From a bacterium (GTDB lineage Bacteria > Chloroflexota > Dormibacteria > Dormibacterales > Dormibacteraceae), in assembly GCA_004299235.1 (NCBI GenBank), contig SCQL01000031.1, forward strand, positions 248,001 through 312,000: a stretch of 64,000 nt of DNA, in the 5' to 3' direction. How positions within the stretch are numbered: the first letter of the stretch is position 1; each line of letters opens with the position of its first letter. A program made the position numbers and the translations under genes. A model generated the notes under the pieces. That model was not told the origin of the DNA, did not search any database, and was given only the letters and a program-made list of their open reading frames with translations. Below, in pieces: positions 1-64,000 of the stretch.

Positions 1-2219
1 AGGTCATGGCGAAGATGGGCATTTCATGCGTCGCGAGCTACCGGGGCGCCGAGGTCATCGAGGCACTCGGGCTGGGCGCCGAGGTGATGGAGCTCTGCTT
101 CCCGGCCGTACCCTCCCGCATCGGCGGCGTCGACCTCGCCGACATCGAGCGTATGGCTCGCGCGCGACACGAGAGCGAGACCGGCGTCCCGGACCACGGC
201 CGGGTCCGTTTCCGCAAGGCCGGCGAGCACCACGCGTACAACCCTCTCGCGGTACGCGCGGCGCAGAAAGCCGCGCAGACCGGCGACCACGAGGCGTACC
301 GCGAGTGGCGGCGCCTTTCGAGCATGGGCCGGCCGCAGTCCCTGCGGGAGCTGATGCGAATCCAAGAGAGCGCGCGGCGGCTCCCACTCGAGGACGTCGA
401 GCCGGCGGGCGAGATCGTCAAGCGCTTCGTCAGCACCGCCATGTCGCTGGGGGCCCTGTCACCCGAGGCGCATGAGGCGCTGGCCGTCGCCATGAACCGA
501 ATCGGCGCCCGCTCCAACTCGGGCGAAGGCGGCGAAGACCAGGACACCTACGACGACGAGGTCGATCGTCGTGACAACCGCGTCAAGCAGGTCGCCTCGG
601 CGCGATTCGGCGTCACCCCGCGCTACCTGAAGCGCGCGGACGAGCTGGAGATCAAGATCGCCCAGGGGTCGAAGCCCGGCGAGGGCGGCCAGCTGCCGGG
701 CATGAAGGTGACGAGTCTCATCGCGCGGCTGCGCCATGCACAGCCTGGCATGCAGCTGATCTCGCCACCGCCCCACCACGACATCTACTCGATCGAAGAT
801 CTGGCGCAGCTGATCCACGACCTGAAGACGGTGAACCCACGCGCGCGCATCGGGGTGAAGCTCGTCTCGGAGGCCGGTGTCGGCACCATCGCCGCGGGCG
901 TGGCCAAGGCGCGCGCCGACTACATCCTCATCTCGGGACACGATGGCGGCACCGGCGCGTCGCCGCTGTCGTCGATCAAGAACGCGGGCGCGCCATGGGA
1001 GGTCGGCCTGGCCGAAGCGCAGCAGGTCCTGGTCTCCAACCGCCTGCGCGAACGGGTCAGCCTGCGCACGGACGGAGGACTGCGCAATGGGCGCGACATC
1101 GTGGTCGCAGCCCTGCTCGGCGCCGAGGAATTCGGTTTCGGGACGGGCGTGCTCGTGGCGCTCGGCTGCGACATGGCGCGCCAGTGCCACCTCAACACCT
1201 GCCCGACCGGAATCGCGACGCAGCGCGAAGACCTGCGAGCCAAGTTCGCCGGCCGCCCCGAGCACGTGATCAACTACCTGTTCCTGATCGCCGAGGAGGT
1301 GCGCGAGCACCTGTCCCGATTGGGTGCGCGCGCGCTCGCGGACGTGGTCGGCCGGGTCGACCTGCTCGAGGCGGAGCCGGACGCGAGCCTCGACCTCTCA
1401 TTCATCCTCGGGGCCACCGACGCGGCGCTCCCCCGGCGCCGCTTTTGGGCTCGCAACGGCGAGCCGCCGGCCCCGGCCCCGCCGAGCGGGCGCATCGACA
1501 ACTCCCACCGGACGGTCGGCGCCGCGCTGGCGACCGGTGAGGCGCGCCACTACCAGGGCAGCGCGGGCCAGAGCTTCGGCGCCTTTCTCGACCAAGGGGT
1601 CGAGCTGACCCTGGCGGGCCAGGCGCAGGACTACGTCGGCAAGGGCATGGGCGGGGGAGTGATCGCGATCCGGCCGTTCGAGGTTGAAGCTTCAGCGTCA
1701 CCGGACCTCTCCCAGAAGCAAGAGGGCATTGCTGACCCGGTGCTGGCCGGGAACACGATCTGTTACGGCGCCACCGGCGGCAAGCTGTTCGTCGCGGGCC
1801 GGGTGGGCGAGCGGTTCTGCGTGCGCAACTCGGGCGCGATCGCGGTCGTCGAAGGCGCCGGCGACCACTTCTGCGAGTACATGACCGGCGGCGTCGCCGT
1901 CGCCCTCGGCCCGGTCGGCTGGAACGCCGGAGCGGGCATGACGGGAGGCGTCGCCTACGTCACCGAGTGGCGCCAGCTCAACGCCGACAGCGTGGTCGCG
2001 CGTGAGGTGCCGGCCGAGGACGCGGACGAGCTGCGAGCCCTGGTCGAAGAACACCGCCGGCGCACCGGCAGCGCCCGCGCCGCGGCGATGCTCGCCGACT
2101 GGGATCGCGCCCTTCAGACCTTCCGCCAGATCGTCCCCGCCGCCGTGATCCAGCCGCCGGCGCCACCCCGGCCGGCCACCGCCGAGGCCCCGGAGGCAGC
2201 GCCCAAGACGGCCGCCTGA
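1..2219 (+). CDS. gltB: Glutamate synthase large subunit, C-terminal part (gene starts before the window)
   Basis: The large subunit of glutamate synthase makes glutamate from 2-oxoglutarate and glutamine-derived ammonia. The reading frame is open from the first base, and the ATG at 6 is internal (context AKMGIS..SYRGA is the central domain of the family). About 738 residues are present out of the usual ~1500, so the N-terminal glutamine amidotransferase domain lies upstream. Visible parts are the FMN-binding synthase domain (GEGGQLPG, then SGHDGGTGASPL, then RTDGGLRNGRD), the 3Fe-4S cysteines in CDMARQCHLNTCPTGIA (C-x5-C-x4-C), and the C-terminal GXGXG beta-helix domain (YVGKGMGGG). The last ~30 residues are a Pro/Ala-rich tail. 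It ends 3 bases before the convergent oxidoreductase gene. The small subunit gltD is not in the window. Confidence 0.95.
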   Translation, partial: VMAKMGISCVASYRGAEVIEALGLGAEVMELCFPAVPSRIGGVDLADIERMARARHESETGVPDHGRVRFRKAGEHHAYNPLAVRAAQKAAQTGDHEAYREWRRLSSMGRPQSLRELMRIQESARRLPLEDVEPAGEIVKRFVSTAMSLGALSPEAHEALAVAMNRIGARSNSGEGGEDQDTYDDEVDRRDNRVKQVASARFGVTPRYLKRADELEIKIAQGSKPGEGGQLPGMKVTSLIARLRHAQPGMQLISPPPHHDIYSIEDLAQLIHDLKTVNPRARIGVKLVSEAGVGTIAAGVAKARADYILISGHDGGTGASPLSSIKNAGAPWEVGLAEAQQVLVSNRLRERVSLRTDGGLRNGRDIVVAALLGAEEFGFGTGVLVALGCDMARQCHLNTCPTGIATQREDLRAKFAGRPEHVINYLFLIAEEVREHLSRLGARALADVVGRVDLLEAEPDASLDLSFILGATDAALPRRRFWARNGEPPAPAPPSGRIDNSHRTVGAALATGEARHYQGSAGQSFGAFLDQGVELTLAGQAQDYVGKGMGGGVIAIRPFEVEASASPDLSQKQEGIADPVLAGNTICYGATGGKLFVAGRVGERFCVRNSGAIAVVEGAGDHFCEYMTGGVAVALGPVGWNAGAGMTGGVAYVTEWRQLNADSVVAREVPAEDADELRALVEEHRRRTGSARAAAMLADWDRALQTFRQIVPAAVIQPPAPPRPATAEAPEAAPKTAA

Positions 2220-2222
2220 AGA

Positions 2223-3113
2223 TCAGTTGATCTTCGCCGCCGCGCGGATGCGGTCGATCGCCGTCATGTTCGCGATCGACTCGCGAAGCGGGATCGCCAC
2301 CGGCCGGTCGTGCAGGACGCTGTCGGCGAACGACTCGACCATCAGCCGATAGGGGTCGGCTTCCTCCATCGACGTGAATGGGCGCTCCAGGCGGTGCAGG
2401 GAGCCTGATGTGACGACGGTCAGCTCCTGCTCCTCGGGTGATTCGAAGCTCGCCCACAGCGACGCGGTCGCACCCCCGGCGAACTGGAGCAGCGCGTTGA
2501 CGCTCATCTCCACATCGCCCTCCGCGCGGCCCTGGCCTCGCTCGATCCTCGCTCTCGCCAGCACATCGGCCGGTTCGCCGAGGATCCATCGCGCCACGTT
2601 GACCACGTAGCAGCCGACGTCGAGCAGCGCCCCGCCACCAAACTCGCGCCGCAGCCGGTAGTTCGCCCGGTCCGAAAGCGGAAAGCCGAAGCTCGCCTGC
2701 ACGTAGAGCGGCTCGCGCAGGCGGTCGACAAACGCGCGCGTCCGGGGATGAAAGCGGTACATGAACGCCTCCATCAGGTGTCGGCCGGCGGACTGCGCCG
2801 CCGCCGCCATCTCCGCCGCCTCCGCCGCGTTCATCGCGAGCGGCTTTTCGCACAGGACGTGCTTGCGCGCCGCCAGCGCCCGCAGCGTCCACTCCTTATG
2901 CAGGCTGTTGACCAGCGGGATGTAGACGGCGTCCACCCGCGGATCCGCCAGCAGCGCCTCATACGAATCGTCCACCCGCGCACCGGAATGCGCGGCCGCC
3001 AGCCGGCGCGCCCGATCCGGGTCGCGGCTGGCGATGGCCACCACACGCCCATTGCTCGAAGCCTCGATCGCAGGCAGCACCGCACGCCCGGCGATCCATG
3101 CGGCGCCAAGCAC
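2223..3113 (-). CDS. Gfo/Idh/MocA family NAD(P)-dependent oxidoreductase
   Basis: This is a sugar or cyclitol dehydrogenase-type enzyme with an N-terminal Rossmann fold and the family signature CEKPLAMN around residues 87-94. The only usable start in frame is the GTG at 3113. The frame stays open upstream and reads ..LGWGVLGAAWIAG, the expected first beta strand, so the true N-terminus may be slightly longer, but no ATG/GTG/TTG was found there before the neighbouring gene. It lies 20 bases downstream of the ThuA-Gfo/Idh fusion gene on the same strand, so the two are probably one operon acting on a related sugar-like substrate. The substrate cannot be told from the sequence. Confidence 0.85.
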   Translation of the reverse strand: MLGAAWIAGRAVLPAIEASSNGRVVAIASRDPDRARRLAAAHSGARVDDSYEALLADPRVDAVYIPLVNSLHKEWTLRALAARKHVLCEKPLAMNAAEAAEMAAAAQSAGRHLMEAFMYRFHPRTRAFVDRLREPLYVQASFGFPLSDRANYRLRREFGGGALLDVGCYVVNVARWILGEPADVLARARIERGQGRAEGDVEMSVNALLQFAGGATASLWASFESPEEQELTVVTSGSLHRLERPFTSMEEADPYRLMVESFADSVLHDRPVAIPLRESIANMTAIDRIRAAAKIN

Positions 3114-3133
3114 GCCCCAACCGAGGCGACGGG

Positions 3134-4813
3134 CTATATGTCGACCTCGAGCCGCGCCCCGCCAGAAGCGATCGAGCGCGCCGCCGCCTCCATCACCGCC
3201 ACCGCGCGCCGAGCCTCCTCGGGGGCCACGGCCAGCGCTTCACCCCACGCGAGGTGGTCGGCGAGGTTGCGGTAGAAGCCCTGCTCGTCGCGCCGCGGCA
3301 GGGCGAGAAGCTCTTCGTGCGATCCGCCCTCGGGGGCCGGGAGCACGACCTTGACGCGAGCCGGCGAATCCGCCGGCGCCAGCCGTTCCTCGACCAGCTC
3401 TCCGCTCGCGGCGCGCGTGGTCACGGTCTCCTCGCGCCACTCGGCCACCACGGCCCCGCGCGTCCCCAGCAGGTACCACTTCGGCTTCAGCGCGGCCGCG
3501 ATGTCCGACTGCAAGAAGCTCGCCTGCGCGCCGCCCGCGAACGTCAGGTCGACGCGCACCTGGTCGGAGTTCGTGACATCGTGCCAGACGCGCTTGTGAG
3601 CGCCGGCCGAGACCGACTTCACGGCATCGGGGAACAGCTGCAGCATCCAGTCGAAGTAATGCGACCCCCAGTCGTAGATGGTCCCGCCGGAAACGGGCTC
3701 GTGGCTGTGCCAGAAATCACACGGATGCGAGTACCCGCCGATGAATGACTCCATGTAGAAGGGCTCACCGATCCGGCCGGACCTCACCACGTCGCGCATC
3801 GCCAGGTAATCCGGGTCCCAGCGCCGGCTCTGGTACACCGTGAGGACGCGCTCGCGCGCCGCGGCGGAGTCGATCATGCGATCGACCTCCTCGACGCGCA
3901 GCGCGAACGGCTTCTCGCACACGACGTGCTTGCCGGCCGCAAGCGCCGCCAGCACCGAGCCGGCGTGTGCGCTCGGTGGCGTGCCGACGACGACCAAGCC
4001 GACGTCCGGGTCGTCGAACATGTCCTCGGCACGCGCGTGCGTGGGCACGGACCACTCACGCGCGGCGAGCTCACGGCGCTCCCTGGAGACGTCGCAGACC
4101 CCGGCCAACCGCAGTCCCGCGGTCGCTTTCACCGATGCGGCATGCGCTCGGGCGATGGCGCCGTAGCCGACAAGCCCCACGCCGACCGGCGGCGCCGCGG
4201 ACTGCCCCGCCGCGAAGAGCAGGGCATGGTGGATCAGCTTTTGAAAGCGGGGGTCCTGGTAGGTCGATGGATCGTGACCGAGCCCGATCTGGACGAAACG
4301 GCCGGCCCCAAAGGCGCGCTCATAGGCCACCACCTGCTCGGTGAAATGCCAGCTCGCGCGCAGCAGGACGTTGGCGTCTCCCGGCGGTCCCTCCGAGAGG
4401 TAGAGCTCGTCGTCCAGCTTCAGCTCAGCCGCCAGGCGTTCGGTCAGCGGGTGAGACCGCTCCGGCTTGATCACGAGCTCGGTCAGCGGTCCCGGGCCGC
4501 TGGGAGTCCAGCGCGCCACCTCCGCCAGCTCGCCCGCCTCCGACCAGGCGGCCAGGGTGCCGTGGAGGAGGATGAGGCCGCCACCGCGACGCACGAAGTC
4601 CACGAGCTCGGCTGCCTGGCGGCCGTGCAGCGGCTGGTCGCTCGCCGCTAGCACCACCTGCGATGTCCGCGGCGCCGGCCCATCGAGGTCGGTGACCACG
4701 TCGATGTGGAAGTGGTGGGTCGTCTCTAGCGCACGGAGAAGCGGGCGCGCCATGCGCAGGTAGTCGTGCGCGGTGCCGGCAAGCAGCACCGCCACCGAGA
4801 CCTTCTCCCGCAT
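3134..4813 (-). CDS. ThuA-like domain fused to Gfo/Idh/MocA oxidoreductase
   Basis: This 559-residue protein joins two domains normally encoded separately. Residues ~1-210 match the ThuA/trehalose-utilisation class of glutamine-amidotransferase-like folds (AGTAHDYLRMARPLLRALE; a later GGGLILLHG). From ~214 (VGVGLVGYGAIARAHAAS) a complete Gfo/Idh/MocA dehydrogenase follows with CEKPFALR and the motif GGTIYDWGSHYFDWML. The start is ATG 4813. The two families often sit side by side in sugar-catabolic loci, so the fusion suggests they act on the same compound. It is followed by a second, separate Gfo/Idh enzyme. The substrate is unknown. Confidence 0.85.
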   Translation of the reverse strand: MREKVSVAVLLAGTAHDYLRMARPLLRALETTHHFHIDVVTDLDGPAPRTSQVVLAASDQPLHGRQAAELVDFVRRGGGLILLHGTLAAWSEAGELAEVARWTPSGPGPLTELVIKPERSHPLTERLAAELKLDDELYLSEGPPGDANVLLRASWHFTEQVVAYERAFGAGRFVQIGLGHDPSTYQDPRFQKLIHHALLFAAGQSAAPPVGVGLVGYGAIARAHAASVKATAGLRLAGVCDVSRERRELAAREWSVPTHARAEDMFDDPDVGLVVVGTPPSAHAGSVLAALAAGKHVVCEKPFALRVEEVDRMIDSAAARERVLTVYQSRRWDPDYLAMRDVVRSGRIGEPFYMESFIGGYSHPCDFWHSHEPVSGGTIYDWGSHYFDWMLQLFPDAVKSVSAGAHKRVWHDVTNSDQVRVDLTFAGGAQASFLQSDIAAALKPKWYLLGTRGAVVAEWREETVTTRAASGELVEERLAPADSPARVKVVLPAPEGGSHEELLALPRRDEQGFYRNLADHLAWGEALAVAPEEARRAVAVMEAAARSIASGGARLEVDI

Positions 4814-4831
4814 CTACGCCCTCACCCGCAC

Positions 4832-5974
4832 CTATGCCACTCTACGCGAGGCTGCATGGCCGACCCGCCGCAGAACCTCGATCGTCATCTCGGCCGCTCG
4901 CTCCCAGGTGAAGCTGGCCGCCCGGCGCCTCCCCGCCTCACCCAACCGCTCGCGCAGCGACGCATCCGCCAGCAAGCGCTCCAGGCCGGCCGCGATCGAG
5001 CCCACATCGTCCGCCTCGACCGGTACGGCGGCCCCCAGCGCCAGCTCGGGCAGCGCGCCGGCGGACCCGACCACGGCCGGCACGCCGTTGGCCATCGCCT
5101 CCAGCAGCGGCAGGCCGAAGCCTTCGTAGAGGCTGGGGAAGGCCAGGACCGCGGCCGAGCGGTAGAGCGCGCTGAGCGTGGCCTCGTCCACGTGGCCGAG
5201 ATACCGCACGCCGGGTTCCGACGCGATCCGCCGCAGCGTGTCGCCATAAGCCCAGCCGGGCCGGCCGGCGATCACCAGCTCCGGCACGCCCGGCCTGCCG
5301 TTGATGATGAAAGGCAGCGATCCCTGCCGGCCGCGAAGCTGCCGGAACGCCGCCAGCAGGCGCGGATAGTTCTTGCGCGGCTCGACGGTGCCGACCGCCA
5401 GGATGTATCCCGGCGCCAGGCCATCCGGCAGCGGGCCCGCCGGGACGGCGGGAGGCAGGCCTTCAGGCACGACGAAGATCCTTGATTCGAGGCCCGGGAC
5501 CTTGTAATGGCCCAGCAGGTCGCGCCGTGTGGACTCCGACGGGACCAGGACCGCCGCCGCCTGCCGCAGTGCCGGGCCCATGACGGTGCCGAGGTACGCC
5601 CGCTGCTGCCAGGGCACCTCGGCGGGGCGGTGCCGGAAGGCCAGGTCGTGGACGAAGATCACCGCCGGCGGGGCGCCTGGATCGCGAAACGGCGGGCTCG
5701 GCCAGTACGGGTAGAGGATCGCGTCGCAGTCCAGCCGCGGCTCGACCGCGGGCAGCCACCGCGTCTTCAGGACGAGCTCGTGCCGGTAGGGCGAAAGGAC
5801 CGCTTCGCAGTCGAGGTCGGTCAGCGCGGCGGGGCGTTCCCGGCTGCACAGGAGAGTGAACTGGTCCCCATCTTTCTTGGCCACCAGGGCCCTGGTCAGC
5901 TCGACCGCCACGGTGGTCATCCCCACCCGGCGCGGGCGCCAGCAGGCGGTGACGTCGATCGCAAACCGGGCCAC
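4832..5974 (-). CDS. Glycosyltransferase family 4-like protein
   Basis: This is a GT-B fold glycosyltransferase that probably moves an activated sugar onto a lipid or polysaccharide acceptor. It shows the N-terminal motif GMTTVAVELTRAL, the central YILAVGTVEPRKNYPRLLAAF (start of the donor-binding domain) and the catalytic EX7E region FPSLYEGFGLPLLEAMANG typical of GT4. The start is uncertain. GTG at 5974 gives VARFAIDVTACW, which fits the family N-terminus. A second GTG at 6037 would add 21 residues without family resemblance. Neither has a clear Shine-Dalgarno. It precedes the ThuA-Gfo/Idh gene on the same strand with 18 bases between, so it may be the first gene of that operon. Confidence 0.88.
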   Translation of the reverse strand: MARFAIDVTACWRPRRVGMTTVAVELTRALVAKKDGDQFTLLCSRERPAALTDLDCEAVLSPYRHELVLKTRWLPAVEPRLDCDAILYPYWPSPPFRDPGAPPAVIFVHDLAFRHRPAEVPWQQRAYLGTVMGPALRQAAAVLVPSESTRRDLLGHYKVPGLESRIFVVPEGLPPAVPAGPLPDGLAPGYILAVGTVEPRKNYPRLLAAFRQLRGRQGSLPFIINGRPGVPELVIAGRPGWAYGDTLRRIASEPGVRYLGHVDEATLSALYRSAAVLAFPSLYEGFGLPLLEAMANGVPAVVGSAGALPELALGAAVPVEADDVGSIAAGLERLLADASLRERLGEAGRRRAASFTWERAAEMTIEVLRRVGHAASRRVA

Positions 5975-6169
5975 GGAAGGACTGTAAAAGAAAGAGGACC
6001 GCCAGGCGATGTCCCGACCAAGGAGAAGGCCCCCCACTTGCGTAGAGGACCTTCAGAAAGGAGGGAGGGCGTCAGTTAACAGATTGATCTTAATCCTCCC
6101 GCGGGCGGCGCGGAAGCCCCTTAACAGGCAATGCCGTGGCCCTAAGCCAGTTGCGCCTGCCGGGTACAG

Positions 6170-7489
6170 CTAAGCACTCGCGACTCGCCTCACAAGAACC
6201 GCCTGCACGGCAGACCCTGTCGCCTCCAGCAGTGCGTCCACGTCGGCGCGCGTGTGTGCGTATGAAAAATGACAGCGCTTGAGGTTGAGTGGCAGCTCGA
6301 AGATGCCGTGGTTGAGGAGCTCCTTCCGATACTCGATGAACAGGTCAACGTCGTTGCGGAGCAGATCGGCATACTCCTCCACCGGGCCGTCCTGGAAGTA
6401 GGTCACGTAGACGGAACCGAAGCCGCTCACAACTGCTCGGACGCCCAGCTGTTCGTAAAGCGCCGTCAGCCCTGTTCGGGCGCGCTGACCGAGATCGAAG
6501 ATGTGCTCGTGGACTGGCTCCGACTCGAGCTTGCGAATGGTCGCTAGCGCGGCAGCAGCCATCGCCGGGTGGCCGTTGAAGGTGCCGGCGAAAAACGCCG
6601 GCTGCCCGGGAATGGTGCTGAACAGGTCCATGAGATCGGCGCGGCCGCCCAGAGCTGAGATTGGATATCCGTTCGCCATCGCCTTCCCCAACGTGGTCAA
6701 GTCTGGCTTGACTCCAGCGACCGCCTGATATCCGCCCAGACCATGACGGAACCCTGTTATGACTTCGTCGAAAATCAGCACCGCACCGTAGCGATCGCAG
6801 AGTTCGCGCAGGCTTTGGAGGAATCCTGGTTTCGGAAGCACCGCACCGATGTTGTGCGGTATCGGCTCCAAGATGACGGCCGCGATGGAGTCCGCTCGCG
6901 AGGCGAATTCACGGACCACCGCATCGGTGTCGTTGAAGGGCAGCACGATAGTCGAGTCGAGAACTTCGGGCAGAATGCCCTTCGACAGCGGGTCCTTCTG
7001 GCCAACGCGGTCGGCGGCTGAGATGACGTTCATCGCCACCGCGTCATGCCAGCCGTGATAGCACCCCTGGAACTTGATCAGATACTTTCGGCCGGTGGCG
7101 GCTCGAGCCAGCCGGATGGCATGGAAAGTGGCCTCACTGCCTGAGCAGGTCAGCAGCACGCGTTCGATGGATGGGATGTGTTCGACGATCTGCTCGGCCA
7201 GTTCGATCTCCAAGGTCGTCACGCCGACGCCCATCAAATCCACAGAGCGAAGAGTTTCGGCCACCGCTCGGTCAACGTCGGCGTCGTTGTGCCCGAGGAC
7301 GGGAGGACCAAACGCGGAGTGGTAGTCGGTGTACGTCTTTCCGTGTGAGTCGGTGAATGTCGCACCGTCTGTTGCGACCACGATCAGGTCATCGATCCCG
7401 GCGACGCTTCTCTGTCCGCTGTTGACGCCACCGGGGATTACGCGGCGCGCTCGGTCGACCAAAACGGTCGTGTCATCAGTCAAGCTCAC
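6170..7489 (-). CDS. Class III PLP-dependent aminotransferase (glutamate-1-semialdehyde aminomutase-like)
   Basis: This 439-residue class III aminotransferase resembles glutamate-1-semialdehyde aminomutase. It has RRVIPGGVNSGQR near the N-terminus, CSGSEATFHAIRLARA, the PLP-contacting Asp in LIFDEVITGFR, and the Schiff-base lysine in LTTLGKAMANGYP. It sits in a catabolic block, divergent from a FadR-type regulator, so a role in substrate breakdown is more likely than haem synthesis. GTG at 7489 lies only one base after AGGAGG. The TTG two codons later (7483) has a normal 7-base spacing and may be the real start. The shared 107-bp upstream region holds the inverted repeat at 7537-7552. Confidence 0.88.
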   Translation of the reverse strand: MSLTDDTTVLVDRARRVIPGGVNSGQRSVAGIDDLIVVATDGATFTDSHGKTYTDYHSAFGPPVLGHNDADVDRAVAETLRSVDLMGVGVTTLEIELAEQIVEHIPSIERVLLTCSGSEATFHAIRLARAATGRKYLIKFQGCYHGWHDAVAMNVISAADRVGQKDPLSKGILPEVLDSTIVLPFNDTDAVVREFASRADSIAAVILEPIPHNIGAVLPKPGFLQSLRELCDRYGAVLIFDEVITGFRHGLGGYQAVAGVKPDLTTLGKAMANGYPISALGGRADLMDLFSTIPGQPAFFAGTFNGHPAMAAAALATIRKLESEPVHEHIFDLGQRARTGLTALYEQLGVRAVVSGFGSVYVTYFQDGPVEEYADLLRNDVDLFIEYRKELLNHGIFELPLNLKRCHFSYAHTRADVDALLEATGSAVQAVLVRRVASA

Positions 7490-7536
7490 ACCTCCTCAAG
7501 CACAGATGCGGCGCCCAGGCCGCCACGGCAGTAACA

Positions 7537-7552
7537 TATCAGGCATCTGATA
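7537..7552. promoter_or_regulatory. Inverted repeat TATCAG-N4-CTGATA, probable FadR-type operator
   Basis: There are perfect 6-bp arms TATCAG and CTGATA separated by GCAT. The repeat lies in the divergent region between the aminotransferase (start 7489) and the GntR/FadR gene (start 7597). FadR-subfamily regulators usually bind short palindromes near their own gene. A 13/16 match occurs at 18506-18521 in front of the amidohydrolase operon. Confidence 0.55.
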
Positions 7553-7596
7553 ACTTATCCCATTCAGCTGATCCAGTCAAGCAGATTTGCCTCAAA

Positions 7597-8412
7597 ATGC
7601 GCGATGTGCGCACGACTCTCGATCACCAGAGGGCGAAGCTCAGCGAGCATCTGATCCTCCATCTGGCAAGGGAGATCGTTGGCGGCCGCCTCAAACCAGG
7701 GGATCCAGCCCCGCCCGAGGCTGAGCTGGCAGTCAGCTTCGCCATCAGCAAGCCGGTAGTCCGTGAATCGATCCAGGCCCTGGCGAATCTGGGGATGCTT
7801 CGAGTTCAACAGGGCAAACGAACTCAGGTACTCGAGCCTCAAGAATGGAACGTTCTGGCTCCGGTCATGCAGAATGCCTTCCTCCTTGAGGGTCGGGCGG
7901 AAAGCCTGACGGCCAAGATCTACGAGTTGCGGCTCGCTCTGGAAACCAGGGCCGCCGCATGGGCCGCCGAGCGCGCCGAGCCCGATGATGTGACTCACAT
8001 CCAGGAGCTCGCCCAAAGACTCCAAGAGGCTTCCAGGAGCGGGCGAATTGCTGAATTTCTTGCTATCGACCGTGATTTGCACTCAGACATAGCGTTTGCA
8101 TCGAAAAACGGTGTTCTAGTCATCGTCTTGAGGAATCTCCAGTCCCACCTGGCCCGAGCTTGGACGAACTCGCGCGTCGGCATGCAGCACCTCGAGACTC
8201 TCACCGCTCAGCACAATGCCATCGTGCAAGCGATACAAGGGCGTGACGGCAAAGCGGCCGCCGAGGCGATGGAAGGACACCTGCTCTGGGCAATGCAGCT
8301 CGAGGCGACCAGGGCCAGTGGAGGGAATCGGCCGCCCGACCTGTCCGAGAACCGCCCGCATGTACGGATTGCAGCGGCCCCGGACCGGGCAACTCCAGCA
8401 GTCAGCCAGTGA
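7597..8412 (+). CDS. GntR-family transcriptional regulator, FadR subfamily (FCD domain)
   Basis: This 271-residue regulator has an N-terminal winged helix-turn-helix (REIVGGRLKPGDPAPPEAEL, then KPVVRESIQALANLGMLRV, residues ~25-75). A C-terminal all-helical FCD ligand-binding domain follows, with the usual metal/acid ligand positions Asp..His in IDRDLHSDIAF and His in the later QHNAIV and MEGHLLWAM helices. FCD regulators commonly sense organic acids. It is divergent from the aminotransferase and likely controls the surrounding importer and Rieske/amidohydrolase operons. The ATG start at 7597 is preceded by an A-rich stretch rather than a strong ribosome site. Confidence 0.9.
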   Translation: MRDVRTTLDHQRAKLSEHLILHLAREIVGGRLKPGDPAPPEAELAVSFAISKPVVRESIQALANLGMLRVQQGKRTQVLEPQEWNVLAPVMQNAFLLEGRAESLTAKIYELRLALETRAAAWAAERAEPDDVTHIQELAQRLQEASRSGRIAEFLAIDRDLHSDIAFASKNGVLVIVLRNLQSHLARAWTNSRVGMQHLETLTAQHNAIVQAIQGRDGKAAAEAMEGHLLWAMQLEATRASGGNRPPDLSENRPHVRIAAAPDRATPAVSQ

Positions 8413-8732
8413 GGCACGGAGGATGTGCTCCTGCATCGCGACGTTGTCGTGGACACAGATAAGCGCATAGCGGTCGGGGCGTAGTAAAGGCTGGCTATAA
8501 ACCCGCACCCATCACGATTCAGGCCCGTCTGCTCGGAGATCCTTTTCAATCCAAGTGGATTCCCGACCCAAGCCCAGACTTGTCGGATCTACCGAAGGGT
8601 TCCAACTCCCGAGGTAGCGACGCCGCGAAGCTCCCGCATGGCTAACGCTTCGTCATCAAGGATCTCATCTGTGACACGAATGACCCGGTAGAGGTCGCGG
8701 AAGGCGTGATCTCGCCGTCACGGTTGTCCTGG
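8413..8732. other. Intergenic region between convergent genes
   Basis: These 320 bases lie between the stop of the FadR-type gene and the stop of the fused LivG-LivF gene. No reading frame with family-like sequence was recognised. A short GGAG..CTCC repeat near 8417-8430 is too weak to call a terminator and no T-run follows it. The stretch may be decayed sequence. Confidence 0.5.
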
Positions 8733-10409
8733 TCAGCACTCCGCGGCCGCCTCTTCGAGCGTGCCTGGCTGCCGTCCCAACCGCGATCGCCTGCCCATCT
8801 CCGAGAAGTCGCCCGACGCCTGATCTCCGAGGTAGGCGGACGTGACGCCATCGCTGTCCATCAGATCATCGGCTGAGCTTTCCCTGACGACTCTCCCCGA
8901 CTCGATCCAGTAGGCCCTGTTGGCGAGCGGAACCACCCAGTCCACAGCCTGCTCAGCTATCAGAATCGCCGTCCCATCCCTCGCGATACCAGCCAGGGCA
9001 TCCTGGAGTTCAGTGACGATGGCCGGGGCCAGGCCCGTCGATGGCTCGTCGAGCAGTAGAAGCGCCGGTTTGCGTATCGTCGCTTTGGCTATGGCGAGCA
9101 TCTGGCGCTCGCCGCCGCTGAGCGTCCCTGCGAGTTGCCTCTGACGTCCCGCAAGACGTGGGAACCGCTCGAAGATTTCGGCGCGTCTCTCCACGATTTG
9201 CCGCTTCGAGAGGCGGAGCCCGAACAGCGATAGAAGCAGATTGTCGTCAACGCTTTGGCTCTCGATGGTCGCGCGCCCTTGGGGGACGAAACCGATTCCC
9301 CTGTTCACGATTTGGTCTGTGCGAAGCCGATCGATACGCGACCCTCCGTACGTCACCTGTCCCCGGCGGATCTTCACCGCGCCAACGATCGAACTCATCA
9401 AAGTCGATTTACCTGCTCCGTTTCGACCGAACATCGCCACAACTTCCCCAGGCCACACCTCAATGTGTACGTCCCTCAGGACGACGGTGTTCCCGTAGCC
9501 TGCATAGAGGCCGGCCACACGCAGTGGCGTCTCGTTGGTAGATCGCAGTTCCGCTATGTGAGGTTGGACCCCACCGACACGCGGTTTTCTGTCTTCGATC
9601 TTCGGCGTTGCGTGGTCCGGCTCGCTTGTCGGTCGGGATGGTCGGCCCAAGTACGCCTCAATCACGCGGCTGTCATGTCGGACTGCCTGAGGCGTCCCTT
9701 CGATTAGACAGCGGCCCTCCGCCAGCGCCGTCACCTTTGTGCACAGCGAGAACATCAACGGAACGTTGTGCTCCACGATCAGGATGGTGACCGGGTGACT
9801 TAGTCGGTCCGAAAGTGCACGAAGCAGATCGGCGAAAGCACGGACCTCATCTCCGCTGAGACCGGCGGTCGGTTCGTCGAGAAGGAGCAGCCTCGGCTCC
9901 GAGATGAGACACCGGGCAAGCTCCAAACGACGGCGATTTCCGAAGGAGAGCGTGCTAGCCGACTCAGTAAGCCGCCCATCAAATCCGACGTCAGCAAGGA
10001 TCTGCTCCGCACGAGCACGAAGCGTCCTCTCTTCGCGCTTCGCTGCGCCGATGCGGAGCACACCTCTGAAGAGGCCGGCGTTCGCGAGCCGGTGCGCCCC
10101 GACAAGGACGTTGTCCACGGCGTTCAAGTCCTCAAACACAGCCGGCGTTTGGAAAGCTCTGGCGATCCCCGCATCGATCAGTCGGCGAGGCTCCGGCTCG
10201 CGCCCGTCGGCGCCGACAGTGACTCGGCCCGCGGTCGGTCGCACGAGCCCTGTCGCGACGTTCAGGGCTGTGGTCTTACCAGCCCCATTCGGTCCGATCA
10301 GCCCATGTATCGAACCCTCTTCGACGGCGAAAGAAACCCCGTCCAACGCCCGGACGCCTCCGAAGGAGACACGGACCGACTCGAGCCTGAGGAGGACCGC
10401 CGGATCCAC
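8733..10409 (-). CDS. Fused LivG-LivF ABC transporter ATPase (two nucleotide-binding domains)
   Basis: One 558-residue chain carries both ATPases of a branched-chain-amino-acid-type (HAAT) importer. The first half is LivG-like: Walker A GPNGAGKTT at 39-47, signature LSFGN at ~154-158 and LLLLDEP at ~174-180. A ~40-residue linker (about 256-295) leads to a LivF-like half with Walker A GRNGAGKST at ~328-336, LSGGERQ at ~430-436 and LLLLDEP at ~450-456. In most organisms these are separate genes. GTG 10409 starts 3 bases after the livM stop. The C-terminus has a ~30-residue Arg/Gly-rich tail. The solute is unknown, and the catabolic neighbours suggest an organic acid or aromatic compound. Confidence 0.92.
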   Translation of the reverse strand: MDPAVLLRLESVRVSFGGVRALDGVSFAVEEGSIHGLIGPNGAGKTTALNVATGLVRPTAGRVTVGADGREPEPRRLIDAGIARAFQTPAVFEDLNAVDNVLVGAHRLANAGLFRGVLRIGAAKREERTLRARAEQILADVGFDGRLTESASTLSFGNRRRLELARCLISEPRLLLLDEPTAGLSGDEVRAFADLLRALSDRLSHPVTILIVEHNVPLMFSLCTKVTALAEGRCLIEGTPQAVRHDSRVIEAYLGRPSRPTSEPDHATPKIEDRKPRVGGVQPHIAELRSTNETPLRVAGLYAGYGNTVVLRDVHIEVWPGEVVAMFGRNGAGKSTLMSSIVGAVKIRRGQVTYGGSRIDRLRTDQIVNRGIGFVPQGRATIESQSVDDNLLLSLFGLRLSKRQIVERRAEIFERFPRLAGRQRQLAGTLSGGERQMLAIAKATIRKPALLLLDEPSTGLAPAIVTELQDALAGIARDGTAILIAEQAVDWVVPLANRAYWIESGRVVRESSADDLMDSDGVTSAYLGDQASGDFSEMGRRSRLGRQPGTLEEAAAEC

Positions 10410-10412
10410 GGG

Positions 10413-11357
10413 CTAGTGTCTGCCCTGTGTTAGGCGAGCTCTCGTCTGCTCGATGGCACCCACAATCCCACGGGGCGCCAGAAGCAAGATCATGAGCATG
10501 AATCCCGCGTAGAAGACGTCGAGCCAAGATCCGAGCTGATGAACGAACTGAGGGAGCGCGAATAAGAGGATTGGGCCTACGATCGGACCGATGATGCTCG
10601 GAGTCACCCCCCCGACCACTACGTACGAGAGATGAGCGACTGCCACGTCGATGCTATAAGAGTTCGGATTCGTCAGCCCCCAGAGCAATGCTTGTAGTAC
10701 TCCGGCGAAGGTCACGAGTGTGTTGCCGAGCGCGAAGGCCTGTGTCTGTGTCCGCGCGACATTGATGCCCTGTAGCTCCGCCGCGGCGCGATTGTTCTTG
10801 ATCGCTACCCACGCGCGGCCCACGCGAGAATGGATCGCAAAGTGCGTCAACACCGCCACTATCGCAGCACACATAACCGCTGTCACCGCGACCTCGTCGG
10901 CGGTAAGCGGGCCGACAAGTGGAAGAAACTGGATCGGGACCACCAAGCCGTATCCCCCACCCGTCAAAGGGCCGGCCCAGTTGATCACGGCAAGAAATAC
11001 GTTTAGAAACGCGAGCGTGATGATGGCGAAGTAGATGCCCGACAGCCGGAGAGCAACCAGTCCGACAAGCCAACCGATTGCACAGCCCAGTAAGACTGCC
11101 GCCAACACTGATGGTAGTAGAGGGACGCTATGAATCAGCAAGATCGCGACTGAGGTGGCACCTAGGCCAAGGAAGGCCGGGCTCGCGACAGAAAACAGGC
11201 CAGCTACACCCATCACAAGGTTGACCCCGACCGCAACGACGATCAACACGCCCAGTTCTCCAGCAACAAAGCGCGCGAAGGGAGGCAGCAGCGACGCTGC
11301 TACCGCGCATAGGGTGCACGCAACGCCCGCGGTGACCGCCGGGACCCGGCCGATCAA
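10413..11357 (-). CDS. livM: Branched-chain-amino-acid-type ABC transporter permease LivM
   Basis: This 314-residue membrane permease has about 8-9 hydrophobic segments and the LivM-type blocks VNLVMGVAGLFSVASPAFLGLGA and the cytoplasmic loop RVGRAWVAIKNNRAAAELQGIN, which contacts the ATPase. It starts at TTG 11357, overlapping the livH stop by 4 bases (translational coupling). It pairs with livH to form the channel of the importer encoded here. Confidence 0.92.
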   Translation of the reverse strand: MIGRVPAVTAGVACTLCAVAASLLPPFARFVAGELGVLIVVAVGVNLVMGVAGLFSVASPAFLGLGATSVAILLIHSVPLLPSVLAAVLLGCAIGWLVGLVALRLSGIYFAIITLAFLNVFLAVINWAGPLTGGGYGLVVPIQFLPLVGPLTADEVAVTAVMCAAIVAVLTHFAIHSRVGRAWVAIKNNRAAAELQGINVARTQTQAFALGNTLVTFAGVLQALLWGLTNPNSYSIDVAVAHLSYVVVGGVTPSIIGPIVGPILLFALPQFVHQLGSWLDVFYAGFMLMILLLAPRGIVGAIEQTRARLTQGRH

Positions 11358-12217
11358 TACCGCCGGATCCGCTGGCTACCGAGCAGGCCGCTCGGTCGCA
11401 CTATCAGGACTCCTAGAAGAATGGCGAAGATCGCCACGTCTCGGAGTGCGTCTCCAAAGACTACGACCGCATACGTTTGCGCCAGCCCGAAGATGAATCC
11501 CGCCACGACGGCACCCACAACACTGTCAAGTCCGCCGATAACAGCAGCGAAGAATGCCGGGAGAAGAACTGTGGCGCCCAAACCGGGGAACGCCCCTGTC
11601 GTCGGAACGAGGAACACACCGGCGACCGCCGCGAGAGCACTGCCCAGGACCCAACTCATTATGAGCATGCGCCTCACCGGAATGCCGCTGATCCCAGCCC
11701 GGAAGCGATCTTCGGCGACCGCACGCATGGCCTTCCCATAGGTGGAACGCTGGAACCACACGAAGAGCACGACCGTGACCACCGCGCTCAGGCCTATCGC
11801 AAGCAGCGAGTTGGCTTCGAGGCGAACGGTCCCCAGCGAGATAACCCGATCGCCGACAAGCCAAGGCTGGGCGGGAATTGGGGTGTCCGAAAACTTCAGG
11901 CGAGCGATGGCCTGCATGAGAATCGAAAGCGCAAAGGTACCGAGGACCACCACCAATTCATCGGCAAATCGGAGCAAGATGCTGGTAAGCGCGAACAGCA
12001 GCAGGCCTGCCACGGCACCGGCTGCAAGCGGGCTCGCGATTTGCAGGATCGGTGAGCTAGTCGCGCCGGCAGCCAGCACGTAGGCGTAGCCGCCAACCAT
12101 CAGCAGCTCACCCTGGGCGAAGTTCAGTATTCCGGTTGACCGGAAGACCATTACAACCCCGACGGCCACGAGCGCATAGATCCCGCCAAGTGCCAACGCT
12201 CCCACGAGCAGTGCCAT
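11354..12217 (-). CDS. livH: Branched-chain-amino-acid-type ABC transporter permease LivH
   Basis: This 287-residue permease has the LivH hallmark GGIYALVAVGVVMVFRSTGILNFAQGE at the N-terminus and the EAA-like ATPase-coupling loop YGKAMRAVAEDRFRAGISGI near residues 170-190. It has about 8 membrane segments. The start is ATG 12217, 59 bases after the binding-protein gene. It overlaps livM by 4 bases. Confidence 0.92.
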   Translation of the reverse strand: MALLVGALALGGIYALVAVGVVMVFRSTGILNFAQGELLMVGGYAYVLAAGATSSPILQIASPLAAGAVAGLLLFALTSILLRFADELVVVLGTFALSILMQAIARLKFSDTPIPAQPWLVGDRVISLGTVRLEANSLLAIGLSAVVTVVLFVWFQRSTYGKAMRAVAEDRFRAGISGIPVRRMLIMSWVLGSALAAVAGVFLVPTTGAFPGLGATVLLPAFFAAVIGGLDSVVGAVVAGFIFGLAQTYAVVVFGDALRDVAIFAILLGVLIVRPSGLLGSQRIRRY

Positions 12218-12276
12218 CCGGCGGCCCTACTCTTGGTAGTGTCCGGTCGGCCGAACCGGTGAGTTGCTGCTCATCC

Positions 12277-13527
12277 TTAGCTTCCCGGCTCGATAGTCAC
12301 GAACTCGCCGTTCTTAATTTCTATCGGAACAGCGGCGTGAGTGCCCTGATGGTTCTCCTTACTGAAGTTCCGTGGCACACCTATCGGTGCGGCATAGGAG
12401 AAGTAGGAATCGCGGCCCGGGACGAAATTGTGAACTCCCTCAAGCGCATCTACGAAGTTGTCACGAGTCACCGACGAGCCGGCATGTCGAAGAGCCTCTG
12501 CGAACACATAGAAGTCGACATACCCGGAGACGGTGAATATGTTGGGTGTCCCGGCAGGCCGATTAGGTGCGAACTTGTCCAGTCGCTTGTTCCAGTCGCC
12601 CATCGCGCCCGTCTGAGCGGTGACCGGTTGTGAGGAAGAAAGCCAGAAGCAGCGGACGCCCTCTCCGGCCGGCCCGGCAGTCTTGAGTAGCGCGGCGGTC
12701 GCCATCGATGCGTCTGCGATGATGGTGGTGTCGGCAACAACGCGCCGCAACTGCGGCACGATCCTGCCTCCATCGACGTCGAGGCCGCAGAGGTAAACAG
12801 CCGAGGGGTTGAGACGCGCGACCGAGCTTATCTGCGCTGTGAAGTCAGTGTCACCGCTGTGGAACGACTGAAGGCCCACGATATGCGTCCCCGAAGCTGC
12901 GGCGTCCCCTTGGACCAGCTGCACCCCGGACTGACAAAACGCCTGATCGCTCGCGTACAAAATGTCGAGGGTCGCGGCACCGATCGACTGCGCGTACTTG
13001 ACGACCTCCTGCGACAGGTCCCTCCTTTGCGGCACGCCAGTAAACACATAGCGGCTGAAGGGCTGGAATATGCGCGGGTCCGAAGCTAGCGTGGCATAGA
13101 GCGGGACCTTGGACGAGGTGAAGAAGGGCGCCTCGGAGACCGCAGATGTGCTTCCGGCACCAGCAAAGTCGGCGAAGACTCCGTCTTGCTGGACGAGCCG
13201 GCGCGCCGCTTCAACCCCTCCCTGCGCGGTTCCAGCATCATCCTCGATCACCAGCTTCACCTTGCGGCCGTTGATTCCGCCATGCGCGTTGATCTCAGAT
13301 GCGGCGAGTTCGAGGCCAAGCTTGAAGCCCTGACCGGTAGCGCTCCCAGGGCCGGTCAACGCCATATCGCTGCCGATCACGATCTGATTGGACGTCACGC
13401 CCGGAGTCGATGGAGCCGAGCCGTCGCTACTGCCGCATCCCGCGAGGACCAGAGGAACAACTGCCAGCAACGCCACGTTCAAGACAGGGTTCCTCGCAGG
13501 CCTGCCCGATACTCCCGGTTTCTGCAC
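12277..13527 (-). CDS. LivK-like periplasmic/lipoprotein substrate-binding protein
   Basis: This 416-residue solute receptor of the HAAT importer belongs to the leucine-binding-protein fold. The first ~31 residues are a lipoprotein signal with lipobox LAGC, so the protein would be tethered to the outer face of the membrane. The mature domain starts with NQIVIGSDMALTGPGSATGQG and carries the AINAHGGINGRKVKLVIEDD-type segment of the family. The GTG start at 13527 is preceded by AGGTGAG at good spacing. It is the first gene of the transporter operon. The ligand cannot be inferred from sequence alone. Confidence 0.92.
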   Translation of the reverse strand: MQKPGVSGRPARNPVLNVALLAVVPLVLAGCGSSDGSAPSTPGVTSNQIVIGSDMALTGPGSATGQGFKLGLELAASEINAHGGINGRKVKLVIEDDAGTAQGGVEAARRLVQQDGVFADFAGAGSTSAVSEAPFFTSSKVPLYATLASDPRIFQPFSRYVFTGVPQRRDLSQEVVKYAQSIGAATLDILYASDQAFCQSGVQLVQGDAAASGTHIVGLQSFHSGDTDFTAQISSVARLNPSAVYLCGLDVDGGRIVPQLRRVVADTTIIADASMATAALLKTAGPAGEGVRCFWLSSSQPVTAQTGAMGDWNKRLDKFAPNRPAGTPNIFTVSGYVDFYVFAEALRHAGSSVTRDNFVDALEGVHNFVPGRDSYFSYAAPIGVPRNFSKENHQGTHAAVPIEIKNGEFVTIEPGS

Positions 13528-13867
13528 TTCTCACCTCACAATTTCGCAAACGATTGGAGAACAACCACGCAGCTGGCCGCGTCCGATAGCTGTTAAGACG
13601 ACCGAAGGCTACTCATCGGATAAGCTAATGTCAAGATGTTTTTTTTAGGGATCAGGCGACGGGAGTTATCCCGAGTGACCGTCAACTTAACTTCCGAGCG
13701 CGTCATCCTTTGATTAACTGGCTGCGGCCATCGCCGTACATCACTTGACAGGCCGTGGCTTGCCCGACCGGCGGCGATGCTAAACAGTTCGGCGACTGCG
13801 TTGCCTTCCCGCTCAAACGCTGATCCCGAGTGGTCATTGACCAGGTCATCAGCAGTCCGCGAAAACG
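13528..13867. other. Intergenic region upstream of the importer operon
   Basis: These 340 bases lie between the livK-like start and the stop of the Rieske ferredoxin. The region should contain the promoter of the importer operon. Visible are an imperfect inverted repeat CTCATC-G-GATAAG near 13613-13625, a run of eight T at about 13639-13646, and a small CGGGA-GTTA-TCCCG stem at 13660-13673. None is a convincing terminator for the operon that ends at 13868, because no T-run follows the stem on the minus strand. No coding frame was recognised. Confidence 0.5.
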
Positions 13868-14173
13868 TTACATCTTGACGAACACCGAGCCGCCCCTGAC
13901 TTCGACCTGATAGACGCGGACGGGCGTCCGGGCCGGCAACTGGTCGGGCTCACCCGTTACCAGATTGAAGCGCGACCCGTGTAGGGCGCACTCGACGTGA
14001 TTACCCCAGATATCGCCTTCGCTGAGCGAGTATTCCTCGTGCGTACAGACATCGGATATGGCGTGCCATGACCCATCGCCACTCCTGGCCAGGCAGATCT
14101 TCAGGCCGTCAATTGTCACCTGCATGGACTCCTCCGGCTGCAGGTCCGACTCCGTCGCTACCAGATGTTGCAC
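13868..14173 (-). CDS. Rieske [2Fe-2S] ferredoxin
   Basis: This small (101-residue) Rieske electron carrier of the ring-hydroxylating-dioxygenase ferredoxin type has the cluster motif CTH-x16-CALH, giving two Cys and two His ligands. It probably passes electrons from the adjacent FAD reductase to a Rieske oxygenase or another acceptor. It is the last gene of the minus-strand operon that starts at 18405 and lies 13 bases after the reductase gene. The start is GTG 14173, with GGAG about 10 bases upstream. An internal ATG 16 codons later is possible. Confidence 0.92.
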   Translation of the reverse strand: MQHLVATESDLQPEESMQVTIDGLKICLARSGDGSWHAISDVCTHEEYSLSEGDIWGNHVECALHGSRFNLVTGEPDQLPARTPVRVYQVEVRGGSVFVKM

Positions 14174-14186
14174 TCGATACCCACTC

Positions 14187-15419
14187 CTACTCGATTCCTC
14201 CTATCGGCGTGGCCACCAATGCCCTGCGCAGGTCCCACGCCTCGTCAGCCAGATTGACCGCCTCGATTCGCATGCGGGAGCCAACGAGCCGACCTGCCCT
14301 GCGCACATCCCGGCCCGCGTTGAGACCGACCGCGCCGACAATCTGGCCAGCCTTCAAATAAAACCTCACAAACCTGCGGGATTCCAGAGTTCCTCTCGTG
14401 ACGGCCTGATCGTGCTCTTGCCACCAGCCGACCGCCTCCAAAGTGCAGTCATATTGGACCGACCAGAACCAATGGGGAGCCTCGTACGGCCGACGGTCTC
14501 CGAGGATATTGGCTGCAACGATGGCACCCTGCTTCAGAGCATTGTCGTGGTGCTCGACGCGCAACCATCTTTGGTACACAGGGTTGAAATGATTGGCAAC
14601 GTCACCGGCAGCAAAAATTCCGTCGGCGCTGCTTCGTCCGAACTCGTCAACGACGATCCCATTGCGACACTCGAGACCAGCGTCAACCGCCAAGTTGACA
14701 TTGGGTTCCAGACCAATCCCGATAAGAACTACGTCACAATTCAAGACATTGCCATCGTGCAGTGTCAGCTCTAGGTCGGAGCCCGCCCGGACCGCCACAA
14801 CCTGACTTGAAAGCCGGAGGTTGACCCCGTTCTCGCCGTGCAGGTCGGCGTACATACCCGCGATGTCCTCATCCAACACACGCGCCAAGGGCAGCGGCAA
14901 GGCCTCGACGATAGTCACGCTTGCGCCGAGGTGGCGTGCAGAGGCGGCGACCTCGCCCCCGATGAATCCTGCGCCGATGATAACGATGCGCCGACCTGGG
15001 CCGAGGGCTTCCTTCAAGGCGCGAGCGTCTTGAAGCGACCGCAGGTACAAAATGCGTCCCTGTGGGTCGTGCCAATCCAATCGCCGGGGCCGGCCGCCAG
15101 TGGCTAGAACGAGGTTCGAGTACCTGATGTTGTTGCCGCCGGCTACCTGTACCGCCCGCTCATCTGGGTTCAAGGACACGGCCCGACCATCGATGAGCTC
15201 CACATCATTCTCGCGGTACCAATCAACGGGGAGCACGCCCAGCGATTCCGCCGATCGAGTTGACCTCAAGAACTCCTTCGAGAGCGGAGGCCGCTCATAC
15301 GGGGCCACAGCCTCGTCGGAGATCACGCTGATTCCGCCCGTCCATCCCCCCCGCCTGAGGCCGGAAGCAACTCCGGCGCCAGCAGCGCCACCTCCAACGA
15401 TTACGACTGGTGACGCCAC
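14187..15419 (-). CDS. FAD-dependent ferredoxin reductase (dioxygenase-type)
   Basis: This 410-residue NAD(P)H:ferredoxin reductase resembles the reductase components of aromatic dioxygenases and rubredoxin/putidaredoxin reductases. FAD site: VVIVGGGAAGAGVASGLR at residues ~5-22. The early motif PYERPPLSKEFL is typical of the group. The NAD(P) site is VVIGAGFIGGEVAASAR-like (IVIIGAGFIGGEVA) at about 145-158, followed by the FAD ribityl motif IFAAGDVAN. It is paired with the Rieske ferredoxin downstream. GTG 15419 is the start. A 118-bp gap separates it from the larger Rieske gene upstream. Confidence 0.93.
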   Translation of the reverse strand: MASPVVIVGGGAAGAGVASGLRRGGWTGGISVISDEAVAPYERPPLSKEFLRSTRSAESLGVLPVDWYRENDVELIDGRAVSLNPDERAVQVAGGNNIRYSNLVLATGGRPRRLDWHDPQGRILYLRSLQDARALKEALGPGRRIVIIGAGFIGGEVAASARHLGASVTIVEALPLPLARVLDEDIAGMYADLHGENGVNLRLSSQVVAVRAGSDLELTLHDGNVLNCDVVLIGIGLEPNVNLAVDAGLECRNGIVVDEFGRSSADGIFAAGDVANHFNPVYQRWLRVEHHDNALKQGAIVAANILGDRRPYEAPHWFWSVQYDCTLEAVGWWQEHDQAVTRGTLESRRFVRFYLKAGQIVGAVGLNAGRDVRRAGRLVGSRMRIEAVNLADEAWDLRRALVATPIGGIE

Positions 15420-15537
15420 TCAGACTCTGTTACCGGCTTTCCGGACAGTCCGACCTGCTCGCGCCGGACTTGGATTGCGGCGCCGGGCCACGCTCCGCCG
15501 GGACAAATCGGCTCTTGGACTCTTCAGCTGTCGCATA

Positions 15538-15981
15538 TCAGTCTCGCGCGCCGCCGTTTCCCGCCACAACGCCTGCCGACCCGATCGCCCGTGGCGGTAA
15601 GCTCAAATCAACGAAAACTCTGCCCGCGGATTCGTAAGCTCCGTACATCCTGACGCTCTCTCGACCACTAAGGCTGAGGCCAGTCGTCAGATCGTATTCC
15701 CAGAAATGCCAGGGACACATGAGCATCGGTCGCTCAGTATCGACTCTCAGGTCGGCATCAGACCACGGTCGCTCCTCGACTAGGAGGGGGCTCACGAGGC
15801 CGTTACATACCGGGCCGCCAATGTGCGGACAGACGTTCCGCAAAGCGTACCAGCGGTCATACCACCTAAGAACACCGACCTCGCGGCCTTTGACTTGGAC
15901 TAGACGAACAACGCCGTGCGTGAACTCATCCACCGTCCCCACCTCGAATACCCGATCCGGCCCAGGCTTAGGATCCGGCAC
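15538..15981 (-). CDS. Rieske [2Fe-2S] domain protein with enlarged cluster loop
   Basis: This 147-residue protein has a single Rieske domain. Cluster ligands are visible in CPHIGGPVC and CPWHFW, but the spacing is C-x-H-x35-C-x2-H rather than the usual 15-17, so a loop of ~18 residues is inserted between the two ligand pairs. It is too small to be an oxygenase alpha subunit (no mononuclear iron domain). It overlaps the preceding amidohydrolase gene by 14 bases, so the two are tightly linked. It could be a second ferredoxin or an electron-accepting partner. The role is inferred only from context. Confidence 0.85.
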   Translation of the reverse strand: MPDPKPGPDRVFEVGTVDEFTHGVVRLVQVKGREVGVLRWYDRWYALRNVCPHIGGPVCNGLVSPLLVEERPWSDADLRVDTERPMLMCPWHFWEYDLTTGLSLSGRESVRMYGAYESAGRVFVDLSLPPRAIGSAGVVAGNGGARD

Positions 15982-17161
15982 TCAGTCTCACCTCGGTACG
16001 GCGACCGGTCCCAACGGCACCTCCGACTAAGTCATCCCAACCGAAGAGGCGTGCAGCGTTTTTACCCATGACCTTGGACCGCCACTCTTGAGGTAGCCGA
16101 ACACGCACAGAGCCGGGGTCCTCAGCGTCCCAATGCGGATAGTCGCTCGAGTAACAGAGATGATCGGCGATCGACGGACATGTCTCCAAGAGGCGCTCCA
16201 CTTTGGAAGCCTCAGCCACCATGGCGAATGGCTGCGTTGATGCCCAAACGTGCTCAGCGAAATACTCACTTGGCAACCGCTTGATAAGTGGGTTCTCAAT
16301 CTTGAGCGCGGCATACCGTGAATCGAGTTCTGCCAACATCCAGGGCATCCAAGTGAATCCATACTCGTTGAACAATATTCGGAGGTGCGGGAATTTCTCA
16401 AAAACGCCGCTGCAGATGACACTCGTGAAATGGTGCATCCCGACTTGTTCCAAGCCTAGGTATATCTCGGTCATACTGGTCGGCAACCCGCCCGCGTACC
16501 ATGCACCTTTACTCGTAAAGTCAGCGGCGGCGTGCGTGAAGATCACCAAGCCCGTTTCGTCCGCTGCGCGCAAAATCGGATCGTAGACCGGATGGCCGAG
16601 GGGCTTAAGAAACGGATTCGTCATCACGAGTGCCCCGACGATGCGAGGGTGATCCGCGAGACGGTATATCTCCTTGGCGGCTTCCTCAGGAGCGCTGACG
16701 GGGACAAGCAGAACGCCGTACAGGCGATCTTCTCGTCCATCGAGCCATTTGTCGATCGTATAGTCGTTGGCGGCTCGACACAGGGCAACTGAAGCGGGCG
16801 CATTCAGAATCCCCTGCTGCGTCCCGTAACCGAAAGTCAGCACCGCCCGAGCAATGCCATGTGGGTTCAGATGCTCATCAATCAACACCTGCCGGCTCGA
16901 GCCAGCCGCTCCGCCCTCTTTCGGCATGCATTCCAGCCTCGTCCCACCGCCGCCCGAAAAGGGGTAGTGGACCCAAGGCGGGAGGAACGGGCTGTATCCA
17001 CCGCTTGACCCGTAACCGACATCCTGCACACTGTCTGCCAGACCAGGGCCGGCCGCGGCTGTAAAGTACTCGCGCCATGCCCTAGGCATGTACTGAATCA
17101 GGTCTCTGTCGAATGGCCAGCTGTGGTGGCAGTCGACGTCGATGATCATGTCGTTACTCAT
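15968..17161 (-). CDS. Amidohydrolase_2-family metal-dependent hydrolase/decarboxylase
   Basis: This 397-residue TIM-barrel amidohydrolase_2 protein belongs to the ACMSD / gamma-resorcylate-decarboxylase / OMA-hydrolase group, which acts on carboxylated or ring-opened aromatics. Metal-site motifs look intact: DVDCHHSW at residues 8-15, IFTHAAAD in the middle, LFNEYGFTW, and the C-terminal SSDYPHWD. It is the partner of the paralogous gene immediately upstream, overlapping its stop by 4 bases. ATG start at 17161. It probably catalyses the hydrolytic or decarboxylating step of the local catabolic route. Substrate unknown. Confidence 0.85.
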   Translation of the reverse strand: MSNDMIIDVDCHHSWPFDRDLIQYMPRAWREYFTAAAGPGLADSVQDVGYGSSGGYSPFLPPWVHYPFSGGGGTRLECMPKEGGAAGSSRQVLIDEHLNPHGIARAVLTFGYGTQQGILNAPASVALCRAANDYTIDKWLDGREDRLYGVLLVPVSAPEEAAKEIYRLADHPRIVGALVMTNPFLKPLGHPVYDPILRAADETGLVIFTHAAADFTSKGAWYAGGLPTSMTEIYLGLEQVGMHHFTSVICSGVFEKFPHLRILFNEYGFTWMPWMLAELDSRYAALKIENPLIKRLPSEYFAEHVWASTQPFAMVAEASKVERLLETCPSIADHLCYSSDYPHWDAEDPGSVRVRLPQEWRSKVMGKNAARLFGWDDLVGGAVGTGRRTEVRLSAGS

Positions 17162-18405
17162 TTAACCTTCCTCAATCTACCGCTCGATAACGTGTCCGCA
17201 ACGCTTGCAGTGTCGGTTGGACCGGATGGCAATCCGAACAGCCGCACGGCGTTCGCGCTCATTACCTTGTCGCCCCAGTCGTGCGGCAGCACTTCCAGGA
17301 GCCGAGAAGGACTGAGGTACTCCCGATCTGGATATCCGCTTGAATAGCAAATGATGTCGGCCAGACTTGGGTCGGCCTCCAGCACAGCCCTAAAGACCTC
17401 CGGATCCGAAGGCTGGAATGAGGAGTCTGTCCCGACGAAGAAATGCCTGTGGAAGACGTCGCTCGGCATTTCATTCTGAATCCATGCGATGCCCTGCCGG
17501 AACGCCATGTATTCCGTGTCAAATCGCCATAGGAATGGCGTCACCCAAGTCGCACCTGCGCCCAAGAGAAGAAACTTGAGCGACTTGAACCTCTCGACCA
17601 CACCTTGGGCGATCAGGCTGGCAGCGTGGGTGGCCAGCGACTGGAAGCCAAGGACTCGGAATTCCGTATACGTTCCGGGCATTCCGCCCGCAGTCGGGTA
17701 GCTCGGAGCCTCCATTCCAGAGTCCCCCCCGGCGCGGATAATCAATGGTAAACCCATCTCTTCGGCCGCCTCGTAAATCGGGAAGTAGGCCGGGTGGCCA
17801 AAAGGCTTTCCCAAACCATTCGCTCCCAAAAGCACAGCGACAACCTGAGGGGGCTTGCCGATCCGCCTGATCTCCTCGGCGGCTGCGTCGGGAATCTGTG
17901 TGGGCACCAAGACCGCCGCACGGAGACGGTCGTCAGAGGCCAGCCATCGTTCGACCGTCCAGTCGTTGACGGCCCGCACCAGCTCAAGAGCCAACCGCGG
18001 CACCACCCCAATGGGAACGAACATGCCGAGCCCGTGGCAAAGGATGGCGCTGTCAATCCCGTTCGGGTTTAGATGCTGGTCAACGAGGCTCCCGGCGCTG
18101 CTGCCACCGGCAACGGCACCCTCTTCTTGAGAACCGGGGAAATAACGTCCATGGGGACTTTGATACGGGAAGTCGCCCCCCAGGGGACCGAAACCGAGCG
18201 GACCCGCGGGCTTGGGGCCCAGACCCAAAAGGAAGTCGTGCCAGGGCTGGCGGACGTGGTCCGCCACAAACTGGCGCCAGCCTGGCGGGAGGTACTCCAC
18301 AATTTCGAGAGCCGTGGCCCAGTTGTGGTACACCCCGACATCGACGATTCTCCTGGGACGGTCGCCCAGCGCCTCAGGCTGTCCGCTCACTTCTCGACTC
18401 CCCAT
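17158..18405 (-). CDS. Amidohydrolase_2-like paralogue with degenerate metal site (possible pseudoenzyme)
   Basis: This 415-residue paralogue of the next gene aligns well along its length (for example YLPPGWRQF against YMPRAWREY, and a similar C-terminal KVMSANAVRLFGL). The motifs that hold the metal are altered. DVDCHHSW becomes DVGVYHNW, FTHAAAD becomes IIRAGGD, the NEYGFTW acidic residue is missing (GAGATW), and SSDYPHWD becomes SSGYPDRE. It is the first gene of the operon, with ATG 18405. It may form a heteromer with the intact paralogue or bind ligand without catalysis. That is inference; the substitutions themselves are seen directly. Confidence 0.8.
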   Translation of the reverse strand: MGSREVSGQPEALGDRPRRIVDVGVYHNWATALEIVEYLPPGWRQFVADHVRQPWHDFLLGLGPKPAGPLGFGPLGGDFPYQSPHGRYFPGSQEEGAVAGGSSAGSLVDQHLNPNGIDSAILCHGLGMFVPIGVVPRLALELVRAVNDWTVERWLASDDRLRAAVLVPTQIPDAAAEEIRRIGKPPQVVAVLLGANGLGKPFGHPAYFPIYEAAEEMGLPLIIRAGGDSGMEAPSYPTAGGMPGTYTEFRVLGFQSLATHAASLIAQGVVERFKSLKFLLLGAGATWVTPFLWRFDTEYMAFRQGIAWIQNEMPSDVFHRHFFVGTDSSFQPSDPEVFRAVLEADPSLADIICYSSGYPDREYLSPSRLLEVLPHDWGDKVMSANAVRLFGLPSGPTDTASVADTLSSGRLRKVK

Positions 18406-18965
18406 CTATTCATTGCGCCCCAATTCCTTCGATGACCCGAGGGCAACGCTTAACGCCGCGTTGCACTCGCGCAGCAAGACAATCGCGGCCGACTGGCCGC
18501 ACACTTATCAGACATCTACTATCTTGGATGAGCAGATGAGCGCCGTCAAGCCCTACTTTGGTCCTTGGTCGCTCGGCCCCGTGTTTACCAAGGGCCTTCC
18601 GTTTCACTTTCACAGCGCCCGGAGGCCAGCCGCGCCCGGCGCGAACGCACCTGGACGGTCCGATCCGCTGCGTTCGTTCCGGGAGTCCAGCTCCACCCGC
18701 TGGGAGCTCTGGCGAACGAGGGCGTACGCCTGCGCGCTCGCGATGGCGGCGATCGCCATCGACCAGGAGGTGGCGGTGCTGAGCAGCGAGATCCCGCTCA
18801 CATATGCGCGATTCGAGTTGCTCGTCGTCGCCCTGATTGCGACGGTGGAGGCCTTTGTCGAGGGGCGGCGGCCTTGAGGGAAAGGCGCGTTAGCCCGGCT
18901 CCAAGGGACATGACAGGCGGGGTTGACCGACGCAGATGAAAACGAGACCGAGTTCGGAGCCCTAC
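18406..18965. other. Upstream region of the amidohydrolase/Rieske operon; no confident gene
   Basis: These 560 bases hold the promoter region of the operon starting at 18405. A half-perfect copy of the FadR-type inverted repeat lies at 18506-18521. A plus-strand frame from ATG 18536 to the stop at 18877 (113 codons) ends with a hydrophobic helix-like stretch, but no family resemblance or ribosome site was seen, so it is not called as a gene. Confidence 0.45.
18506..18521. promoter_or_regulatory. Second, imperfect copy of the TATCAG-N4-CTGATA repeat
   Basis: The sequence TATCAG-ACAT-CTACTA matches the perfect repeat at 7537-7552 at 13 of 16 positions with the same spacing. It lies about 100 bp upstream of the ATG of the first amidohydrolase gene, a suitable place for an operator of the FadR-type regulator. 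Confidence 0.45.
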
Positions 18966-19244
18966 TTAGCTGCGCCGCCCGTTTCTCTGCCAAGGCTCAG
19001 CGACCTCTCCGACTGTTGTGATTTCCGTCCAACTGTCGAGAGGGACACCGTATGCCTGAGCCGCCCTCTTGGCCGCCTCCAGGCTTTCGAACCAGAATTC
19101 ACCCTGCTGAGCCGCCGGCAGCGAGCTTAGACCAGCCAGTAGGTAGCCTCTGGTCGGGTCGCCCAGGATTCTGAGTTGATACCGCACCGGCCCTGTCGCA
19201 AAGGGCCCGACCACCTCCGACTTTAGGTGGACCCCGGGGGGCAT
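18966..19244 (-). CDS. Small hypothetical protein
   Basis: This is a 92-residue frame from ATG 19244 (a GTG at 19265 would add 7 residues). The sequence is soluble, with a plausible alternation of strands and one helix (SLEAAKRAAQAYGVP), and the composition of a real protein (GYLLAGLSSLPAAQQGEFWF). No family was recognised. It stands alone between the catabolic block and the signalling cluster on the same strand as both. Confidence 0.5.
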   Translation of the reverse strand: MPPGVHLKSEVVGPFATGPVRYQLRILGDPTRGYLLAGLSSLPAAQQGEFWFESLEAAKRAAQAYGVPLDSWTEITTVGEVAEPWQRNGRRS

Positions 19245-19335
19245 GGCTTCGTTCCTTGCCTTCACTGGCCAAGCATAGATTCAAAGGCGGGCCGTCCCGA
19301 GACTGAGGCCGTTGCCGAACTCGTACCTCTGGACA

Positions 19336-19476
19336 ATGAATTCTGCCTATCTTCGAGAGTTGGCCAAGACCGGCCTCCTGGAGCAGGCCGGCGCCCTGGG
19401 AATGCTGGAAAAGTTGAAACGACCCGACCCAGCGGAGCCGGCGTGCGCGTGGCCTGGGCTACACCGAGGAGGGTAA
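19336..19476 (+). CDS. Possible 46-residue small protein
   Basis: A short frame from ATG 19336 begins MNSAYLRELAKTGLLEQAG, an amphipathic helix-like start, and ends in a Pro/Gly-rich tail. No recognisable ribosome site and no family resemblance. It lies in the 279-bp gap between the small hypothetical gene and the Ser/Thr kinase stop. Weak call. Confidence 0.2.
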   Translation: MNSAYLRELAKTGLLEQAGALGMLEKLKRPDPAEPACAWPGLHRGG

Positions 19477-19544
19477 ACGGGACCCGAGCCGTTCGTTTTG
19501 GGTCAAGACCGCCGACAGATTCTCGACGGCATCCGCAGCGGCGG

Positions 19545-21191
19545 TCAGCTCTCGACCGACCGGATGGCGAAAACGCAGTCGAAGGTGCCGGTCACGCAGC
19601 CGCATTCGACCTCCTCCACGTACCAGTCGTTGGCCAGCCCGGCCCAGCGGAGGATGGTCTCGATGCTGGCGGTCCAGACGTGACACGACTTGACGGTCTT
19701 GATGCGTCCGAGAGCGAACATGTTGGAGAAGTTGACGAGCCAGAACTGGTGCTCGTCGACCTGCAGCCAGGCATGGGTGTGCTCGCCGCGCACGTTGTCC
19801 ATGGCCTCGGTGAACGCCCTCACGACCCCCGCCAGCCTCCGCTGCCGGCCCGGAACCAGCCACCGCGGCCCGCCCATCCCGTGCCGGCCCTCGGCGAGCC
19901 AGCGCTCGGTGGCGCGCCGCCCCCACGCCCGGATCATGTCTTCGGCCTCGGGTCCGTAGACGGTCTCGAACGCCTCGTTCAGCCGGCTCAGCGACTCGAC
20001 CGGCGACGAAAGCTGCTCGTCGTGCGGCGGGTCCTGCTCCACGTACTGCACGAGGCCGGCCGCGTAGGCGAGTTCCGGCCACCGATCGCCGCTGACATCG
20101 CGCGCGACGTGGACGAGGTTGCTGACGTGCGAGTTGAGGATGAACCGTCCCCTCGCCCGGGCCGCCCGCACCCCCATCATCTCCAGGGTCCGGATCGCCG
20201 ACGCCCCGCCGGCGGTCGGGGTGGGAGGCGGCGACCCGTGCAGCCCGGCCGGCGAGGAGATGACCCGCATCGCGGCGGTCTCGGGCGGCAGGGCGGCCGG
20301 CGCGGGACGTGCCGAGGCGACTGCGGCCACCGCCGGCGCCACCGGCGCGGGCGGAGTCGCCGCCTGGCGGCGCTGCGGCAGCCTGGCCATCTGCGCGAGC
20401 AGCTCACGGACCGTCTGGGGCCGCTCGGCCGGGTCTTTCGCCAGCACCTTGGCCAGCAGCTGGTCGAGCTCGTCCGGCAGGTTGGCGTTGAGCTTCACCG
20501 CCGACGGTATGGGAGCGTTGACGGTGGCGTATGCGACCTCCATCCGGTTGGACCCGATGAACGGCAGCCGGCCCGTCAGCATCTCGAACGTCAGCACTCC
20601 CATGGCGTAGATGTCGGCGCGCTTGTCGACGTCGTGGCCCATCACCTGCTCCGGCGCCATGTAGCCCGGCGTGCCGATGGCCAGGCCGATCGTGGTCAGG
20701 TGCGTCGGTTGGCCAGCGCCTCGGGCCAGGCCGAAGTCCGCCAGCATCGCCCGCCCGTCGGCGTGGATGAGCACGTTCGTCGGCTTGAGGTCGCGATGGA
20801 CGATGCCCGCGTCGTGGGCGTGCTGCAGGCCGTCGCCGATCTCCCGCAGGTACCGCCAGGCCGTCAGGGTGTCGAGCGGTCCGTGGTTCAAGACGTCGCG
20901 CAGCGTGCCGCCGCGAATCAGCGGCATGGTCAGGTAGGCGACCCCATCCGACATCTCGAAGTCATAAATCGGAAGGATGTTGGGGTGGTCGAGCTTGGCC
21001 AGGGTTTTGGCTTCGGTCTCGAAACGCTTGACGAACCCGTCGTCCTGAAAGAGCTCCGAAGACAGGGCCTTGAGCGCCACCTCCCGGCCCAGCGGCTGCT
21101 GCACGGCTCGGTAGACGACCGCCATCCCGCCCCCGCCGAGGCGCTCGACGATCTCGTACTGACCCAGCCTGGTCCCGGTGAGGTCCTTCAC
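19545..21191 (-). CDS. Serine/threonine protein kinase with C-terminal V4R-like sensor domain
   Basis: This is a 548-residue cytosolic Hanks-type kinase. Glycine loop LGGGGMAVVY at 19-28, catalytic Lys41 (ALKAL), HRDLKPTN at 132-139, DFG at 152-154, GYMAPEQ, then an Ala/Pro-rich linker (~280-335). No transmembrane helix follows. The C-terminal ~200 residues form a separate globular domain ending with ECGCVTGTFDCVFAI, which resembles the small-molecule-binding V4R/hydrocarbon-binding domain (conserved Glu/Cys and a final C-x-F). The kinase may therefore be ligand gated from inside the cell. Its start overlaps the response-regulator stop by 4 bases, so it is co-translated with the two-component genes. 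Confidence 0.9.
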   Translation of the reverse strand: MKDLTGTRLGQYEIVERLGGGGMAVVYRAVQQPLGREVALKALSSELFQDDGFVKRFETEAKTLAKLDHPNILPIYDFEMSDGVAYLTMPLIRGGTLRDVLNHGPLDTLTAWRYLREIGDGLQHAHDAGIVHRDLKPTNVLIHADGRAMLADFGLARGAGQPTHLTTIGLAIGTPGYMAPEQVMGHDVDKRADIYAMGVLTFEMLTGRLPFIGSNRMEVAYATVNAPIPSAVKLNANLPDELDQLLAKVLAKDPAERPQTVRELLAQMARLPQRRQAATPPAPVAPAVAAVASARPAPAALPPETAAMRVISSPAGLHGSPPPTPTAGGASAIRTLEMMGVRAARARGRFILNSHVSNLVHVARDVSGDRWPELAYAAGLVQYVEQDPPHDEQLSSPVESLSRLNEAFETVYGPEAEDMIRAWGRRATERWLAEGRHGMGGPRWLVPGRQRRLAGVVRAFTEAMDNVRGEHTHAWLQVDEHQFWLVNFSNMFALGRIKTVKSCHVWTASIETILRWAGLANDWYVEEVECGCVTGTFDCVFAIRSVES

Positions 21192-21586
21192 TTGCCCCCC
21201 CTGGCCAGGTTCTCGACGATCGCGATCAGGTCGGCAAGCCGGAACGGTTTGCTCAGCACGTTGTCGGCGCCCGCCTCCAGGAAGCGCTGATGGTCGCTCG
21301 CCATCGAGTGCGCGCTCGCGATGACGATCGGCATCGCCGGGATCTCCGCCTTGATCCGGCGCATCGCCTCGAGCCCGTCGATGCCCGGCATCGCGACGTC
21401 CATCAGGATCATCGACGGGCGCTGCCTGACCGCGATGTCCACGGCCTGGAGTCCATCAGCCGCGATGAGCACGCCGTAGCCCGCCTTTTCCAGCACTCGC
21501 TTGCACAGCCGCTGGGCGACGTCGTTGTCGTCAGCCACCAGCACCGTGAATGGAGCGGTCCCACCGGTGATCCCGATATCAGGCAT
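21188..21586 (-). CDS. Single-domain response regulator (CheY-like)
   Basis: This is a 132-residue receiver domain with no output domain. It shows the acidic pair VADDND, the phosphoacceptor Asp in MILMDVAMPG, and the conserved Lys in LSKPF. ATG 21586 was chosen because a longer upstream frame runs into the histidine-kinase gene and is not family-like. It overlaps the kinase gene on both sides (8 bases with the histidine kinase, 4 bases with the Ser/Thr kinase), marking one operon and suggesting it relays the adjacent histidine kinase. Confidence 0.92.
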   Translation of the reverse strand: MPDIGITGGTAPFTVLVADDNDVAQRLCKRVLEKAGYGVLIAADGLQAVDIAVRQRPSMILMDVAMPGIDGLEAMRRIKAEIPAMPIVIASAHSMASDHQRFLEAGADNVLSKPFRLADLIAIVENLARGGK

Positions 21587-24056
21587 GCCGTCGCTGCAAC
21601 GGCGGGACGTTCTCAGCCGCCAGCGGGATGGTGAAATGAAACGCCGAACCGAGCCCGACCGCACTCTCGACCCAGATCTCACCGCCATGCATCTCTACGA
21701 TCTGTTTAACGATCGTGAGGCCCAGGCCAGTCCCGGGAATCGACTGGGCAGCGCCGCTGCGGACGCGGCGGAAGCGTTCGAACACGTGGCCGATCTCGTC
21801 CGGCGGGATGCCCAGCCCCGTGTCGGTGACGCTGACCAGGGCGAACCTGCCCTCGGCGCGGCTGGACAGGGTGACCGTTCCACCCTCCGGTGAGTATTTG
21901 ATCGCGTTGTTGACGAGGTTGCTCACGACCTGGATCAGCCGGTCGCGATCGCCGGCGACGATCGGCAGCCGCGGGTCGAGGTCGGCTTTGAACTCCGCCG
22001 TGGAGGCGGCCGTCCCGGCTCTGGCGATGGCCTCGCTCAGGACCTCGTTGATGTCCACATCGCCGGTGCGGATGCTCATGCGGCCCGATTCCATCCGGTC
22101 GAGGTCCAGCATGTCGCCGATCAGCCGGTTGACCCGGTCCGCGTCATTGAATATGTAGCCGCCGTACGCACGCACCTCGTCCGGCTCCAGGCCGCCGTCG
22201 CGAATGAGCTCGCTGAATCCCTGGATGCCGGTGAGTGCCGTCCGGAACTCGTGGCTGACGATCGACAGAAATTCCGTCTTGGTCCGGTCCAGCTTTTCAA
22301 GGGTGGCGTTGGCGCTGCGCTGAGATTCGAGTGCCTCGTTGAGCTGGTCGGAGGTTGCCCGCACCGTCGTGACGTCCTCGATCATCACCAGCATGTGCTC
22401 CAGCCGTCCGCTCGAATCCGGGATCGAAGTCGCCGTGAGCTGGAGCCAGAGCCACTTCCCGCCGCCGGTCGCGGCGCGGACCTGGATGCTGCTCCGATCC
22501 GCAAGCCCGGCCAGCAGCGGCGCCGACCGCTGGCGGGCCGCCGCCTGGTCGTAGGCCCTCAGCAGGTCATGCCACGCACTCCCGCGCATGGTCTCGAGGT
22601 CGTGCTCGAGCATCTGCAGCAGCGCGGGGTTGGCTTCGAGCAGCTCACCCTCGCTGCTGACGCGCGCGATACCGATCGGCGAGCGCTCGAAGATCGCCCG
22701 GTGGTCGGTCTCGCTGCGCTTCAATGCGTGGGCGGTCTCCGAGCGGCGCATGAACTGACCGATCTCGACCCCCACCGAAGCGAGCATCGTGACCATGTCG
22801 TCCTCGACGCCGCGCTTCTGGCCGGCGAGCAGCTCGACGACGCCGACCACCACCCCGCCTTCCATGACCGGAAACGCCGCCGCGGACCTGAGACCCGACC
22901 GGCGCGCCGCGCCGGACCGCATGTAGTCGGGCACCTGGGCGATGTCTTCATAGGCGGCGACGACGCCCGACTGCCAGACCCGACCCAGCAATCCTGAGCC
23001 GCTGGCCAACGAGATGGCTCGGTTCTCCTCATGGAACTCGTGCAGCCCGGCGGCCGGGCGCTGCCACGATTGACGCACGCGCAGGGCCTGCCGGTCGGGG
23101 TCGACCGCCCAGTACTCCGCCAGGTCCCAATCGAGATAGCAGCACAGGCTGCTGAGAATCTGCGGCGCGGCCTGCTCCCAGCTCGTCGCGTTGACGATCA
23201 CCTGACGCACCGCGACCAGGCAGTCGCGGAGCCCGTCGAGCCGCTTGCGCGTCGAGATGTCGGTCACCTGCACCAGCCAACGCGAATCTTCAGGGGCAGG
23301 GCCGGCCACCGCCGCGATCGCAATCGCGACCGGGACGTGGCTCCCGTCCGCACGCACCAAGTTGAGCTCCGCCTCCCAACGCACGATGTCGCCGCCGCGC
23401 AAGAGGGCGAGCGCGTCGTCGAGCGCCTTGCGGTCGTTTTCGGCGGTGACCTCGCCGAGCGTCAGGCGCAAGAGCTCGTCGCGGCTGCGGCCGAGGCTCG
23501 TGCAGAGCCTGTCGTTGACCTCCGTCCACCTGCCGTCCGCTCCGGCCAGCGCGAGGCCGACCATCGCGCCCTCCAGGGCCAGCCGGAGGCGCGCCTCGTT
23601 GGTCTCGACCTCGACCAGCTTGCGATGTGCCCCAGCGGCGGTCTCGCGGGCCTGCCGAACGACTTCGCCGATCGCCAACGCCACCACCATCAGCAGGATG
23701 GCGAGGAGGACGGCCGGCGCCGCGTCGCCAGGCTGACCGCCCCGGAAAAGAGCAGGCATGAGGATCGCGACGGCGGCGAGCCCGGCCATCGACAGCGACT
23801 CGGTCCGGCCGAGCCGCAGCGACGTGAGCAGGACGACGGACAGGTAGAGCGGGAACACCAGCATGGGCGCGGCGCCGGTGCCGGCCTGGACGGCGAAGAT
23901 GGCGGCAATCGCGACTGAGGGCGACGCGCGACGCACCAGGCCCCGGGTCCACATCGGCTTCGGCGCAGCCTGCGGACGGGGTCCTGGCGACACCTCGGTA
24001 ACCTCGCCCCCCCTGGCGGGATGGAAGGTGCGCAGGACCCAAAGTGTAGCCGCCAA
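21579..24056 (-). CDS. Membrane sensor histidine kinase with PAS and GAF domains
   Basis: This 825-residue sensor kinase has an N-terminal block of about four hydrophobic segments (residues ~45-135, membrane anchor). It is followed by a PAS domain (~155-270), a GAF domain (~280-450) and a second PAS (~460-580). The HisKA domain has His602 in SHEFRTALTGIQGF, and the ATPase domain has NLVNNAIKY, DTGLGI and GTGLGL. It likely autophosphorylates and passes phosphate to the CheY-like protein encoded just downstream. The start at 24056 is the first in frame; a later internal start cannot be excluded. Confidence 0.93.
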   Translation of the reverse strand: MAATLWVLRTFHPARGGEVTEVSPGPRPQAAPKPMWTRGLVRRASPSVAIAAIFAVQAGTGAAPMLVFPLYLSVVLLTSLRLGRTESLSMAGLAAVAILMPALFRGGQPGDAAPAVLLAILLMVVALAIGEVVRQARETAAGAHRKLVEVETNEARLRLALEGAMVGLALAGADGRWTEVNDRLCTSLGRSRDELLRLTLGEVTAENDRKALDDALALLRGGDIVRWEAELNLVRADGSHVPVAIAIAAVAGPAPEDSRWLVQVTDISTRKRLDGLRDCLVAVRQVIVNATSWEQAAPQILSSLCCYLDWDLAEYWAVDPDRQALRVRQSWQRPAAGLHEFHEENRAISLASGSGLLGRVWQSGVVAAYEDIAQVPDYMRSGAARRSGLRSAAAFPVMEGGVVVGVVELLAGQKRGVEDDMVTMLASVGVEIGQFMRRSETAHALKRSETDHRAIFERSPIGIARVSSEGELLEANPALLQMLEHDLETMRGSAWHDLLRAYDQAAARQRSAPLLAGLADRSSIQVRAATGGGKWLWLQLTATSIPDSSGRLEHMLVMIEDVTTVRATSDQLNEALESQRSANATLEKLDRTKTEFLSIVSHEFRTALTGIQGFSELIRDGGLEPDEVRAYGGYIFNDADRVNRLIGDMLDLDRMESGRMSIRTGDVDINEVLSEAIARAGTAASTAEFKADLDPRLPIVAGDRDRLIQVVSNLVNNAIKYSPEGGTVTLSSRAEGRFALVSVTDTGLGIPPDEIGHVFERFRRVRSGAAQSIPGTGLGLTIVKQIVEMHGGEIWVESAVGLGSAFHFTIPLAAENVPPLQRRHA

Positions 24057-24094
24057 CCTTCCACCCAGTCCCCCCTTAAGTGTCGAGGTATCGC

Positions 24095-24114
24095 CGCTCT
24101 CCTCCGGGAGAGCG
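24095..24114. repeat. Perfect 8-bp hairpin between phosphatase and histidine-kinase genes
   Basis: Arms CGCTCTCC and GGAGAGCG enclose a TCCG loop. It lies 73 bp from the phosphatase stop and 39 bp from the histidine-kinase start, so on the minus strand it could be a terminator-like or leader stem. No T-run follows on the minus strand, so an intrinsic terminator is not supported. Confidence 0.4.
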
Positions 24115-24186
24115 CCGGCAACGTGTTCAAAGCCTCCCTCTCTCTGGTTCGGGTGAAGGCAGGTGAGGGGGCTCAGGCTCGCGAGA

Positions 24187-25320
24187 CTAAAGCCGTCGCA
24201 GGGCGAGCACCGTCACATCGTCGAAAAGCTCGCGATCTCGGGAGCCGTGGGCCAGGATGTCCACCATCTCCTGCGCCGTCTGGGCGCGGCGCGCCTCGTA
24301 AGGCAGCTGCACATCCTTGGTCGCCAGGTCCGGCCGCAGGTCGAGCAGTCCATCCGAGAACACGACCAGCGCATCGCCCCGGCTGAGCGTGGCCGTGCCG
24401 ACGGCGATCTGACTGTCTGGAAAGATGCCGATCGGCGCGCTCCGGTGGGGCAGCGTCTCCTGCCCGGTCGCACCTCGCAACAGCCTCGCGTGTCCGTGCC
24501 CCGCATCGACGTAGTGCAGCTCGCCGGTGCCCGGATCGAAAACGCCGTGGAAGACGGTCACGTAAGCGTGGTTGGCCTCCAACGCCGCGGCCATGACGTC
24601 AGCGGCCAGTTTGATGCCGGCGGCTATCTCCGCGACGCCGGCCGACCCGCGAAGGGCGGCACGCGCCGTCGCCATCATCAGGGCCGCCGGCAGGCCCTTG
24701 CCCATCACGTCGCCGAGAGTGAAGGTGAGGAGGCCCGGGCTGGGGCGGTACCAGTCGTAGAAGTCGCCGCTGATCTCGCGCGCCGCGGCGAAGTGCGCGG
24801 CCAGCTCAAACCCGTCCTCCTTGAAGGGGGATGGCGGCAGCATGCCCGACTGCAGCTCGGCTGCGCGCCGCATCTGCTCGGCGCGCTCGCCGACCATCGA
24901 TTCGAGGCGCTTCAGGTTGGCGCGATAGTCGAGCTCGAGGCTGCGACGGCGCAGCGCGTTGACCACGGCGAGGTACAGCTCCGTCGTACCGACCGGCTTG
25001 ACCAGGTAGGCGTAGGCTCCATGCTCGAGGGCGGCCCTGCCCAGTTCGGGATCGTCGACGCCCGTGATCATCACGACCGCGGTGTCCGGACACCGGCGGC
25101 GCACCTCTTCCAGCAGCCCATACCCGGATTCGTCGGGCAGTCGCACGTCGAGGAGGGCGAGGGCGTAGTCGGCGGCCTCGAAGCGCTGCCGAGCTTGCGC
25201 GGCCGTCAGCGCGATGTCGGATTCGAACCCGCGGCTGCGCAGCATGCGCGCCACGACCTTCGCCAGGGGCTCCTCATCGTCGACTATGAGCAGGCGCTGG
25301 GCCGCGGGTGGAGCGCTCAC
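24187..25320 (-). CDS. Response regulator receiver fused to PP2C/SpoIIE-type phosphatase
   Basis: This is a RsbU-like partner-switch phosphatase under direct receiver control. Receiver domain at ~5-125: LIVDDEEP, phosphoacceptor ALLDVRLPDESG, LVKPVG. A short coiled linker with LQSGMLPPSP leads to the SpoIIE/PP2C domain with metal Asp in REISGDFYDW and LGDVMGKGLPAALMMA, and further DAGHGHARL and FSDGLLDLR. It would dephosphorylate a STAS protein, presumably the one encoded divergently at 25394. The start is GTG 25320. ATG 25362 is an alternative, neither with a clear ribosome site. Confidence 0.92.
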   Translation of the reverse strand: MSAPPAAQRLLIVDDEEPLAKVVARMLRSRGFESDIALTAAQARQRFEAADYALALLDVRLPDESGYGLLEEVRRRCPDTAVVMITGVDDPELGRAALEHGAYAYLVKPVGTTELYLAVVNALRRRSLELDYRANLKRLESMVGERAEQMRRAAELQSGMLPPSPFKEDGFELAAHFAAAREISGDFYDWYRPSPGLLTFTLGDVMGKGLPAALMMATARAALRGSAGVAEIAAGIKLAADVMAAALEANHAYVTVFHGVFDPGTGELHYVDAGHGHARLLRGATGQETLPHRSAPIGIFPDSQIAVGTATLSRGDALVVFSDGLLDLRPDLATKDVQLPYEARRAQTAQEMVDILAHGSRDRELFDDVTVLALRRL

Positions 25321-25393
25321 GCCCGTGCAGTGTAGAGGCCACAATCCCGGAGCCCGTGCCATATAGTCTTTGCCGGTATATGGGAGACCCACG

Positions 25394-25735
25394 GTGAGCC
25401 TGGAGGTGCAGAGCCGGCAGGCCGACAACGGCGTGACGGTGATCGCGCCGACCGGTCGCCTGGACGTCGCCGGGGCTCCGACGTTGAAAGACGCGATCAG
25501 CGAGGCCGTCAGAAACGGCCAGCCGCGCTTGGTCATCGACATGGAAGGCGTGAGCTTTGTCGACAGCACGGGCCTCGGCTCGGTGATCGCCGCGTTGAAG
25601 CAGGTGCGCGGCTCCAAGGGCGATCTCCGGCTCGCGGCTCCTAACCAGCAGGTGAGGGTGGTCCTGGAGCTGACCACGCTCGACCGCGTGTTCCCGTACT
25701 ACGCCACGGTCGAGGACGCCCTCGCTGGATTCTGA
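25394..25735 (+). CDS. STAS-domain anti-anti-sigma factor (RsbV/SpoIIAA-like)
   Basis: A 113-residue anti-sigma-factor antagonist. Core motif DMEGVSFVDSTGLGSVIAA carries the conserved phosphorylatable Ser in DST. GTG 25394 was chosen because GGGAGA lies 6-7 bases upstream. It is divergent from the REC-PP2C phosphatase and followed after 16 bases by its likely partner, an RsbW-type kinase. Together they form a partner-switching module controlling an unknown sigma factor or target, which is not in the window. Confidence 0.93.
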   Translation: MSLEVQSRQADNGVTVIAPTGRLDVAGAPTLKDAISEAVRNGQPRLVIDMEGVSFVDSTGLGSVIAALKQVRGSKGDLRLAAPNQQVRVVLELTTLDRVFPYYATVEDALAGF

Positions 25736-25751
25736 CCGCCGCAGGTCTGAA

Positions 25752-26159
25752 GTGAAGTCATTTGAATTCCACGCCACCCTCAGCCGTCTGGACGAAGGAT
25801 TGGAAACGCTGCACCGGTCGATCGATCGGATGCGCGAAGTCTCCGGCCGGGCGGCCGACGACCGCAGTCTCATGCTCTTCGAGACCGCGCTCGCCGAGAT
25901 CGGCGCCAACGTGCTCACCCACGGCCTGCCCGCGGGCACCGAGCATCCGGTGGAATACGTCCTCCGCCTCGATCAGGGCACCGCGCTCGCTTCGTTCATC
26001 GATCGAGGGCCGCCCGTTCATAATCACCACACTCGCGCCATGCCGGCGCCGTCGAGCGAGGCGGGGCGTGGCCTCGCGATCGCGCGCTCGCTGCTCGACG
26101 AGCTGGGCTATCAGCGCGACGGCGAGATGAACAGATGGCAACTGGTCAAGCGGCTGTGA
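25752..26159 (+). CDS. Anti-sigma factor / serine kinase of the RsbW type (HATPase_c)
   Basis: This 135-residue GHKL ATPase has an N-box ETALAEIGANVLTHG, a G1-like DRGPP and a G2-like GRGLAIAR. In the partner switch it phosphorylates the STAS protein and sequesters a target when the STAS protein is phosphorylated. The start is GTG 25752. The gene overlaps the next frame by 25 bases. Confidence 0.9.
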   Translation: MKSFEFHATLSRLDEGLETLHRSIDRMREVSGRAADDRSLMLFETALAEIGANVLTHGLPAGTEHPVEYVLRLDQGTALASFIDRGPPVHNHHTRAMPAPSSEAGRGLAIARSLLDELGYQRDGEMNRWQLVKRL

Positions 26160-26395
26160 ACGCCGGCGACGGGCACTCGGAGGACGAGGGTCGAGTCCTC
26201 ATCCACGACCTCCGCAACCTGCTCGCCGTCATCGTCAACTACAGCGAGCTGATCGCTGAAGAGACCGACGACCCCGACGCCGTGCGCGCCGACATCTTCG
26301 AGATCAAGACCGCTGCCGAGCGCGCCATCGCGCTCACCGACAACTTCCCACGCCCGGGCACGGGCGCGCTCGAGCCGCCAGCGAGCGCGACGTGA
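26135..26395 (+). CDS. Stand-alone HisKA-like phosphoacceptor segment without ATPase domain
   Basis: The 86-residue protein resembles only the dimerisation/phosphoacceptor helix pair of histidine kinases: LIHDLRNLLAVIVNYSELI, with the His-Asp-x-x-Asn pattern, then a second helix VRADIFEIKTAAERAIALT. No catalytic ATP-binding domain follows, since the next gene starts with a 4-base overlap. It could be phosphorylated in trans (for example by the RsbW-like protein encoded next to it) or serve as an oligomeric scaffold for the REC-GGDEF protein. The resemblance is seen; the role is inference. Confidence 0.65.
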   Translation: MATGQAAVNAGDGHSEDEGRVLIHDLRNLLAVIVNYSELIAEETDDPDAVRADIFEIKTAAERAIALTDNFPRPGTGALEPPASAT

Positions 26396-27405
26396 CCGTA
26401 GCGAGAAGGGTGGAGCCTGACAGCGAAGCCACTCCCCGAGTCTCACCGACACACCACGACGTCGTGCTCGTGGTCGATGACGACGAGCAGGTGTTGCGGC
26501 TGGTCAAGCGAGTGCTGGAGCGTGCCGGCTTTGAGTGCGTGCCGGTGGCGGACGGACAGGCCGCACACGACGCGGCGGTGGCATGGCGACCGGACATCAT
26601 CCTCCTCGACCTGATGCTCGGTGCAACCACCGGGGATCAGATCCTGACCGAACTGCGGGGCGACTTTCGCACCCGCCTGATACCGGTCGTCTTCCTGACC
26701 GTGCGCGCGTCGCTCAAGGACAAGGTGGAGCATCTGCTCGCCGGCGCCGACGACTACGTCACCAAACCCTTCATCCCCGAAGAGCTCGTCGCCCGCCTCC
26801 GCGCAGTGATGAGCCGCTCGACCACCACCAGGGATTTGAACCCGCTCACCGGCATGAGCGGGAACAGCGACATCCTGCGAGAGATCAGCCGCCGCCTCGC
26901 CCAGCGCGAGCGGTTCGCCGTCCTGTATCCGGACATCGACGCGTTCAAGAGCTATAACGACCACTACGGGTTTCTGCGCGGCGACGACGTGATCAAGTCG
27001 CTGGCGACGATCATCCTCGAGGTGCTCGAGGAGAACTACTCGCCGCAGCATTTCGCCGGACACGTCGGCGGCGACGACTTCGTGATCCTCACCGATCCCG
27101 GTCTCGCGGAGTCGATCGCGGCCGAGGTCACCAGCCGCTTCGACGCCGCCGTGCCTGCCCTGTACGACCCGCAGGACCGCGAACGCGGCTGGATCGAGTT
27201 CGAGGAGCGCACCGGCAACAAGGTGCGCACGGCGCTGGTGTCGCTATCGATCGGCATCGTGATCGCCGAGCCCGGCAGCTACAACAGCGCCGCGGCGCTC
27301 GCCTCTCGCGCGGCCGAGGTCAAGGGCGTCGCCAAGCGCATGCCGGGCTCGAAATGGGTGTTGGACCGCCGCCGTGCGCCGGAGCGCCTGGGGAACGAGC
27401 GTTGA
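26392..27405 (+). CDS. Response regulator with diguanylate-cyclase-like GGDEF domain
   Basis: 337 residues. Receiver domain ~20-140: LVVDDDEQ, phosphoacceptor IILLDLMLG, VTKPF. GGDEF domain ~155-325: DIDAFKSYNDHYG (metal Asp and substrate residues present) and active-site loop GGDDF, an accepted variant of GG[DE][DE]F. An RxxD inhibitory site was not seen in front of it. It may make cyclic di-GMP in response to phosphorylation. The GTG start at 26392 overlaps the HisKA-like frame by 4 bases, and the gene is 91 bases upstream of the giant Tad-cyclase gene. Confidence 0.9.
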   Translation: MTVARRVEPDSEATPRVSPTHHDVVLVVDDDEQVLRLVKRVLERAGFECVPVADGQAAHDAAVAWRPDIILLDLMLGATTGDQILTELRGDFRTRLIPVVFLTVRASLKDKVEHLLAGADDYVTKPFIPEELVARLRAVMSRSTTTRDLNPLTGMSGNSDILREISRRLAQRERFAVLYPDIDAFKSYNDHYGFLRGDDVIKSLATIILEVLEENYSPQHFAGHVGGDDFVILTDPGLAESIAAEVTSRFDAAVPALYDPQDRERGWIEFEERTGNKVRTALVSLSIGIVIAEPGSYNSAAALASRAAEVKGVAKRMPGSKWVLDRRRAPERLGNER

Positions 27406-27496
27406 CCTGCATAAGGCGATTGAGCCGCGCCAGGCCGGTGCTAGCATCCGGGCGAGTAACGGCCGTGAACCTGCGCACGCCGGCGGAAGGCTCCCC

Positions 27497-30400
27497 GTGA
27501 GCGAGGTCAGGACCGCCTGGTCCGAAAATCCCGAACGCACGCCGGCGGGGATCCCGGCACAGCCGGCGAGCGGCGTCGAAGCGGATCGCCCTCCGCGCGT
27601 GAAGGTCTCGGTCCACCGTCTCGATGGCGGCCTGGAAGAGGGAGAATCCGACGCTCGCACCCTCACCGTCGACGGGTACCCCATGTACACCCCCGGGGAC
27701 GGGGAGCGCCCGCGCTGGATCCCGGCTCACGACATCAAGTACGTGGTCCTCGGCTCGGTCGACGACCCCAGCCTCGAACCGGACCCCGGCGACAGGAGCA
27801 CGGCCAGAAAGGCCATCCTGCGGTTCCGCGACGGCGAGTGGATCGCTGCGTACATCGACCCCGGACAGCCGCCGAACGGCACCGGTGTGGCGGTCAAGAT
27901 CCGCCTGACCGAGCGCCAGAGGTTGATCCCCGCCATCGCGGCTTCGAGTGCGCTGCTGGAGATGCAGTTCGTCGACATGTGGGCGACGACCACGGACTCC
28001 GCGCCGCCCCAGAGGCGCCGCTCGGACATCATGGAAGCAGCCGCGAGACAGGGTAGAGACCTGAACAAGCTCGCCAACGATTTTCGCGACCGCCTGGCTC
28101 TCATTCGGGACGTCGGGCTGACCACCGGCGACACGCTCGCGTTCTCGCGCTCGGTGCGCACGCACCTCGACCGCTTCCTCACCGAAGATGGCATCGACCT
28201 CAGCTCGCAGGAGAAGTCGGCGCTCGCGGACATCATCCTGCGGGCCGCCGTCGGCTACGGACCTCTCGACGGCCTTCTCCACGACCGCTCCGTGAGCGAG
28301 ATCATGGTCAACGGCCCCGACCAGGTCTTCATCGAGCGTCGCGGCGTGCTCACCAAAGCCGAGGTTCGGTTCGAGGACGAGAACCAGCTCCTCGAGACGA
28401 TCCGCCGAATGGTCGCGACCACCGGCCGGCACATCGATGGACTGAACCCGATGGTGGACGCACGCCTGCCGGACGGCAGCCGTGTCAACGCGATCATCCG
28501 GCCGGCCGCGATCCACGGCGCGGCCCTGACCATTCGCAAGTTCAAGGACGCGGTGCTCGGGATGGAGGACCTCACCCGGGAGGGCAGCCTGAGCCCCGCG
28601 ATGGCCGAGTTCCTCCAGGCCGCCGTGCTCGGCCGCATGAACATCCTGGTGTCGGGCGGCACCGGCTCGGGCAAGACGACGAGCCTGAACGTCATCGCGC
28701 GCTTCATCCCTCACAACCAGCGCGTGATCACGATCGAGGATGCCGCCGAGCTGCAGATCGACCACCCGCACGTCATCGCGCTCGAGCACCGCCCGCCCAA
28801 CGTCGAGGGCAAGGGCGAGCTGACCATCCGCCAGCTGCTTCGCAACAGCCTCCGGATGCGACCCGACCGCATCCTGGTGGGCGAGGTTCGCGGCGCGGAG
28901 GCCCTCGACATGCTCCAGGCGATGAACACCGGCCATGACGGCAGCATGTCGACCATCCACTCGAACTCGGCTCGGGACGCTCTCTCCCGCCTGGAGACGA
29001 TGGTGATGATGGCCTCGATCGACATTCCGTTCGAAGCGGTGCGCGCGCAGATCGCGTCCGCGGTCAACCTCATCGTCCATCAGGCCCGCATGCCTGACGG
29101 CCGGCGCAAGATCGCCCAGATTGCCGAGGTGGTCGGCTACGACGCCAACGGCGCGATCCTGCGCGACATCTTCCTGCTCGGCATGGGGTCTGACCTGCGG
29201 CTCGAATACAACGCCACCGGGTACGTCCCGACTTCGCTCGACAAGGCCGCGTTCTACGGCGTCCAGGTGAACCAGAACCTGTTCGACCCGGTCACGGCAC
29301 GTTTCGTGCCGGCGGGCTCGGACAGCATGATGCCGGTGGTCAAGGACCCGCTCATGAGCGGGCAGCAGCGGACCGAGAACGTGGTCCGCCAAGTCGTGGT
29401 CGTGCCCTTCAGCTCCGACCGTCCCGGCGTGCAGCAGCAGCAGTCACACGCGGTGCAGTCCTCGTCTGGAGCGCCGAGCTCGACCATGGCTTCGACGCCG
29501 GAGATGCAGGAGGAGATGCGCAAGCTCATCGACGCCGCGCGGTCGGCCGTCGCGGACCTCCAGGCGGCCGCCCCGGTCCCTCCGCCCGAAGCCCCGCCGG
29601 CGCCGGTGATCCCCAGCGCTCCGACCGCCCCAACCGCGCCCGCGCCGCCGGCGGCCGCCGGCCAGCCACCCGCGCCGGCACCCGCTGTGACGTCCTTCCC
29701 GCAAGCGCCTCCCGCGCCCGGCCCGGAAACGGCGTTCCAGGCCAGCCAGGCGCTGCAGGCCGCCACGGCGATGGCCCGCGCCACGACCGCGCTCGGTCAG
29801 CTGGCCGCCGCCTCCGGCGGCTATGTCGGCATGCTGCCGACCATCCGCGCCGAAGGCACGACCCCGGCCGGAGCGACCCGCCGCATCCAGGCGGTGATCG
29901 AGAGCCTGATCACGCGCCGGAACCTCAACCTGCGCCTGGCCCCCGCGATCACCCAGGCGTTCGAAGGCGCCGAGCTGAAGGCGAGCGACTACGCGGCCGA
30001 CACCCGGATCAGCAAGGAATCGGCCGGCCGCGAACTCCGGCAGGCGGTGGAGGCCGGACTGCTGCAAACCATCCGGTACCCGCAGGGTGAGGCCGGCTTC
30101 CGCGCCGGGCAGGACCTTTTGAGGGCGGTAGCGGAAGGGCTCGGCCAGACCGTGAGCGCGGCCACTCCGCTGACGCCGGAAACGATCATCGGCAGCCTCG
30201 CCGTCGGCCAGACCGAAGGCACGGTGACGATCATGTTCACCGACGTCGAGGAATCCACGCGCCTGCTGTCGACTCGTGGCTTCACCGAGTCGCACGAGAT
30301 CATGAAGGCATACGAGACGATCATCGACGACAAGATCGCCGAGCACGCGGGCCGGCGCATCAAAGGCCTCGGTGACGGCTACATGATCAGCTTCGGGTCG

Positions 30401-32338
30401 AGCCGCCACGGCGTCGAGTGCGCGCTCGACATCCAGAGATCGATCGCCGAATACAGCAAGCAGAACCCGGAGCGGAAGATCCGGATCCGGATCGGCATCA
30501 ACACCGGTGAGGTCGTCGAGGAGGCCGGCGACATCTTCGGCGCCGCCGTCAACGTCGCCGCACGGGTGGCGGGCAAGGCAAGGGGCGGAGAGATCCTCGT
30601 TTCCGATGTCGTGCGCCAGCTCGTGGGCCCGGTCGCCGAAATGAAGTTTGATTACCGCGGGCGCTACAGGCTCAAGGGGTTTCCCGACCGGTGGCGACTG
30701 CACCAGGTGACGCCGGTCGCGGTGCGAGAAGAGCGACGCGCGCTGCCCACGGGCGACGGTTTCGTCGACCGCGATCAGGAACGGCTCGACATCCGCATGG
30801 TGCTCGACCGCGCGGCGACGGGATCCGGTGGCACGGTGTTCATCACTGGGGCCCCTGGGATCGGCGCTTCGCGGCTCGCCTCAGAGGTGGCCGGCGAAGC
30901 GGCCGGCAAGGGCTGGCTGGTGCTGAGCGGCCGCTGTGCGGAGCAGGATGGCGCGCCGTACGGGCCGTTCCGCGAAGTCCTCGCCGAGGCGGTGGCCCAT
31001 TCGACGGCCAAGACGCTTCAGGAGGCCGCCGGTCATAGCGGTCCGCTGCTGGCGTACCTGGCGCCCGGCCTGCGCCAGAAGGCGCGCGGCATGCCGGCCG
31101 GCAGCGATGTCCCCGCTGACCAGCTGCGGGAGCAGCTGTTCCGCGCCGTCTTCGAATTCCTGACCGGCGTGCAGGGCTCCAAGCCGCTGCTCATCGTCCT
31201 CGACGACCTGCACTGGGCTGACGAGGCCACGGTGCTGCTCCTGCGTGACCTGGCAGAGCGCGTGGGCGGGAGCCACATGGTCATCGCGGGAACGTACTGG
31301 GACGGCGAGCTCGATTCGGCGCGACCCTTCGGCACCGTGCTGTCACGCCTCCTGCGCCGCCGCCGCGGACAGCGAGTCGTGCTCGGCCGCCTCTCCGACC
31401 GAGCTGTCGAAAAGATCCTGGCCGGGATGTCGGATACACCGTTGACTCCAGTGCAGCTCTTGGGCATCCAGGCGGCCACCGAGGGCAACCCGCTGTTCGT
31501 CGAGCATGCCTTCCTCTACATGGCCGAGTCGGAGAGCATGCTCGGTGGCGGCTCTCGCACGCAGGCCAGCTTTACCGAGGAGGACCTGGAGCTGGCTCAG
31601 AGCGTGCGCGGCCTCATCGGCCGCCGGCTCGAACGCCTCAGCGAGCCCGCGCAGAGAATGCTGGTGGCCGCGGCGGTCGTGGGACGTGATTTCGACATCG
31701 CGCTGCTGGAAGCCTTCGGCGAGCTCTCGGGCCATGAGCTTCGTGACGCGCTCGACGAGGCGACGCGCGGGCACTTCCTCACCGCCGCGGCAACCGACAA
31801 GTACCGCTTTGCCCACGACCTGGTGCGGCAGCGGGTGCTGGCGGTGCTGCCCCTGCCCCGGCTGCAGGCCTACCACCTCGCGGTGGCCGACATGCTCGAG
31901 CGTGTCTATGGCAGGAGCGCCAACGAGCGGGCCGCCGAGATCGGCTACCACCTGTACCAGGCGGGCACCGCGGCCGATCCCCTGCGAACCTCGACGTTCC
32001 TGGCCCAGGCGACCAGGAACGCCCTCGCGGTGGGCGCGTTCGAAGAGGTCCTCCGCCTGACCGAAAGGACCCTGCCCCTGCTCCCAGGAGACAGGACTCG
32101 CGAGCGAGCGGAAGCCCTCGCCACACGCGCGCAAGCGTTCTGGGGACTGGGCCGCATCGACGATGCCAAGGCGTCGTGGCAAGGCGCGGCCCAGCGGTAC
32201 GAGGAGCTGGGCGACGCCAGGGCCGCGGCCGCGATCGACGAGCGGCTCGGGCGTCTCGATACCGGCCACGCCGGATCAGCGCATCAGGAGCCGGAGGCGG
32301 CCGAGACCCGGGAGGCCGGCGCCTCGGAACCGATCTAG
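27497..32338 (+). CDS. Giant fusion: CpaF/TadA pilus ATPase + class III nucleotide cyclase + STAND-like ATPase
   Basis: One uninterrupted frame of about 1613 residues combines a Tad-pilus motor with a signalling enzyme. In order: residues ~34-170, an uncharacterised N-terminal domain. ~200-560, CpaF/TadA ATPase with Walker A GGTGSGKTT (Lys393), ITIEDAAELQI, ILVGEVRGAEALDM and the STIHSNSARDALSRLE segment. ~655-750, Pro/Ala-rich linker. ~770-880, winged-helix-like region. ~905-1075, class III cyclase with metal Asp916 (FTDVEEST), Asp960 (GLGDGY) and transition-state VNVAARV. ~1085-1350, STAND/MalT-like ATPase with Walker B LLIVLDDLHWAD but Ala1124 in place of the Walker A lysine (GAPGIGASR). 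Then helical repeats. GTG 27497 has GGAAGG 7 bases upstream; an upstream ATG at 27374 would overlap the previous gene. It faces the tadG-like gene with overlapping stops (CTAG). Confidence 0.93.
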   Translation: MSEVRTAWSENPERTPAGIPAQPASGVEADRPPRVKVSVHRLDGGLEEGESDARTLTVDGYPMYTPGDGERPRWIPAHDIKYVVLGSVDDPSLEPDPGDRSTARKAILRFRDGEWIAAYIDPGQPPNGTGVAVKIRLTERQRLIPAIAASSALLEMQFVDMWATTTDSAPPQRRRSDIMEAAARQGRDLNKLANDFRDRLALIRDVGLTTGDTLAFSRSVRTHLDRFLTEDGIDLSSQEKSALADIILRAAVGYGPLDGLLHDRSVSEIMVNGPDQVFIERRGVLTKAEVRFEDENQLLETIRRMVATTGRHIDGLNPMVDARLPDGSRVNAIIRPAAIHGAALTIRKFKDAVLGMEDLTREGSLSPAMAEFLQAAVLGRMNILVSGGTGSGKTTSLNVIARFIPHNQRVITIEDAAELQIDHPHVIALEHRPPNVEGKGELTIRQLLRNSLRMRPDRILVGEVRGAEALDMLQAMNTGHDGSMSTIHSNSARDALSRLETMVMMASIDIPFEAVRAQIASAVNLIVHQARMPDGRRKIAQIAEVVGYDANGAILRDIFLLGMGSDLRLEYNATGYVPTSLDKAAFYGVQVNQNLFDPVTARFVPAGSDSMMPVVKDPLMSGQQRTENVVRQVVVVPFSSDRPGVQQQQSHAVQSSSGAPSSTMASTPEMQEEMRKLIDAARSAVADLQAAAPVPPPEAPPAPVIPSAPTAPTAPAPPAAAGQPPAPAPAVTSFPQAPPAPGPETAFQASQALQAATAMARATTALGQLAAASGGYVGMLPTIRAEGTTPAGATRRIQAVIESLITRRNLNLRLAPAITQAFEGAELKASDYAADTRISKESAGRELRQAVEAGLLQTIRYPQGEAGFRAGQDLLRAVAEGLGQTVSAATPLTPETIIGSLAVGQTEGTVTIMFTDVEESTRLLSTRGFTESHEIMKAYETIIDDKIAEHAGRRIKGLGDGYMISFGSSRHGVECALDIQRSIAEYSKQNPERKIRIRIGINTGEVVEEAGDIFGAAVNVAARVAGKARGGEILVSDVVRQLVGPVAEMKFDYRGRYRLKGFPDRWRLHQVTPVAVREERRALPTGDGFVDRDQERLDIRMVLDRAATGSGGTVFITGAPGIGASRLASEVAGEAAGKGWLVLSGRCAEQDGAPYGPFREVLAEAVAHSTAKTLQEAAGHSGPLLAYLAPGLRQKARGMPAGSDVPADQLREQLFRAVFEFLTGVQGSKPLLIVLDDLHWADEATVLLLRDLAERVGGSHMVIAGTYWDGELDSARPFGTVLSRLLRRRRGQRVVLGRLSDRAVEKILAGMSDTPLTPVQLLGIQAATEGNPLFVEHAFLYMAESESMLGGGSRTQASFTEEDLELAQSVRGLIGRRLERLSEPAQRMLVAAAVVGRDFDIALLEAFGELSGHELRDALDEATRGHFLTAAATDKYRFAHDLVRQRVLAVLPLPRLQAYHLAVADMLERVYGRSANERAAEIGYHLYQAGTAADPLRTSTFLAQATRNALAVGAFEEVLRLTERTLPLLPGDRTRERAEALATRAQAFWGLGRIDDAKASWQGAAQRYEELGDARAAAAIDERLGRLDTGHAGSAHQEPEAAETREAGASEPI

Positions 32339-34308
32339 TTGATCAGCTGAGTCGCGGGCGGGACCGGCGCAAAAGCGGTGCTGAAGATGATGTTCGGCAG
32401 CTGCCCGTTGAAGGTGATGGTGTCCGCGATGATGCCCCCCGTGTCGTCGGTGCGGAAGGCGGCGGCTTTCTGCACCGTCAGCGCGGCGGAAGGGACGTAG
32501 ATGACGCCGATGAACGCCGAGTCGCTGAAGGCCGCCAGGCTGTTGCTGCAGGTGTTGGCGGGCGGATAAGCGGCACCCGGTTCATAGATCACCATCCAGT
32601 TGTACTGATACCCGCTGAAGACAAAGTTGTCGCCGCTCGTCGTGGCGCTAAGGCAGCCCCCGCTCGGGATGTAGAAGGCCACCGCCCCAGGGGTGATACC
32701 GGTCGGGCAGGTCGCGAGCGCGCCGCCGGCGGCGTCGCACTGGTCTTCGTTCGCCCGGTCGCCGGCGGGCGGCGCCGCCCGGTCGGGGTTCTGATTGGGC
32801 AGGTTGTTCTTCAGCGGGCCGGTCTCGCTGCTGGGTGGATAGGCTCCGAACGTGTCCGGCGGCGCAAGTGGGTTGGGGGCGAAGAGCGGCGTGAGGACGG
32901 TGGAGTCGAAGATGGCGGTCTCGTTGCCGAGGCTGCACCCGCTTCCGCTGTAGGCGGGACAACCCCCGGTGGCGTCGTTCCTGACGCTGCCGGCGACAGG
33001 GATGCTGCCCGCGAATCCGAACGGCCCCGCGCACCCGCTGGACGGGGGCGCCAGGTAGACGTCGTACGAGGTCGCGCCGGGCACATTGCTGACCCGGATC
33101 TGCAGTGCCTGGCCATTGCCGGCGTTCGCCGTCTGGCAGTAGGACGGCGCGCTCTCCCGCCTGTAGCTCGTTCCGTTGTAGGTGTCACTGCGCACCGAGG
33201 TCACCTCAATCGCCCAGGCGCCCTTGCTGATCGGATTGCCGGTGCTGATCGTGCTGAGCTGATAGGAGCCGGCGCAGTTGGCGCCGTCGGAGTTCCAGAA
33301 CTGGTGTGTCGCCATTTTCGTGTTGTCAGAAGCCTTTGGCTCGGCGGGCGGCTTCAGCTGATTGCTGACGAAGTCCCCGTTGTTCGTGTATCCACCAAGC
33401 CATTTGTAGACCCCGGCGCTCAGGAAATAGCAGACGCCGGAGCTGAGGTTGGGATTGGCCGCATAGATGCCAGGCGAAAGGACCACGTCGCTGCCCGGCG
33501 CGCCCTGGCTGCCGGCGGCCACTGGCGGCGGCGGATAGCCGGGGTCGACCAGGTTGTAACCGGTTCGGGTGGCGCCCGCGACATCCGGGTACGTGCACGG
33601 GGGGAAGGCGCCGCTCGGGTAGCACGTGATGCTCACCGCGCCCGGGACGGCGGTTTGGCAGCGGGCATAGATGTCGCCCGCCACCTGAAGGCCGCCCCCG
33701 GTGACGCTGATCGCCCCATTCGAGACGACATCGCCCATGACCCCCAGCGTGCCGCCGCCGTTGATCAGGAGCGCGGTGCCGCCGGCCCCACCGCATCCAG
33801 CCTGGTTGAGGGCGGCGATCGTGGGTGTGTTGAGGAGATTGTTCACCCCTCCGCCCGCGGTCGCCGAGATCTTCGGGTTGGACCCGTCGGTGAGGATCCG
33901 TGCGAACTGGAGCTGCAGCGAGCGGGTCGCGGCCAGGGTGAACTGGCTGCCTCGCGGACCCAGTGACGCCACGACCTGCGTCAGCACCGTGCCGTCCGGG
34001 TACGTGCAGGTCAAATTGACGGGCGCGGGCCCCGGCGTGCCGTAGCCGGGCGAGCACGCGGGGACGCTGTAGAGGCGCATGTTCGTCCCGAAGATGGCGG
34101 TCGCCGCCTGCTCGGCCGACGTGTAGCTGCCTGTCTGCTGGAGCTTGTCTCCCGCGGCCAGGGCGGCCGCATCCACGGCCGCCTGCAGGTCTCGCCGCAG
34201 GGCATAAGCCCGCGCCCCGTCGATGGCGAGCGCGGCCATCCCGACGACCACCGCCAGCATGATGGCGATCAGGACGATGGCCTGTCCTTTCTGGAGGCGT
34301 TCGTCCAT
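32335..34308 (-). CDS. TadG-like pilus-assembly/secreted protein
   Basis: A 657-residue protein with the TadG N-terminus: QKGQAIVLIAIMLAVVVGMAALAIDG, one membrane segment, then the AYALRRDLQAAVDAAALAAGDKL helix. The large remainder is extracytoplasmic, Ser/Gly/Asn-rich with many Cys, and has a repeat-poor beta-rich look. ATG 34308 overlaps the preceding TadE-like stop (ATGA). In Tad systems TadE/TadF/TadG are pseudopilin-like surface components. The exported part is long compared with many TadG proteins. It lies last in the minus-strand group, tail to tail with the motor-cyclase gene. Confidence 0.85.
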   Translation of the reverse strand: MDERLQKGQAIVLIAIMLAVVVGMAALAIDGARAYALRRDLQAAVDAAALAAGDKLQQTGSYTSAEQAATAIFGTNMRLYSVPACSPGYGTPGPAPVNLTCTYPDGTVLTQVVASLGPRGSQFTLAATRSLQLQFARILTDGSNPKISATAGGGVNNLLNTPTIAALNQAGCGGAGGTALLINGGGTLGVMGDVVSNGAISVTGGGLQVAGDIYARCQTAVPGAVSITCYPSGAFPPCTYPDVAGATRTGYNLVDPGYPPPPVAAGSQGAPGSDVVLSPGIYAANPNLSSGVCYFLSAGVYKWLGGYTNNGDFVSNQLKPPAEPKASDNTKMATHQFWNSDGANCAGSYQLSTISTGNPISKGAWAIEVTSVRSDTYNGTSYRRESAPSYCQTANAGNGQALQIRVSNVPGATSYDVYLAPPSSGCAGPFGFAGSIPVAGSVRNDATGGCPAYSGSGCSLGNETAIFDSTVLTPLFAPNPLAPPDTFGAYPPSSETGPLKNNLPNQNPDRAAPPAGDRANEDQCDAAGGALATCPTGITPGAVAFYIPSGGCLSATTSGDNFVFSGYQYNWMVIYEPGAAYPPANTCSNSLAAFSDSAFIGVIYVPSAALTVQKAAAFRTDDTGGIIADTITFNGQLPNIIFSTAFAPVPPATQLIN

Positions 34309-34871
34309 CAGTACTCGGTCCTGAAGATCGCGGACGTGGTGATGACGATGTGGTCGGCCGTCGCCTGGGCGACGACCGGGGTGATCAGGATCAGATTGAA
34401 GCGCAGCGTCACCTGGAGCGGGGCGTGGCCGCCTGCCGGGTTCACGGCGCTGCACGGACCGCTGGCCGGCGCCGGGTACTCACCCCCGGGCGCGTTCGGC
34501 GGCGGCGTCGCCTCGACCGCGGCCGGCGGGTTGGGCTCGGTCACGTACAACCATGCGGCGTTGCCTGGTGGCGTGGCCGCGCCGAGCGGTCCCTGGGGGC
34601 AGGGTTCGGTCACGGGGGTGCCGATCAGCTGCGTCGTCACGGCGGCGAGGATGTCGGCGTTGGCCGGCAGCGGAATCGAGGCTCGCACCGCCGTCCGAGC
34701 GCCCTCGCGGACCGCGTGGTTGAGCGTGTCGTAGTAGAAGACCGCCCGCCCGATGTCGACGATGCCGAAGAGCAGGAGCAGCAGCACGGGCGAGATCAGG
34801 GCGAACTCGATGAGCGCCTGTGAGCTCTGAAGGCGCGGCCGAGGACCTGGGCCCTCGTTCGCGGCCCCCAC
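34308..34871 (-). CDS. TadE-like pseudopilin
   Basis: A 187-residue protein beginning, after a charged N-terminus, with the TadE signature QALIEFALISPVLLLLLFG followed by DIGRAVFYYDTLNHAVREGAR. One N-terminal membrane helix with the conserved Glu is seen. The rest is extracytoplasmic. GTG 34871 is chosen for the strong AGGAGG six bases or so upstream. Upstream sequence in the same frame is not family-like. It is 14 bases downstream of a second TadE-like gene. Confidence 0.88.
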   Translation of the reverse strand: MGAANEGPGPRPRLQSSQALIEFALISPVLLLLLFGIVDIGRAVFYYDTLNHAVREGARTAVRASIPLPANADILAAVTTQLIGTPVTEPCPQGPLGAATPPGNAAWLYVTEPNPPAAVEATPPPNAPGGEYPAPASGPCSAVNPAGGHAPLQVTLRFNLILITPVVAQATADHIVITTSAIFRTEY

Positions 34872-34885
34872 TCCTCGCCTCCTGG

Positions 34886-35464
34886 TCAACTGCCCTGCAC
34901 CGTCATGTGCTGGTTGGCGGCGATGCGGAAGATCCCGAACTGCGCCGTGACCAGAGGCGTCAGCGGCCCGTAGGCGTAGACCACGATCACGTTCAGGTCC
35001 AGCTGACCCTGATTGGTGGCCGGGCTGGTGAAGTCCAGGCCAGGCGTGTTGTTGTAGCAGATGTAAAGCCAGGGCTGGTTGGGGGTCGAGGGGTACGCGG
35101 AGTTGGCGTAGGGCGGGTTGCCGTACGCGTTGCCGTCCGTCGGGGCCGGGCACGTCGTACCGGGATTCTTCAGCACCGAGGCCGGCAGCGAGATGGTCGC
35201 CAGCTCCGCGTCCACCGCCGTCTTGATCGGGCTGTCGAACAGGTAGGGGTGGGATTGAGTGGGGGCGTCGAAAAAGACCCCGTGTCGAGCGCCCTCGCGC
35301 GCAGCGTTGGCAAGCGCCTCCGTCACGTAGATCGCGCGGCCGATGTCGACAAGGCCGCCGACGAGCAGGAGCAGCACCACCGACGAGAGCGCGAACTCGA
35401 CCAGAGACTGGCCGCGCTGGTGCTTTTTACGGAGTCTGAGGCTCACATAACGAGAGCGCGGCAC
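34886..35464 (-). CDS. TadE-like pseudopilin (second copy)
   Basis: A 192-residue protein with the TadE motif GQSLVEFALSSVVLLLLVGG and DIGRAIYVTEALANAAREGAR, and a secreted C-terminal region containing Cys residues. It is probably partner to the neighbouring TadE-like and TadG-like proteins as minor pilins. The start is either GTG 35464 or GTG 35446; neither has a clear ribosome site. It is divergent from the CpaB-like gene with only 29 bp between, so the two operons share a very compact promoter region. Confidence 0.87.
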   Translation of the reverse strand: MPRSRYVSLRLRKKHQRGQSLVEFALSSVVLLLLVGGLVDIGRAIYVTEALANAAREGARHGVFFDAPTQSHPYLFDSPIKTAVDAELATISLPASVLKNPGTTCPAPTDGNAYGNPPYANSAYPSTPNQPWLYICYNNTPGLDFTSPATNQGQLDLNVIVVYAYGPLTPLVTAQFGIFRIAANQHMTVQGS

Positions 35465-35493
35465 CGGACTATCTTGCCTATGATGGGTCGGCT

Positions 35494-36270
35494 GTGCGCA
35501 CGACTCTGACCGGCCTGACGTCGCGGAGGCCGTTCACCCTCCTGGGCATTGTGCTGGCTTTGCTCGTGATCGCCGCCTTCGTCCTCGTCGCTCTCAACGC
35601 TGGGACGGCGTCCAGCAGTCCCCCTCTGACCGTGGTCGTGGCCGCCAAGGAACTCCCGCCCAGGCTGCCGATCGAAGCCGCTTCGCTGGAGCTGAAGGCC
35701 ATTCCGGTGCCGTTGGGCTATCCCAAGCTCTACTTCACCAAGATCCAGGACGTGCAGGGCATGATCCCGCTGGTCACCATCGTGCCGGGGCAGGCCGTGA
35801 CCTCCAGCGACGTCGCCAAGCCAAGCGAGGCACTGGGCTCGCAGTCGGCATACCTGCCGATCCCCGCCGGCTTTGTCGCACTGACCATTCCGACGAGCGA
35901 GCAGCAGGGCGTCGCCGACTATATCCAGCCTGATGACTACATCTCCGTGATCGCGACCGTCTCGTCCAGCGGCAAGGTCGCGTCGAAGACCATCTTCACC
36001 AACCTTCATGTGATCCGGGTTGGGATGCAGGCGAGCTCGGGCACGTCGGCCGCATCGACCGCAAGCAGCCTGACCGTGGTCGTGTCCGAGTGTCAGGCCG
36101 AGGTCATCACGTGGTTCCTGACCTACGCTTCCCTCAAGTACTCCCTGGAGTCGTTCCACGATTACCTCGGGCCCGGCAGCCAGACCCCGGATCCCGGGTG
36201 CCCGACGGTCACGGCCGCCAGGGGCGTGACCTTGCAGACCATACAGGCGGCTTACCCGTCGCTTTTCTAG
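35494..36270 (+). CDS. CpaB/RcpC-like pilus assembly protein (SAF domain)
   Basis: This 258-residue protein has an N-terminal membrane helix (FTLLGIVLALLVIAAFVLVAL) and a SAF-type domain beginning LTVVVAAKELPPRLPIEA, as in CpaB/RcpC of Tad systems. In didermic bacteria CpaB works with the CpaC secretin; no secretin was seen here. GTG 35494. It is followed one base later by tadB. Confidence 0.85.
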   Translation: MRTTLTGLTSRRPFTLLGIVLALLVIAAFVLVALNAGTASSSPPLTVVVAAKELPPRLPIEAASLELKAIPVPLGYPKLYFTKIQDVQGMIPLVTIVPGQAVTSSDVAKPSEALGSQSAYLPIPAGFVALTIPTSEQQGVADYIQPDDYISVIATVSSSGKVASKTIFTNLHVIRVGMQASSGTSAASTASSLTVVVSECQAEVITWFLTYASLKYSLESFHDYLGPGSQTPDPGCPTVTAARGVTLQTIQAAYPSLF

Positions 36271-36271
36271 G

Positions 36272-37219
36272 GTGATTGACCTGCCGCCGGCAGTCATCGT
36301 CGCTGTGCCCATGGCGGCGGCGATCGCGGTGTTCTTCTGGAGCCTCGACCGGATCCGCAAGGAACGCATCGCCCAGCCCTTGGAGCCCGCGCCGCCTCGA
36401 GCCACGCCGCGTGAGCTGGTCGAAAGGCTGTTGCGACCCGCCGCGGACAACCTGAGTCAGCGGCGCAGCATCCGCGGACGGCCGACGCTGATGGAGGACC
36501 TGGCTCGCGCCGGTTTGAACATCACGCCGCCCGAGTACCTGCTGGTCCGCATCGGATCGGTGGCACTCGGGGCGTTGATCGGCCTGTTCCGGTTTGGCTT
36601 CTCCATCGGTCCGATCGTGCTTGGGGTGATCGGGTTCGTGGCCCCGCCGCTGGTGATCTCGTTCCTTCAGCGGCGCCGGCAGGACATGTTCAACGACCAG
36701 CTGACCGGCATGTTGCAGCTGCTCTCGAACTCACTCAAGACGGGCTACGCGATCGACCGAGCGCTCGAGACCGTGGCGACCAAGTCCCAGCCTCCTGTTT
36801 CGACGGAGTTCGAGCGCGTCGCCACCGAGATCACGTTGGGCACCTCGGTCGAGGACGCGCTCAGCGCCCTGCTGCTGCGCATCAACAGCCCGGACCTGGA
36901 GTTCATCGTGACCGCGATCCTGCTTCACACCCGGGTCGGTGGCAACCTGGCCGAGGTCCTGGACAACATCTCGGACACACTCCGCGACCGCCTGCAGACC
37001 AAGCGTGACATGAGCGTGCTCACCGCCCAGTCGCGCGCCTCCGCGACCATCATCACCGGGCTGCCCATCCTCCTGGCCCTCGGCCTCTACGTGTTCGTCC
37101 CCGGCTACTTCGCGCCGATGACCGGCACCTTGCTCGGCTACGTCCTGCTCGGGATCGCGGGCTTCCTCATCCTGGTCGGCAACCTGCTGATACGCCGCAT
37201 GACCGCCCTGCAAGCGTGA
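36272..37219 (+). CDS. tadB: Tad pilus inner-membrane platform protein TadB
   Basis: A 315-residue T2SSF-domain platform protein. An N-terminal membrane segment, then the cytoplasmic helical domain with MLQLLSNSLKTGYAIDRALE and the F-domain motif LEFIVTAILLHTRVGGNLAEVLDNI, then two C-terminal membrane segments. It partners TadC and the CpaF-type motor. GTG 36272. Confidence 0.92.
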   Translation: MIDLPPAVIVAVPMAAAIAVFFWSLDRIRKERIAQPLEPAPPRATPRELVERLLRPAADNLSQRRSIRGRPTLMEDLARAGLNITPPEYLLVRIGSVALGALIGLFRFGFSIGPIVLGVIGFVAPPLVISFLQRRRQDMFNDQLTGMLQLLSNSLKTGYAIDRALETVATKSQPPVSTEFERVATEITLGTSVEDALSALLLRINSPDLEFIVTAILLHTRVGGNLAEVLDNISDTLRDRLQTKRDMSVLTAQSRASATIITGLPILLALGLYVFVPGYFAPMTGTLLGYVLLGIAGFLILVGNLLIRRMTALQA

Positions 37220-37223
37220 GCCG

Positions 37224-37235
37224 CTAGTGCACTAG
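37224..37235. repeat. Perfect palindrome CTAGTGCACTAG between tadB and tadC
   Basis: This 12-bp palindrome ends at the base before the tadC ATG and occupies the place of its ribosome site. It equals the left and right ends (CTAGTGCAC and GTGCACTAG) of the 225-bp element at 38467-38691 joined over their GTGCAC, as expected for an excision scar or a solo end-fusion of the same element. Confidence 0.6.
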
Positions 37236-38120
37236 ATGTTCCTCATCGCGCTTTCCGCCGGTGTCATCTGCGGCGCCATCGTGGTGACGTACTTCGTCGC
37301 CCTCGACCAGAACCAGGCGGCCGCGGCGGCGACCAACGGTTCCTGGGCGGCGCCGGCGCCCAGGCAGACGCTGGTCAAACGGCTCGAATCACTGGTGCGG
37401 CCGTTCACCGCGCGCCTGCCGGCGCGAGCAGCAGGTCAGCTGCGCCAGAAGTTGAGCCGCGCCGGCGATCCGGGCGGCCTCACCCCAGCGGGATTCCAGG
37501 CCGTGCGGTACAGCCTTGCCGCCCTCGTCGCCATCGTCGGGCTCGGGACCGGTTTGCTGCTCCCGCTTCCGATTCCAACCCTGGTGCTGGCGCCGATCAC
37601 CGGCGCGGTCGCCGCTTTTCTCGGTTACGTGGCGCCGAGCCTGTGGCTCGAGCAGAGAATCGCCGAGCGCCGGCAGCAGGTCCAGCGCTCCCTGGCTGAG
37701 GCGACAGACCTGTTGACCCTGGTCGTCGAGTCGGGCATGAGCCTGGACGAAGGTCTGCTCAGCATCACGGAGCGGTTCCACAACGCTTTGGGAGATGAGA
37801 TTGGCAAGGTGCTGCGGGAGATACGGCTCGGCCGCCCCCGGATGAGCGCCTTGGAGCACATGGCCGAGGCCACCGGCGTTGGCGACCTGCATCACCTGGT
37901 CGAATCGATCGTCCAGTCAGACCAGATGGGGGTTCCGATCGCGCGACTCCTGAGGGTTCAGGCGACCGAGATGCGAAGACGCCAGCGCCAGACCGCGCAG
38001 GAGCGCGCGGCACAGGCGTCGTCGCGCATGGTGTTCCCGATGGTCGGATGCATCTTCCCGGTGCTGTGGATCGTCCTGCTCGGGCCGGCGATCATCCAGA
38101 TCCTGAAGTCCGTCCATTGA
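37236..38120 (+). CDS. tadC: Tad pilus inner-membrane platform protein TadC
   Basis: A 294-residue T2SSF-domain protein. N-terminal membrane segment, two central hydrophobic segments (~85-130), then the cytoplasmic domain with SLAEATDLLTLVVESGMSLDEGL, MAEATGVGDLHHLVESIVQSDQMGVPIARLLRVQ and a C-terminal membrane helix. It forms the platform with TadB. ATG 37236 has no Shine-Dalgarno; the bases before it are the CTAGTGCACTAG palindrome. The stop overlaps the MerR-like start by one base. Confidence 0.92.
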   Translation: MFLIALSAGVICGAIVVTYFVALDQNQAAAAATNGSWAAPAPRQTLVKRLESLVRPFTARLPARAAGQLRQKLSRAGDPGGLTPAGFQAVRYSLAALVAIVGLGTGLLLPLPIPTLVLAPITGAVAAFLGYVAPSLWLEQRIAERRQQVQRSLAEATDLLTLVVESGMSLDEGLLSITERFHNALGDEIGKVLREIRLGRPRMSALEHMAEATGVGDLHHLVESIVQSDQMGVPIARLLRVQATEMRRRQRQTAQERAAQASSRMVFPMVGCIFPVLWIVLLGPAIIQILKSVH

Positions 38121-38470
38121 TGAGCCACCGACTCGGGCCGCACGCCCCGCAACCGTCGTTCAACGATCTCGACAAGCCGCTGTACACGATCAGCGTCGCG
38201 GCCGAGATCCTCGAGACCCATCCACGCACGCTGATGCTCTACGAAGACGCGCACCTGATCGACCCGCATCGCACCAGCACGAACCGGCGCCGCTACTCAC
38301 AGCGGGACATCAGCAAGGTTCAGGTCATCCAGCACCTGACGCGCGAGAAGGGGGTCACGCTGGCGGGTGTGCGGCACATTCTGAGCCTGTTCGAAGTGAT
38401 GAAGAGTCACCGGGTGGAACCGCCGGCCGACCTGCGCGAAATCTTCGACCGGTACGCTCAGATCATCTAG
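38120..38470 (+). CDS. MerR-family regulator (HspR-like)
   Basis: A 116-residue MerR-type DNA-binding protein. The wing-helix N-terminus reads LYTISVAAEILETHPRTLMLYEDAHLIDP, then RRRYSQRDISKVQVIQHLTREKGVTLAGVRHIL. There is no metal-binding C-terminus. The pattern is close to HspR. It is translated directly after tadC (TGATG overlap), so it probably regulates the Tad locus or responds with it. Its TAG stop lies inside the CTAG end of the inverted-repeat element. Confidence 0.85.
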   Translation: MSHRLGPHAPQPSFNDLDKPLYTISVAAEILETHPRTLMLYEDAHLIDPHRTSTNRRRYSQRDISKVQVIQHLTREKGVTLAGVRHILSLFEVMKSHRVEPPADLREIFDRYAQII

Positions 38471-38691
38471 TGCACCGACCCAGAAATACCTTGCGGGTTG
38501 CAGCGCCCCTGCGGGCCGGTGCAATTTCGGCTGCGCCGAAACTCATCCCCCATAGCGGCCCATCTGCGTCGTTGTCGGCTCCGCTCCTCGCTCACGCACG
38601 GCAAGTGCCCCCGCTCCGGTGGTCGCCGACGCCTATCATCTGGACCACTCTGGTGGCGATCCCACAACGTATTTCCGGGACAGTGCACTAG
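38467..38691. mobile_element. 225-bp MITE-like inverted-repeat element between convergent genes
   Basis: Left arm CTAGTGCACCGACCCAGAAATAC... and right arm (reverse complement) CTAGTGCACTGTCCCGGAAATAC match at 20 of 23 positions. CTAG at both ends may be a 4-bp target duplication or part of the repeat. No coding frame is seen inside. It contains a hairpin TTTCGG-CTGCG-CCGAAA near 38525-38541. The left CTAG holds the TAG stop of the MerR-like gene (38468-38470) and the right CTAG holds the stop of rsfS on the other strand (38688-38690). Confidence 0.7.
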
Positions 38692-39041
38692 CCGCTGGCG
38701 GCGTTCCTGCGCCTTTTCGCGGCGGGCGCCCACAGGCTTTCGAGGTCGTAGTACGACCGCTCGCCCGGCAGGAACACGTGCGCGAGCACGGCGTCGAAGT
38801 CGAGCAGGACCCACGTGGCGTCGCCGTAGCCGTCGACCGCGATCGCTTTCAGCTGCTTGGCCCGGGCCGCCTCGACCATGGCATCGGCGATGGCTCGGAC
38901 CTGGCGGTCGGTCTCCCCTTCGCACACGACGAAGTAATCGGCGACCGAAGTCTTGTCCCGCACGTCGAGGACGACAGGGTCCCACGCCTTCTTCTCGACT
39001 GCCGCATCACGCAGCAGGCGAGCCAGCTGCAATGATGTCAA
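38688..39041 (-). CDS. rsfS: Ribosomal silencing factor RsfS
   Basis: RsfS binds L14 and blocks subunit joining under starvation. ~117 residues with the family pattern KKAWDPVVLDVRDKTSVADYFVV, then the QVRAIADAMVEAARAKQ helix and ATWVLLDFDAVLAHVFLP. The start is TTG 39041 (or TTG 39032, which has AGAGGA about 9 bases upstream). It follows nadD, as in many bacteria, and its stop comes from the inverted-repeat element. Confidence 0.92.
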   Translation of the reverse strand: MTSLQLARLLRDAAVEKKAWDPVVLDVRDKTSVADYFVVCEGETDRQVRAIADAMVEAARAKQLKAIAVDGYGDATWVLLDFDAVLAHVFLPGERSYYDLESLWAPAAKRRRNAASG

Positions 39042-39063
39042 TCCTCTGGTCCGGGCATTCAAC

Positions 39064-39663
39064 CTATCGATTATCCGTGTACAGGCGGTGGGTGGTGATG
39101 TAGCGGGCGACCGCCGCCGGCACCTTGCCCTCGACCGGCTCACCGGCCGCGATCGCGCGCCGAAGCGAGCTCCCCGAGATGTCCGGCGTGGCGCGAAGGC
39201 AGAGGACGACACGATCGGCATCGAGGCCCGCGGCCTCGAGGTCGGCGGCCTGGGGGGAGCTGGTCCCGGGCCGGCTCACCACGACCACCCTCGCCAGGGT
39301 GAGCACCCGGCCGGGTTCGTGCCAGGTGCGAAAGAGCTTCGCGGCGTCCCAACCCAGGATGAGGAACAGCTCGTCCCGCGGGTGGAGCCGGCCCAGCTCG
39401 GACAGCGTGTCCACCGTGTACGACGGTCCCTGCCGGCGGAACTCGACGTCGGAGACGGCAAAGCCGGAGTGGCCTTCGATTGCCAGCTCGCACATCGCAA
39501 GGCGCCGCTCCGCCGGCGCCACCGCCGCGGCGCGATGGGGCGGCGCCGCGCTGGGGACGAAGATGACGCCGTCGAGGCCCGCGCACTCCATCGCGGATCC
39601 CGCCGCGGCCAGGTGCCCGAAATGGATCGGGTCGAAGGTGCCGCCCAGAAGTCCGATCTTCAT
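39064..39663 (-). CDS. nadD: Nicotinate-nucleotide adenylyltransferase NadD
   Basis: NadD makes deamido-NAD from nicotinate mononucleotide and ATP. 199 residues with the nucleotidyltransferase motif GGTFDPIHFGHL (HxGH) near the N-terminus and ISGSSLRRAI near the end (ISSTxIR equivalent). The frame is open far upstream, but ATG 39663 starts the family sequence MKIGLLGGTF exactly. It lies 4 bases after obg and 22 before rsfS. Confidence 0.95.
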   Translation of the reverse strand: MKIGLLGGTFDPIHFGHLAAAGSAMECAGLDGVIFVPSAAPPHRAAAVAPAERRLAMCELAIEGHSGFAVSDVEFRRQGPSYTVDTLSELGRLHPRDELFLILGWDAAKLFRTWHEPGRVLTLARVVVVSRPGTSSPQAADLEAAGLDADRVVLCLRATPDISGSSLRRAIAAGEPVEGKVPAAVARYITTHRLYTDNR

Positions 39664-39667
39664 CGGA

Positions 39668-40882
39668 TCAGGGCTGATACTCGAACTCGACGCCCGCGAT
39701 TCGCACCGTGTCACCGGGCTGGACGCCCGCCGACTCCAGCGCGGCGTTGACCCCAAGGCGGTCCAGCTCGGCCTGGAAGCGAGCCAGCGCGCCCTCCGAC
39801 TCGAGGTCGGTGCGTTCGACCAGCCGCTCGACGCGATGGCCGCGCACCGCGAAACCGTCCGGCTGGCGCTCCACCACCAGGGCGGCGCTGCTCTCGCCGA
39901 CCGGCAGCTTGATGGCCGGCGCCCGGCCCGGCACCGGGGGCTCGGGCGCGCTCGCCAGCGTGGCCACGATCGCGTCCAAAAGCTCCGGCAAGCCTTCACC
40001 GGTCAAGGCCGAGATGAACCGCACCCCCTTGCGGCGCGAGCGGGCTCGAAGGCGCCGCGTCGGTTCGAGGTCGAGCTTGTTGAGCGCGACGAGCGATGGG
40101 CGGCGGGCCAGGTCGGCTGAAAACTGCTCCACCTCCCGGCGCACGGTCTCCAAATCCTTCCAGGGATTCGGCGAAGAGCCGTCGAGGACGTAAACCAGGA
40201 TCTTGGTCCGCTCGACGTGGCGGAGGAACCGCATCCCCAGTCCGGCGCCGGTGGCCGCCCCCTCGATGAGGCCGGGGATGTCGGCGATCACCATTCGCCC
40301 ACCGGACGACTCAGCCACACCCAGCTCAGGGTCGAGCGTCGTGAACGGAAACGCGGCGACTCTTGGGCGGGCGGCGGTCAGGGAGCTGAGGAGGGAGGAC
40401 TTGCCGGCGTTGGGCGGGCCCACCAACCCGACGTCGGCGATGAGCTTGAGGTCGAGCGTGAGCGAGCACTCCTCGCCCTTGAGGCCCGGCTCCGCGTAAT
40501 CAGGGGCACGCCGGGTCGAGCTCTTGAAATGGACGTTGCCTCTTCCCCCGTCGCCACCTTTGGCGACGACGCTTTCAGCGCCCGGATGGTCGAGATCGGC
40601 GATCAGGGCGCCATCCGCGTCGAGCGCAAGGGTCCCGACCGGCACCTCCAACACGACGTCAGCGCCTCGGCGCCCGGTCTTGCGGCCGCCCGCGCCGTCG
40701 GCGCCGGCCTCGGCCTGCCAGCGTGAGCGCCGTACGTAGAGCGACAGGTCTGAAACCTCGGTGGTCGCGCGCAGCGAGACCGACCCGCCCCGCCCGCCGT
40801 CACCGCCGTCAGGCCCTCCGCGGGGCACGAACGGCTCATGTCGAAAAGATGCCGAGCCCTTGCCGCCATGCCCGCCACGCAC
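39668..40882 (-). CDS. obg: GTPase ObgE/CgtA
   Basis: An Obg-family ribosome-assembly GTPase. The N-terminal glycine-rich Obg fold (GGHGGKGSASF..GGPDGGDGGRGG) is followed by the G domain with GPPNAGKSSLL (P-loop), the switch region FPFTTLDPELG, DIPGLIEGA and NKLD, and a C-terminal OCT domain. GTG 40882 is the first usable start, giving 404 residues, but the in-frame codons before it read QFVDSARVVVRGG, the conserved Obg N-terminus, with no ATG/GTG/TTG before the end of rpmA. Either initiation is unusual or the N-terminal strand is lost. Confidence 0.93.
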   Translation of the reverse strand: MRGGHGGKGSASFRHEPFVPRGGPDGGDGGRGGSVSLRATTEVSDLSLYVRRSRWQAEAGADGAGGRKTGRRGADVVLEVPVGTLALDADGALIADLDHPGAESVVAKGGDGGRGNVHFKSSTRRAPDYAEPGLKGEECSLTLDLKLIADVGLVGPPNAGKSSLLSSLTAARPRVAAFPFTTLDPELGVAESSGGRMVIADIPGLIEGAATGAGLGMRFLRHVERTKILVYVLDGSSPNPWKDLETVRREVEQFSADLARRPSLVALNKLDLEPTRRLRARSRRKGVRFISALTGEGLPELLDAIVATLASAPEPPVPGRAPAIKLPVGESSAALVVERQPDGFAVRGHRVERLVERTDLESEGALARFQAELDRLGVNAALESAGVQPGDTVRIAGVEFEYQP

Positions 40883-40919
40883 GACGACGCGAGCGGAATC
40901 GACGAACTGACGGCGACCG

Positions 40920-41183
40920 TTAGTTCTGGTCGTTCTGCTCGATGTTGACGCGCTTGCCGTCCTTGCCCACGCGCTCGTAGCGGACCTGGCCGGCGACGAG
41001 GGCGAACAGGGTGTGGTCGCGTCCCAGGCCCACGCCCGTGCCCGGAGCGATCCGAGTCCCGCGCTGCCTGACCAGGATCGCGCCGGCGTCGACCGCCTGG
41101 CCGCCGTAGATCTTGACGCCCAGCATCTGCGGTTTGGAGTCGCGCCCGTTGCGGGATGAGCCGCCGCCTTTCTTATGCGCCAA
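40920..41183 (-). CDS. rpmA: 50S ribosomal protein L27
   Basis: 87 residues with the L27 N-terminus [22 protein letters not shown] and the [23 protein letters not shown] block. The start is TTG at 41183, abutting the rplU stop. No N-terminal cleavage extension is seen, unlike in Firmicutes. Confidence 0.97.
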
Positions 41184-41747
41184 CTATTTGGTCTCCTTGG
41201 CCGGGGTCGGCGCCTTCTTCGCCGTTCGCGTCACGCGCTTGGCCGGCGCCGCGGCGTCCTGCGCCTTAACTTCTTGAACGGTTTCGGCCGCTTGAGCCTT
41301 GAGCTCGGCCACGGCCTTCTTCTTCGGCGCGACCTTCGCCTTCACCACTTTAGGGGCGAGGCCGGATGCGGGGTGATCACCTTCCACCTTGAGCTCGGTC
41401 CCGGTCGCGACGGTCAAGCCACCGACGGCCAGGATCTGAAGGGCGGTCAGGTCGGCGCGCCCACCCCGGTGAACGCGGACCCGCTTCTTGGACTTGTAGC
41501 GCAGGCTCTCGATGCGCGGTCCGCGCCGGTGAGCGAGCACCTTGGCTTCGACCTCGAGGCCGTCGACGGCCGGCGACCCGACCTTGATGTCATCTCCATC
41601 TCGAAGCAGCAGGACGCGGTCGAGTTTCAGCGATGAACCCGGCTCGGCGGCAAGGCGGTCGACCAGGATCTGGTCGCCCGGCGCCACCCGGTACTGCTTT
41701 CCACCGCTGACGACGACGGCCGACAACGAAGCATCAGGTTTGGGCAC
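41184..41747 (-). CDS. rplU: 50S ribosomal protein L21 with long Lys/Ala-rich C-terminal tail
   Basis: 187 residues, against ~100 for most L21. The core (AVVVSGGKQYRVAPGD, later LRYKSKKRVRVHRGGR) fills the first ~105 residues. The rest is a low-complexity tail rich in Lys, Ala and Val (from about residue 130: KVVKAKVAPKKK..). GTG 41747 is chosen because the upstream codons do not look like L21. It heads the rplU-rpmA-obg order. The tail may bind rRNA; that is inference. Confidence 0.93.
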   Translation of the reverse strand: MPKPDASLSAVVVSGGKQYRVAPGDQILVDRLAAEPGSSLKLDRVLLLRDGDDIKVGSPAVDGLEVEAKVLAHRRGPRIESLRYKSKKRVRVHRGGRADLTALQILAVGGLTVATGTELKVEGDHPASGLAPKVVKAKVAPKKKAVAELKAQAAETVQEVKAQDAAAPAKRVTRTAKKAPTPAKETK

Positions 41748-41814
41748 GGCGAGCAATTGTACCAAGAGCGATGAAAGGGGACCGGCTCCCCTCCATCCGC
41801 ATGATTCGCCCGAC

Positions 41815-42945
41815 CTAGGGCTGCAGGCGGACCACCCCCGCCACCGGCGCGGCCGCATCGCCGTACTGGAGCCGGTCCTGGTGGACGACGAGCCGGCGGC
41901 GCAGCATCACCGACTGGACCAGGCCGAGCGCGGCAAGCGTGGTGATCGTCGCCGAGCCGCCATACGAGATGAGCGGCAGCGGGATGCCCGCGATCGGCAG
42001 CAGGCCGATGTTCATGCCCACGTTCTCGACCACCTGGACCGCGAGCATCGCCAACACCCCGCCCGCGACCAGCTCGCCAAACCGATCTGGCGCTACGGCG
42101 GCAGAGCGCAGCAGACGGATGAGCAGCGCGCCGAAGAGGGCCAGCAGGACGAGGCTGCCGAGAAGCCCGAACTCCTCGGCGAAGATGGCGAAAACGAAGT
42201 CCGTCGCCCGCTCGGGCACGAATCCCAGCTGGCCCTGCAAGCCATGCAGCCAGCCCTGGCCGAAAAGGCCGCCCGCGCCGACCGCGATGCGGGCCTGCAG
42301 CAGGTTGTACCCCGCCCCCAGCGGGTCCTGGTTCGGGTCGAGAAAGATCTCGAGCCGGCGCCGCTGATAGCCGTGCAACAGGTGCGGAAGCAATGGCACC
42401 GCCACCGCCCCTGCCGCAGCGAGCAAACCCAGCTGCGACACGCGCGCGCCGCCCAGGAACAGCATGCCCAGGAGCACGGCGACGAAGACCATGGCCGTGC
42501 CCAGGTCGGGCTGCGTGAGGATCAGGCAGGCAGGCGGAACCACCAGCAGCAGCGCGCCGGCGAACGTGCGCCAGGAAAGCTTCTCGTGCCGCGCCAGGTA
42601 CCCGGCCAGGACGAGCACGATCATCAGCTTGGAAAGCTCCGACGGCTCCAAGGGAAAGCCCGCCACCGAAAGCCAGCGCCGCGCGCCCAGGGCGGTGCGG
42701 CCGACCAGATGCACGGCAACGAGAAGCAGGAGCATCGTGACGTACAGGCCGGGTGCGAGGGCGCGCAGACGGCGGTAGTCGAAAGCCGACGCGGCGGCAT
42801 ATGCGCCCGCGCCGAGCACCACCCACAGCGCCTGGCGGCCCCAGTCGGCGTGAGCGCTGTAGAGCGTCATCCCTCCCAGGGCCGCAAGCATCCCGACCAG
42901 CACCGGCTGCAGATGGTCCAGCCGGTGCCATGTCGATGGCCTCAT
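41815..42945 (-). CDS. rodA: Rod-shape-determining SEDS protein RodA
   Basis: A 376-residue SEDS-family lipid II polymerase with about 10 membrane segments. Motifs include GARRWLSVAGFPLEPSELSKL, ILTQPDLGTAM, the GQGWLHGLQGQLGFVPERATDFVFAIFAEEFG block with its catalytic-region acidic residues, and PLISYGGSATITTLAALGL at the end. It partners the PBP2 encoded upstream (5-base gap). Confidence 0.96.
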   Translation of the reverse strand: MRPSTWHRLDHLQPVLVGMLAALGGMTLYSAHADWGRQALWVVLGAGAYAAASAFDYRRLRALAPGLYVTMLLLLVAVHLVGRTALGARRWLSVAGFPLEPSELSKLMIVLVLAGYLARHEKLSWRTFAGALLLVVPPACLILTQPDLGTAMVFVAVLLGMLFLGGARVSQLGLLAAAGAVAVPLLPHLLHGYQRRRLEIFLDPNQDPLGAGYNLLQARIAVGAGGLFGQGWLHGLQGQLGFVPERATDFVFAIFAEEFGLLGSLVLLALFGALLIRLLRSAAVAPDRFGELVAGGVLAMLAVQVVENVGMNIGLLPIAGIPLPLISYGGSATITTLAALGLVQSVMLRRRLVVHQDRLQYGDAAAPVAGVVRLQP

Positions 42946-42949
42946 CGCA

Positions 42950-44827
42950 TTACGAAGCTCTTATCGCGTCGCGGTCGGCGCGGTAGAACTTCATGATCTG
43001 CACGGCGATGGGGGCCGCCTCCACCTCGGAGAGCTCGCCCCGCTCGACGAAGACCGACATCGCAATCTCCGGCTGGGCGAAGGGGGCGAAGAAAACGAAC
43101 CAGGCATGGGTCGGCAGATCCAGACCGCTCCCGCCCCACTGCGCGGTCCCGGTCTTGCCGCCGCCGTCGGCCGGCACGCCGGCCGCGCGGAACCAGTAAT
43201 TCATGTTGTACGGGCGGTTGATCTCCTCTCGCATGCCCTCGCGCACCGCCTGGATGTTCGCGGCGGACGCGGGCACCATGCCGGTGACCTCCGCATGCTC
43301 CGACTGGACGACGCGGCCGGACGCGTCGCGGACCGCATGCACCAACGTCGGTCGAAGCACCTGTCCGCCGTTGGCCAGCGCGGCGGCATAGACGGCCTGG
43401 TTGAGCGGTGTCGTCAGCAGGTAGGACTGGCCGATGCCCAGCGTGATCGTGTCGCCCTCGGTCCACCGGCACGCGTCGGCATTCAGGTCGGGGACGCCGC
43501 ACCGCAATTGCTTCCAGATCCGATCCGGCACCAGTCCCGGCATCACCCCGGGCATCTCGATGCCCTTCGTCTCGCCAAACCCATAAGCCCGCGCGTATCG
43601 GGCCAGCGTCACGTCGCCGACCATCGCCGCGACCTGGTAGAAGAACGTGTCGCACGACGTCGCGAGGGCCTTGGCGACGTTCATGTCTCCAAGGCTGTAG
43701 CTGGCCCAGTTGTGGTAGATCCAGCCGCCGACGTTGATGTAGCTCGGACAGCTCAGCAGCGTCTGGGCGGTGATCTTGCCTTCCTGCAGGCCCGCGGTCG
43801 CGGTGACCATCTTGAACGTGGATCCCGGCGCGTACTGGCCCGCGATGGCACGGTTCAAAAGCGGCCGGTTGGGGTCCGAGATGAGCCGGCTGTAATCCGC
43901 TTTGCTGATCCCATGGGTGAACAGGTTGGTGTCGTATCCGGGCAGGCTCACGAGCGCGAGCACCTCGCCCGTCCTGGGATCAATCACCACCGAGGCGCCC
44001 GCGGCCTTGTGGTCGCGGACCAATCCCGCGGCCAGCGCCTGTGCGGTCGCCCTCTGCAGCGCGGCGTCGAGGCTGAGATAGACGGAGAGGCCCGGGACGG
44101 CGGCTTGGGTGGCAAGCGTCTTCACGACCTGGCCGCGGGCGTCGACCTCGACATCGGCCCAACCGTCCTTGCCGCGCAGCTGCGATTCGAGGCCGGCCTC
44201 GACCCCGACCTTGCCGGTGACCTCGTCGGGCTGGTAGCCGAGCCGCCCGAGCTCCCTGACCTCTGAGTCATCGAGCGGGCCGACGTATCCGACCACGTGG
44301 CCGAAGATCAGCGGGTCGACATACGTCCTGACCTCGCGCCGCTGGATGGCGACGCCCGCCAGCTCGGGCAGCCGCTCGTTGATTGCCAGCTCCTGCGCCT
44401 GGGTGAGGTCGGTTCCGACCCGCGCGGCTCCATATGGGTCGGCGGCGGCCAGCGTCCCGGCCAGCCTTTCCTCCGGCACTCCGATGATGCGCGCGAGCTC
44501 GGCCAGCTCGGCCGTCCGCGCGACCGCGTCCACCGGCAGCTGCGCCGGCACCACCCGCAGCTCCCAGACCGGGCTGTTCGCGACCAGGGGCACGCCGTGG
44601 CGGTCGTAGATGATGCCGCGGTCGGCCTCGAGGACGACGCGGTGCACGGTGTTGGCGCGCGCGAGGCCGGCCAATCGCGCCCCGTCGTGGACCTGCAGCA
44701 GCGCCAGCTTGACCGAGAGCACGCCGACCGCGAGCACCGCGAGCGCCGCGGCCGCGACAAGCCGCGCCGACCAGCGCGCCCGGGGGGTGGCGCCGCCGAG
44801 CTCGACCCACCTGCCCGGATCGATCAA
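42950..44827 (-). CDS. mrdA: Penicillin-binding protein 2 (class B transpeptidase)
   Basis: A 625-residue class B PBP for lateral-wall growth, with an N-terminal membrane helix (AALAVLAVGVLSVKLALL) and a PBP dimer domain. The transpeptidase has SxxK in APGSTFKM, SxN in ATSCDTFF, and KTG in GGKTGTAQWGG. TTG 44827 overlaps the mreD stop (TTGA) and has a GGAG ribosome site upstream. Longer upstream frame is mreD shadow. Confidence 0.95.
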   Translation of the reverse strand: MIDPGRWVELGGATPRARWSARLVAAAALAVLAVGVLSVKLALLQVHDGARLAGLARANTVHRVVLEADRGIIYDRHGVPLVANSPVWELRVVPAQLPVDAVARTAELAELARIIGVPEERLAGTLAAADPYGAARVGTDLTQAQELAINERLPELAGVAIQRREVRTYVDPLIFGHVVGYVGPLDDSEVRELGRLGYQPDEVTGKVGVEAGLESQLRGKDGWADVEVDARGQVVKTLATQAAVPGLSVYLSLDAALQRATAQALAAGLVRDHKAAGASVVIDPRTGEVLALVSLPGYDTNLFTHGISKADYSRLISDPNRPLLNRAIAGQYAPGSTFKMVTATAGLQEGKITAQTLLSCPSYINVGGWIYHNWASYSLGDMNVAKALATSCDTFFYQVAAMVGDVTLARYARAYGFGETKGIEMPGVMPGLVPDRIWKQLRCGVPDLNADACRWTEGDTITLGIGQSYLLTTPLNQAVYAAALANGGQVLRPTLVHAVRDASGRVVQSEHAEVTGMVPASAANIQAVREGMREEINRPYNMNYWFRAAGVPADGGGKTGTAQWGGSGLDLPTHAWFVFFAPFAQPEIAMSVFVERGELSEVEAAPIAVQIMKFYRADRDAIRAS

Positions 44828-45324
44828 GCGGACTCCACCCCTCCCGCGATGGGCGCCTGGAGCCGGCGGATGAGGAGCAGGGCCGCGGGCATCAGGAGAG
44901 CGTTGTAGACGGACGCCGCGATCGCCAGCTGCAGCGCGACGCCGAGCGGCGGCACGGGGAGGCCGAGCGTGTCGTCGACGCCGATCAGGATGAACGAGTA
45001 GAGAGCCGTGCTCAGCGCGGCCGACAGGGCCGGGTGCACCGGGCTTTCGCGGTCGAGGTTGCGCGTCCAGAACCCGGTGAGGTACGCACCGGCGAGGAGG
45101 GCCAGCGCATGGGGTCCGAGCGGACCGGGGGCGGTGAGATCGAGGAGCACGCCCGCGACGCATGCCCAGAGGAGCCCCGCGCGGACGCCCGTCGTCCAGG
45201 TGACGCCGATCACCGCCAGCAGCGCGAGGTTGGGAAACGCCCCCGCGACCTCGAGGCGCGGCGCCCAGGTCACCTGCACCAGCACGGCGGCGACCAAAAG
45301 GCCGGCCCCCAGCAGCCGTCTCAT
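44824..45324 (-). CDS. mreD: Rod-shape-determining protein MreD
   Basis: A 166-residue membrane protein of about five hydrophobic segments (for example LLVAAVLVQVTWAP, LALLAVIGVTWTTGVRAGLLWA) with the MreD-like LLDLTAPGPLGPHALALL. ATG 45324 overlaps the mreC stop by 4 bases. It is part of the elongasome operon. Confidence 0.9.
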   Translation of the reverse strand: MRRLLGAGLLVAAVLVQVTWAPRLEVAGAFPNLALLAVIGVTWTTGVRAGLLWACVAGVLLDLTAPGPLGPHALALLAGAYLTGFWTRNLDRESPVHPALSAALSTALYSFILIGVDDTLGLPVPPLGVALQLAIAASVYNALLMPAALLLIRRLQAPIAGGVESA

Positions 45325-46136
45325 GCCGGGATGAAGTCGGTGACCACGAGCACCAGGCTGAGGCTCGCGGGATCGTTGACCCAGGCCACCGACGCCTGGT
45401 CTGCGGTCGCCGAGTCGCGGTGGTCGACACCCGCCACCTCGCCCACCACCAGCCCGCGCGGATAGCCGCCGCCGACCCCGCTGGTGATGGCCCACTCGCC
45501 GCTGGCCGGGATCACGCCCAAGCGGTGCTCGATCTGGAGCTGGAGCGCGGCGGGTCCGCCCGTGACCGTGCCCTCGAGCTCGGACCTCGAGAGAAAGACA
45601 TTGACGCGGCTTTGGGGATCCGCGAGCGTCTGGACGATGGCGGCGTGGGGACCCGCTTCGCGCACACGTCCGACCAAACCCGCGCCGCTGGCGACGATCA
45701 TGCCGGGCTGGACGCCGTCCGCCGTCCCGCGGTCGATCTCGAGCGTGCGGCTGAAACCGTCCGGGCCGCGGCCGACCACCTGCGCCGCGACCAGGTGGCG
45801 GCCATACGAGCGCTCGAAGTCAAGCGCCTTGCGGAGCGCGGCGTTGTCCCGCCCCGCCGCGCTGAGCTCGGCGACCTCGCGCCGCAGGACTTCGTTCTCG
45901 GACTGCAGGCGCCGGTTCTCGGCACGCAGCGCCAGGACATCTCCGAAACCTGACACGACCCGGTCGACCTGGCCCGCCGCCACCGTCATTCCGGACTCAA
46001 GCGGTGCGAGCAGGCTCTTGGCCTCGCCCCGTGCGCCCGTGGCCCACGATTGCTGGCTCAGCATGGCCAGCAGCAGCATCGCGGCCCCTAGAGTCAGGAA
46101 GAGCCCCGTCGACCTGGACCGGGTCCCTCCGTGCAT
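45321..46136 (-). CDS. mreC: Rod-shape-determining protein MreC
   Basis: 271 residues: N-terminal membrane segment (GLFLTLGAAMLLLAML), a coiled coil (ALRAENRRLQSENEVLRREVAEL), then the MreC beta domain with SRTLEIDRGTADGVQPGMIV and GLVGRV. It scaffolds the elongasome outside the membrane. ATG 46136, 10 bases after mreB. Confidence 0.95.
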   Translation of the reverse strand: MHGGTRSRSTGLFLTLGAAMLLLAMLSQQSWATGARGEAKSLLAPLESGMTVAAGQVDRVVSGFGDVLALRAENRRLQSENEVLRREVAELSAAGRDNAALRKALDFERSYGRHLVAAQVVGRGPDGFSRTLEIDRGTADGVQPGMIVASGAGLVGRVREAGPHAAIVQTLADPQSRVNVFLSRSELEGTVTGGPAALQLQIEHRLGVIPASGEWAITSGVGGGYPRGLVVGEVAGVDHRDSATADQASVAWVNDPASLSLVLVVTDFIPA

Positions 46137-46146
46137 GGCGTGTGCC

Positions 46147-47187
<1,041 letters not shown>

Positions 47188-47308
47188 GGAAGTCAGCAGG
47201 TTCAAGGCGCTTGGAAGGCGTGAGGCAAATGTGGTGGGTCGCGCCGGATCATACACCCCCTTGCGGTGTTTTCCACAGGCGCACCCCACATACGGGGCCC
47301 GGTTGTAA

Positions 47309-48118
47309 CTAGCGCGACACCATCGAGGTCACCAGGACGAGCCCCAGAACCACCGCCGCATAAGGTGGCACCGCCCGCATGTAGAGTCTGCGCGCGATCG
47401 CCGCGCCGCGCCGGTTCATCAGGGCTCCCGACCCCAGCACCACCGCGGCGACGAGCAAGCTGATGCCGAAAAAACGCAGCACGCCGGCCGGGTCGTCGCC
47501 GGACGGCGGAAAAAACAACGTCGTGAACAGCGCGCAGTAAGGCAACCAGCACCACGCGCGTGCGGCATCCAGCCGCTCGCCGGGGTGCCGGTCGCCAGGC
47601 GGTGGAAGGGGCCACAGGCGCAGCAACGCGGGCAAGCAGACCAGGAAGAGAAAACCGCACGCCACCTTGAGGGGTAGGAGGGCGGGCACCAAGACGTTGC
47701 CCAACACCTGAGGTCGCAGGCTCTCAGGCTGCACGGCGGGGCCGAGCACGGCGAGCAGCCAGCAGAACTGGATCACGAGCAGAGAGCCTGGTTCCGGGAC
47801 GAGGTCGACGGTCAGCGCCAGCTCGGCCCAGGCCGTGAAGGCGAGCGCGATCGCCGCAACGACGAGGTTGCGTTCATCCGACATCATCGGGTTGAACGGA
47901 GCCGACACCTGGACCGCGGCGAGGATCGAGCACAGCGCGACCGTCGCCAGCACAGGGGTGGGGCGCCGCCGCAGCCAATCGGGCAGGGCCCACCGACGGC
48001 GCGTGATCGCCGTCCAGGCGATCTCCACGAGGGCGCCGAAGGCGATCACGGTGAGCAGCCCCGGGTACAGCAGCAGCGCCGCCGAGTGCGACGCCAGCGC
48101 CGACAGGACCTGGATCAC
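47309..48118 (-). CDS. Membrane protein resembling NuoH / hydrogenase-4 subunit C
   Basis: A 269-residue protein with about eight membrane segments. Resembles NuoH-like subunits that anchor hydrogenase or quinone modules (motifs LLLYPGLLTVIAFGALVEIA and SDERNLVVAAIALAFTAWAELAL). The match is judged by size, topology and neighbours, since strict NuoH catalytic motifs are not evident. GTG 48118 overlaps the stop of the preceding gene (GTGA). Last of a four-gene set of complex-I-like membrane subunits. Confidence 0.6.
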   Translation of the reverse strand: MIQVLSALASHSAALLLYPGLLTVIAFGALVEIAWTAITRRRWALPDWLRRRPTPVLATVALCSILAAVQVSAPFNPMMSDERNLVVAAIALAFTAWAELALTVDLVPEPGSLLVIQFCWLLAVLGPAVQPESLRPQVLGNVLVPALLPLKVACGFLFLVCLPALLRLWPLPPPGDRHPGERLDAARAWCWLPYCALFTTLFFPPSGDDPAGVLRFFGISLLVAAVVLGSGALMNRRGAAIARRLYMRAVPPYAAVVLGLVLVTSMVSR

Positions 48119-49338
48119 TGGAGCCCCGCTAAGCTGAGGACCGGCTGCGGATAAAGACCGATGGCGACGTTGAGGGCGAGCACGATGCCGACTCCCAGCG
48201 CTTGCCGCCCGCGCGGCAATCCCAGGCTCCGGCCGAGCCGCAGCGAGGGCGGAAGCCACAGCAGCATGCCGATCGCGAGCACCAGCGCCAGCGGCCAGTA
48301 GATCTGGGTCGCGCCGCGCAGCAGCAGCACGCGAGCCGTAAAGCCGGCAAACGGCGCCGACCCAGCAAGCACGGCGGCGACCAGAAGGTTGACGGGGCGA
48401 TCGGTCGGCGCCTTCTCTCGAAGCGCCGGCCGCGACCAGAGATAAAGCGGCAGGCGGCTGAGCATGATGCCGTAGAGCACGAGCAGGGCCGCCGCCTGTC
48501 CGTCGGCGACGGCGAGTCCGAACCCGCACAGCGCGAGGCCCCAATCGGCCATGAACGAGTAATGCCACGCGGCCGCGCCGTTTTCGGTTCGCCACGAGGC
48601 CACGCTCCCCCACGCCATGTTGAGCAACCCCAGGCCGATGAGCATGGCGCCGAACGCCGCGCCGGCCTCCGCGGGCAAGACCTCTTGCGCGCGCGAAAGC
48701 ACGACCGAGGCCAGGAGGGGACCGACAAACGCGATCCAAGCGATTGGCGACGCGGCCGCGGCCTCTTCCGGGTCGAACTCGTGGATGTATGGCAGCAGTC
48801 CGATGCCGGCCACCAGCCCCGCCACCAACCCGACCGCGGCGAACCGTTGCAGGATTGCCGGCCCCTCGAAGCGCGCGAAGGCGAGGGCCAGCGCGAGCAG
48901 CGCCACCGCCAGGATGGGCGCCCGCAGCCGGGACGCAAATGCCCGCCTCCCGGACAGCCCCGCGTGCAGCGCGGCCAGCGCGAGTAGGACGAGGACCACC
49001 ACGTCCACGCTGGGGGCGGCCGCGATGGCGGCCATGCCGGCCAGACCGGCAAGTCCCCGGGTGAGCACTGCCGCTCGCGGCACTCGCGACGGTGCCAGCG
49101 CGACGGCCAGCGCCAGCGCCGCGGCGGCGGCGATGAGCAGGGCGCGGCTCGGAGCAGACAGGGCGAGCGAGATGCCGAGCTGCTGCGACGCAAGGCCCGG
49201 CGTGGCCAGCACGATCATGGCCACACCCGCCAGGCCGAGCGCCCCTCCGGCGGCCAGGGCGGCCTGTGGTCGCCTGCGCAGCGCCGCGGTGCAGACCGCG
49301 CCCACAGCCGGCAGGCCGACCGCCAGCTCAGGCTGCAC
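48115..49338 (-). CDS. Complex-I/antiporter-like membrane subunit (NuoN/NuoM-like, divergent)
   Basis: A 407-residue polytopic membrane protein (about 12 hydrophobic segments), Ala/Leu-rich, of the antiporter-like fold. A charged HEFDPEEAA loop and RLPLYLWSRPALREKAPTDRPVNLL (cf. the proton-channel LPLHLWLPxA motif of NuoL/M/N) are visible. It overlaps the next gene at both ends. Divergent relative to typical NuoN. Confidence 0.65.
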   Translation of the reverse strand: MQPELAVGLPAVGAVCTAALRRRPQAALAAGGALGLAGVAMIVLATPGLASQQLGISLALSAPSRALLIAAAAALALAVALAPSRVPRAAVLTRGLAGLAGMAAIAAAPSVDVVVLVLLALAALHAGLSGRRAFASRLRAPILAVALLALALAFARFEGPAILQRFAAVGLVAGLVAGIGLLPYIHEFDPEEAAAASPIAWIAFVGPLLASVVLSRAQEVLPAEAGAAFGAMLIGLGLLNMAWGSVASWRTENGAAAWHYSFMADWGLALCGFGLAVADGQAAALLVLYGIMLSRLPLYLWSRPALREKAPTDRPVNLLVAAVLAGSAPFAGFTARVLLLRGATQIYWPLALVLAIGMLLWLPPSLRLGRSLGLPRGRQALGVGIVLALNVAIGLYPQPVLSLAGLQ

Positions 49339-49870
49339 GCGGCTCTGTCAGAGGTACGACCGTGACCCCGGCTGCGATCAAGGCGCCGATGATGAACGGC
49401 GCGGGCCCCGGCGTCATCGCGCCGAGGCCGGTCGCCGCGGCCATCGCCAGCGCCAAGGCCGAGACCGCCGTCAGCACGACCGTGGTGTGGCTGCCGGCCA
49501 GCACTCGCGCCGTCATCAGTCCGATGACGGTCAGGGTGGCAAAGCGAACTGCCACGCCGGGCCCGGTGGTGACGGAGACCGCAACCCACAGTGCGACCAA
49601 TCCGGCCGCGACGCACAGCACCATGCGCGGCGTCGAGCCCGGCGGCATCAAGCCCCAACCCGGGCGGCCTGACCGCAACCGCCGCCATGCGGCCAGCGTG
49701 CCGCCGCCGAAAATCGCGATGACGGCAAGCCAGTCTCCCCACTCGAGCGCCGCCAGGCCAACCGTCAGCAGCCCGAGTCCCAACGCCAGCCCACGACGGC
49801 CATCCGAAAGCACGATCACCGCGGCGCCCGACCAGGCGAGGAGCGCTGCCGCCGCCTCGATCACAGCCAC
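49328..49870 (-). CDS. Small membrane protein, HyfE/NuoK-like position
   Basis: A 180-residue protein of about six hydrophobic segments (AVIEAAAALLAWSGAAVIVLS, VGLAALEWGDWLAVIAIFGG). GTG 49870 starts one base after the stop of the preceding antiporter-like gene, and it overlaps the next gene by 11 bases. By position and topology it resembles HyfE/NuoK small subunits, but no diagnostic motif was seen. Confidence 0.5.
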   Translation of the reverse strand: MAVIEAAAALLAWSGAAVIVLSDGRRGLALGLGLLTVGLAALEWGDWLAVIAIFGGGTLAAWRRLRSGRPGWGLMPPGSTPRMVLCVAAGLVALWVAVSVTTGPGVAVRFATLTVIGLMTARVLAGSHTTVVLTAVSALALAMAAATGLGAMTPGPAPFIIGALIAAGVTVVPLTEPRAA

Positions 49871-49871
49871 A

Positions 49872-51521
49872 TCAGCGACTGACCGCGAAAGCCAGCGCGA
49901 CCAGGGCCGCGAGCCACAGCACGGGCCGGCCGCCCGTCGCCGCCGCCTCGAGCGCGCGCAGGTTGAGAATCGAGCGGTACTGCTCCGGCACCGCCGCCGA
50001 CCGGACCAGCTCCCTGGCGCGCGCGATCCCGCCGGCGCCCGGGACCGCAAAAAGGGGCGGCCGGGCTTGCCCGCGCACCTGGGCCGCGCCGGCGAAGCCG
50101 TAAGCCAGGACGCCGAGCACGAGCAGCGGCGCCAAAAGCGTCAGCGCCGGGAGGACGGTGGAGACGGTCACCACCGACGTGAGACTTCCGCTCAGAGCGC
50201 CGGCCAGCGGCATGACGTTCGCCTGCGCCGGGTTCGCGAACACCGACTGGAGCGCCGCGAGTGCGGGACCGGCGACCAGGGTCAGAGCGGCGATGGCCAT
50301 CGCCACGCGGGGATGCGTCTCCCTCGCCGCATGCCCACGGCCTGCCGGCAGGCCGACCGCGCGCGCGGCCGCCACCATCCAGACGACCCAGGCGGCCGCG
50401 CCGGCGATGCCGATGAGGCCGATGAAGTCTCCGCCTTCGAAGGTCGCCTCGATGCCGATGACGCGCGCTCCGAACGTCAGACCTGGCGGCAGCCCGACGG
50501 CGGCCGCGATCGTGATCAGCGATGCGGGTCCCGCGCGGTCGGGGAGCAATGACAGGCAGGCGGTCAACGCGCCGGCGGTCGCGAGGGTGATGAGGCCCGC
50601 CACCAGGCCGAGCGGGGTGCCGAGCGCGATGGTCATCAGAGCGAAGCCGCCGAGTCCCGGGATCACCTCGCCGAAGAACTCGCGCCGGGTCGCCGCCGCT
50701 TGGGCTCGCGCTGCCGCACCGAGCGCGACCAGCATGCCGAGCAGTGCGAGGCCGGCGTTGAGAAGCGGCTGCGGATACCGGCCGCCCCCCATCTCGTACG
50801 CGCGGACCAGCAGGTACAGGCCCAGCGGATACAGCGTCGCCACGGTCATGCCGGCGGCGCGAAGCGAGGGTCGCGACCACAGCTGCGCCGGCCATGAGCG
50901 CCACGGGAACAGGCCCGATGCCATCAGGGCGGCCACCGCGACGAGGGAGAAAACCGGAACGGTCATGGACGAGACCGGGATGGCGGCGTAGGCCGCGGTG
51001 CCTCCACGCACCTGCAGGATGACGCCGGCCCAGCTCAGGGCCAGCCACGCGGCGAGCAGCATGCCCCAGGGGGGTCGGGGTGCGCGGATGTCCTCGGTAT
51101 CCAGCTGCACGACCGCCAAGGTCGCCGCGGTGCCGCCGGCGATCGCCGTCAGGACGACACCGCCCGCTTCGATCGCCGCCATCGCCGCCGCGACGCCGAG
51201 CGCCGCGACGGTCGACTCCTGCCAGGTTCGGGGTTGCAGGGTCAGCAGGATGGCGGCGGGCGCCAGGACGATGAGCCCAAAGGCGAATGCGACGGCGTCG
51301 ATTCGAAGCGCGAGCGCGGTCCCGAAGCCCAGGGGCCCCAGGTTCAGCTCCTGGGTCGCACGCACGGGCAGCCACAGGATGAGAAGCGCCAGCACCGCGC
51401 TCCAGGCCCCGATGCCGGCCATCATCCGGCCCGGCCTGACATTGATCAGGCCGCATGCGGCGGTCACGGCCGCGGCGATGAGCGGCAGGAGAATGGGCGC
51501 GAGTAGGGCGATTGGCGGCAT
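49872..51521 (-). CDS. Complex-I/antiporter-like membrane subunit (NuoL/NuoM/HyfB-like)
   Basis: A 549-residue polytopic protein with about 14 membrane segments, similar in size and layout to NuoL/M and HyfB proton-translocating subunits. A proton-path-like stretch reads SGLFPWRSWPAQLWSRPSLRAAG, matching FPFHxWLPxAHxAP in position. ATG 51521 is 8 bases after valS. First gene of the four-gene membrane module. Peripheral (NADH, FeS or hydrogenase) subunits are absent nearby. Confidence 0.7.
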   Translation of the reverse strand: MPPIALLAPILLPLIAAAVTAACGLINVRPGRMMAGIGAWSAVLALLILWLPVRATQELNLGPLGFGTALALRIDAVAFAFGLIVLAPAAILLTLQPRTWQESTVAALGVAAAMAAIEAGGVVLTAIAGGTAATLAVVQLDTEDIRAPRPPWGMLLAAWLALSWAGVILQVRGGTAAYAAIPVSSMTVPVFSLVAVAALMASGLFPWRSWPAQLWSRPSLRAAGMTVATLYPLGLYLLVRAYEMGGGRYPQPLLNAGLALLGMLVALGAAARAQAAATRREFFGEVIPGLGGFALMTIALGTPLGLVAGLITLATAGALTACLSLLPDRAGPASLITIAAAVGLPPGLTFGARVIGIEATFEGGDFIGLIGIAGAAAWVVWMVAAARAVGLPAGRGHAARETHPRVAMAIAALTLVAGPALAALQSVFANPAQANVMPLAGALSGSLTSVVTVSTVLPALTLLAPLLVLGVLAYGFAGAAQVRGQARPPLFAVPGAGGIARARELVRSAAVPEQYRSILNLRALEAAATGGRPVLWLAALVALAFAVSR

Positions 51522-51529
51522 GCGCCCGT

Positions 51530-54076
51530 CTACTCTAGGCGGTCGATTGCGGCCCGAAGTTCGGCCGCGCGCTCCTCCAGCTTCTTGACGATCTCGGCCG
51601 GGGCCTTGGCCAGCAGGTCGGGGTTGGCCAGCTTGGTTCCCGTCTTCTCGAGCTCCGATCGGAGCCTTCTGAGCTCGGCCTGGCGGCGGCTGTCGCCCGT
51701 GCCCGCGGGGAAGCTCACCCGGCCGGCCACCGCGCCCAGCGGCGTGCCCTCGTCCAGCGCCTCGACCAGGTCCACCCAGGCCAGCCTCGCCACCAGGCCG
51801 GCGATCGTTCGATCCGCACCATCGAGCTGCAGCTTCCCTCCGCGGGGCGGGGCGCCGGCCCCCTGCCGGTGGCCGCGCACCTCCTCGACGATGCGCATCA
51901 CCTGGCCGAAGGAGTCCTCCGCCGCCGGGTCGACCAACGTGTCTTGCGGCTGCGGCCATGGCGCACGCATGACGAAATCGCGATTCCCGGGCAGGCGCGA
52001 CCAAAGCTCCTCGGTCACGAACGGCATGAAGGGATGCAGCAGCCGGAGCAGGTTGTCGAGGCAGAAAAAGGCAACGCCTCGGGCCCCCGCTTCGCCTTCG
52101 CGCAGCCGCTCCTTCGCCGCCTCGAGATACCAGTCGCAGAACTCATTCCACGCAAAGCCGTAGGCCGCGACCATCGAGTCCTGGAACGTGAAGCCTTCGA
52201 TCCCCGCCGTGACCGCCGCGCATGCCCCGGACAGCCGGGACAGCACCCAGCGGTCCTCCAGATGACTCTCGAGCGCTCCCGGGGCTTCGGCGGGCGCCGT
52301 CCCAGGCGAACTCAGCACCAGGCGCGTCGCGTTCCAGAGCTTGTTGCAGAAGCGCCGGTAGCCCTCGACCCGGCTCTCGTCGAAGCGCACGTCCTGGCTC
52401 GACATAGCCACCGATGCCGCCCAGGCTCGAACCGCATCGGTGCCGTATCTGTCGATCAGCTCGCGCGGGTCCACCCCGGTGCCGAGCGATTTCGACATCC
52501 GCCGCCCGTCGGCAGCCTGCACCTGGCAGTGGATGGCGACGTCACCGAAAGGCACCTCGCCCATGAACTCGAGGCCGGTCATGATCATCCGGCTCACCCA
52601 CAGATTGATGATCTCCCGCGCCGTGCTGTTCATGTCGTTGGCATAGAAGGCCTTCAGGTCGTCGGTGCGATCCGGCCAGCCGAGGGTCGCGAAAGGCCAG
52701 AGCGCCGACGAGAACCAGGTGTCGAGGACGTCGGGATCCTGGGTCAGCTCCGTGCTCCCGCACTCGGTGCACTCGCGCGGCCGCTCGATCGCGACCAGCT
52801 GATGTCCGTTCTCGCAGTGATAGACGGGGACCCGGTGGCCCAGCCAGAGCTGCCGGCCGATGTTCCAGTCGCGCAAGCCGCGCAGCCAGTCGATGTACGT
52901 CCGCTCGTAGCGCTCGGGATGCCATCGCACCTTACCCGCCGCTGAGGCCGCCAGCGCCTTGTCCCGCATCACCTCCATGCGCAGCCACCACTGATCGCTG
53001 ACCAGCGGTTCGATCACCGCGTCGCAGCGGTCGCAGTGGCCGACCTCGTGCGTATACGGTTCCTCCTTGAGCAGCAGGCCCTGGGACTTCAGGTCGGCCA
53101 CGACCCGCCTGCGGGCCTCCAGCGCGGACAGGCCGTCGTAAGGCAGCCCGGGCACGTTCATGCGGCCGTCGGGGTGCATGCCGTTGACGAGCTCGAGCGA
53201 ATGGCGCTGACCGATCTCGTAGTCCATGGGGTCGTGGCCGGGCGTGACCTTCAACGCTCCGGTGCCGAAATCCTTCTCGACCGCGGCGTCGCCGACAATG
53301 GGCAGCCGGCGACCCACCAGCGGCAGGACGGCGGTCTTGCCGATGATCGCCCGGTAGCGATCATCGGCCGGGTTGACGGCCACGCCGGTGTCGGCGAGCA
53401 TCGTCTCCGGCCGGACCGTGGCGATGACCACGTCTCCGCCGCCCTCGATCGGGTAGCGGATGAAGTACAGCGTGTCGTGGTGCTCCTGCCACTTCACCTC
53501 GAGGTCGGAGATGGCGGAGCGATCGCGGGGGCACCAGTTGACGATGCGCGGCGCCCGGTAGATCCAGCCGCGTTCGTAAAACGCGACGAACGCCGTCATG
53601 ACGGCGCGCACGTAGCGCGCGTCCATGGTGAAGCGTTGGCGGGACCAGTCGAGCGAGACGCCCAGGATCCGGTCCTGGCTGACGATGGTCTCGCCGACGT
53701 CGCGATACCACTCGTCAACCCGCGAGGTGAACGCGTCGCGACCCAGCTGCTCTTTGGTCATGCCTTCGGCCGCGAGCTGCTTCTCGATCACGTTCTGCGT
53801 GGCGATGGCGGCGTGGTCGGTGCCCGGCAGGAACAGCACCTCGAAGCCGGCCATGCGCCGGTAGCGCGCGCAGATGTCCTGCAGCGTGTGGTTGAGCGCG
53901 TGCCCCATGTGCAGCTCGCCGGTGATGTTGGGCGGCGGCAGGCAGATGGTGAACTTCGGCTTCGCGCTCTTGGCGTCGGCGATGAAAAGCCCTTCGGACT
54001 CCCAGCGCGCGTACCAGCCGGCCTCGATGGCCTGCGGATCGAAGGCTTTCGCCATGGCGCTGGTGGTTTCACTCAT
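51530..54076 (-). CDS. valS: Valyl-tRNA synthetase
   Basis: 848 residues, class I synthetase. The HIGH-like motif is in PPNITGELHMGHALNHTLQ, the editing (CP1) domain follows (WCPRDRSAISDLEV), and KMSKS appears as RRMSKSLGTG. A Cys4-like segment CENGHQ..CTECGS is seen near the middle. ATG 54076 (also an internal ATG seven codons later) is the start. The C-terminal anticodon domain is complete and ends with the coiled tail AEIVKKLEERAAELRAAID. Confidence 0.97.
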   Translation of the reverse strand: MSETTSAMAKAFDPQAIEAGWYARWESEGLFIADAKSAKPKFTICLPPPNITGELHMGHALNHTLQDICARYRRMAGFEVLFLPGTDHAAIATQNVIEKQLAAEGMTKEQLGRDAFTSRVDEWYRDVGETIVSQDRILGVSLDWSRQRFTMDARYVRAVMTAFVAFYERGWIYRAPRIVNWCPRDRSAISDLEVKWQEHHDTLYFIRYPIEGGGDVVIATVRPETMLADTGVAVNPADDRYRAIIGKTAVLPLVGRRLPIVGDAAVEKDFGTGALKVTPGHDPMDYEIGQRHSLELVNGMHPDGRMNVPGLPYDGLSALEARRRVVADLKSQGLLLKEEPYTHEVGHCDRCDAVIEPLVSDQWWLRMEVMRDKALAASAAGKVRWHPERYERTYIDWLRGLRDWNIGRQLWLGHRVPVYHCENGHQLVAIERPRECTECGSTELTQDPDVLDTWFSSALWPFATLGWPDRTDDLKAFYANDMNSTAREIINLWVSRMIMTGLEFMGEVPFGDVAIHCQVQAADGRRMSKSLGTGVDPRELIDRYGTDAVRAWAASVAMSSQDVRFDESRVEGYRRFCNKLWNATRLVLSSPGTAPAEAPGALESHLEDRWVLSRLSGACAAVTAGIEGFTFQDSMVAAYGFAWNEFCDWYLEAAKERLREGEAGARGVAFFCLDNLLRLLHPFMPFVTEELWSRLPGNRDFVMRAPWPQPQDTLVDPAAEDSFGQVMRIVEEVRGHRQGAGAPPRGGKLQLDGADRTIAGLVARLAWVDLVEALDEGTPLGAVAGRVSFPAGTGDSRRQAELRRLRSELEKTGTKLANPDLLAKAPAEIVKKLEERAAELRAAIDRLE

Positions 54077-54232
54077 GTGGGCGTGTTCCGATCATGCGAT
54101 TGAAGGTCGACGGTGCCGGCGGAGGGTCGCTTAGCGCGACTGGGCCGGCGAGGGTACGGATACGTTCTCGGTCCGGCTCATGGTCTGAGAAAGCTTAACG
54201 CGCTCGGGACGGTGGGGTGAGACGCCGTTCAG

Positions 54233-54282
54233 CCGGACGGCACACCCCTGCTCTGACCCACCTGACGGTGGCGGCCGTCCGG
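54233..54282. repeat. Large inverted repeat between clpX and valS
   Basis: Arms CCGGACGGC (54233-54241) and GCCGTCCGG (54274-54282) enclose 32 bases that themselves contain a nested stem CCACC-TGAC-GGTGG (54258-54271). It lies just after the clpX stop, in the 213-bp leader of valS on the minus strand. No T-run follows, so it is not a standard terminator. A structured leader is possible. Confidence 0.6.
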
Positions 54283-54289
54283 GCTAGGG

Positions 54290-55567
<1,278 letters not shown>

Positions 55568-55601
55568 CGGTTCTTTGATTCGGTGACCCGGCCCGTGTCC
55601 A

Positions 55602-55796
55602 TCAGGACGAGGCCGGCGCCGGGGGATTATGGCCCCACAGCATCTCGTTGGCAACGCTTATGCATTCGCTGCAGATGTAGACGCCTGAGCCCGCGACGAG
55701 CCGGATGCCTCGCTCACCCTGCGCCTTGCCGCAGAAGGAGCACTTCGGCCGGTGCCGTTTGACCTCGCCGCTCTTGCCCTTGCGTCGGAAGATCAT
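55602..55796 (-). CDS. Stand-alone ClpX-type zinc-finger protein
   Basis: A 64-residue protein consisting of a ClpX N-terminal zinc-binding domain only: Cys19, Cys22, Cys42, Cys45 in [11 protein letters not shown] and [14 protein letters not shown], with a basic N-terminus (RRKGK). ATG 55796 overlaps the clpP stop (ATGA). It sits between clpP and clpX on the same strand. Similar to the ClpX zinc domain, it may dimerise or bind substrates and adaptors in competition with ClpX. The role is inferred. Confidence 0.8.
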
Positions 55797-56464
55797 GGGG
55801 TGGCGGCGACCTTCTCCTTTTCCTTCTCTTTCTCTTTGTCGCCGGGCTTGGTGGGCGTGAGGATGATGTCGTCGATCAGCCCGTACTCCTTCGCCGCCTC
55901 CGAGGTCAGGAAGTAGTCCCGCTCGGTGTCCTGGGTCACCTTCTCGATCTTCTGGCTCGTGTGCCGCGCCAGGATCTGGTTCAACTGCTCGCGGGTGCGC
56001 AGAATCTCCTTGGCGTGGATCTGGATGTCGGTCGCCTGCCCCTGCATCCCGCCCCACGGCTGGTGGATGAGGATGTTGGCGTGGGGCAGCGCGTAGCGCT
56101 GTCCGTGGGCGCCGCCCGCGAGCAGCACCGCGGCCATCGAGTAGGCCATGCCGATGCAGATCGTCGAGACCGGCGGCCGGATGTACTGCATGGTGTCGTA
56201 GATCGCCAGCCCGGCCGTGACCTGGCCGCCTGGGCTGTTGATGTAAAGCGCGATCTCCTTCTCGGGGTCCTCGGACTGCAGGAAGAGGAGCTGCGCCACG
56301 ACCAGGTTCGCCACCTGGTCGTCGATCGGGGTGCCGATGAAGACGATGCGGTCCTTGAGCAACCGCGAGTAGATGTCGAAGGCGCGCTCGCCGCGCCCTG
56401 TGTTCTCGACCACCATCGGCACCAGGTAGCCGGACGGACGCTGGACTGAGTTCATGTCGTGCAC
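55793..56464 (-). CDS. clpP: ATP-dependent Clp protease proteolytic subunit ClpP
   Basis: 223 residues. Catalytic triad Ser109 ([10 protein letters not shown], with Tyr where Ala is usual before Ser), His134 (ILIHQPWGG) and Asp183 (DTERDYF). N-terminal [32 protein letters not shown]. The C-terminus ends in a short Lys/Glu repeat. ATG 56464 is chosen; ATG 56455 gives a similar protein. It follows tig by 46 bases. Confidence 0.97.
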
Positions 56465-56510
56465 AACGTCATTCTAGACACGCCGTCTGGGGGTTCCGTC
56501 AACTCTCGGA

Positions 56511-57860
56511 TCAGCCGGCTTTCGGCGTGCCCGCGGGCGCCACTTCCACCAGCCGTGCCAGCACGCGTCTGCGGCGCAGCCGTGACCCGAAGTACCGGCG
56601 AGCGCTGGCGCTCTTTTTCAGCTCCGCCACCTGTCCCTTCAGCTCTTCGTCGCCCGCCGCCTGCTCCTCCATGAACTGGATCAAGTCCTCATCGGAGGGC
56701 TCCAGGCTCTCGCGCTTGGCGAACTCCGCCAGCACCAGGTCGATCTTCAGCCGCTGCTCCGCATCCGGCCGCTGCTCCGCCATCCACTGGTCCAGGGTCT
56801 TGCCCGTGTACTCGAGGTAGCGGTCGAGCCGGAGGCCCTGCCGGTTCATGGTGCGCTCCATCGATTCGAGCTGGCTGGTCAGCTCCCGGTCGACCAGGGT
56901 TTCGGGGACTTCGACCGACGATGCCTCCACCAGCGCCTTGACCAGGTTCTGCTCGCGCTCGAGCTTGGCCATCGCCTGCGCCGACTCTTCGAGCTCGGCC
57001 CGCACCGCGTCCCGGTACGCCGCGGCGGTCTCGTGGGTGTTGTTGCTCAGGGTCTTGGCCAGGGCGTCGTCCAGGGCCGGCAGGACCTTCTCCTTGACCC
57101 CGCGGACGGTGACGCGGATCGTCGCCTCCTTGCCCGCCAGCTTCGGCTCGCTGTAGTCGTCGGGAAATTTCACCGTCGCGGAACGCGTCTCGTCGACGAA
57201 CGCGCCCGGCAGGACCGCGAGCAGTTCTGGCAGCAGCACGCCCTCTTTCAGCTCCGCCTCCATCGCTTTTTGCGACTCCGACTCGACGAGCCCGCCGTCC
57301 ACCTCGACCTCGACGTCGATGACGGCGACGTCGCCGAGCCGAGCCTCGCGCTCGACAGGCGTGATCTCGGCCAGGGGCTCACGCAGGACCTCGAGCCGGC
57401 GCTGGAACATCTCCTCAGTCACCTCGATCGATGTCGCCTCCGCCCTCAGGCTGGTGGCATCGGCAAGGGTCACCTCGGGCATCACGCTGATCGTGGCCTT
57501 GAGACGCGCGGGCCGGCCGCGCTCCAGCTCGAGCACCTCGACGTCGGGATTGTCGATCGGGTCGATCGAGCCCTCCACCAGGGCTTGCCGCATGACCTCG
57601 GGCACCATCGACTCGACCACCTCTTCGCGGACGGCGGCGGGGCCCAGTCGCGCTTCGACCAGCGCCCGCGGGGCGCGGCCGGGACGGAAGCCTTCGATCT
57701 TGGCGCGCGAGACAAGCCGGTTGAGGACCCGCTCATAGAGCGCGTCGACGACTTCGGTGGGGACCTCGATGGTCAGGCCGACCTGGCTCTTCGGCAGTTG
57801 CTCGGTCACCACGGCGAGCGGCCTGCTGCCGGCAGGGCGGTCTACGGATGGGGAAGGCAT
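56511..57860 (-). CDS. tig: Trigger factor
   Basis: Ribosome-associated chaperone of ~449 residues. The ribosome-binding loop is seen as GFRPGRAPR. A central PPIase-like domain (LGDVAVIDVEVEVDG) and a helical C-terminal domain follow. The last residues are Arg- and Pro-rich. ATG 57860 chosen over an earlier start that lacks family sequence. Confidence 0.95.
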   Translation of the reverse strand: MPSPSVDRPAGSRPLAVVTEQLPKSQVGLTIEVPTEVVDALYERVLNRLVSRAKIEGFRPGRAPRALVEARLGPAAVREEVVESMVPEVMRQALVEGSIDPIDNPDVEVLELERGRPARLKATISVMPEVTLADATSLRAEATSIEVTEEMFQRRLEVLREPLAEITPVEREARLGDVAVIDVEVEVDGGLVESESQKAMEAELKEGVLLPELLAVLPGAFVDETRSATVKFPDDYSEPKLAGKEATIRVTVRGVKEKVLPALDDALAKTLSNNTHETAAAYRDAVRAELEESAQAMAKLEREQNLVKALVEASSVEVPETLVDRELTSQLESMERTMNRQGLRLDRYLEYTGKTLDQWMAEQRPDAEQRLKIDLVLAEFAKRESLEPSDEDLIQFMEEQAAGDEELKGQVAELKKSASARRYFGSRLRRRRVLARLVEVAPAGTPKAG

Positions 57861-57918
57861 GGGCGCGATTTTACGTTGGCCGGCGACCACGACCGCGCCG
57901 GCGACGAGCCGTGCGCGG

Positions 57919-60174
57919 TCAGGGGCAGGGCGGCAGGATGAGCGGAGTCGGACACGGCGCCGGGCTCGCCAGCACGGGGCCGGTGCCAGGGTCCGGTGGG
58001 ACGTCGATGTTGATCGGCGTCGGCGTCGGGCTCGGCGGGTTGTCGCCGGGCAGCTTGGAGATGTTCTTCGTGTCGCTCAAAAACCAGCTGTTGTTGGCGC
58101 CGGCGACGACGTCCGGCGGCGGCGTGTACCACTGGTTGCCGGGCACGCCGGCGAGCGCCCGCGAGATGAAACTGTGCATCCCCGGCGAGGCGACGAAGAC
58201 CCCGTCAGCGCCGGCGATCATCGTGTTCTGGTTGGGGCCTATGTCGCCCACCCAGATGACCGCGGCCAGGGAAGGCGTGAAGGCCACCGTCACCGCGTCC
58301 TTGAAGTTGTCGGTGGTGCCCGTCTTGGCGGCGACCGTGCGGTCCCTCCAGTGCAGGGCGCTGTTGCAGCCGAAGATCATGCAGCGGTTCTGGTCGTCGG
58401 CCATGATCTGGGCCATGATGAAGGCGACCCCCGGATCCAGCGCCTGGCGCGCGCGCTGGTCGGGGTGCGTCTGGTACAGGACCTGGCCGCGCGAGTCGGT
58501 CACCGAAAGGATGGCCTCGGGTGAGTGGTACACGCCCATGTCGGCGTAGGTGGCGATCCCGCCGACGTGCTCGAGCAGCGTGATCGGGTAGCCGCCGAGC
58601 GTCAGAGACGGCCCGTACTCGTCGGCGGGCGCATTCGCGTTGTAGGTGCCGTCGGGGTTGACGAAGCGCGGCATGACGCCGAGGTTGCGCATGTACGCGA
58701 GCACCGCCGGCACTCCGATCGAGAGCTCGACCTTGACCGCGGCGATGTTGAGCGAGTTGCCCATCGCCTTCTTCAGCGGCAGCACGCCGTGCGTCTTGTG
58801 GTCGTAGTTGTAGAAATCGGTCGTGCTGTACGCGTCCTTGTAGACCAGCGGGCTCGGGCCGTCGTAGACCGGGGTGTCAACCGTCGCCGCACGAGCGTTG
58901 ACGACCGCCCCGTAGGTGTACGGCTTCATCGAAGAACCCATGTTGCGTGGGATCGTGGTGAAGTTGATCTGGCCGCCGGGTGAGTTGTAGTTGGGCGAGC
59001 CGACCATGACCAGGATCTCCCCGGTCTGCGGGTCCTCCGCGATCAAGCCGGACGAGAGCTGGCCCTTCGGGTCCCAGCACGCGGCTCCGGCTTCGGACAG
59101 GTAAGGCCACCCGTCCGGGGCGCCGCTGTTGTAGCAGGAGCGGCCGGGCTTCGAGGCCAGGTTGTAGTTGACGACCGATTCGCCGATCTGCTGCATGTGG
59201 AGGTCCAGGGTGGTCTTCACGTTCAGCTGCTGGACCCCGGGCTTGAAGCCGAGCTGGCGGAGCTCCGCCAGCACGTAGTCGACGAAGTGCGGCGCCGTGA
59301 AGCTGTTGACCGGCGCCTGGTAGGTGAGCTGTTCGGCCAGCGCTTTGTCCATGTCCGCCTGCGTGATGTAGTTGGAGCGGACCATCGCGTGGAGGACTTC
59401 GGTCTGGCGCAGCTTGGCCGCTTCCGGGTGCAGGACGGGGTTCCACTCGGTCGGCGCCTGCGGCAAGCCCGCGAGCACGGCGGCCTGCGCGAGGTCGAGC
59501 TTGGAAGCCGGTATGTGAAAGTAGCTTTCGGCCGCCGCCTCGACGCCGTACGACTGCGAGCCGTAGAAGCTCTTGTTCAGATAGAGCTCCATGATCTGGT
59601 CCTTGCTGTAGGCCTGGCTCAGCTCGTAGGCCAGCGCCAGCTCCTTGATCTTCCGGCTGACCGTCTGGTCGGGCGTCAGGAACTGCTGCTTGGCCAGCTG
59701 CTGCGTGATGGTGCTGCCGCCGCCGACGATGTGGCCCGCTCGGAGGTTGTCGAAAACGGCGCGGACGATGCCCTGGATGTCGAAGCCGGGGTTGGTGTAG
59801 AAGCCCCTGTCCTCGATCGCCACGGTGGCTTGGATCATCACCGGCGCGACGCTCTTGAGCTTGACCGCGAGCCGGTGGTCACCGTGGTTGCCGACATCGG
59901 CCAGCAGGGCGCCGTTGCGGTCGGTGACGATCGTGTCGCCGGCGAAGGCGGCGCTGTCCAGGCCCTGGATCGAAGGCAGGCCGTCGAAGAAGGTCTGGGC
60001 GTAGGCATCGGCGGCGAAGCCGACCAGGAGCAGCACGGCCAGCACCACGCCGAGGCCCCGCACCAAAGCAGTGCGACGCGTCCGCTGCCCGATCGGCGAC
60101 CAGGCGGCATGGATGCGCGCTCGGGGGCGATGGCCCCCCTTCGTTTTGATCTTCTCAGGAACGTTTCGAGACAT
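57919..60174 (-). CDS. Class A penicillin-binding protein (PBP1A-like)
   Basis: A bifunctional glycosyltransferase/transpeptidase of ~751 residues. N-terminal basic region and membrane helix (LGVVLAVLLLVGFAADAYA), GT51 domain with AIEDRGFYTNPGFDIQGI, GGSTITQQLAKQ and RKIKELALAYELSQAYSKDQIMELYLN. The transpeptidase has SxxK in GSSMKPYTYG, SLN in GNSLN and KTGT. A proline-rich tail ends the protein. ATG 60174. Confidence 0.96.
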   Translation of the reverse strand: MSRNVPEKIKTKGGHRPRARIHAAWSPIGQRTRRTALVRGLGVVLAVLLLVGFAADAYAQTFFDGLPSIQGLDSAAFAGDTIVTDRNGALLADVGNHGDHRLAVKLKSVAPVMIQATVAIEDRGFYTNPGFDIQGIVRAVFDNLRAGHIVGGGSTITQQLAKQQFLTPDQTVSRKIKELALAYELSQAYSKDQIMELYLNKSFYGSQSYGVEAAAESYFHIPASKLDLAQAAVLAGLPQAPTEWNPVLHPEAAKLRQTEVLHAMVRSNYITQADMDKALAEQLTYQAPVNSFTAPHFVDYVLAELRQLGFKPGVQQLNVKTTLDLHMQQIGESVVNYNLASKPGRSCYNSGAPDGWPYLSEAGAACWDPKGQLSSGLIAEDPQTGEILVMVGSPNYNSPGGQINFTTIPRNMGSSMKPYTYGAVVNARAATVDTPVYDGPSPLVYKDAYSTTDFYNYDHKTHGVLPLKKAMGNSLNIAAVKVELSIGVPAVLAYMRNLGVMPRFVNPDGTYNANAPADEYGPSLTLGGYPITLLEHVGGIATYADMGVYHSPEAILSVTDSRGQVLYQTHPDQRARQALDPGVAFIMAQIMADDQNRCMIFGCNSALHWRDRTVAAKTGTTDNFKDAVTVAFTPSLAAVIWVGDIGPNQNTMIAGADGVFVASPGMHSFISRALAGVPGNQWYTPPPDVVAGANNSWFLSDTKNISKLPGDNPPSPTPTPINIDVPPDPGTGPVLASPAPCPTPLILPPCP

Positions 60175-60258
60175 GTCTGGGGGCGCGTAGATTCTACGGT
60201 TTCCCATCTCCACCAACGGCCCGAGGACGGTGCGGGTTACGCCGGCCGGCGCGTTACG

Positions 60259-60810
60259 TCACGGAGCGGAGTCGCGGCCCTGGGCCTGTTCACGAGGCCG
60301 CGCGAACACTTCGTCGTGCCCGACCACCCGCTCCTGGCGGGTGCCCGGGAAATGGACTCTGACCCCGGGGCGCCCGGGGCTTCCCAGCTCCCAGCCGGCG
60401 GCGTAAAGGTCCGCCGCTTCCGCCAGGTCCTTGGCCTGGGCGACGTTGACCCCGTCGGTGAACGACAGGCTCTGCGCGCGGGCTCCCGGGAACCCCAACC
60501 TCACCTCGCCGCCGGTCTTGAGGTTGAACAGGTAGCCGTCTAGGGATCCCACCTCGGTCCCGGCGACCAGCTCCGCGACGGTGGGCAACCGGCCGTCTCT
60601 CATCGCCGCTTTGAGGTCCGCCCTGGAGCTTCGATGGGCGGTGCGCTCGCGCCGGCGGAACTCGGTCAAGAGCAGGTCGCGCTGACCCCGGAGGGCCGCC
60701 AGGTCCCGCTCCAGCGGTCGCATCCGCTCCCGAACCGCGGCGACACGCCGCTCCAGCTCGGCCCCGTCCAGTGCGCTGAGGTCGTCAGCCACAGATGTGA
60801 CCTTACTCAA
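60259..60810 (-). CDS. Hypothetical protein with coiled-coil N-terminus
   Basis: 183 residues. The first ~65 form a charged helical segment (ERRVAAVRERMRPLERDLAALRGQRDLLLTEF). The rest is soluble with a beta-rich look (EVGSLDGYLFNLKTGGEVRLGFPG). No family recognised. It is upstream of the PBP gene by 84 bp on the same strand. ATG 60810. Confidence 0.7.
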   Translation of the reverse strand: MSKVTSVADDLSALDGAELERRVAAVRERMRPLERDLAALRGQRDLLLTEFRRRERTAHRSSRADLKAAMRDGRLPTVAELVAGTEVGSLDGYLFNLKTGGEVRLGFPGARAQSLSFTDGVNVAQAKDLAEAADLYAAGWELGSPGRPGVRVHFPGTRQERVVGHDEVFARPREQAQGRDSAP

Positions 60811-60831
60811 TCGATGGATGGACTTTCGTCC

Positions 60832-62007
60832 TCACCCGCGCCGTTGAGCCTCGTGCTCGGCGCGGCGGTGGCGAAAGCCGGCGAACAGGGCGAGGTCGTA
60901 GGCGATCTTCAAGCCGCCGCCGGCGAAGAAGGGGACTCCGAACGCGGCGGCGCCGATCGCCAGCCCGGCCAGGGTGGGACCGAACGACTGCGCCACCCCG
61001 CGCACCGCCCCGGTCATCGCCACGGCCCCGGCACGCTCCGCCGCCGGCACGATCGAAACGACGTAGGCCTGGCGCGCGGGCACGTCCATCTGGGAGAGCG
61101 CGAAGCGCGCGAGCAGGGCCGCGACCGCCCACGGCAGGCTGGGGCTGAGCGGGACGAGCAGCAGGAGGAGGTTGCTGGGAAGATGGGTGAAGACCATCGT
61201 GTTGACCAGGCCGAAGCGGTCTCCCAGGCGTCCGGACGCTTCGTACGACAGGGCCTGCGTGATCGCGATCGCCGCGAACACCGGCCCGAGTGACGCGGCG
61301 CTCGCGCCAAACCGGACGTGCAGCCAGTACGCGATCACCGCGTTGGCCACGAACCCGCCGCCCAGCGCGTCCAGCGCGAAGAGAGCGGCCAGCCCAGCCA
61401 GGGGTCGGAACGAGCCGAAGGCGGGCGCGGCGGCGGGGGCTGCCACGCGCTCGCTCATCATCAGCGGCAGCAGTGCGGTCGCGACGCCGATTCCGGCATA
61501 GACGAAGAAGAAGTCCCGCATGCGATCCGGACCCGTCGCGAGCGCCGCCGCCAAGCCTCCTGTGGCATTGAAGAGACCGCCGCTCAGGGAGTAGCGGGCA
61601 AAGGCGACGTTGCGCTGCCGCGCGGGCACCGCCTCCGCGAGCACCGCCTGCTCGACCGAGGCGAACGGGCCCAGGTCGATGCTGGCGGCCCCGAGCATGC
61701 CCGTCACCCCGGACGCGGCGAGGAGCCAGGGCTGGGTCGCCAAAGCGAGGTCCAGCCCGGTGGCGGCCATCAGCGCCCCGGCCACCGCCAGCGTGCGCCG
61801 GCGCCCAAGGCGGGCCGACAGCGCGGCCGCGCCCAGACCCGAAAGTGACGCCGCGGCGAGCCCCGCGCCGAGAGTCAGCCCGATGAGCGCGGGCGACACG
61901 CCGCGCCGCTCCAGATGGACCCCGATCAGAACGGCCGAAAACCCGAATCCGAACGCGCGCAGCCCCCGAGCGGCGAGGAGGAGCAGCCGGTCCACGACCG
62001 CAACCAT
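60832..62007 (-). CDS. MFS transporter
   Basis: A 391-residue, 12-segment major-facilitator protein. The loop 2-3 motif appears as ALSARLGRRRTLAVAGALM. ATG 62007 is used; longer sequence upstream is antisense to sufR. It is divergent from sufR, with the SufR-type operator between the two starts, so it might be under the same control. Substrate unknown. Confidence 0.88.
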   Translation of the reverse strand: MVAVVDRLLLLAARGLRAFGFGFSAVLIGVHLERRGVSPALIGLTLGAGLAAASLSGLGAAALSARLGRRRTLAVAGALMAATGLDLALATQPWLLAASGVTGMLGAASIDLGPFASVEQAVLAEAVPARQRNVAFARYSLSGGLFNATGGLAAALATGPDRMRDFFFVYAGIGVATALLPLMMSERVAAPAAAPAFGSFRPLAGLAALFALDALGGGFVANAVIAYWLHVRFGASAASLGPVFAAIAITQALSYEASGRLGDRFGLVNTMVFTHLPSNLLLLLVPLSPSLPWAVAALLARFALSQMDVPARQAYVVSIVPAAERAGAVAMTGAVRGVAQSFGPTLAGLAIGAAAFGVPFFAGGGLKIAYDLALFAGFRHRRAEHEAQRRG

Positions 62008-62016
62008 AAGGGAGTA

Positions 62017-62036
62017 TTTCAACCTCGGAGTTGAAA
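62017..62036. promoter_or_regulatory. SufR-type operator TTTCAAC-N6-GTTGAAA
   Basis: Perfect 7-bp arms TTTCAAC and GTTGAAA with a 6-base spacer, between the divergent starts of sufR (62056) and the MFS gene (62007). It contains CAAC-N6-GTTG, the inverted repeat reported for SufR of cyanobacteria, so autoregulation by the adjacent regulator is likely. Confidence 0.75.
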
Positions 62037-62055
62037 AACCCGTAGAATCCGGCTC

Positions 62056-62679
62056 GTGGACTCCCGGCGCGAGACCATCCTCGCCTTCCTGAAGAGCCGT
62101 GGGCACGCGACCCTCGGTGAGATCGCCGCCCACCTCGAGGTGTCCAAGCAGGGCGCCCTGCGCCACCTGGAAGCGCTGGCCACCGCCGGGCTCACCACGG
62201 CCGCCACGGCCGAGTCCCACCGGCCCGGCCGGCCGGAGAACGTCTACCAGCTCACCCCCGCCGCGGCCGACCGCTTCCCGGACGGCCACCGTGAGCTGGC
62301 CGGGCAGCTGGTCGAATTCCTGTCCAAAGCGCAGCTGAAGCGTTTCTTCGAGCAGCGCGCCGCACGCCTCGAGGTCGAATACGCCGCCCGATTGGCGGGG
62401 CTAGACTTGGAAGCGCGCGTCCGCGAGCTGGCCAGGCTCGCCACCGAACACGGTCACATGGCCGAGGTGGTCGAGCGTGCCGAGGGTGGGCTCGCCATCC
62501 GCCACTGCAACTGCCCGATCCAGGACGTCGCCGCCCGCACCGGGCTGCCCTGCCTGCACGAGCTGCAGATGTACGAGCGGCTCCTGGGCACGGCGGTGAC
62601 CCGGTCGACATGGATGGCCGAGACGGCCAGCGACTGCACATATGAAGTGATAAAGGAGCGCAAGAAGAGAGTTGGCTGA
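62056..62679 (+). CDS. sufR: SufR-like iron-sulfur cluster regulator
   Basis: A 207-residue DeoR/ArsR-type winged-helix protein. N-terminal HTH: ETILAFLKSRGHATLGEIAAHLEVSKQGALRHLEAL. C-terminal region has Cys in HCNCPIQDVA, LPCLHELQMYERLLG and SDCTYEV, as in SufR, where they hold an Fe-S cluster. It precedes sufC, overlapping it by 8 bases, and its operator is just upstream. GTG 62056. Confidence 0.9.
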   Translation: MDSRRETILAFLKSRGHATLGEIAAHLEVSKQGALRHLEALATAGLTTAATAESHRPGRPENVYQLTPAAADRFPDGHRELAGQLVEFLSKAQLKRFFEQRAARLEVEYAARLAGLDLEARVRELARLATEHGHMAEVVERAEGGLAIRHCNCPIQDVAARTGLPCLHELQMYERLLGTAVTRSTWMAETASDCTYEVIKERKKRVG

Positions 62680-63454
62680 TTTCGAGATCAAAGACCTGCG
62701 GGCCAGCGTCGAAGGCAAAGAGATCCTCAAAGGCGTGACGCTCGCCATTTCCAAGGGCGAGGTGCACGCGGTCATGGGCCCCAACGGCTCGGGCAAGTCA
62801 ACCCTCTCCCACACCCTGATGGGCCACCCCGGCTACACGGTCGACGGCGGGGAGGTCCTCTTCATGGGTCAGAACGTGCTCGCTCTCGAGCCCGATGAGC
62901 GCGCGCGACTGGGCATGTTCCTCGCCTTCCAGTACCCGGTGGTCGTGCCTGGGATCTCGATGACCAACTTCCTGCGCACCGCGCTCAACGCCAAGCGCGG
63001 CTACGACGGCAAGGACAAGTCGAAGCAGATCTCGCCGAAGGAGTTCCGCGCCCTGTTGAAGAGCGAGCTCGAGGTGCTGCACATGGACGACTCGTTTTTG
63101 CCGCGCTACATCAACGACGGGTTCTCCGGCGGTGAGAAGAAGCGCGCGGAGATCCTGCAGATGGCGATGCTCAAGCCCCAGATCGCGATCCTCGACGAGA
63201 CCGACTCCGGGCTGGACATCGACTCGATCAAGTTCGTCGCCGAGGCCGTGAACCGCATGCGCGGCCCTGAGCTCGGCGTCCTGATCATCACCCACTACAC
63301 CCGCATCCTCGAATTCATCAAGCCCGACTTCGTCCACGTCCTGGTCGATGGGAGGTTCGTCATGTCCGGCGGCCCCGAGGTCGCCAGCCGGCTGGAGAAG
63401 ACCGGATACGCAGAGTGGGGGGACACCGAAGCGCCGCCCCAGGAGGTTGCCTGA
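62672..63454 (+). CDS. sufC: Fe-S cluster assembly ATPase SufC
   Basis: 260 residues. ABC-type ATPase with Walker [10 protein letters not shown], signature [11 protein letters not shown] and Walker [15 protein letters not shown]. It forms the SufBCD scaffold complex. TTG start at 62672, overlapping the sufR end. The stop overlaps the sufB start (TGATG-like). Confidence 0.97.
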
Positions 63455-64000
63455 TGGCCACAGTACCCAAGCTCGACGTCGGCACCGATTACAAGGAGAA
63501 GTACGGCTTCTTCGTCCCCGAGGACTACGTGTTCAAGGCCAAGCGCGGTCTGAACCCGGAGATCGTCAACGAGATCTCGTGGATGAAGAAGGAACCGGAG
63601 TGGATGCTGAAGTTCCGGCTTCGCTCGCTGGAGATCTTCCGCAAGAAGCCGATGCCCACGTGGGGCGCGGATCTCTCGGTGATCGACTTCGAGAACATCT
63701 TTTACTACCTCAAGGCCTCCGCGAAGCAGTCGACGAGCTGGGAAGAGCTGCCGCCTGACATCAAGGCGACGTACGACCGCCTGGGAGTGCCGGAGGCGGA
63801 GCGCAAGTTCCTCGCCGGGGTCTCCGCGCAGTACGAGTCCGAGGTCGTCTACCACTCGCTGCAGGAAGAGCTGACGAAGAAGGGCGTCATCTTCACCGAC
63901 ACCGACTCCGCGCTGCGCGACCATCCTGAGCTGTTCAAGGAGTACTTCGGCACCGTCATCCCGCCGGCGGACAACAAGTTCGCGGCGCTGAACAGCGCGG
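63454..64000 (+). CDS. sufB: Fe-S cluster assembly protein SufB (partial, runs off the window)
   Basis: ATG 63454 overlaps the sufC stop. About 182 residues are visible of the usual ~470: [19 protein letters not shown] at the start, then [21 protein letters not shown] and [18 protein letters not shown], all characteristic of SufB. The frame stays open to the last base. It is the scaffold on which the cluster forms. Confidence 0.95.

Follow-up and report, generated by a model that had tools for sequence, protein, structure and literature searches.

A Tad pilus motor predicted to carry its own adenylate cyclase in uncultured Dormibacterota

Introduction

In Pseudomonas aeruginosa, PilT/PilU-Chp-CyaB surface sensing links the activity of a type IVa pilus motor to cAMP. 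Motor and cyclase are separate proteins in that pathway and, to our knowledge, in the other known systems, and the conversion of pilus motor work into a second messenger has yet to be explained. At the locus described here, in contrast, the two lie on one polypeptide and the pilus is of the Tad type.

The Tad motor CpaF is a hexamer of C2 symmetry, in which the C-terminal domains form the base of the ring (PMC11300603). A survey of 292 CpaF orthologues distinguished classes I–III, which are set apart solely by an IDR or FHA domain at the N-terminus (PMC12019362). Set against these classes, the fused protein has a DUF6982-like N-domain and, C-terminally, a winged helix, a cyclase and a pseudo-STAND module. 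Its cyclase shares the catalytic domain and the catalytic and base-recognition residues of Ma1120 from Mycobacterium avium (4wp3) and of LipJ/Rv1900c (1ybt), which, unlike the fused protein, are not joined to a pilus motor. The order of cyclase, AAA_16 and helical repeats is also that of cyclase-AAA_16 (STAND) proteins, including the TOMM kinase/cyclase fusions (TIGR03903); against that model the fused protein scores 141 bits (cut-off 705.75), and it differs in lacking a kinase domain, in the loss of the P-loop lysine and in being joined to CpaF. The component families are thus known, and what is new is their combination, together with a conserved regulatory cassette. A literature search, which scarcely covered subscription journals, returned no report of a CpaF-cyclase protein and nothing on Dormibacterota with Tad pili.

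Results

Within the 64,000-nucleotide stretch analysed here (the window), a single plus-strand frame free of stops (27497–32338) runs from a GTG at 27497 to a stop codon at 32336–32338 and encodes 1,613 amino acids, arranged as N-domain, CpaF motor, linker, winged helix, class III cyclase and pseudo-STAND module. A Shine-Dalgarno-like GGAAGG (27485–27490, +) lies 6 nt ahead of the GTG, whose position matches the start site of the orthologues. Pfam profiles matched T2SSE at residues 254–529 (5e-67), Guanylate_cyc at 905–1064 (5.5e-23) and AAA_16 at 1089–1258 (5e-28), and sequence searches of the PDB returned CpaF (2e-100) and the M. avium adenylyl cyclase Ma1120 (2e-29). The open frame that a preliminary description of this DNA had read as joining a Tad motor to a cyclase was therefore confirmed, with every motif quoted there, and two domains absent from it were added: an N-terminal beta domain (residues ∼36–165) and a winged-helix-like domain (∼792–890). 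Motor and cyclase are almost certainly made as one translated protein.

The motor core (residues 226–600; 28172–29296, +) retains both the Walker A motif GGTGSGKTT and the Walker B motif VGEVRG, and the two are intact in all copies that span them except L059, a frameshifted MAG gene. CpaF structures in the PDB align over residues 224–590 (E about 1e-100), and the core at 226–590 aligns throughout with the CpaF/TadA structures 8rkd and 9e24 at the same E value, with all motifs in place. Walker motifs, Pfam T2SSE and PDB matches bear out the earlier view of an apparently intact CpaF/TadA ATPase, as does the presence of tadB, tadC, cpaB and tadE alongside. The best NCBIfam match, TIGR03819, is a model named for a single TadA subfamily ('hypoth_equivalog') that the fused protein matches at 326 bits, below the cut-off of 373, and we do not claim membership of that narrow family. 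Because the remaining Tad loci of the same genome each have a plain CpaF of their own, the fused protein is the sole motor of its locus, where its predicted role would be that of a hexamer that extends and retracts the pilus.

Preceding the motor is an all-beta domain (residues 36–165; 27602–27991, +; model pLDDT mostly 80–94) that is not part of the known CpaF classes and resembles DUF6982 weakly, with matches in 12 of 26 members (best E 0.003). Following it, a Pro/Ala-rich linker (residues about 640–785; 29414–29851, +) is in frame in every relative; measured over residues 640–791 in 18 full-length sequences, it varies between 148 and 187 amino acids with the frame always kept. The dN/dS ratio is 0.13–0.29 in the linker, 0.025–0.08 in the cyclase and about 0.01–0.05 in the motor, so that the value of the cyclase is close to the motor's own. 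Frame conservation across these lengths and the dN/dS of the linker indicate that it is translated between two constrained enzymes. The winged-helix-like domain (residues about 792–890; 29870–30166, +) occurs too in CpaF orthologues without a cyclase. The idea that it belongs to a cyclase family was rejected: cyclases whose matches reached upstream of the catalytic domain proved to lack it when inspected. PDB and Pfam searches with the winged helix and the N-domain gave nothing firm. An AlphaFold model of residues 792–1586 (mean pLDDT 60.5) rendered cyclase and STAND poorly and was usable for the winged helix only, where pLDDT was about 85.

Class III cyclases are active as dimers, for which two chains are needed. 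In the cyclase domain of the fused protein (residues 905–1075; 30209–30721, +) a single chain supplies every residue that a homodimeric cyclase demands: D916 and D960 for metal binding, K956 and D1012 for adenine recognition, and N1019 and R1023 for the transition state. All six are identical in 23 of 23 aligned copies, so the two metal aspartates noted previously and the Asn/Arg pair of the transition-state motif are invariant. Since the base-recognition lysine and aspartate are likewise present in every copy, an adenylate cyclase is predicted, and the domain very probably makes cAMP. Its closest solved relative is the adenylyl cyclase Ma1120. A donor gene was sought among the free cyclases of the class; these were at most about 40% identical and none lay beside Tad genes, so no donor was identified. 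The nearest, L147–L150, are 38–39% identical proteins of 280–300 amino acids with a common N-terminal domain of their own, encoded away from Tad genes.

The cyclase is followed by an AAA_16/STAND nucleotide-binding module (30761–31486, +) and a weakly supported helical (TPR/MalT-like) region (31487–32254, +). The P-loop of the window copy reads GAPGIGASR, with alanine where the Walker A lysine is expected, and this lysine is absent from all 23 copies (Ala in 17, Thr in 3, and Val, Met and Gly in one each), which follow the pattern GxPGIG(A/T/V/M/G)(S/T)R and all retain the first Walker B aspartate. The module thus matches the AAA_16 profile and keeps Walker B but lacks the Walker A consensus GxxxxGK[ST], whereas separate cyclase-AAA_16 proteins from the same genomes retain the P-loop lysine. 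Of the 'STAND-like ATPase' proposed previously, the STAND/AAA_16 assignment stands and the ATPase does not: an intact STAND ATPase is rejected, and the loss of the lysine in every copy leads us to describe this part as probably a non-hydrolysing pseudo-ATPase with a regulatory function.

Immediately upstream of the fused gene lie, in order, a response regulator-SpoIIE phosphatase (RsbU-like; 24187–25317, −), a STAS anti-anti-sigma-like protein that keeps the motif FVDSTGL (25370–25735, +), a HATPase_c_2 anti-sigma-type kinase (25752–26159, +) and a response regulator-GGDEF protein (26392–27405, +). All 22 fused loci with sufficient upstream sequence have this cassette, in the same order and orientation. 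The last gene has GGDDF in place of GG[DE]EF, identically in all relatives read, and its diguanylate cyclase activity is therefore uncertain. Downstream are genes for a TadG-like protein (32338–34320, −), the TadE pseudopilin (34311–34868, −), a second TadE-like pseudopilin (35012–35431, −), CpaB/RcpC (35494–36270, +), the T2SSF proteins TadB (36272–37219, +) and TadC (37236–38120, +), and a MerR-type regulator (38120–38470, +) that ends the conserved block; the arrangement recurs where the flank of other fused loci permits. The TadB, TadC, TadE and CpaB neighbours named in the preliminary description are all there, together with TadG, and the kinase/partner-switch/GGDEF cluster that it placed next to the locus proved strongly linked (22/22 fused loci, 0/3 short loci, see below). 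No Flp_Fap match for a pilin gene was found on the window's contig; Flp genes sit on contigs C27, C2 and C26. Many relatives (L038, L041–L043, L045, L050, L054, L055, L057 and others) have an extra plus-strand histidine kinase and response regulator upstream, between a minus-strand kinase and the SpoIIE-response regulator gene, a pair that the window is without. Two tandem TadG-like genes occur in L038:13374-17509, L050:13294-17283 and L056:10581-14105, and one in the window.

More than 20 species, uncultured soil bacteria of one family, encode the same domain order from motor to pseudo-STAND on one polypeptide, and full-length copies are present in other genera of that family. Whether the order recurs beside tadB and tadC had been left to homologues to decide, and it does so in many Dormibacterota species. 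When 84,980 species genomes were scanned, about two dozen copies came up, in Ca. Dormibacterota/Chloroflexi MAGs from several sampling projects; the scan used patterns derived from this subfamily and was the sole coverage of other phyla, so that independent CpaF-cyclase fusions there would escape it. The fusion was not seen in 20 genomes from three other families of the class, and of 61 genomes sampled across the phylum, none had a CpaF match in an open frame of more than 900 amino acids apart from that of the window.

Four short orthologues consist of N-domain, CpaF and linker and then end with the winged helix or a low-complexity tail; a stop is present in L066 and L067, and L065 and L069 reach or come near a contig end. 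A tree of CpaFs places the fused forms (92/95) as sister to the short forms (95/94), with other CpaFs outside. Upstream sequence was available for three short loci, and none of them has the partner-switch/GGDEF cassette. Since fused loci have the cassette and short loci are without it, cyclase/pseudo-STAND and cassette are co-inherited, either through a single gain in the fused clade or through loss in the short clade.

The genome encodes six cNMP-binding domains above the cut-off. One, of canonical type, forms the N-terminus of the CpaE/MinD-type ATPase P0002 (L093:1327-2634; G000:C28:12708-14012). Its phosphate cassette (FGEMALISEETRTASVRA) has the arginine in all 13 of the family's orthologues, whereas in CpaE paralogues encoded next to other Tad loci the cassette is degenerate and this arginine mostly lost. 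In the piliated Caulobacter machine, CpaE sits against the base of CpaF (PMC13170226). We tentatively regard P0002 as a candidate cAMP receptor, a plausible assignment but one less likely than not, and not a specific one, because its gene is far from and unlinked to the fused locus and this type of CpaE occurs too in G006 and in genomes with a cyclase-less CpaF; an exclusive pairing with the fusion is accordingly rejected. The literature search returned no CpaE with a cyclic nucleotide-binding domain.

Discussion

The retention of the fusion in more than 20 species suggests a possible direct link between pilus activity and signalling. The preliminary description extended such a link to surface sensing; that pilus assembly or contact with a surface alters cyclase activity is conjecture. 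As judged from sequence, the gene would encode a Tad-pilus motor (CpaF) that bears its own adenylate cyclase, with cyclase output tied to the state of the ring and the pseudo-STAND part as regulator, a combined reading that we hold with even confidence and doubt. Six fused chains would assemble into a ring of the usual CpaF kind, with six cyclase domains at its base, where neighbouring or opposite chains may pair into active homodimers, since class III cyclases work as dimers. Ring assembly or an ATP-driven change of shape could then determine how much cAMP is made. A binding-dependent regulator, either brake or trigger, would be provided by the pseudo-STAND/helical part, and the co-inherited partner switch and response regulator-GGDEF protein would serve as input. 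The cNMP-CpaE, placed at the CpaF base by analogy with Caulobacter, and CRP-like regulators would read the local cAMP. That cyclase output depends on motor state at all is, in our estimate, an evenly balanced proposition; mechanical coupling may be weak, because the linker is long and flexible. The most elaborate version, in which the ring is a cAMP synthase whose ATP-driven rearrangement opens and closes the cyclase dimers while a docked cNMP-CpaE reads the product in a feedback loop, we consider unlikely.

The long flexible linker also suits an alternative, namely that the fusion merely sites the cyclase at the pilus base, with the pseudo-STAND/helical module or partner proteins setting its activity and the motor cycle being irrelevant. 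In the same genomes, separate proteins commonly have the cyclase followed by AAA_16, which is the likely regulator there. However, every copy of the fused protein has a degenerate STAND P-loop, so that the usual nucleotide switch is probably lost, whereas one cyclase per subunit of a hexameric motor fits control by oligomerization; on balance we find this alternative somewhat unlikely. Decay of the P-loop raises the further question of whether catalysis was lost more widely, leaving a dead cyclase that serves as a structural dimerization domain. Six catalytic residues invariant in 23 of 23 copies and a dN/dS of 0.025–0.08 make this highly improbable.

Two further explanations concern the chain itself. 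It could be cut within the Pro/Ala linker, or an internal start could give a separate winged-helix/cyclase/STAND protein, as might be expected of a long, low-complexity stretch between halves that are independent modules. Yet linker lengths always keep the frame, the linker is under purifying selection and the winged helix is already found in cyclase-less CpaFs, and we judge such a division quite improbable. All genomes are draft MAGs, which would leave room for an artefact, either a chimeric assembly or two genes read through by chance, but several independent studies show the same junction, in more than 20 species altogether. A chimera is therefore rejected and the probability of either artefact is negligible; of the two outcomes that had been set against the fusion from the start, an assembly join and the lack of any homologue of the same architecture, neither was encountered.

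With motor and cyclase joined, a single purified protein could serve to ask whether motor state governs cAMP synthesis. The CpaF architectures would also gain a C-terminal enzymatic class, and the cNMP-CpaE would be a suggested receptor within the same machine. As a separate observation on CpaF architecture, two frames of 813 and 872 amino acids (G040:C166:512-2524 and G052:C293:8896-10908) each contain two tandem CpaF motor domains.

Follow-up and report, generated by a model that had tools for sequence, protein, structure and literature searches.

The window, as we call the whole stretch of 64,000 nucleotides that was analysed, contains a 225-bp sequence (38467-38691), with CTAG at both ends, that lies between the convergent genes for a MerR-family regulator and the ribosome silencing factor RsfS. 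The features of this locus are:

38120-38470, plus strand: gene for a MerR-family regulator, HspR-like, 116 aa (PF13411, E=1.9e-17; NF047375 HspR, E=1e-25, below its cut-off)
38467-38470: left target site C-TA-G, whose TAG is the stop of the MerR/HspR-like gene; the same C-TA-G boundary occurs at IS630 copies
38470-38688: IS630-type MITE proper, GTGCAC...GTGCAC, 219 bp, with five full-length copies in its own genome (95-100% identical)
38470-38497, plus strand: left terminal inverted repeat (TIR), 26/31 complementary to the right arm with C-TA included
38498-38541, plus strand: two small hairpins (GCGCCCCTGCGGGCC... and TTTCGGCTGCGCCGAAA) read from the sequence, present only in the TIR-bounded type, with a similar stretch in the copies L051, L065, L074, L173, L178 and L195
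38549-38654, plus strand: hairpin core, homologous by sequence comparison to hairpins of ~180 bp that form a dispersed family in Dormiibacterota
38661-38688, minus strand: right TIR, of which a solo copy (26/26) lies at G000:C2:108418
38688-38691: right target site C-TA-G, whose minus-strand TAG (38690-38688) is the rsfS stop, read from the sequence
38688-39035, minus strand: rsfS, ribosome silencing factor, 115 aa as translated (PF02410, E=4.6e-28; TIGR00090, E=1.1e-29)

The original prediction described a mobile inverted-repeat element at 38467-38691 whose ends match over 20 of 23 positions and whose terminal CTAGs hold the TAG stops of both convergent genes. Its coordinates and repeat are correct, with arms that are complementary at 20/23 over the first 23 nucleotides and at 26/31 over 31, and the stops are indeed found at 38468-38470 for the MerR/HspR-like gene and at 38690-38688 of the minus strand for rsfS. 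We refine the mobile unit to 38470-38688, the outer C and G being part of the target CTAG, and the flanking TA is probably the target duplication. Arm pairs matching at 20/23 or better occur at a single place in the 64-kb window when the span is fixed at 225 bp, but four pairs, two of them overlapping, reach 20/23 at spans of 60-1500 bp, so that the inverted repeat alone is uncommon but not unique. What places the element beyond chance is its set of five full-length genomic copies at 95-100% identity.

These copies came to light when the 225-bp sequence was run against the element's own genome (G000, 100 contigs totalling 2.87 Mb), a check proposed with the original prediction. The same query also matched two half copies, a solo right end of 26 bp and, at G000:C29:52335-52368, 34 bp of left-end sequence at 85% identity. 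The five full-length copies lie at unrelated loci, and each has TA on both sides; this TA stands within CTAG everywhere but at the left end of one copy, where it is part of TTAG. Multiple non-coding copies with common terminal inverted repeats are what is expected of a MITE. The two half copies, C28:23616-23753 (reaching element position 138) and C19:109370-109506 (reaching 137), end where the core hairpin has its tip, as though cleaved at that point.

The left-end match on contig C29 belongs to a remnant with a truncated transposase ORF of 265 aa, which exceeds the cut-off of the IS630 model NF033545 (E=7.9e-60) and matches DDE_3 (E=1.9e-19). Its end, CTAGTGCACCGACCCGAAA, agrees with the left end of the element at 85% over 34 bp, and its reading frame crosses the terminal repeat and is closed by the TAG of the target CTAG. 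The element shares this one located end with an IS630 transposase element, as expected of a MITE; when the opposite ends of the IS630 remnants, this one included, were sought, none was found. No intact IS630 element was found in the assembly, which gave one partial match over the cut-off and four weaker fragments. The proposed search for a transposase with matching ends succeeded in part, yielding the IS630 remnant with its similar end but no full-length transposase element. The mobile nature of the element is nonetheless borne out by its repetition in the genome together with the end it shares with this remnant.

When the C29 remnant is considered together with 12 relatives from other genomes, TAG closes the transposase ORF at 12 of these 13 loci (CTAG at 11, TTAG at one), the remaining locus, L123, ending in TGA. 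At six loci (L112, L114, L115, L116, L121 and L126) both ends read TA|G... with 14-18 of 22 positions matching, which is the anatomy of IS630 elements, and our script found no convincing second end at the others. Like the element, IS630 relatives from other genomes are bounded by C-TA-GTG... A single full-length copy that is 79% identical lies at the MoaC stop in genome G026; its ends, CTAGTGTCCCGG..., are close to the IS630 end CTAGTGTCCCG... of locus L117 in G031, a genome of the same genus, and element ends therefore appear to follow those of the local IS630. A search for two nearly abutting element ends with the pattern CTAGTGCACN{0,30}GTGCACTAG gave no match.

IS630 reportedly prefers TA within CTAG, an observation attributed to Tenzen and Ohtsubo in 1991. 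For ISY100, a member of the IS630 family, excision and insertion at TA with duplication of the TA are described, with the transposase alone being sufficient (PMC2170065). We favour, with a probability of about 0.86, a model in which the element is a non-autonomous IS630/Tc1-mariner MITE that was inserted in trans at the TA of a CTAG formed by overlapping convergent stops, with the TA duplicated and both TAGs rebuilt. An IS630-type transposase acting in trans would have put the element into the TA of a CTAG in which the TAG stops of the two convergent genes until then overlapped, and the empty site would have read ...ATCATCTAGCCGCTGG... We infer this exact sequence, since the genomes compared all belong to other genera. 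As each strand of the element begins with G and the TA would be duplicated (C-TA|GTGCAC...GTGCAC|TA-G), placing G...C into C-TA-G would give C-TA-G...C-TA-G, and the TAG stop entering from either side would be rebuilt in frame. The genes would have moved ~220 bp apart with neither protein altered. The copies, their ends and boundaries, the transposase remnant with its similar end, the gene stops and the protein lengths are observed, and the rebuilding step can be read from the sequence, whereas we infer the transposition in trans, the duplication of TA rather than CTAG, and the overlap of the stops before insertion. With CTAG concentrated at stops and with ends that restore the stop codon on either strand, such an element would have a simple route into gene-dense genomes without causing damage.

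A MITE of another family, of the IS5 type, could in principle have produced the same arrangement by duplicating the whole CTAG around ends that read TGCAC...GTGCA, given that TA and CTAG duplication cannot be told apart from the element alone or from the sequences of the five full-length copies. There is a precedent in MITEPsy1 of Pseudomonas syringae, which is like the element in being a short MITE with a CTAG or YTAA target, but is described as tentatively IS5-derived, 100 nt long and flanked by a 4-nt duplication (PMC3189936). We judge this origin improbable, because the only transposase found in the genome with a matching end is of the IS630 type, and because the one copy whose two sides differ (TTAG left, CTAG right) would need a mutation in addition to a 4-bp duplication. 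Less probable still is that the stretch separating the MerR gene from rsfS is a fixed, non-mobile structure with a regulatory or terminator role, even though the element folds better than shuffled sequence (z -2.68) and its core falls within a covarying hairpin family. No terminator-like site was found in 38350-38850, and near-identical copies occupy unrelated loci, while the element is absent from 13 relative gaps that were read. Likewise, no terminator or promoter was found in the element itself, and Rfam gave 0 matches at gathering in the window.

Those gaps come from a comparison of the same locus in relatives, another check put forward with the original prediction. According to our script calls, rsfS is convergent with the MerR gene at 17 of 29 relative loci, is arranged otherwise at 11 and was not found at one. 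We read 13 of the 17 convergent gaps, those of 6-180 bp (the four left out are 436-1183 bp long), all from other genera, and in each case the element is absent and the two convergent stops are at least 6 bp apart and do not overlap.

The original prediction further held that insertion had fixed the C-termini of both proteins, and this is contradicted by the relatives. Of the 29 orthologues of the MerR-like protein in relatives, 28 measure 115-116 aa and one 119, and they nearly always end in ...QII, QLI or a similar triplet. Of 28 RsfS orthologues, 27 measure 113-119 aa and one 125, and many have ...KAASA-type C-termini. The stop context found most often for both genes is CTAG (14/30 for MerR and 11/29 for RsfS, the window being included in both counts). 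As both proteins of the window are of the length usual in relatives and CTAG is the prevalent context, their C-termini are, to judge from these comparisons, preserved rather than fixed by the insertion, and both stops are older than it. The same lengths, C-terminal motifs and stop contexts speak against the notion that the element brought its own TAG into the genes and thereby truncated or extended one or both proteins, which we consider highly improbable even though both stops do fall at the element boundary.

The fit between the element and its neighbours had been called unusually snug, and it is real. At 10 ends in the genome for which this could be determined (those at C16 and C2 being excluded), seven coincide with stops of Pfam-supported genes, namely HspR-like and RsfS in the window, DUF2203 and Dxs, DUF3048, LysS and DUF881; the copy at C28:155696, between DUF2203 and Dxs, again has stops on both sides. 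No gene stop coincides with the other three: the left side of C28:145590, where a TGA precedes the end by 13 nt, the side of C28:23616 that faces alr, and the side at the serS start on C24. Here and below, genes given without a Pfam call, including alr, purC, purS, pyrB, pyrR and mogA (the moaC neighbour), are named from their translated sequence. CTAG itself is scarce, with 32 occurrences in the window against ~193 expected from base composition and 51 under a Markov model. Among the 28 that lie outside the element and outside a palindrome at 37224-37235, 12 terminate a frame of 100 codons or more, two doing so on both strands, these being open frames and not curated genes. CTAG is also described as one of four tetramers that permit convergent stops to overlap by 4 bp (PMC2174442). 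The snug fit is thus partly explained by IS630-type elements targeting TA in CTAG, a sequence that is rare in the window and often located at frame ends, and selection against insertions inside genes can add to the bias toward stops.

We thus read the window element as an IS630-type MITE with a stop-regenerating insertion that explains its odd fit. It resembles the IS630 family, including ISY100 of the Tc1-mariner superfamily, and the MITEs of this family in its GTG-initial inverted ends, its probable TA-in-CTAG target and the existence of a remnant with a similar end. It differs from them in that it carries no transposase gene, its interior derives from an unrelated hairpin family, and one insertion rebuilds the stops of both flanking genes. 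RUP, ERIC, Correia and other dispersed bacterial MITEs are described as similarly short, dispersed and mostly intergenic (PMC10969869). Insertion tied to inverted repeats near gene ends is likewise reported for IS1272, which, unlike the element, retains its own terminal repeats and replaces those of the target (PMC5678879).

The interior of the element has a wider distribution than its ends. The element or its core matches DNA in 41 of 101 genomes searched, its own included, and nearly all relatives match only element positions ~83-188. A pattern scan of named genomes identified 28 stretches, all of them in Dormi(i)bacterota/Dormibacteraeota or Chloroflexi MAGs. Of 89 relative loci, the 74 whose arms lie at common offsets were aligned (15 were set aside) and give a hairpin of ~180 bp with 46 consensus pairs, 39 of which show at least one compensatory change. 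A covariance model matches in 45 of 61 genomes, with 42 matches in G019 and at least 44 in G051, where up to 44 were scored per genome. Rfam gave no match at E<=1 for seven loci carrying the core, and a literature search, with subscription papers mostly outside its scope, found no description of the element or of the Dormiibacterota hairpins. RUP, ERIC, Correia and similar MITEs have constant ends, whereas the arms of the Dormiibacterota hairpins are copy-specific and yet complementary (aligned loci; L052-L079, L160-L219). The window element consists of this core, the two small hairpins and the IS630 ends, and genomes G019 and G004 contain a second TIR-bounded type with the same two small hairpins and other ends. 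In G019, the loci L065, L178 and L195 of this second type have the same core and CTAG or CTTAAG ends.

The hairpins also sit closely between genes, directly adjoining stops and starts. At the 74 loci, a same-strand upstream gene was called 45 times, and in 40 of these its stop is no more than 8 nt from the end of the left arm; the same distance holds for seven of eight antisense downstream stops. The genes were called by a simple codon score, with no control for random placement. At the purC-purS junction, the hairpin is present at four of 30 loci and absent from the others, also within the same genera (L220-L249). The pyrB-pyrR junction is an ATGA overlap in many genomes (L255-L278, compared with L180, L183, L196, L199 and L212); in the filled copies, the stop/start sequence is repeated on both sides of the hairpin, and the last codon of the local upstream gene has its complement in the right arm. 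Presence of the hairpin at these ATGA junctions varies within genera, and its arms track the local last or first codons. Bearing on vertical descent versus mobility, hairpin similarity is 0.871 for same-site pairs (n=31), 0.871 for same-genome pairs (n=106) and 0.822 for the rest. Selection on plus-strand RNA was considered for the relatives' hairpins and is disfavoured because A-C mismatches outnumber G-U pairs (65 vs 33 in the outer and 32 vs 7 in the inner part), although these counts come from related sequences and serve as a pointer rather than a test.

On balance, we see about even odds that the core represents an undescribed, phylum-specific family of ~180-bp intercistronic hairpins of Candidatus Dormiibacterota, whose arms match the last upstream or first downstream codons and fit exactly from stop to start. 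The pairing would be kept by a process at the DNA level, either palindrome templating or structure-based insertion, rather than by selection on the plus-strand RNA, and the window MITE would be a core copy that gained IS630 ends, through which an ordinary transposase could move it. This hairpin family is a more novel lead than the MITE, and the common core raises a testable question about dispersed hairpins that lie exactly between genes with arms that follow the neighbouring coding sequence.

Two minor observations concern the element and its surroundings. Read in the frame set by the terminal CTA, all five full-length copies, the TTAG copy included, are free of stops along their whole length on both strands, and so is the 79% identical copy of G026. 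In addition, the palindrome at 37224-37235, CTAGTGCACTAG (TA-GTG-CAC-TA), is the sole occurrence of this sequence in the genome and is located 1.2 kb away from the element, with a T2SSF gene on either side. It may be an excision scar of the same element family that retains 3 nt from each end, with an imperfect fit because ISY100 is described as cutting 2 nt inside its 5' ends (PMC2170065).
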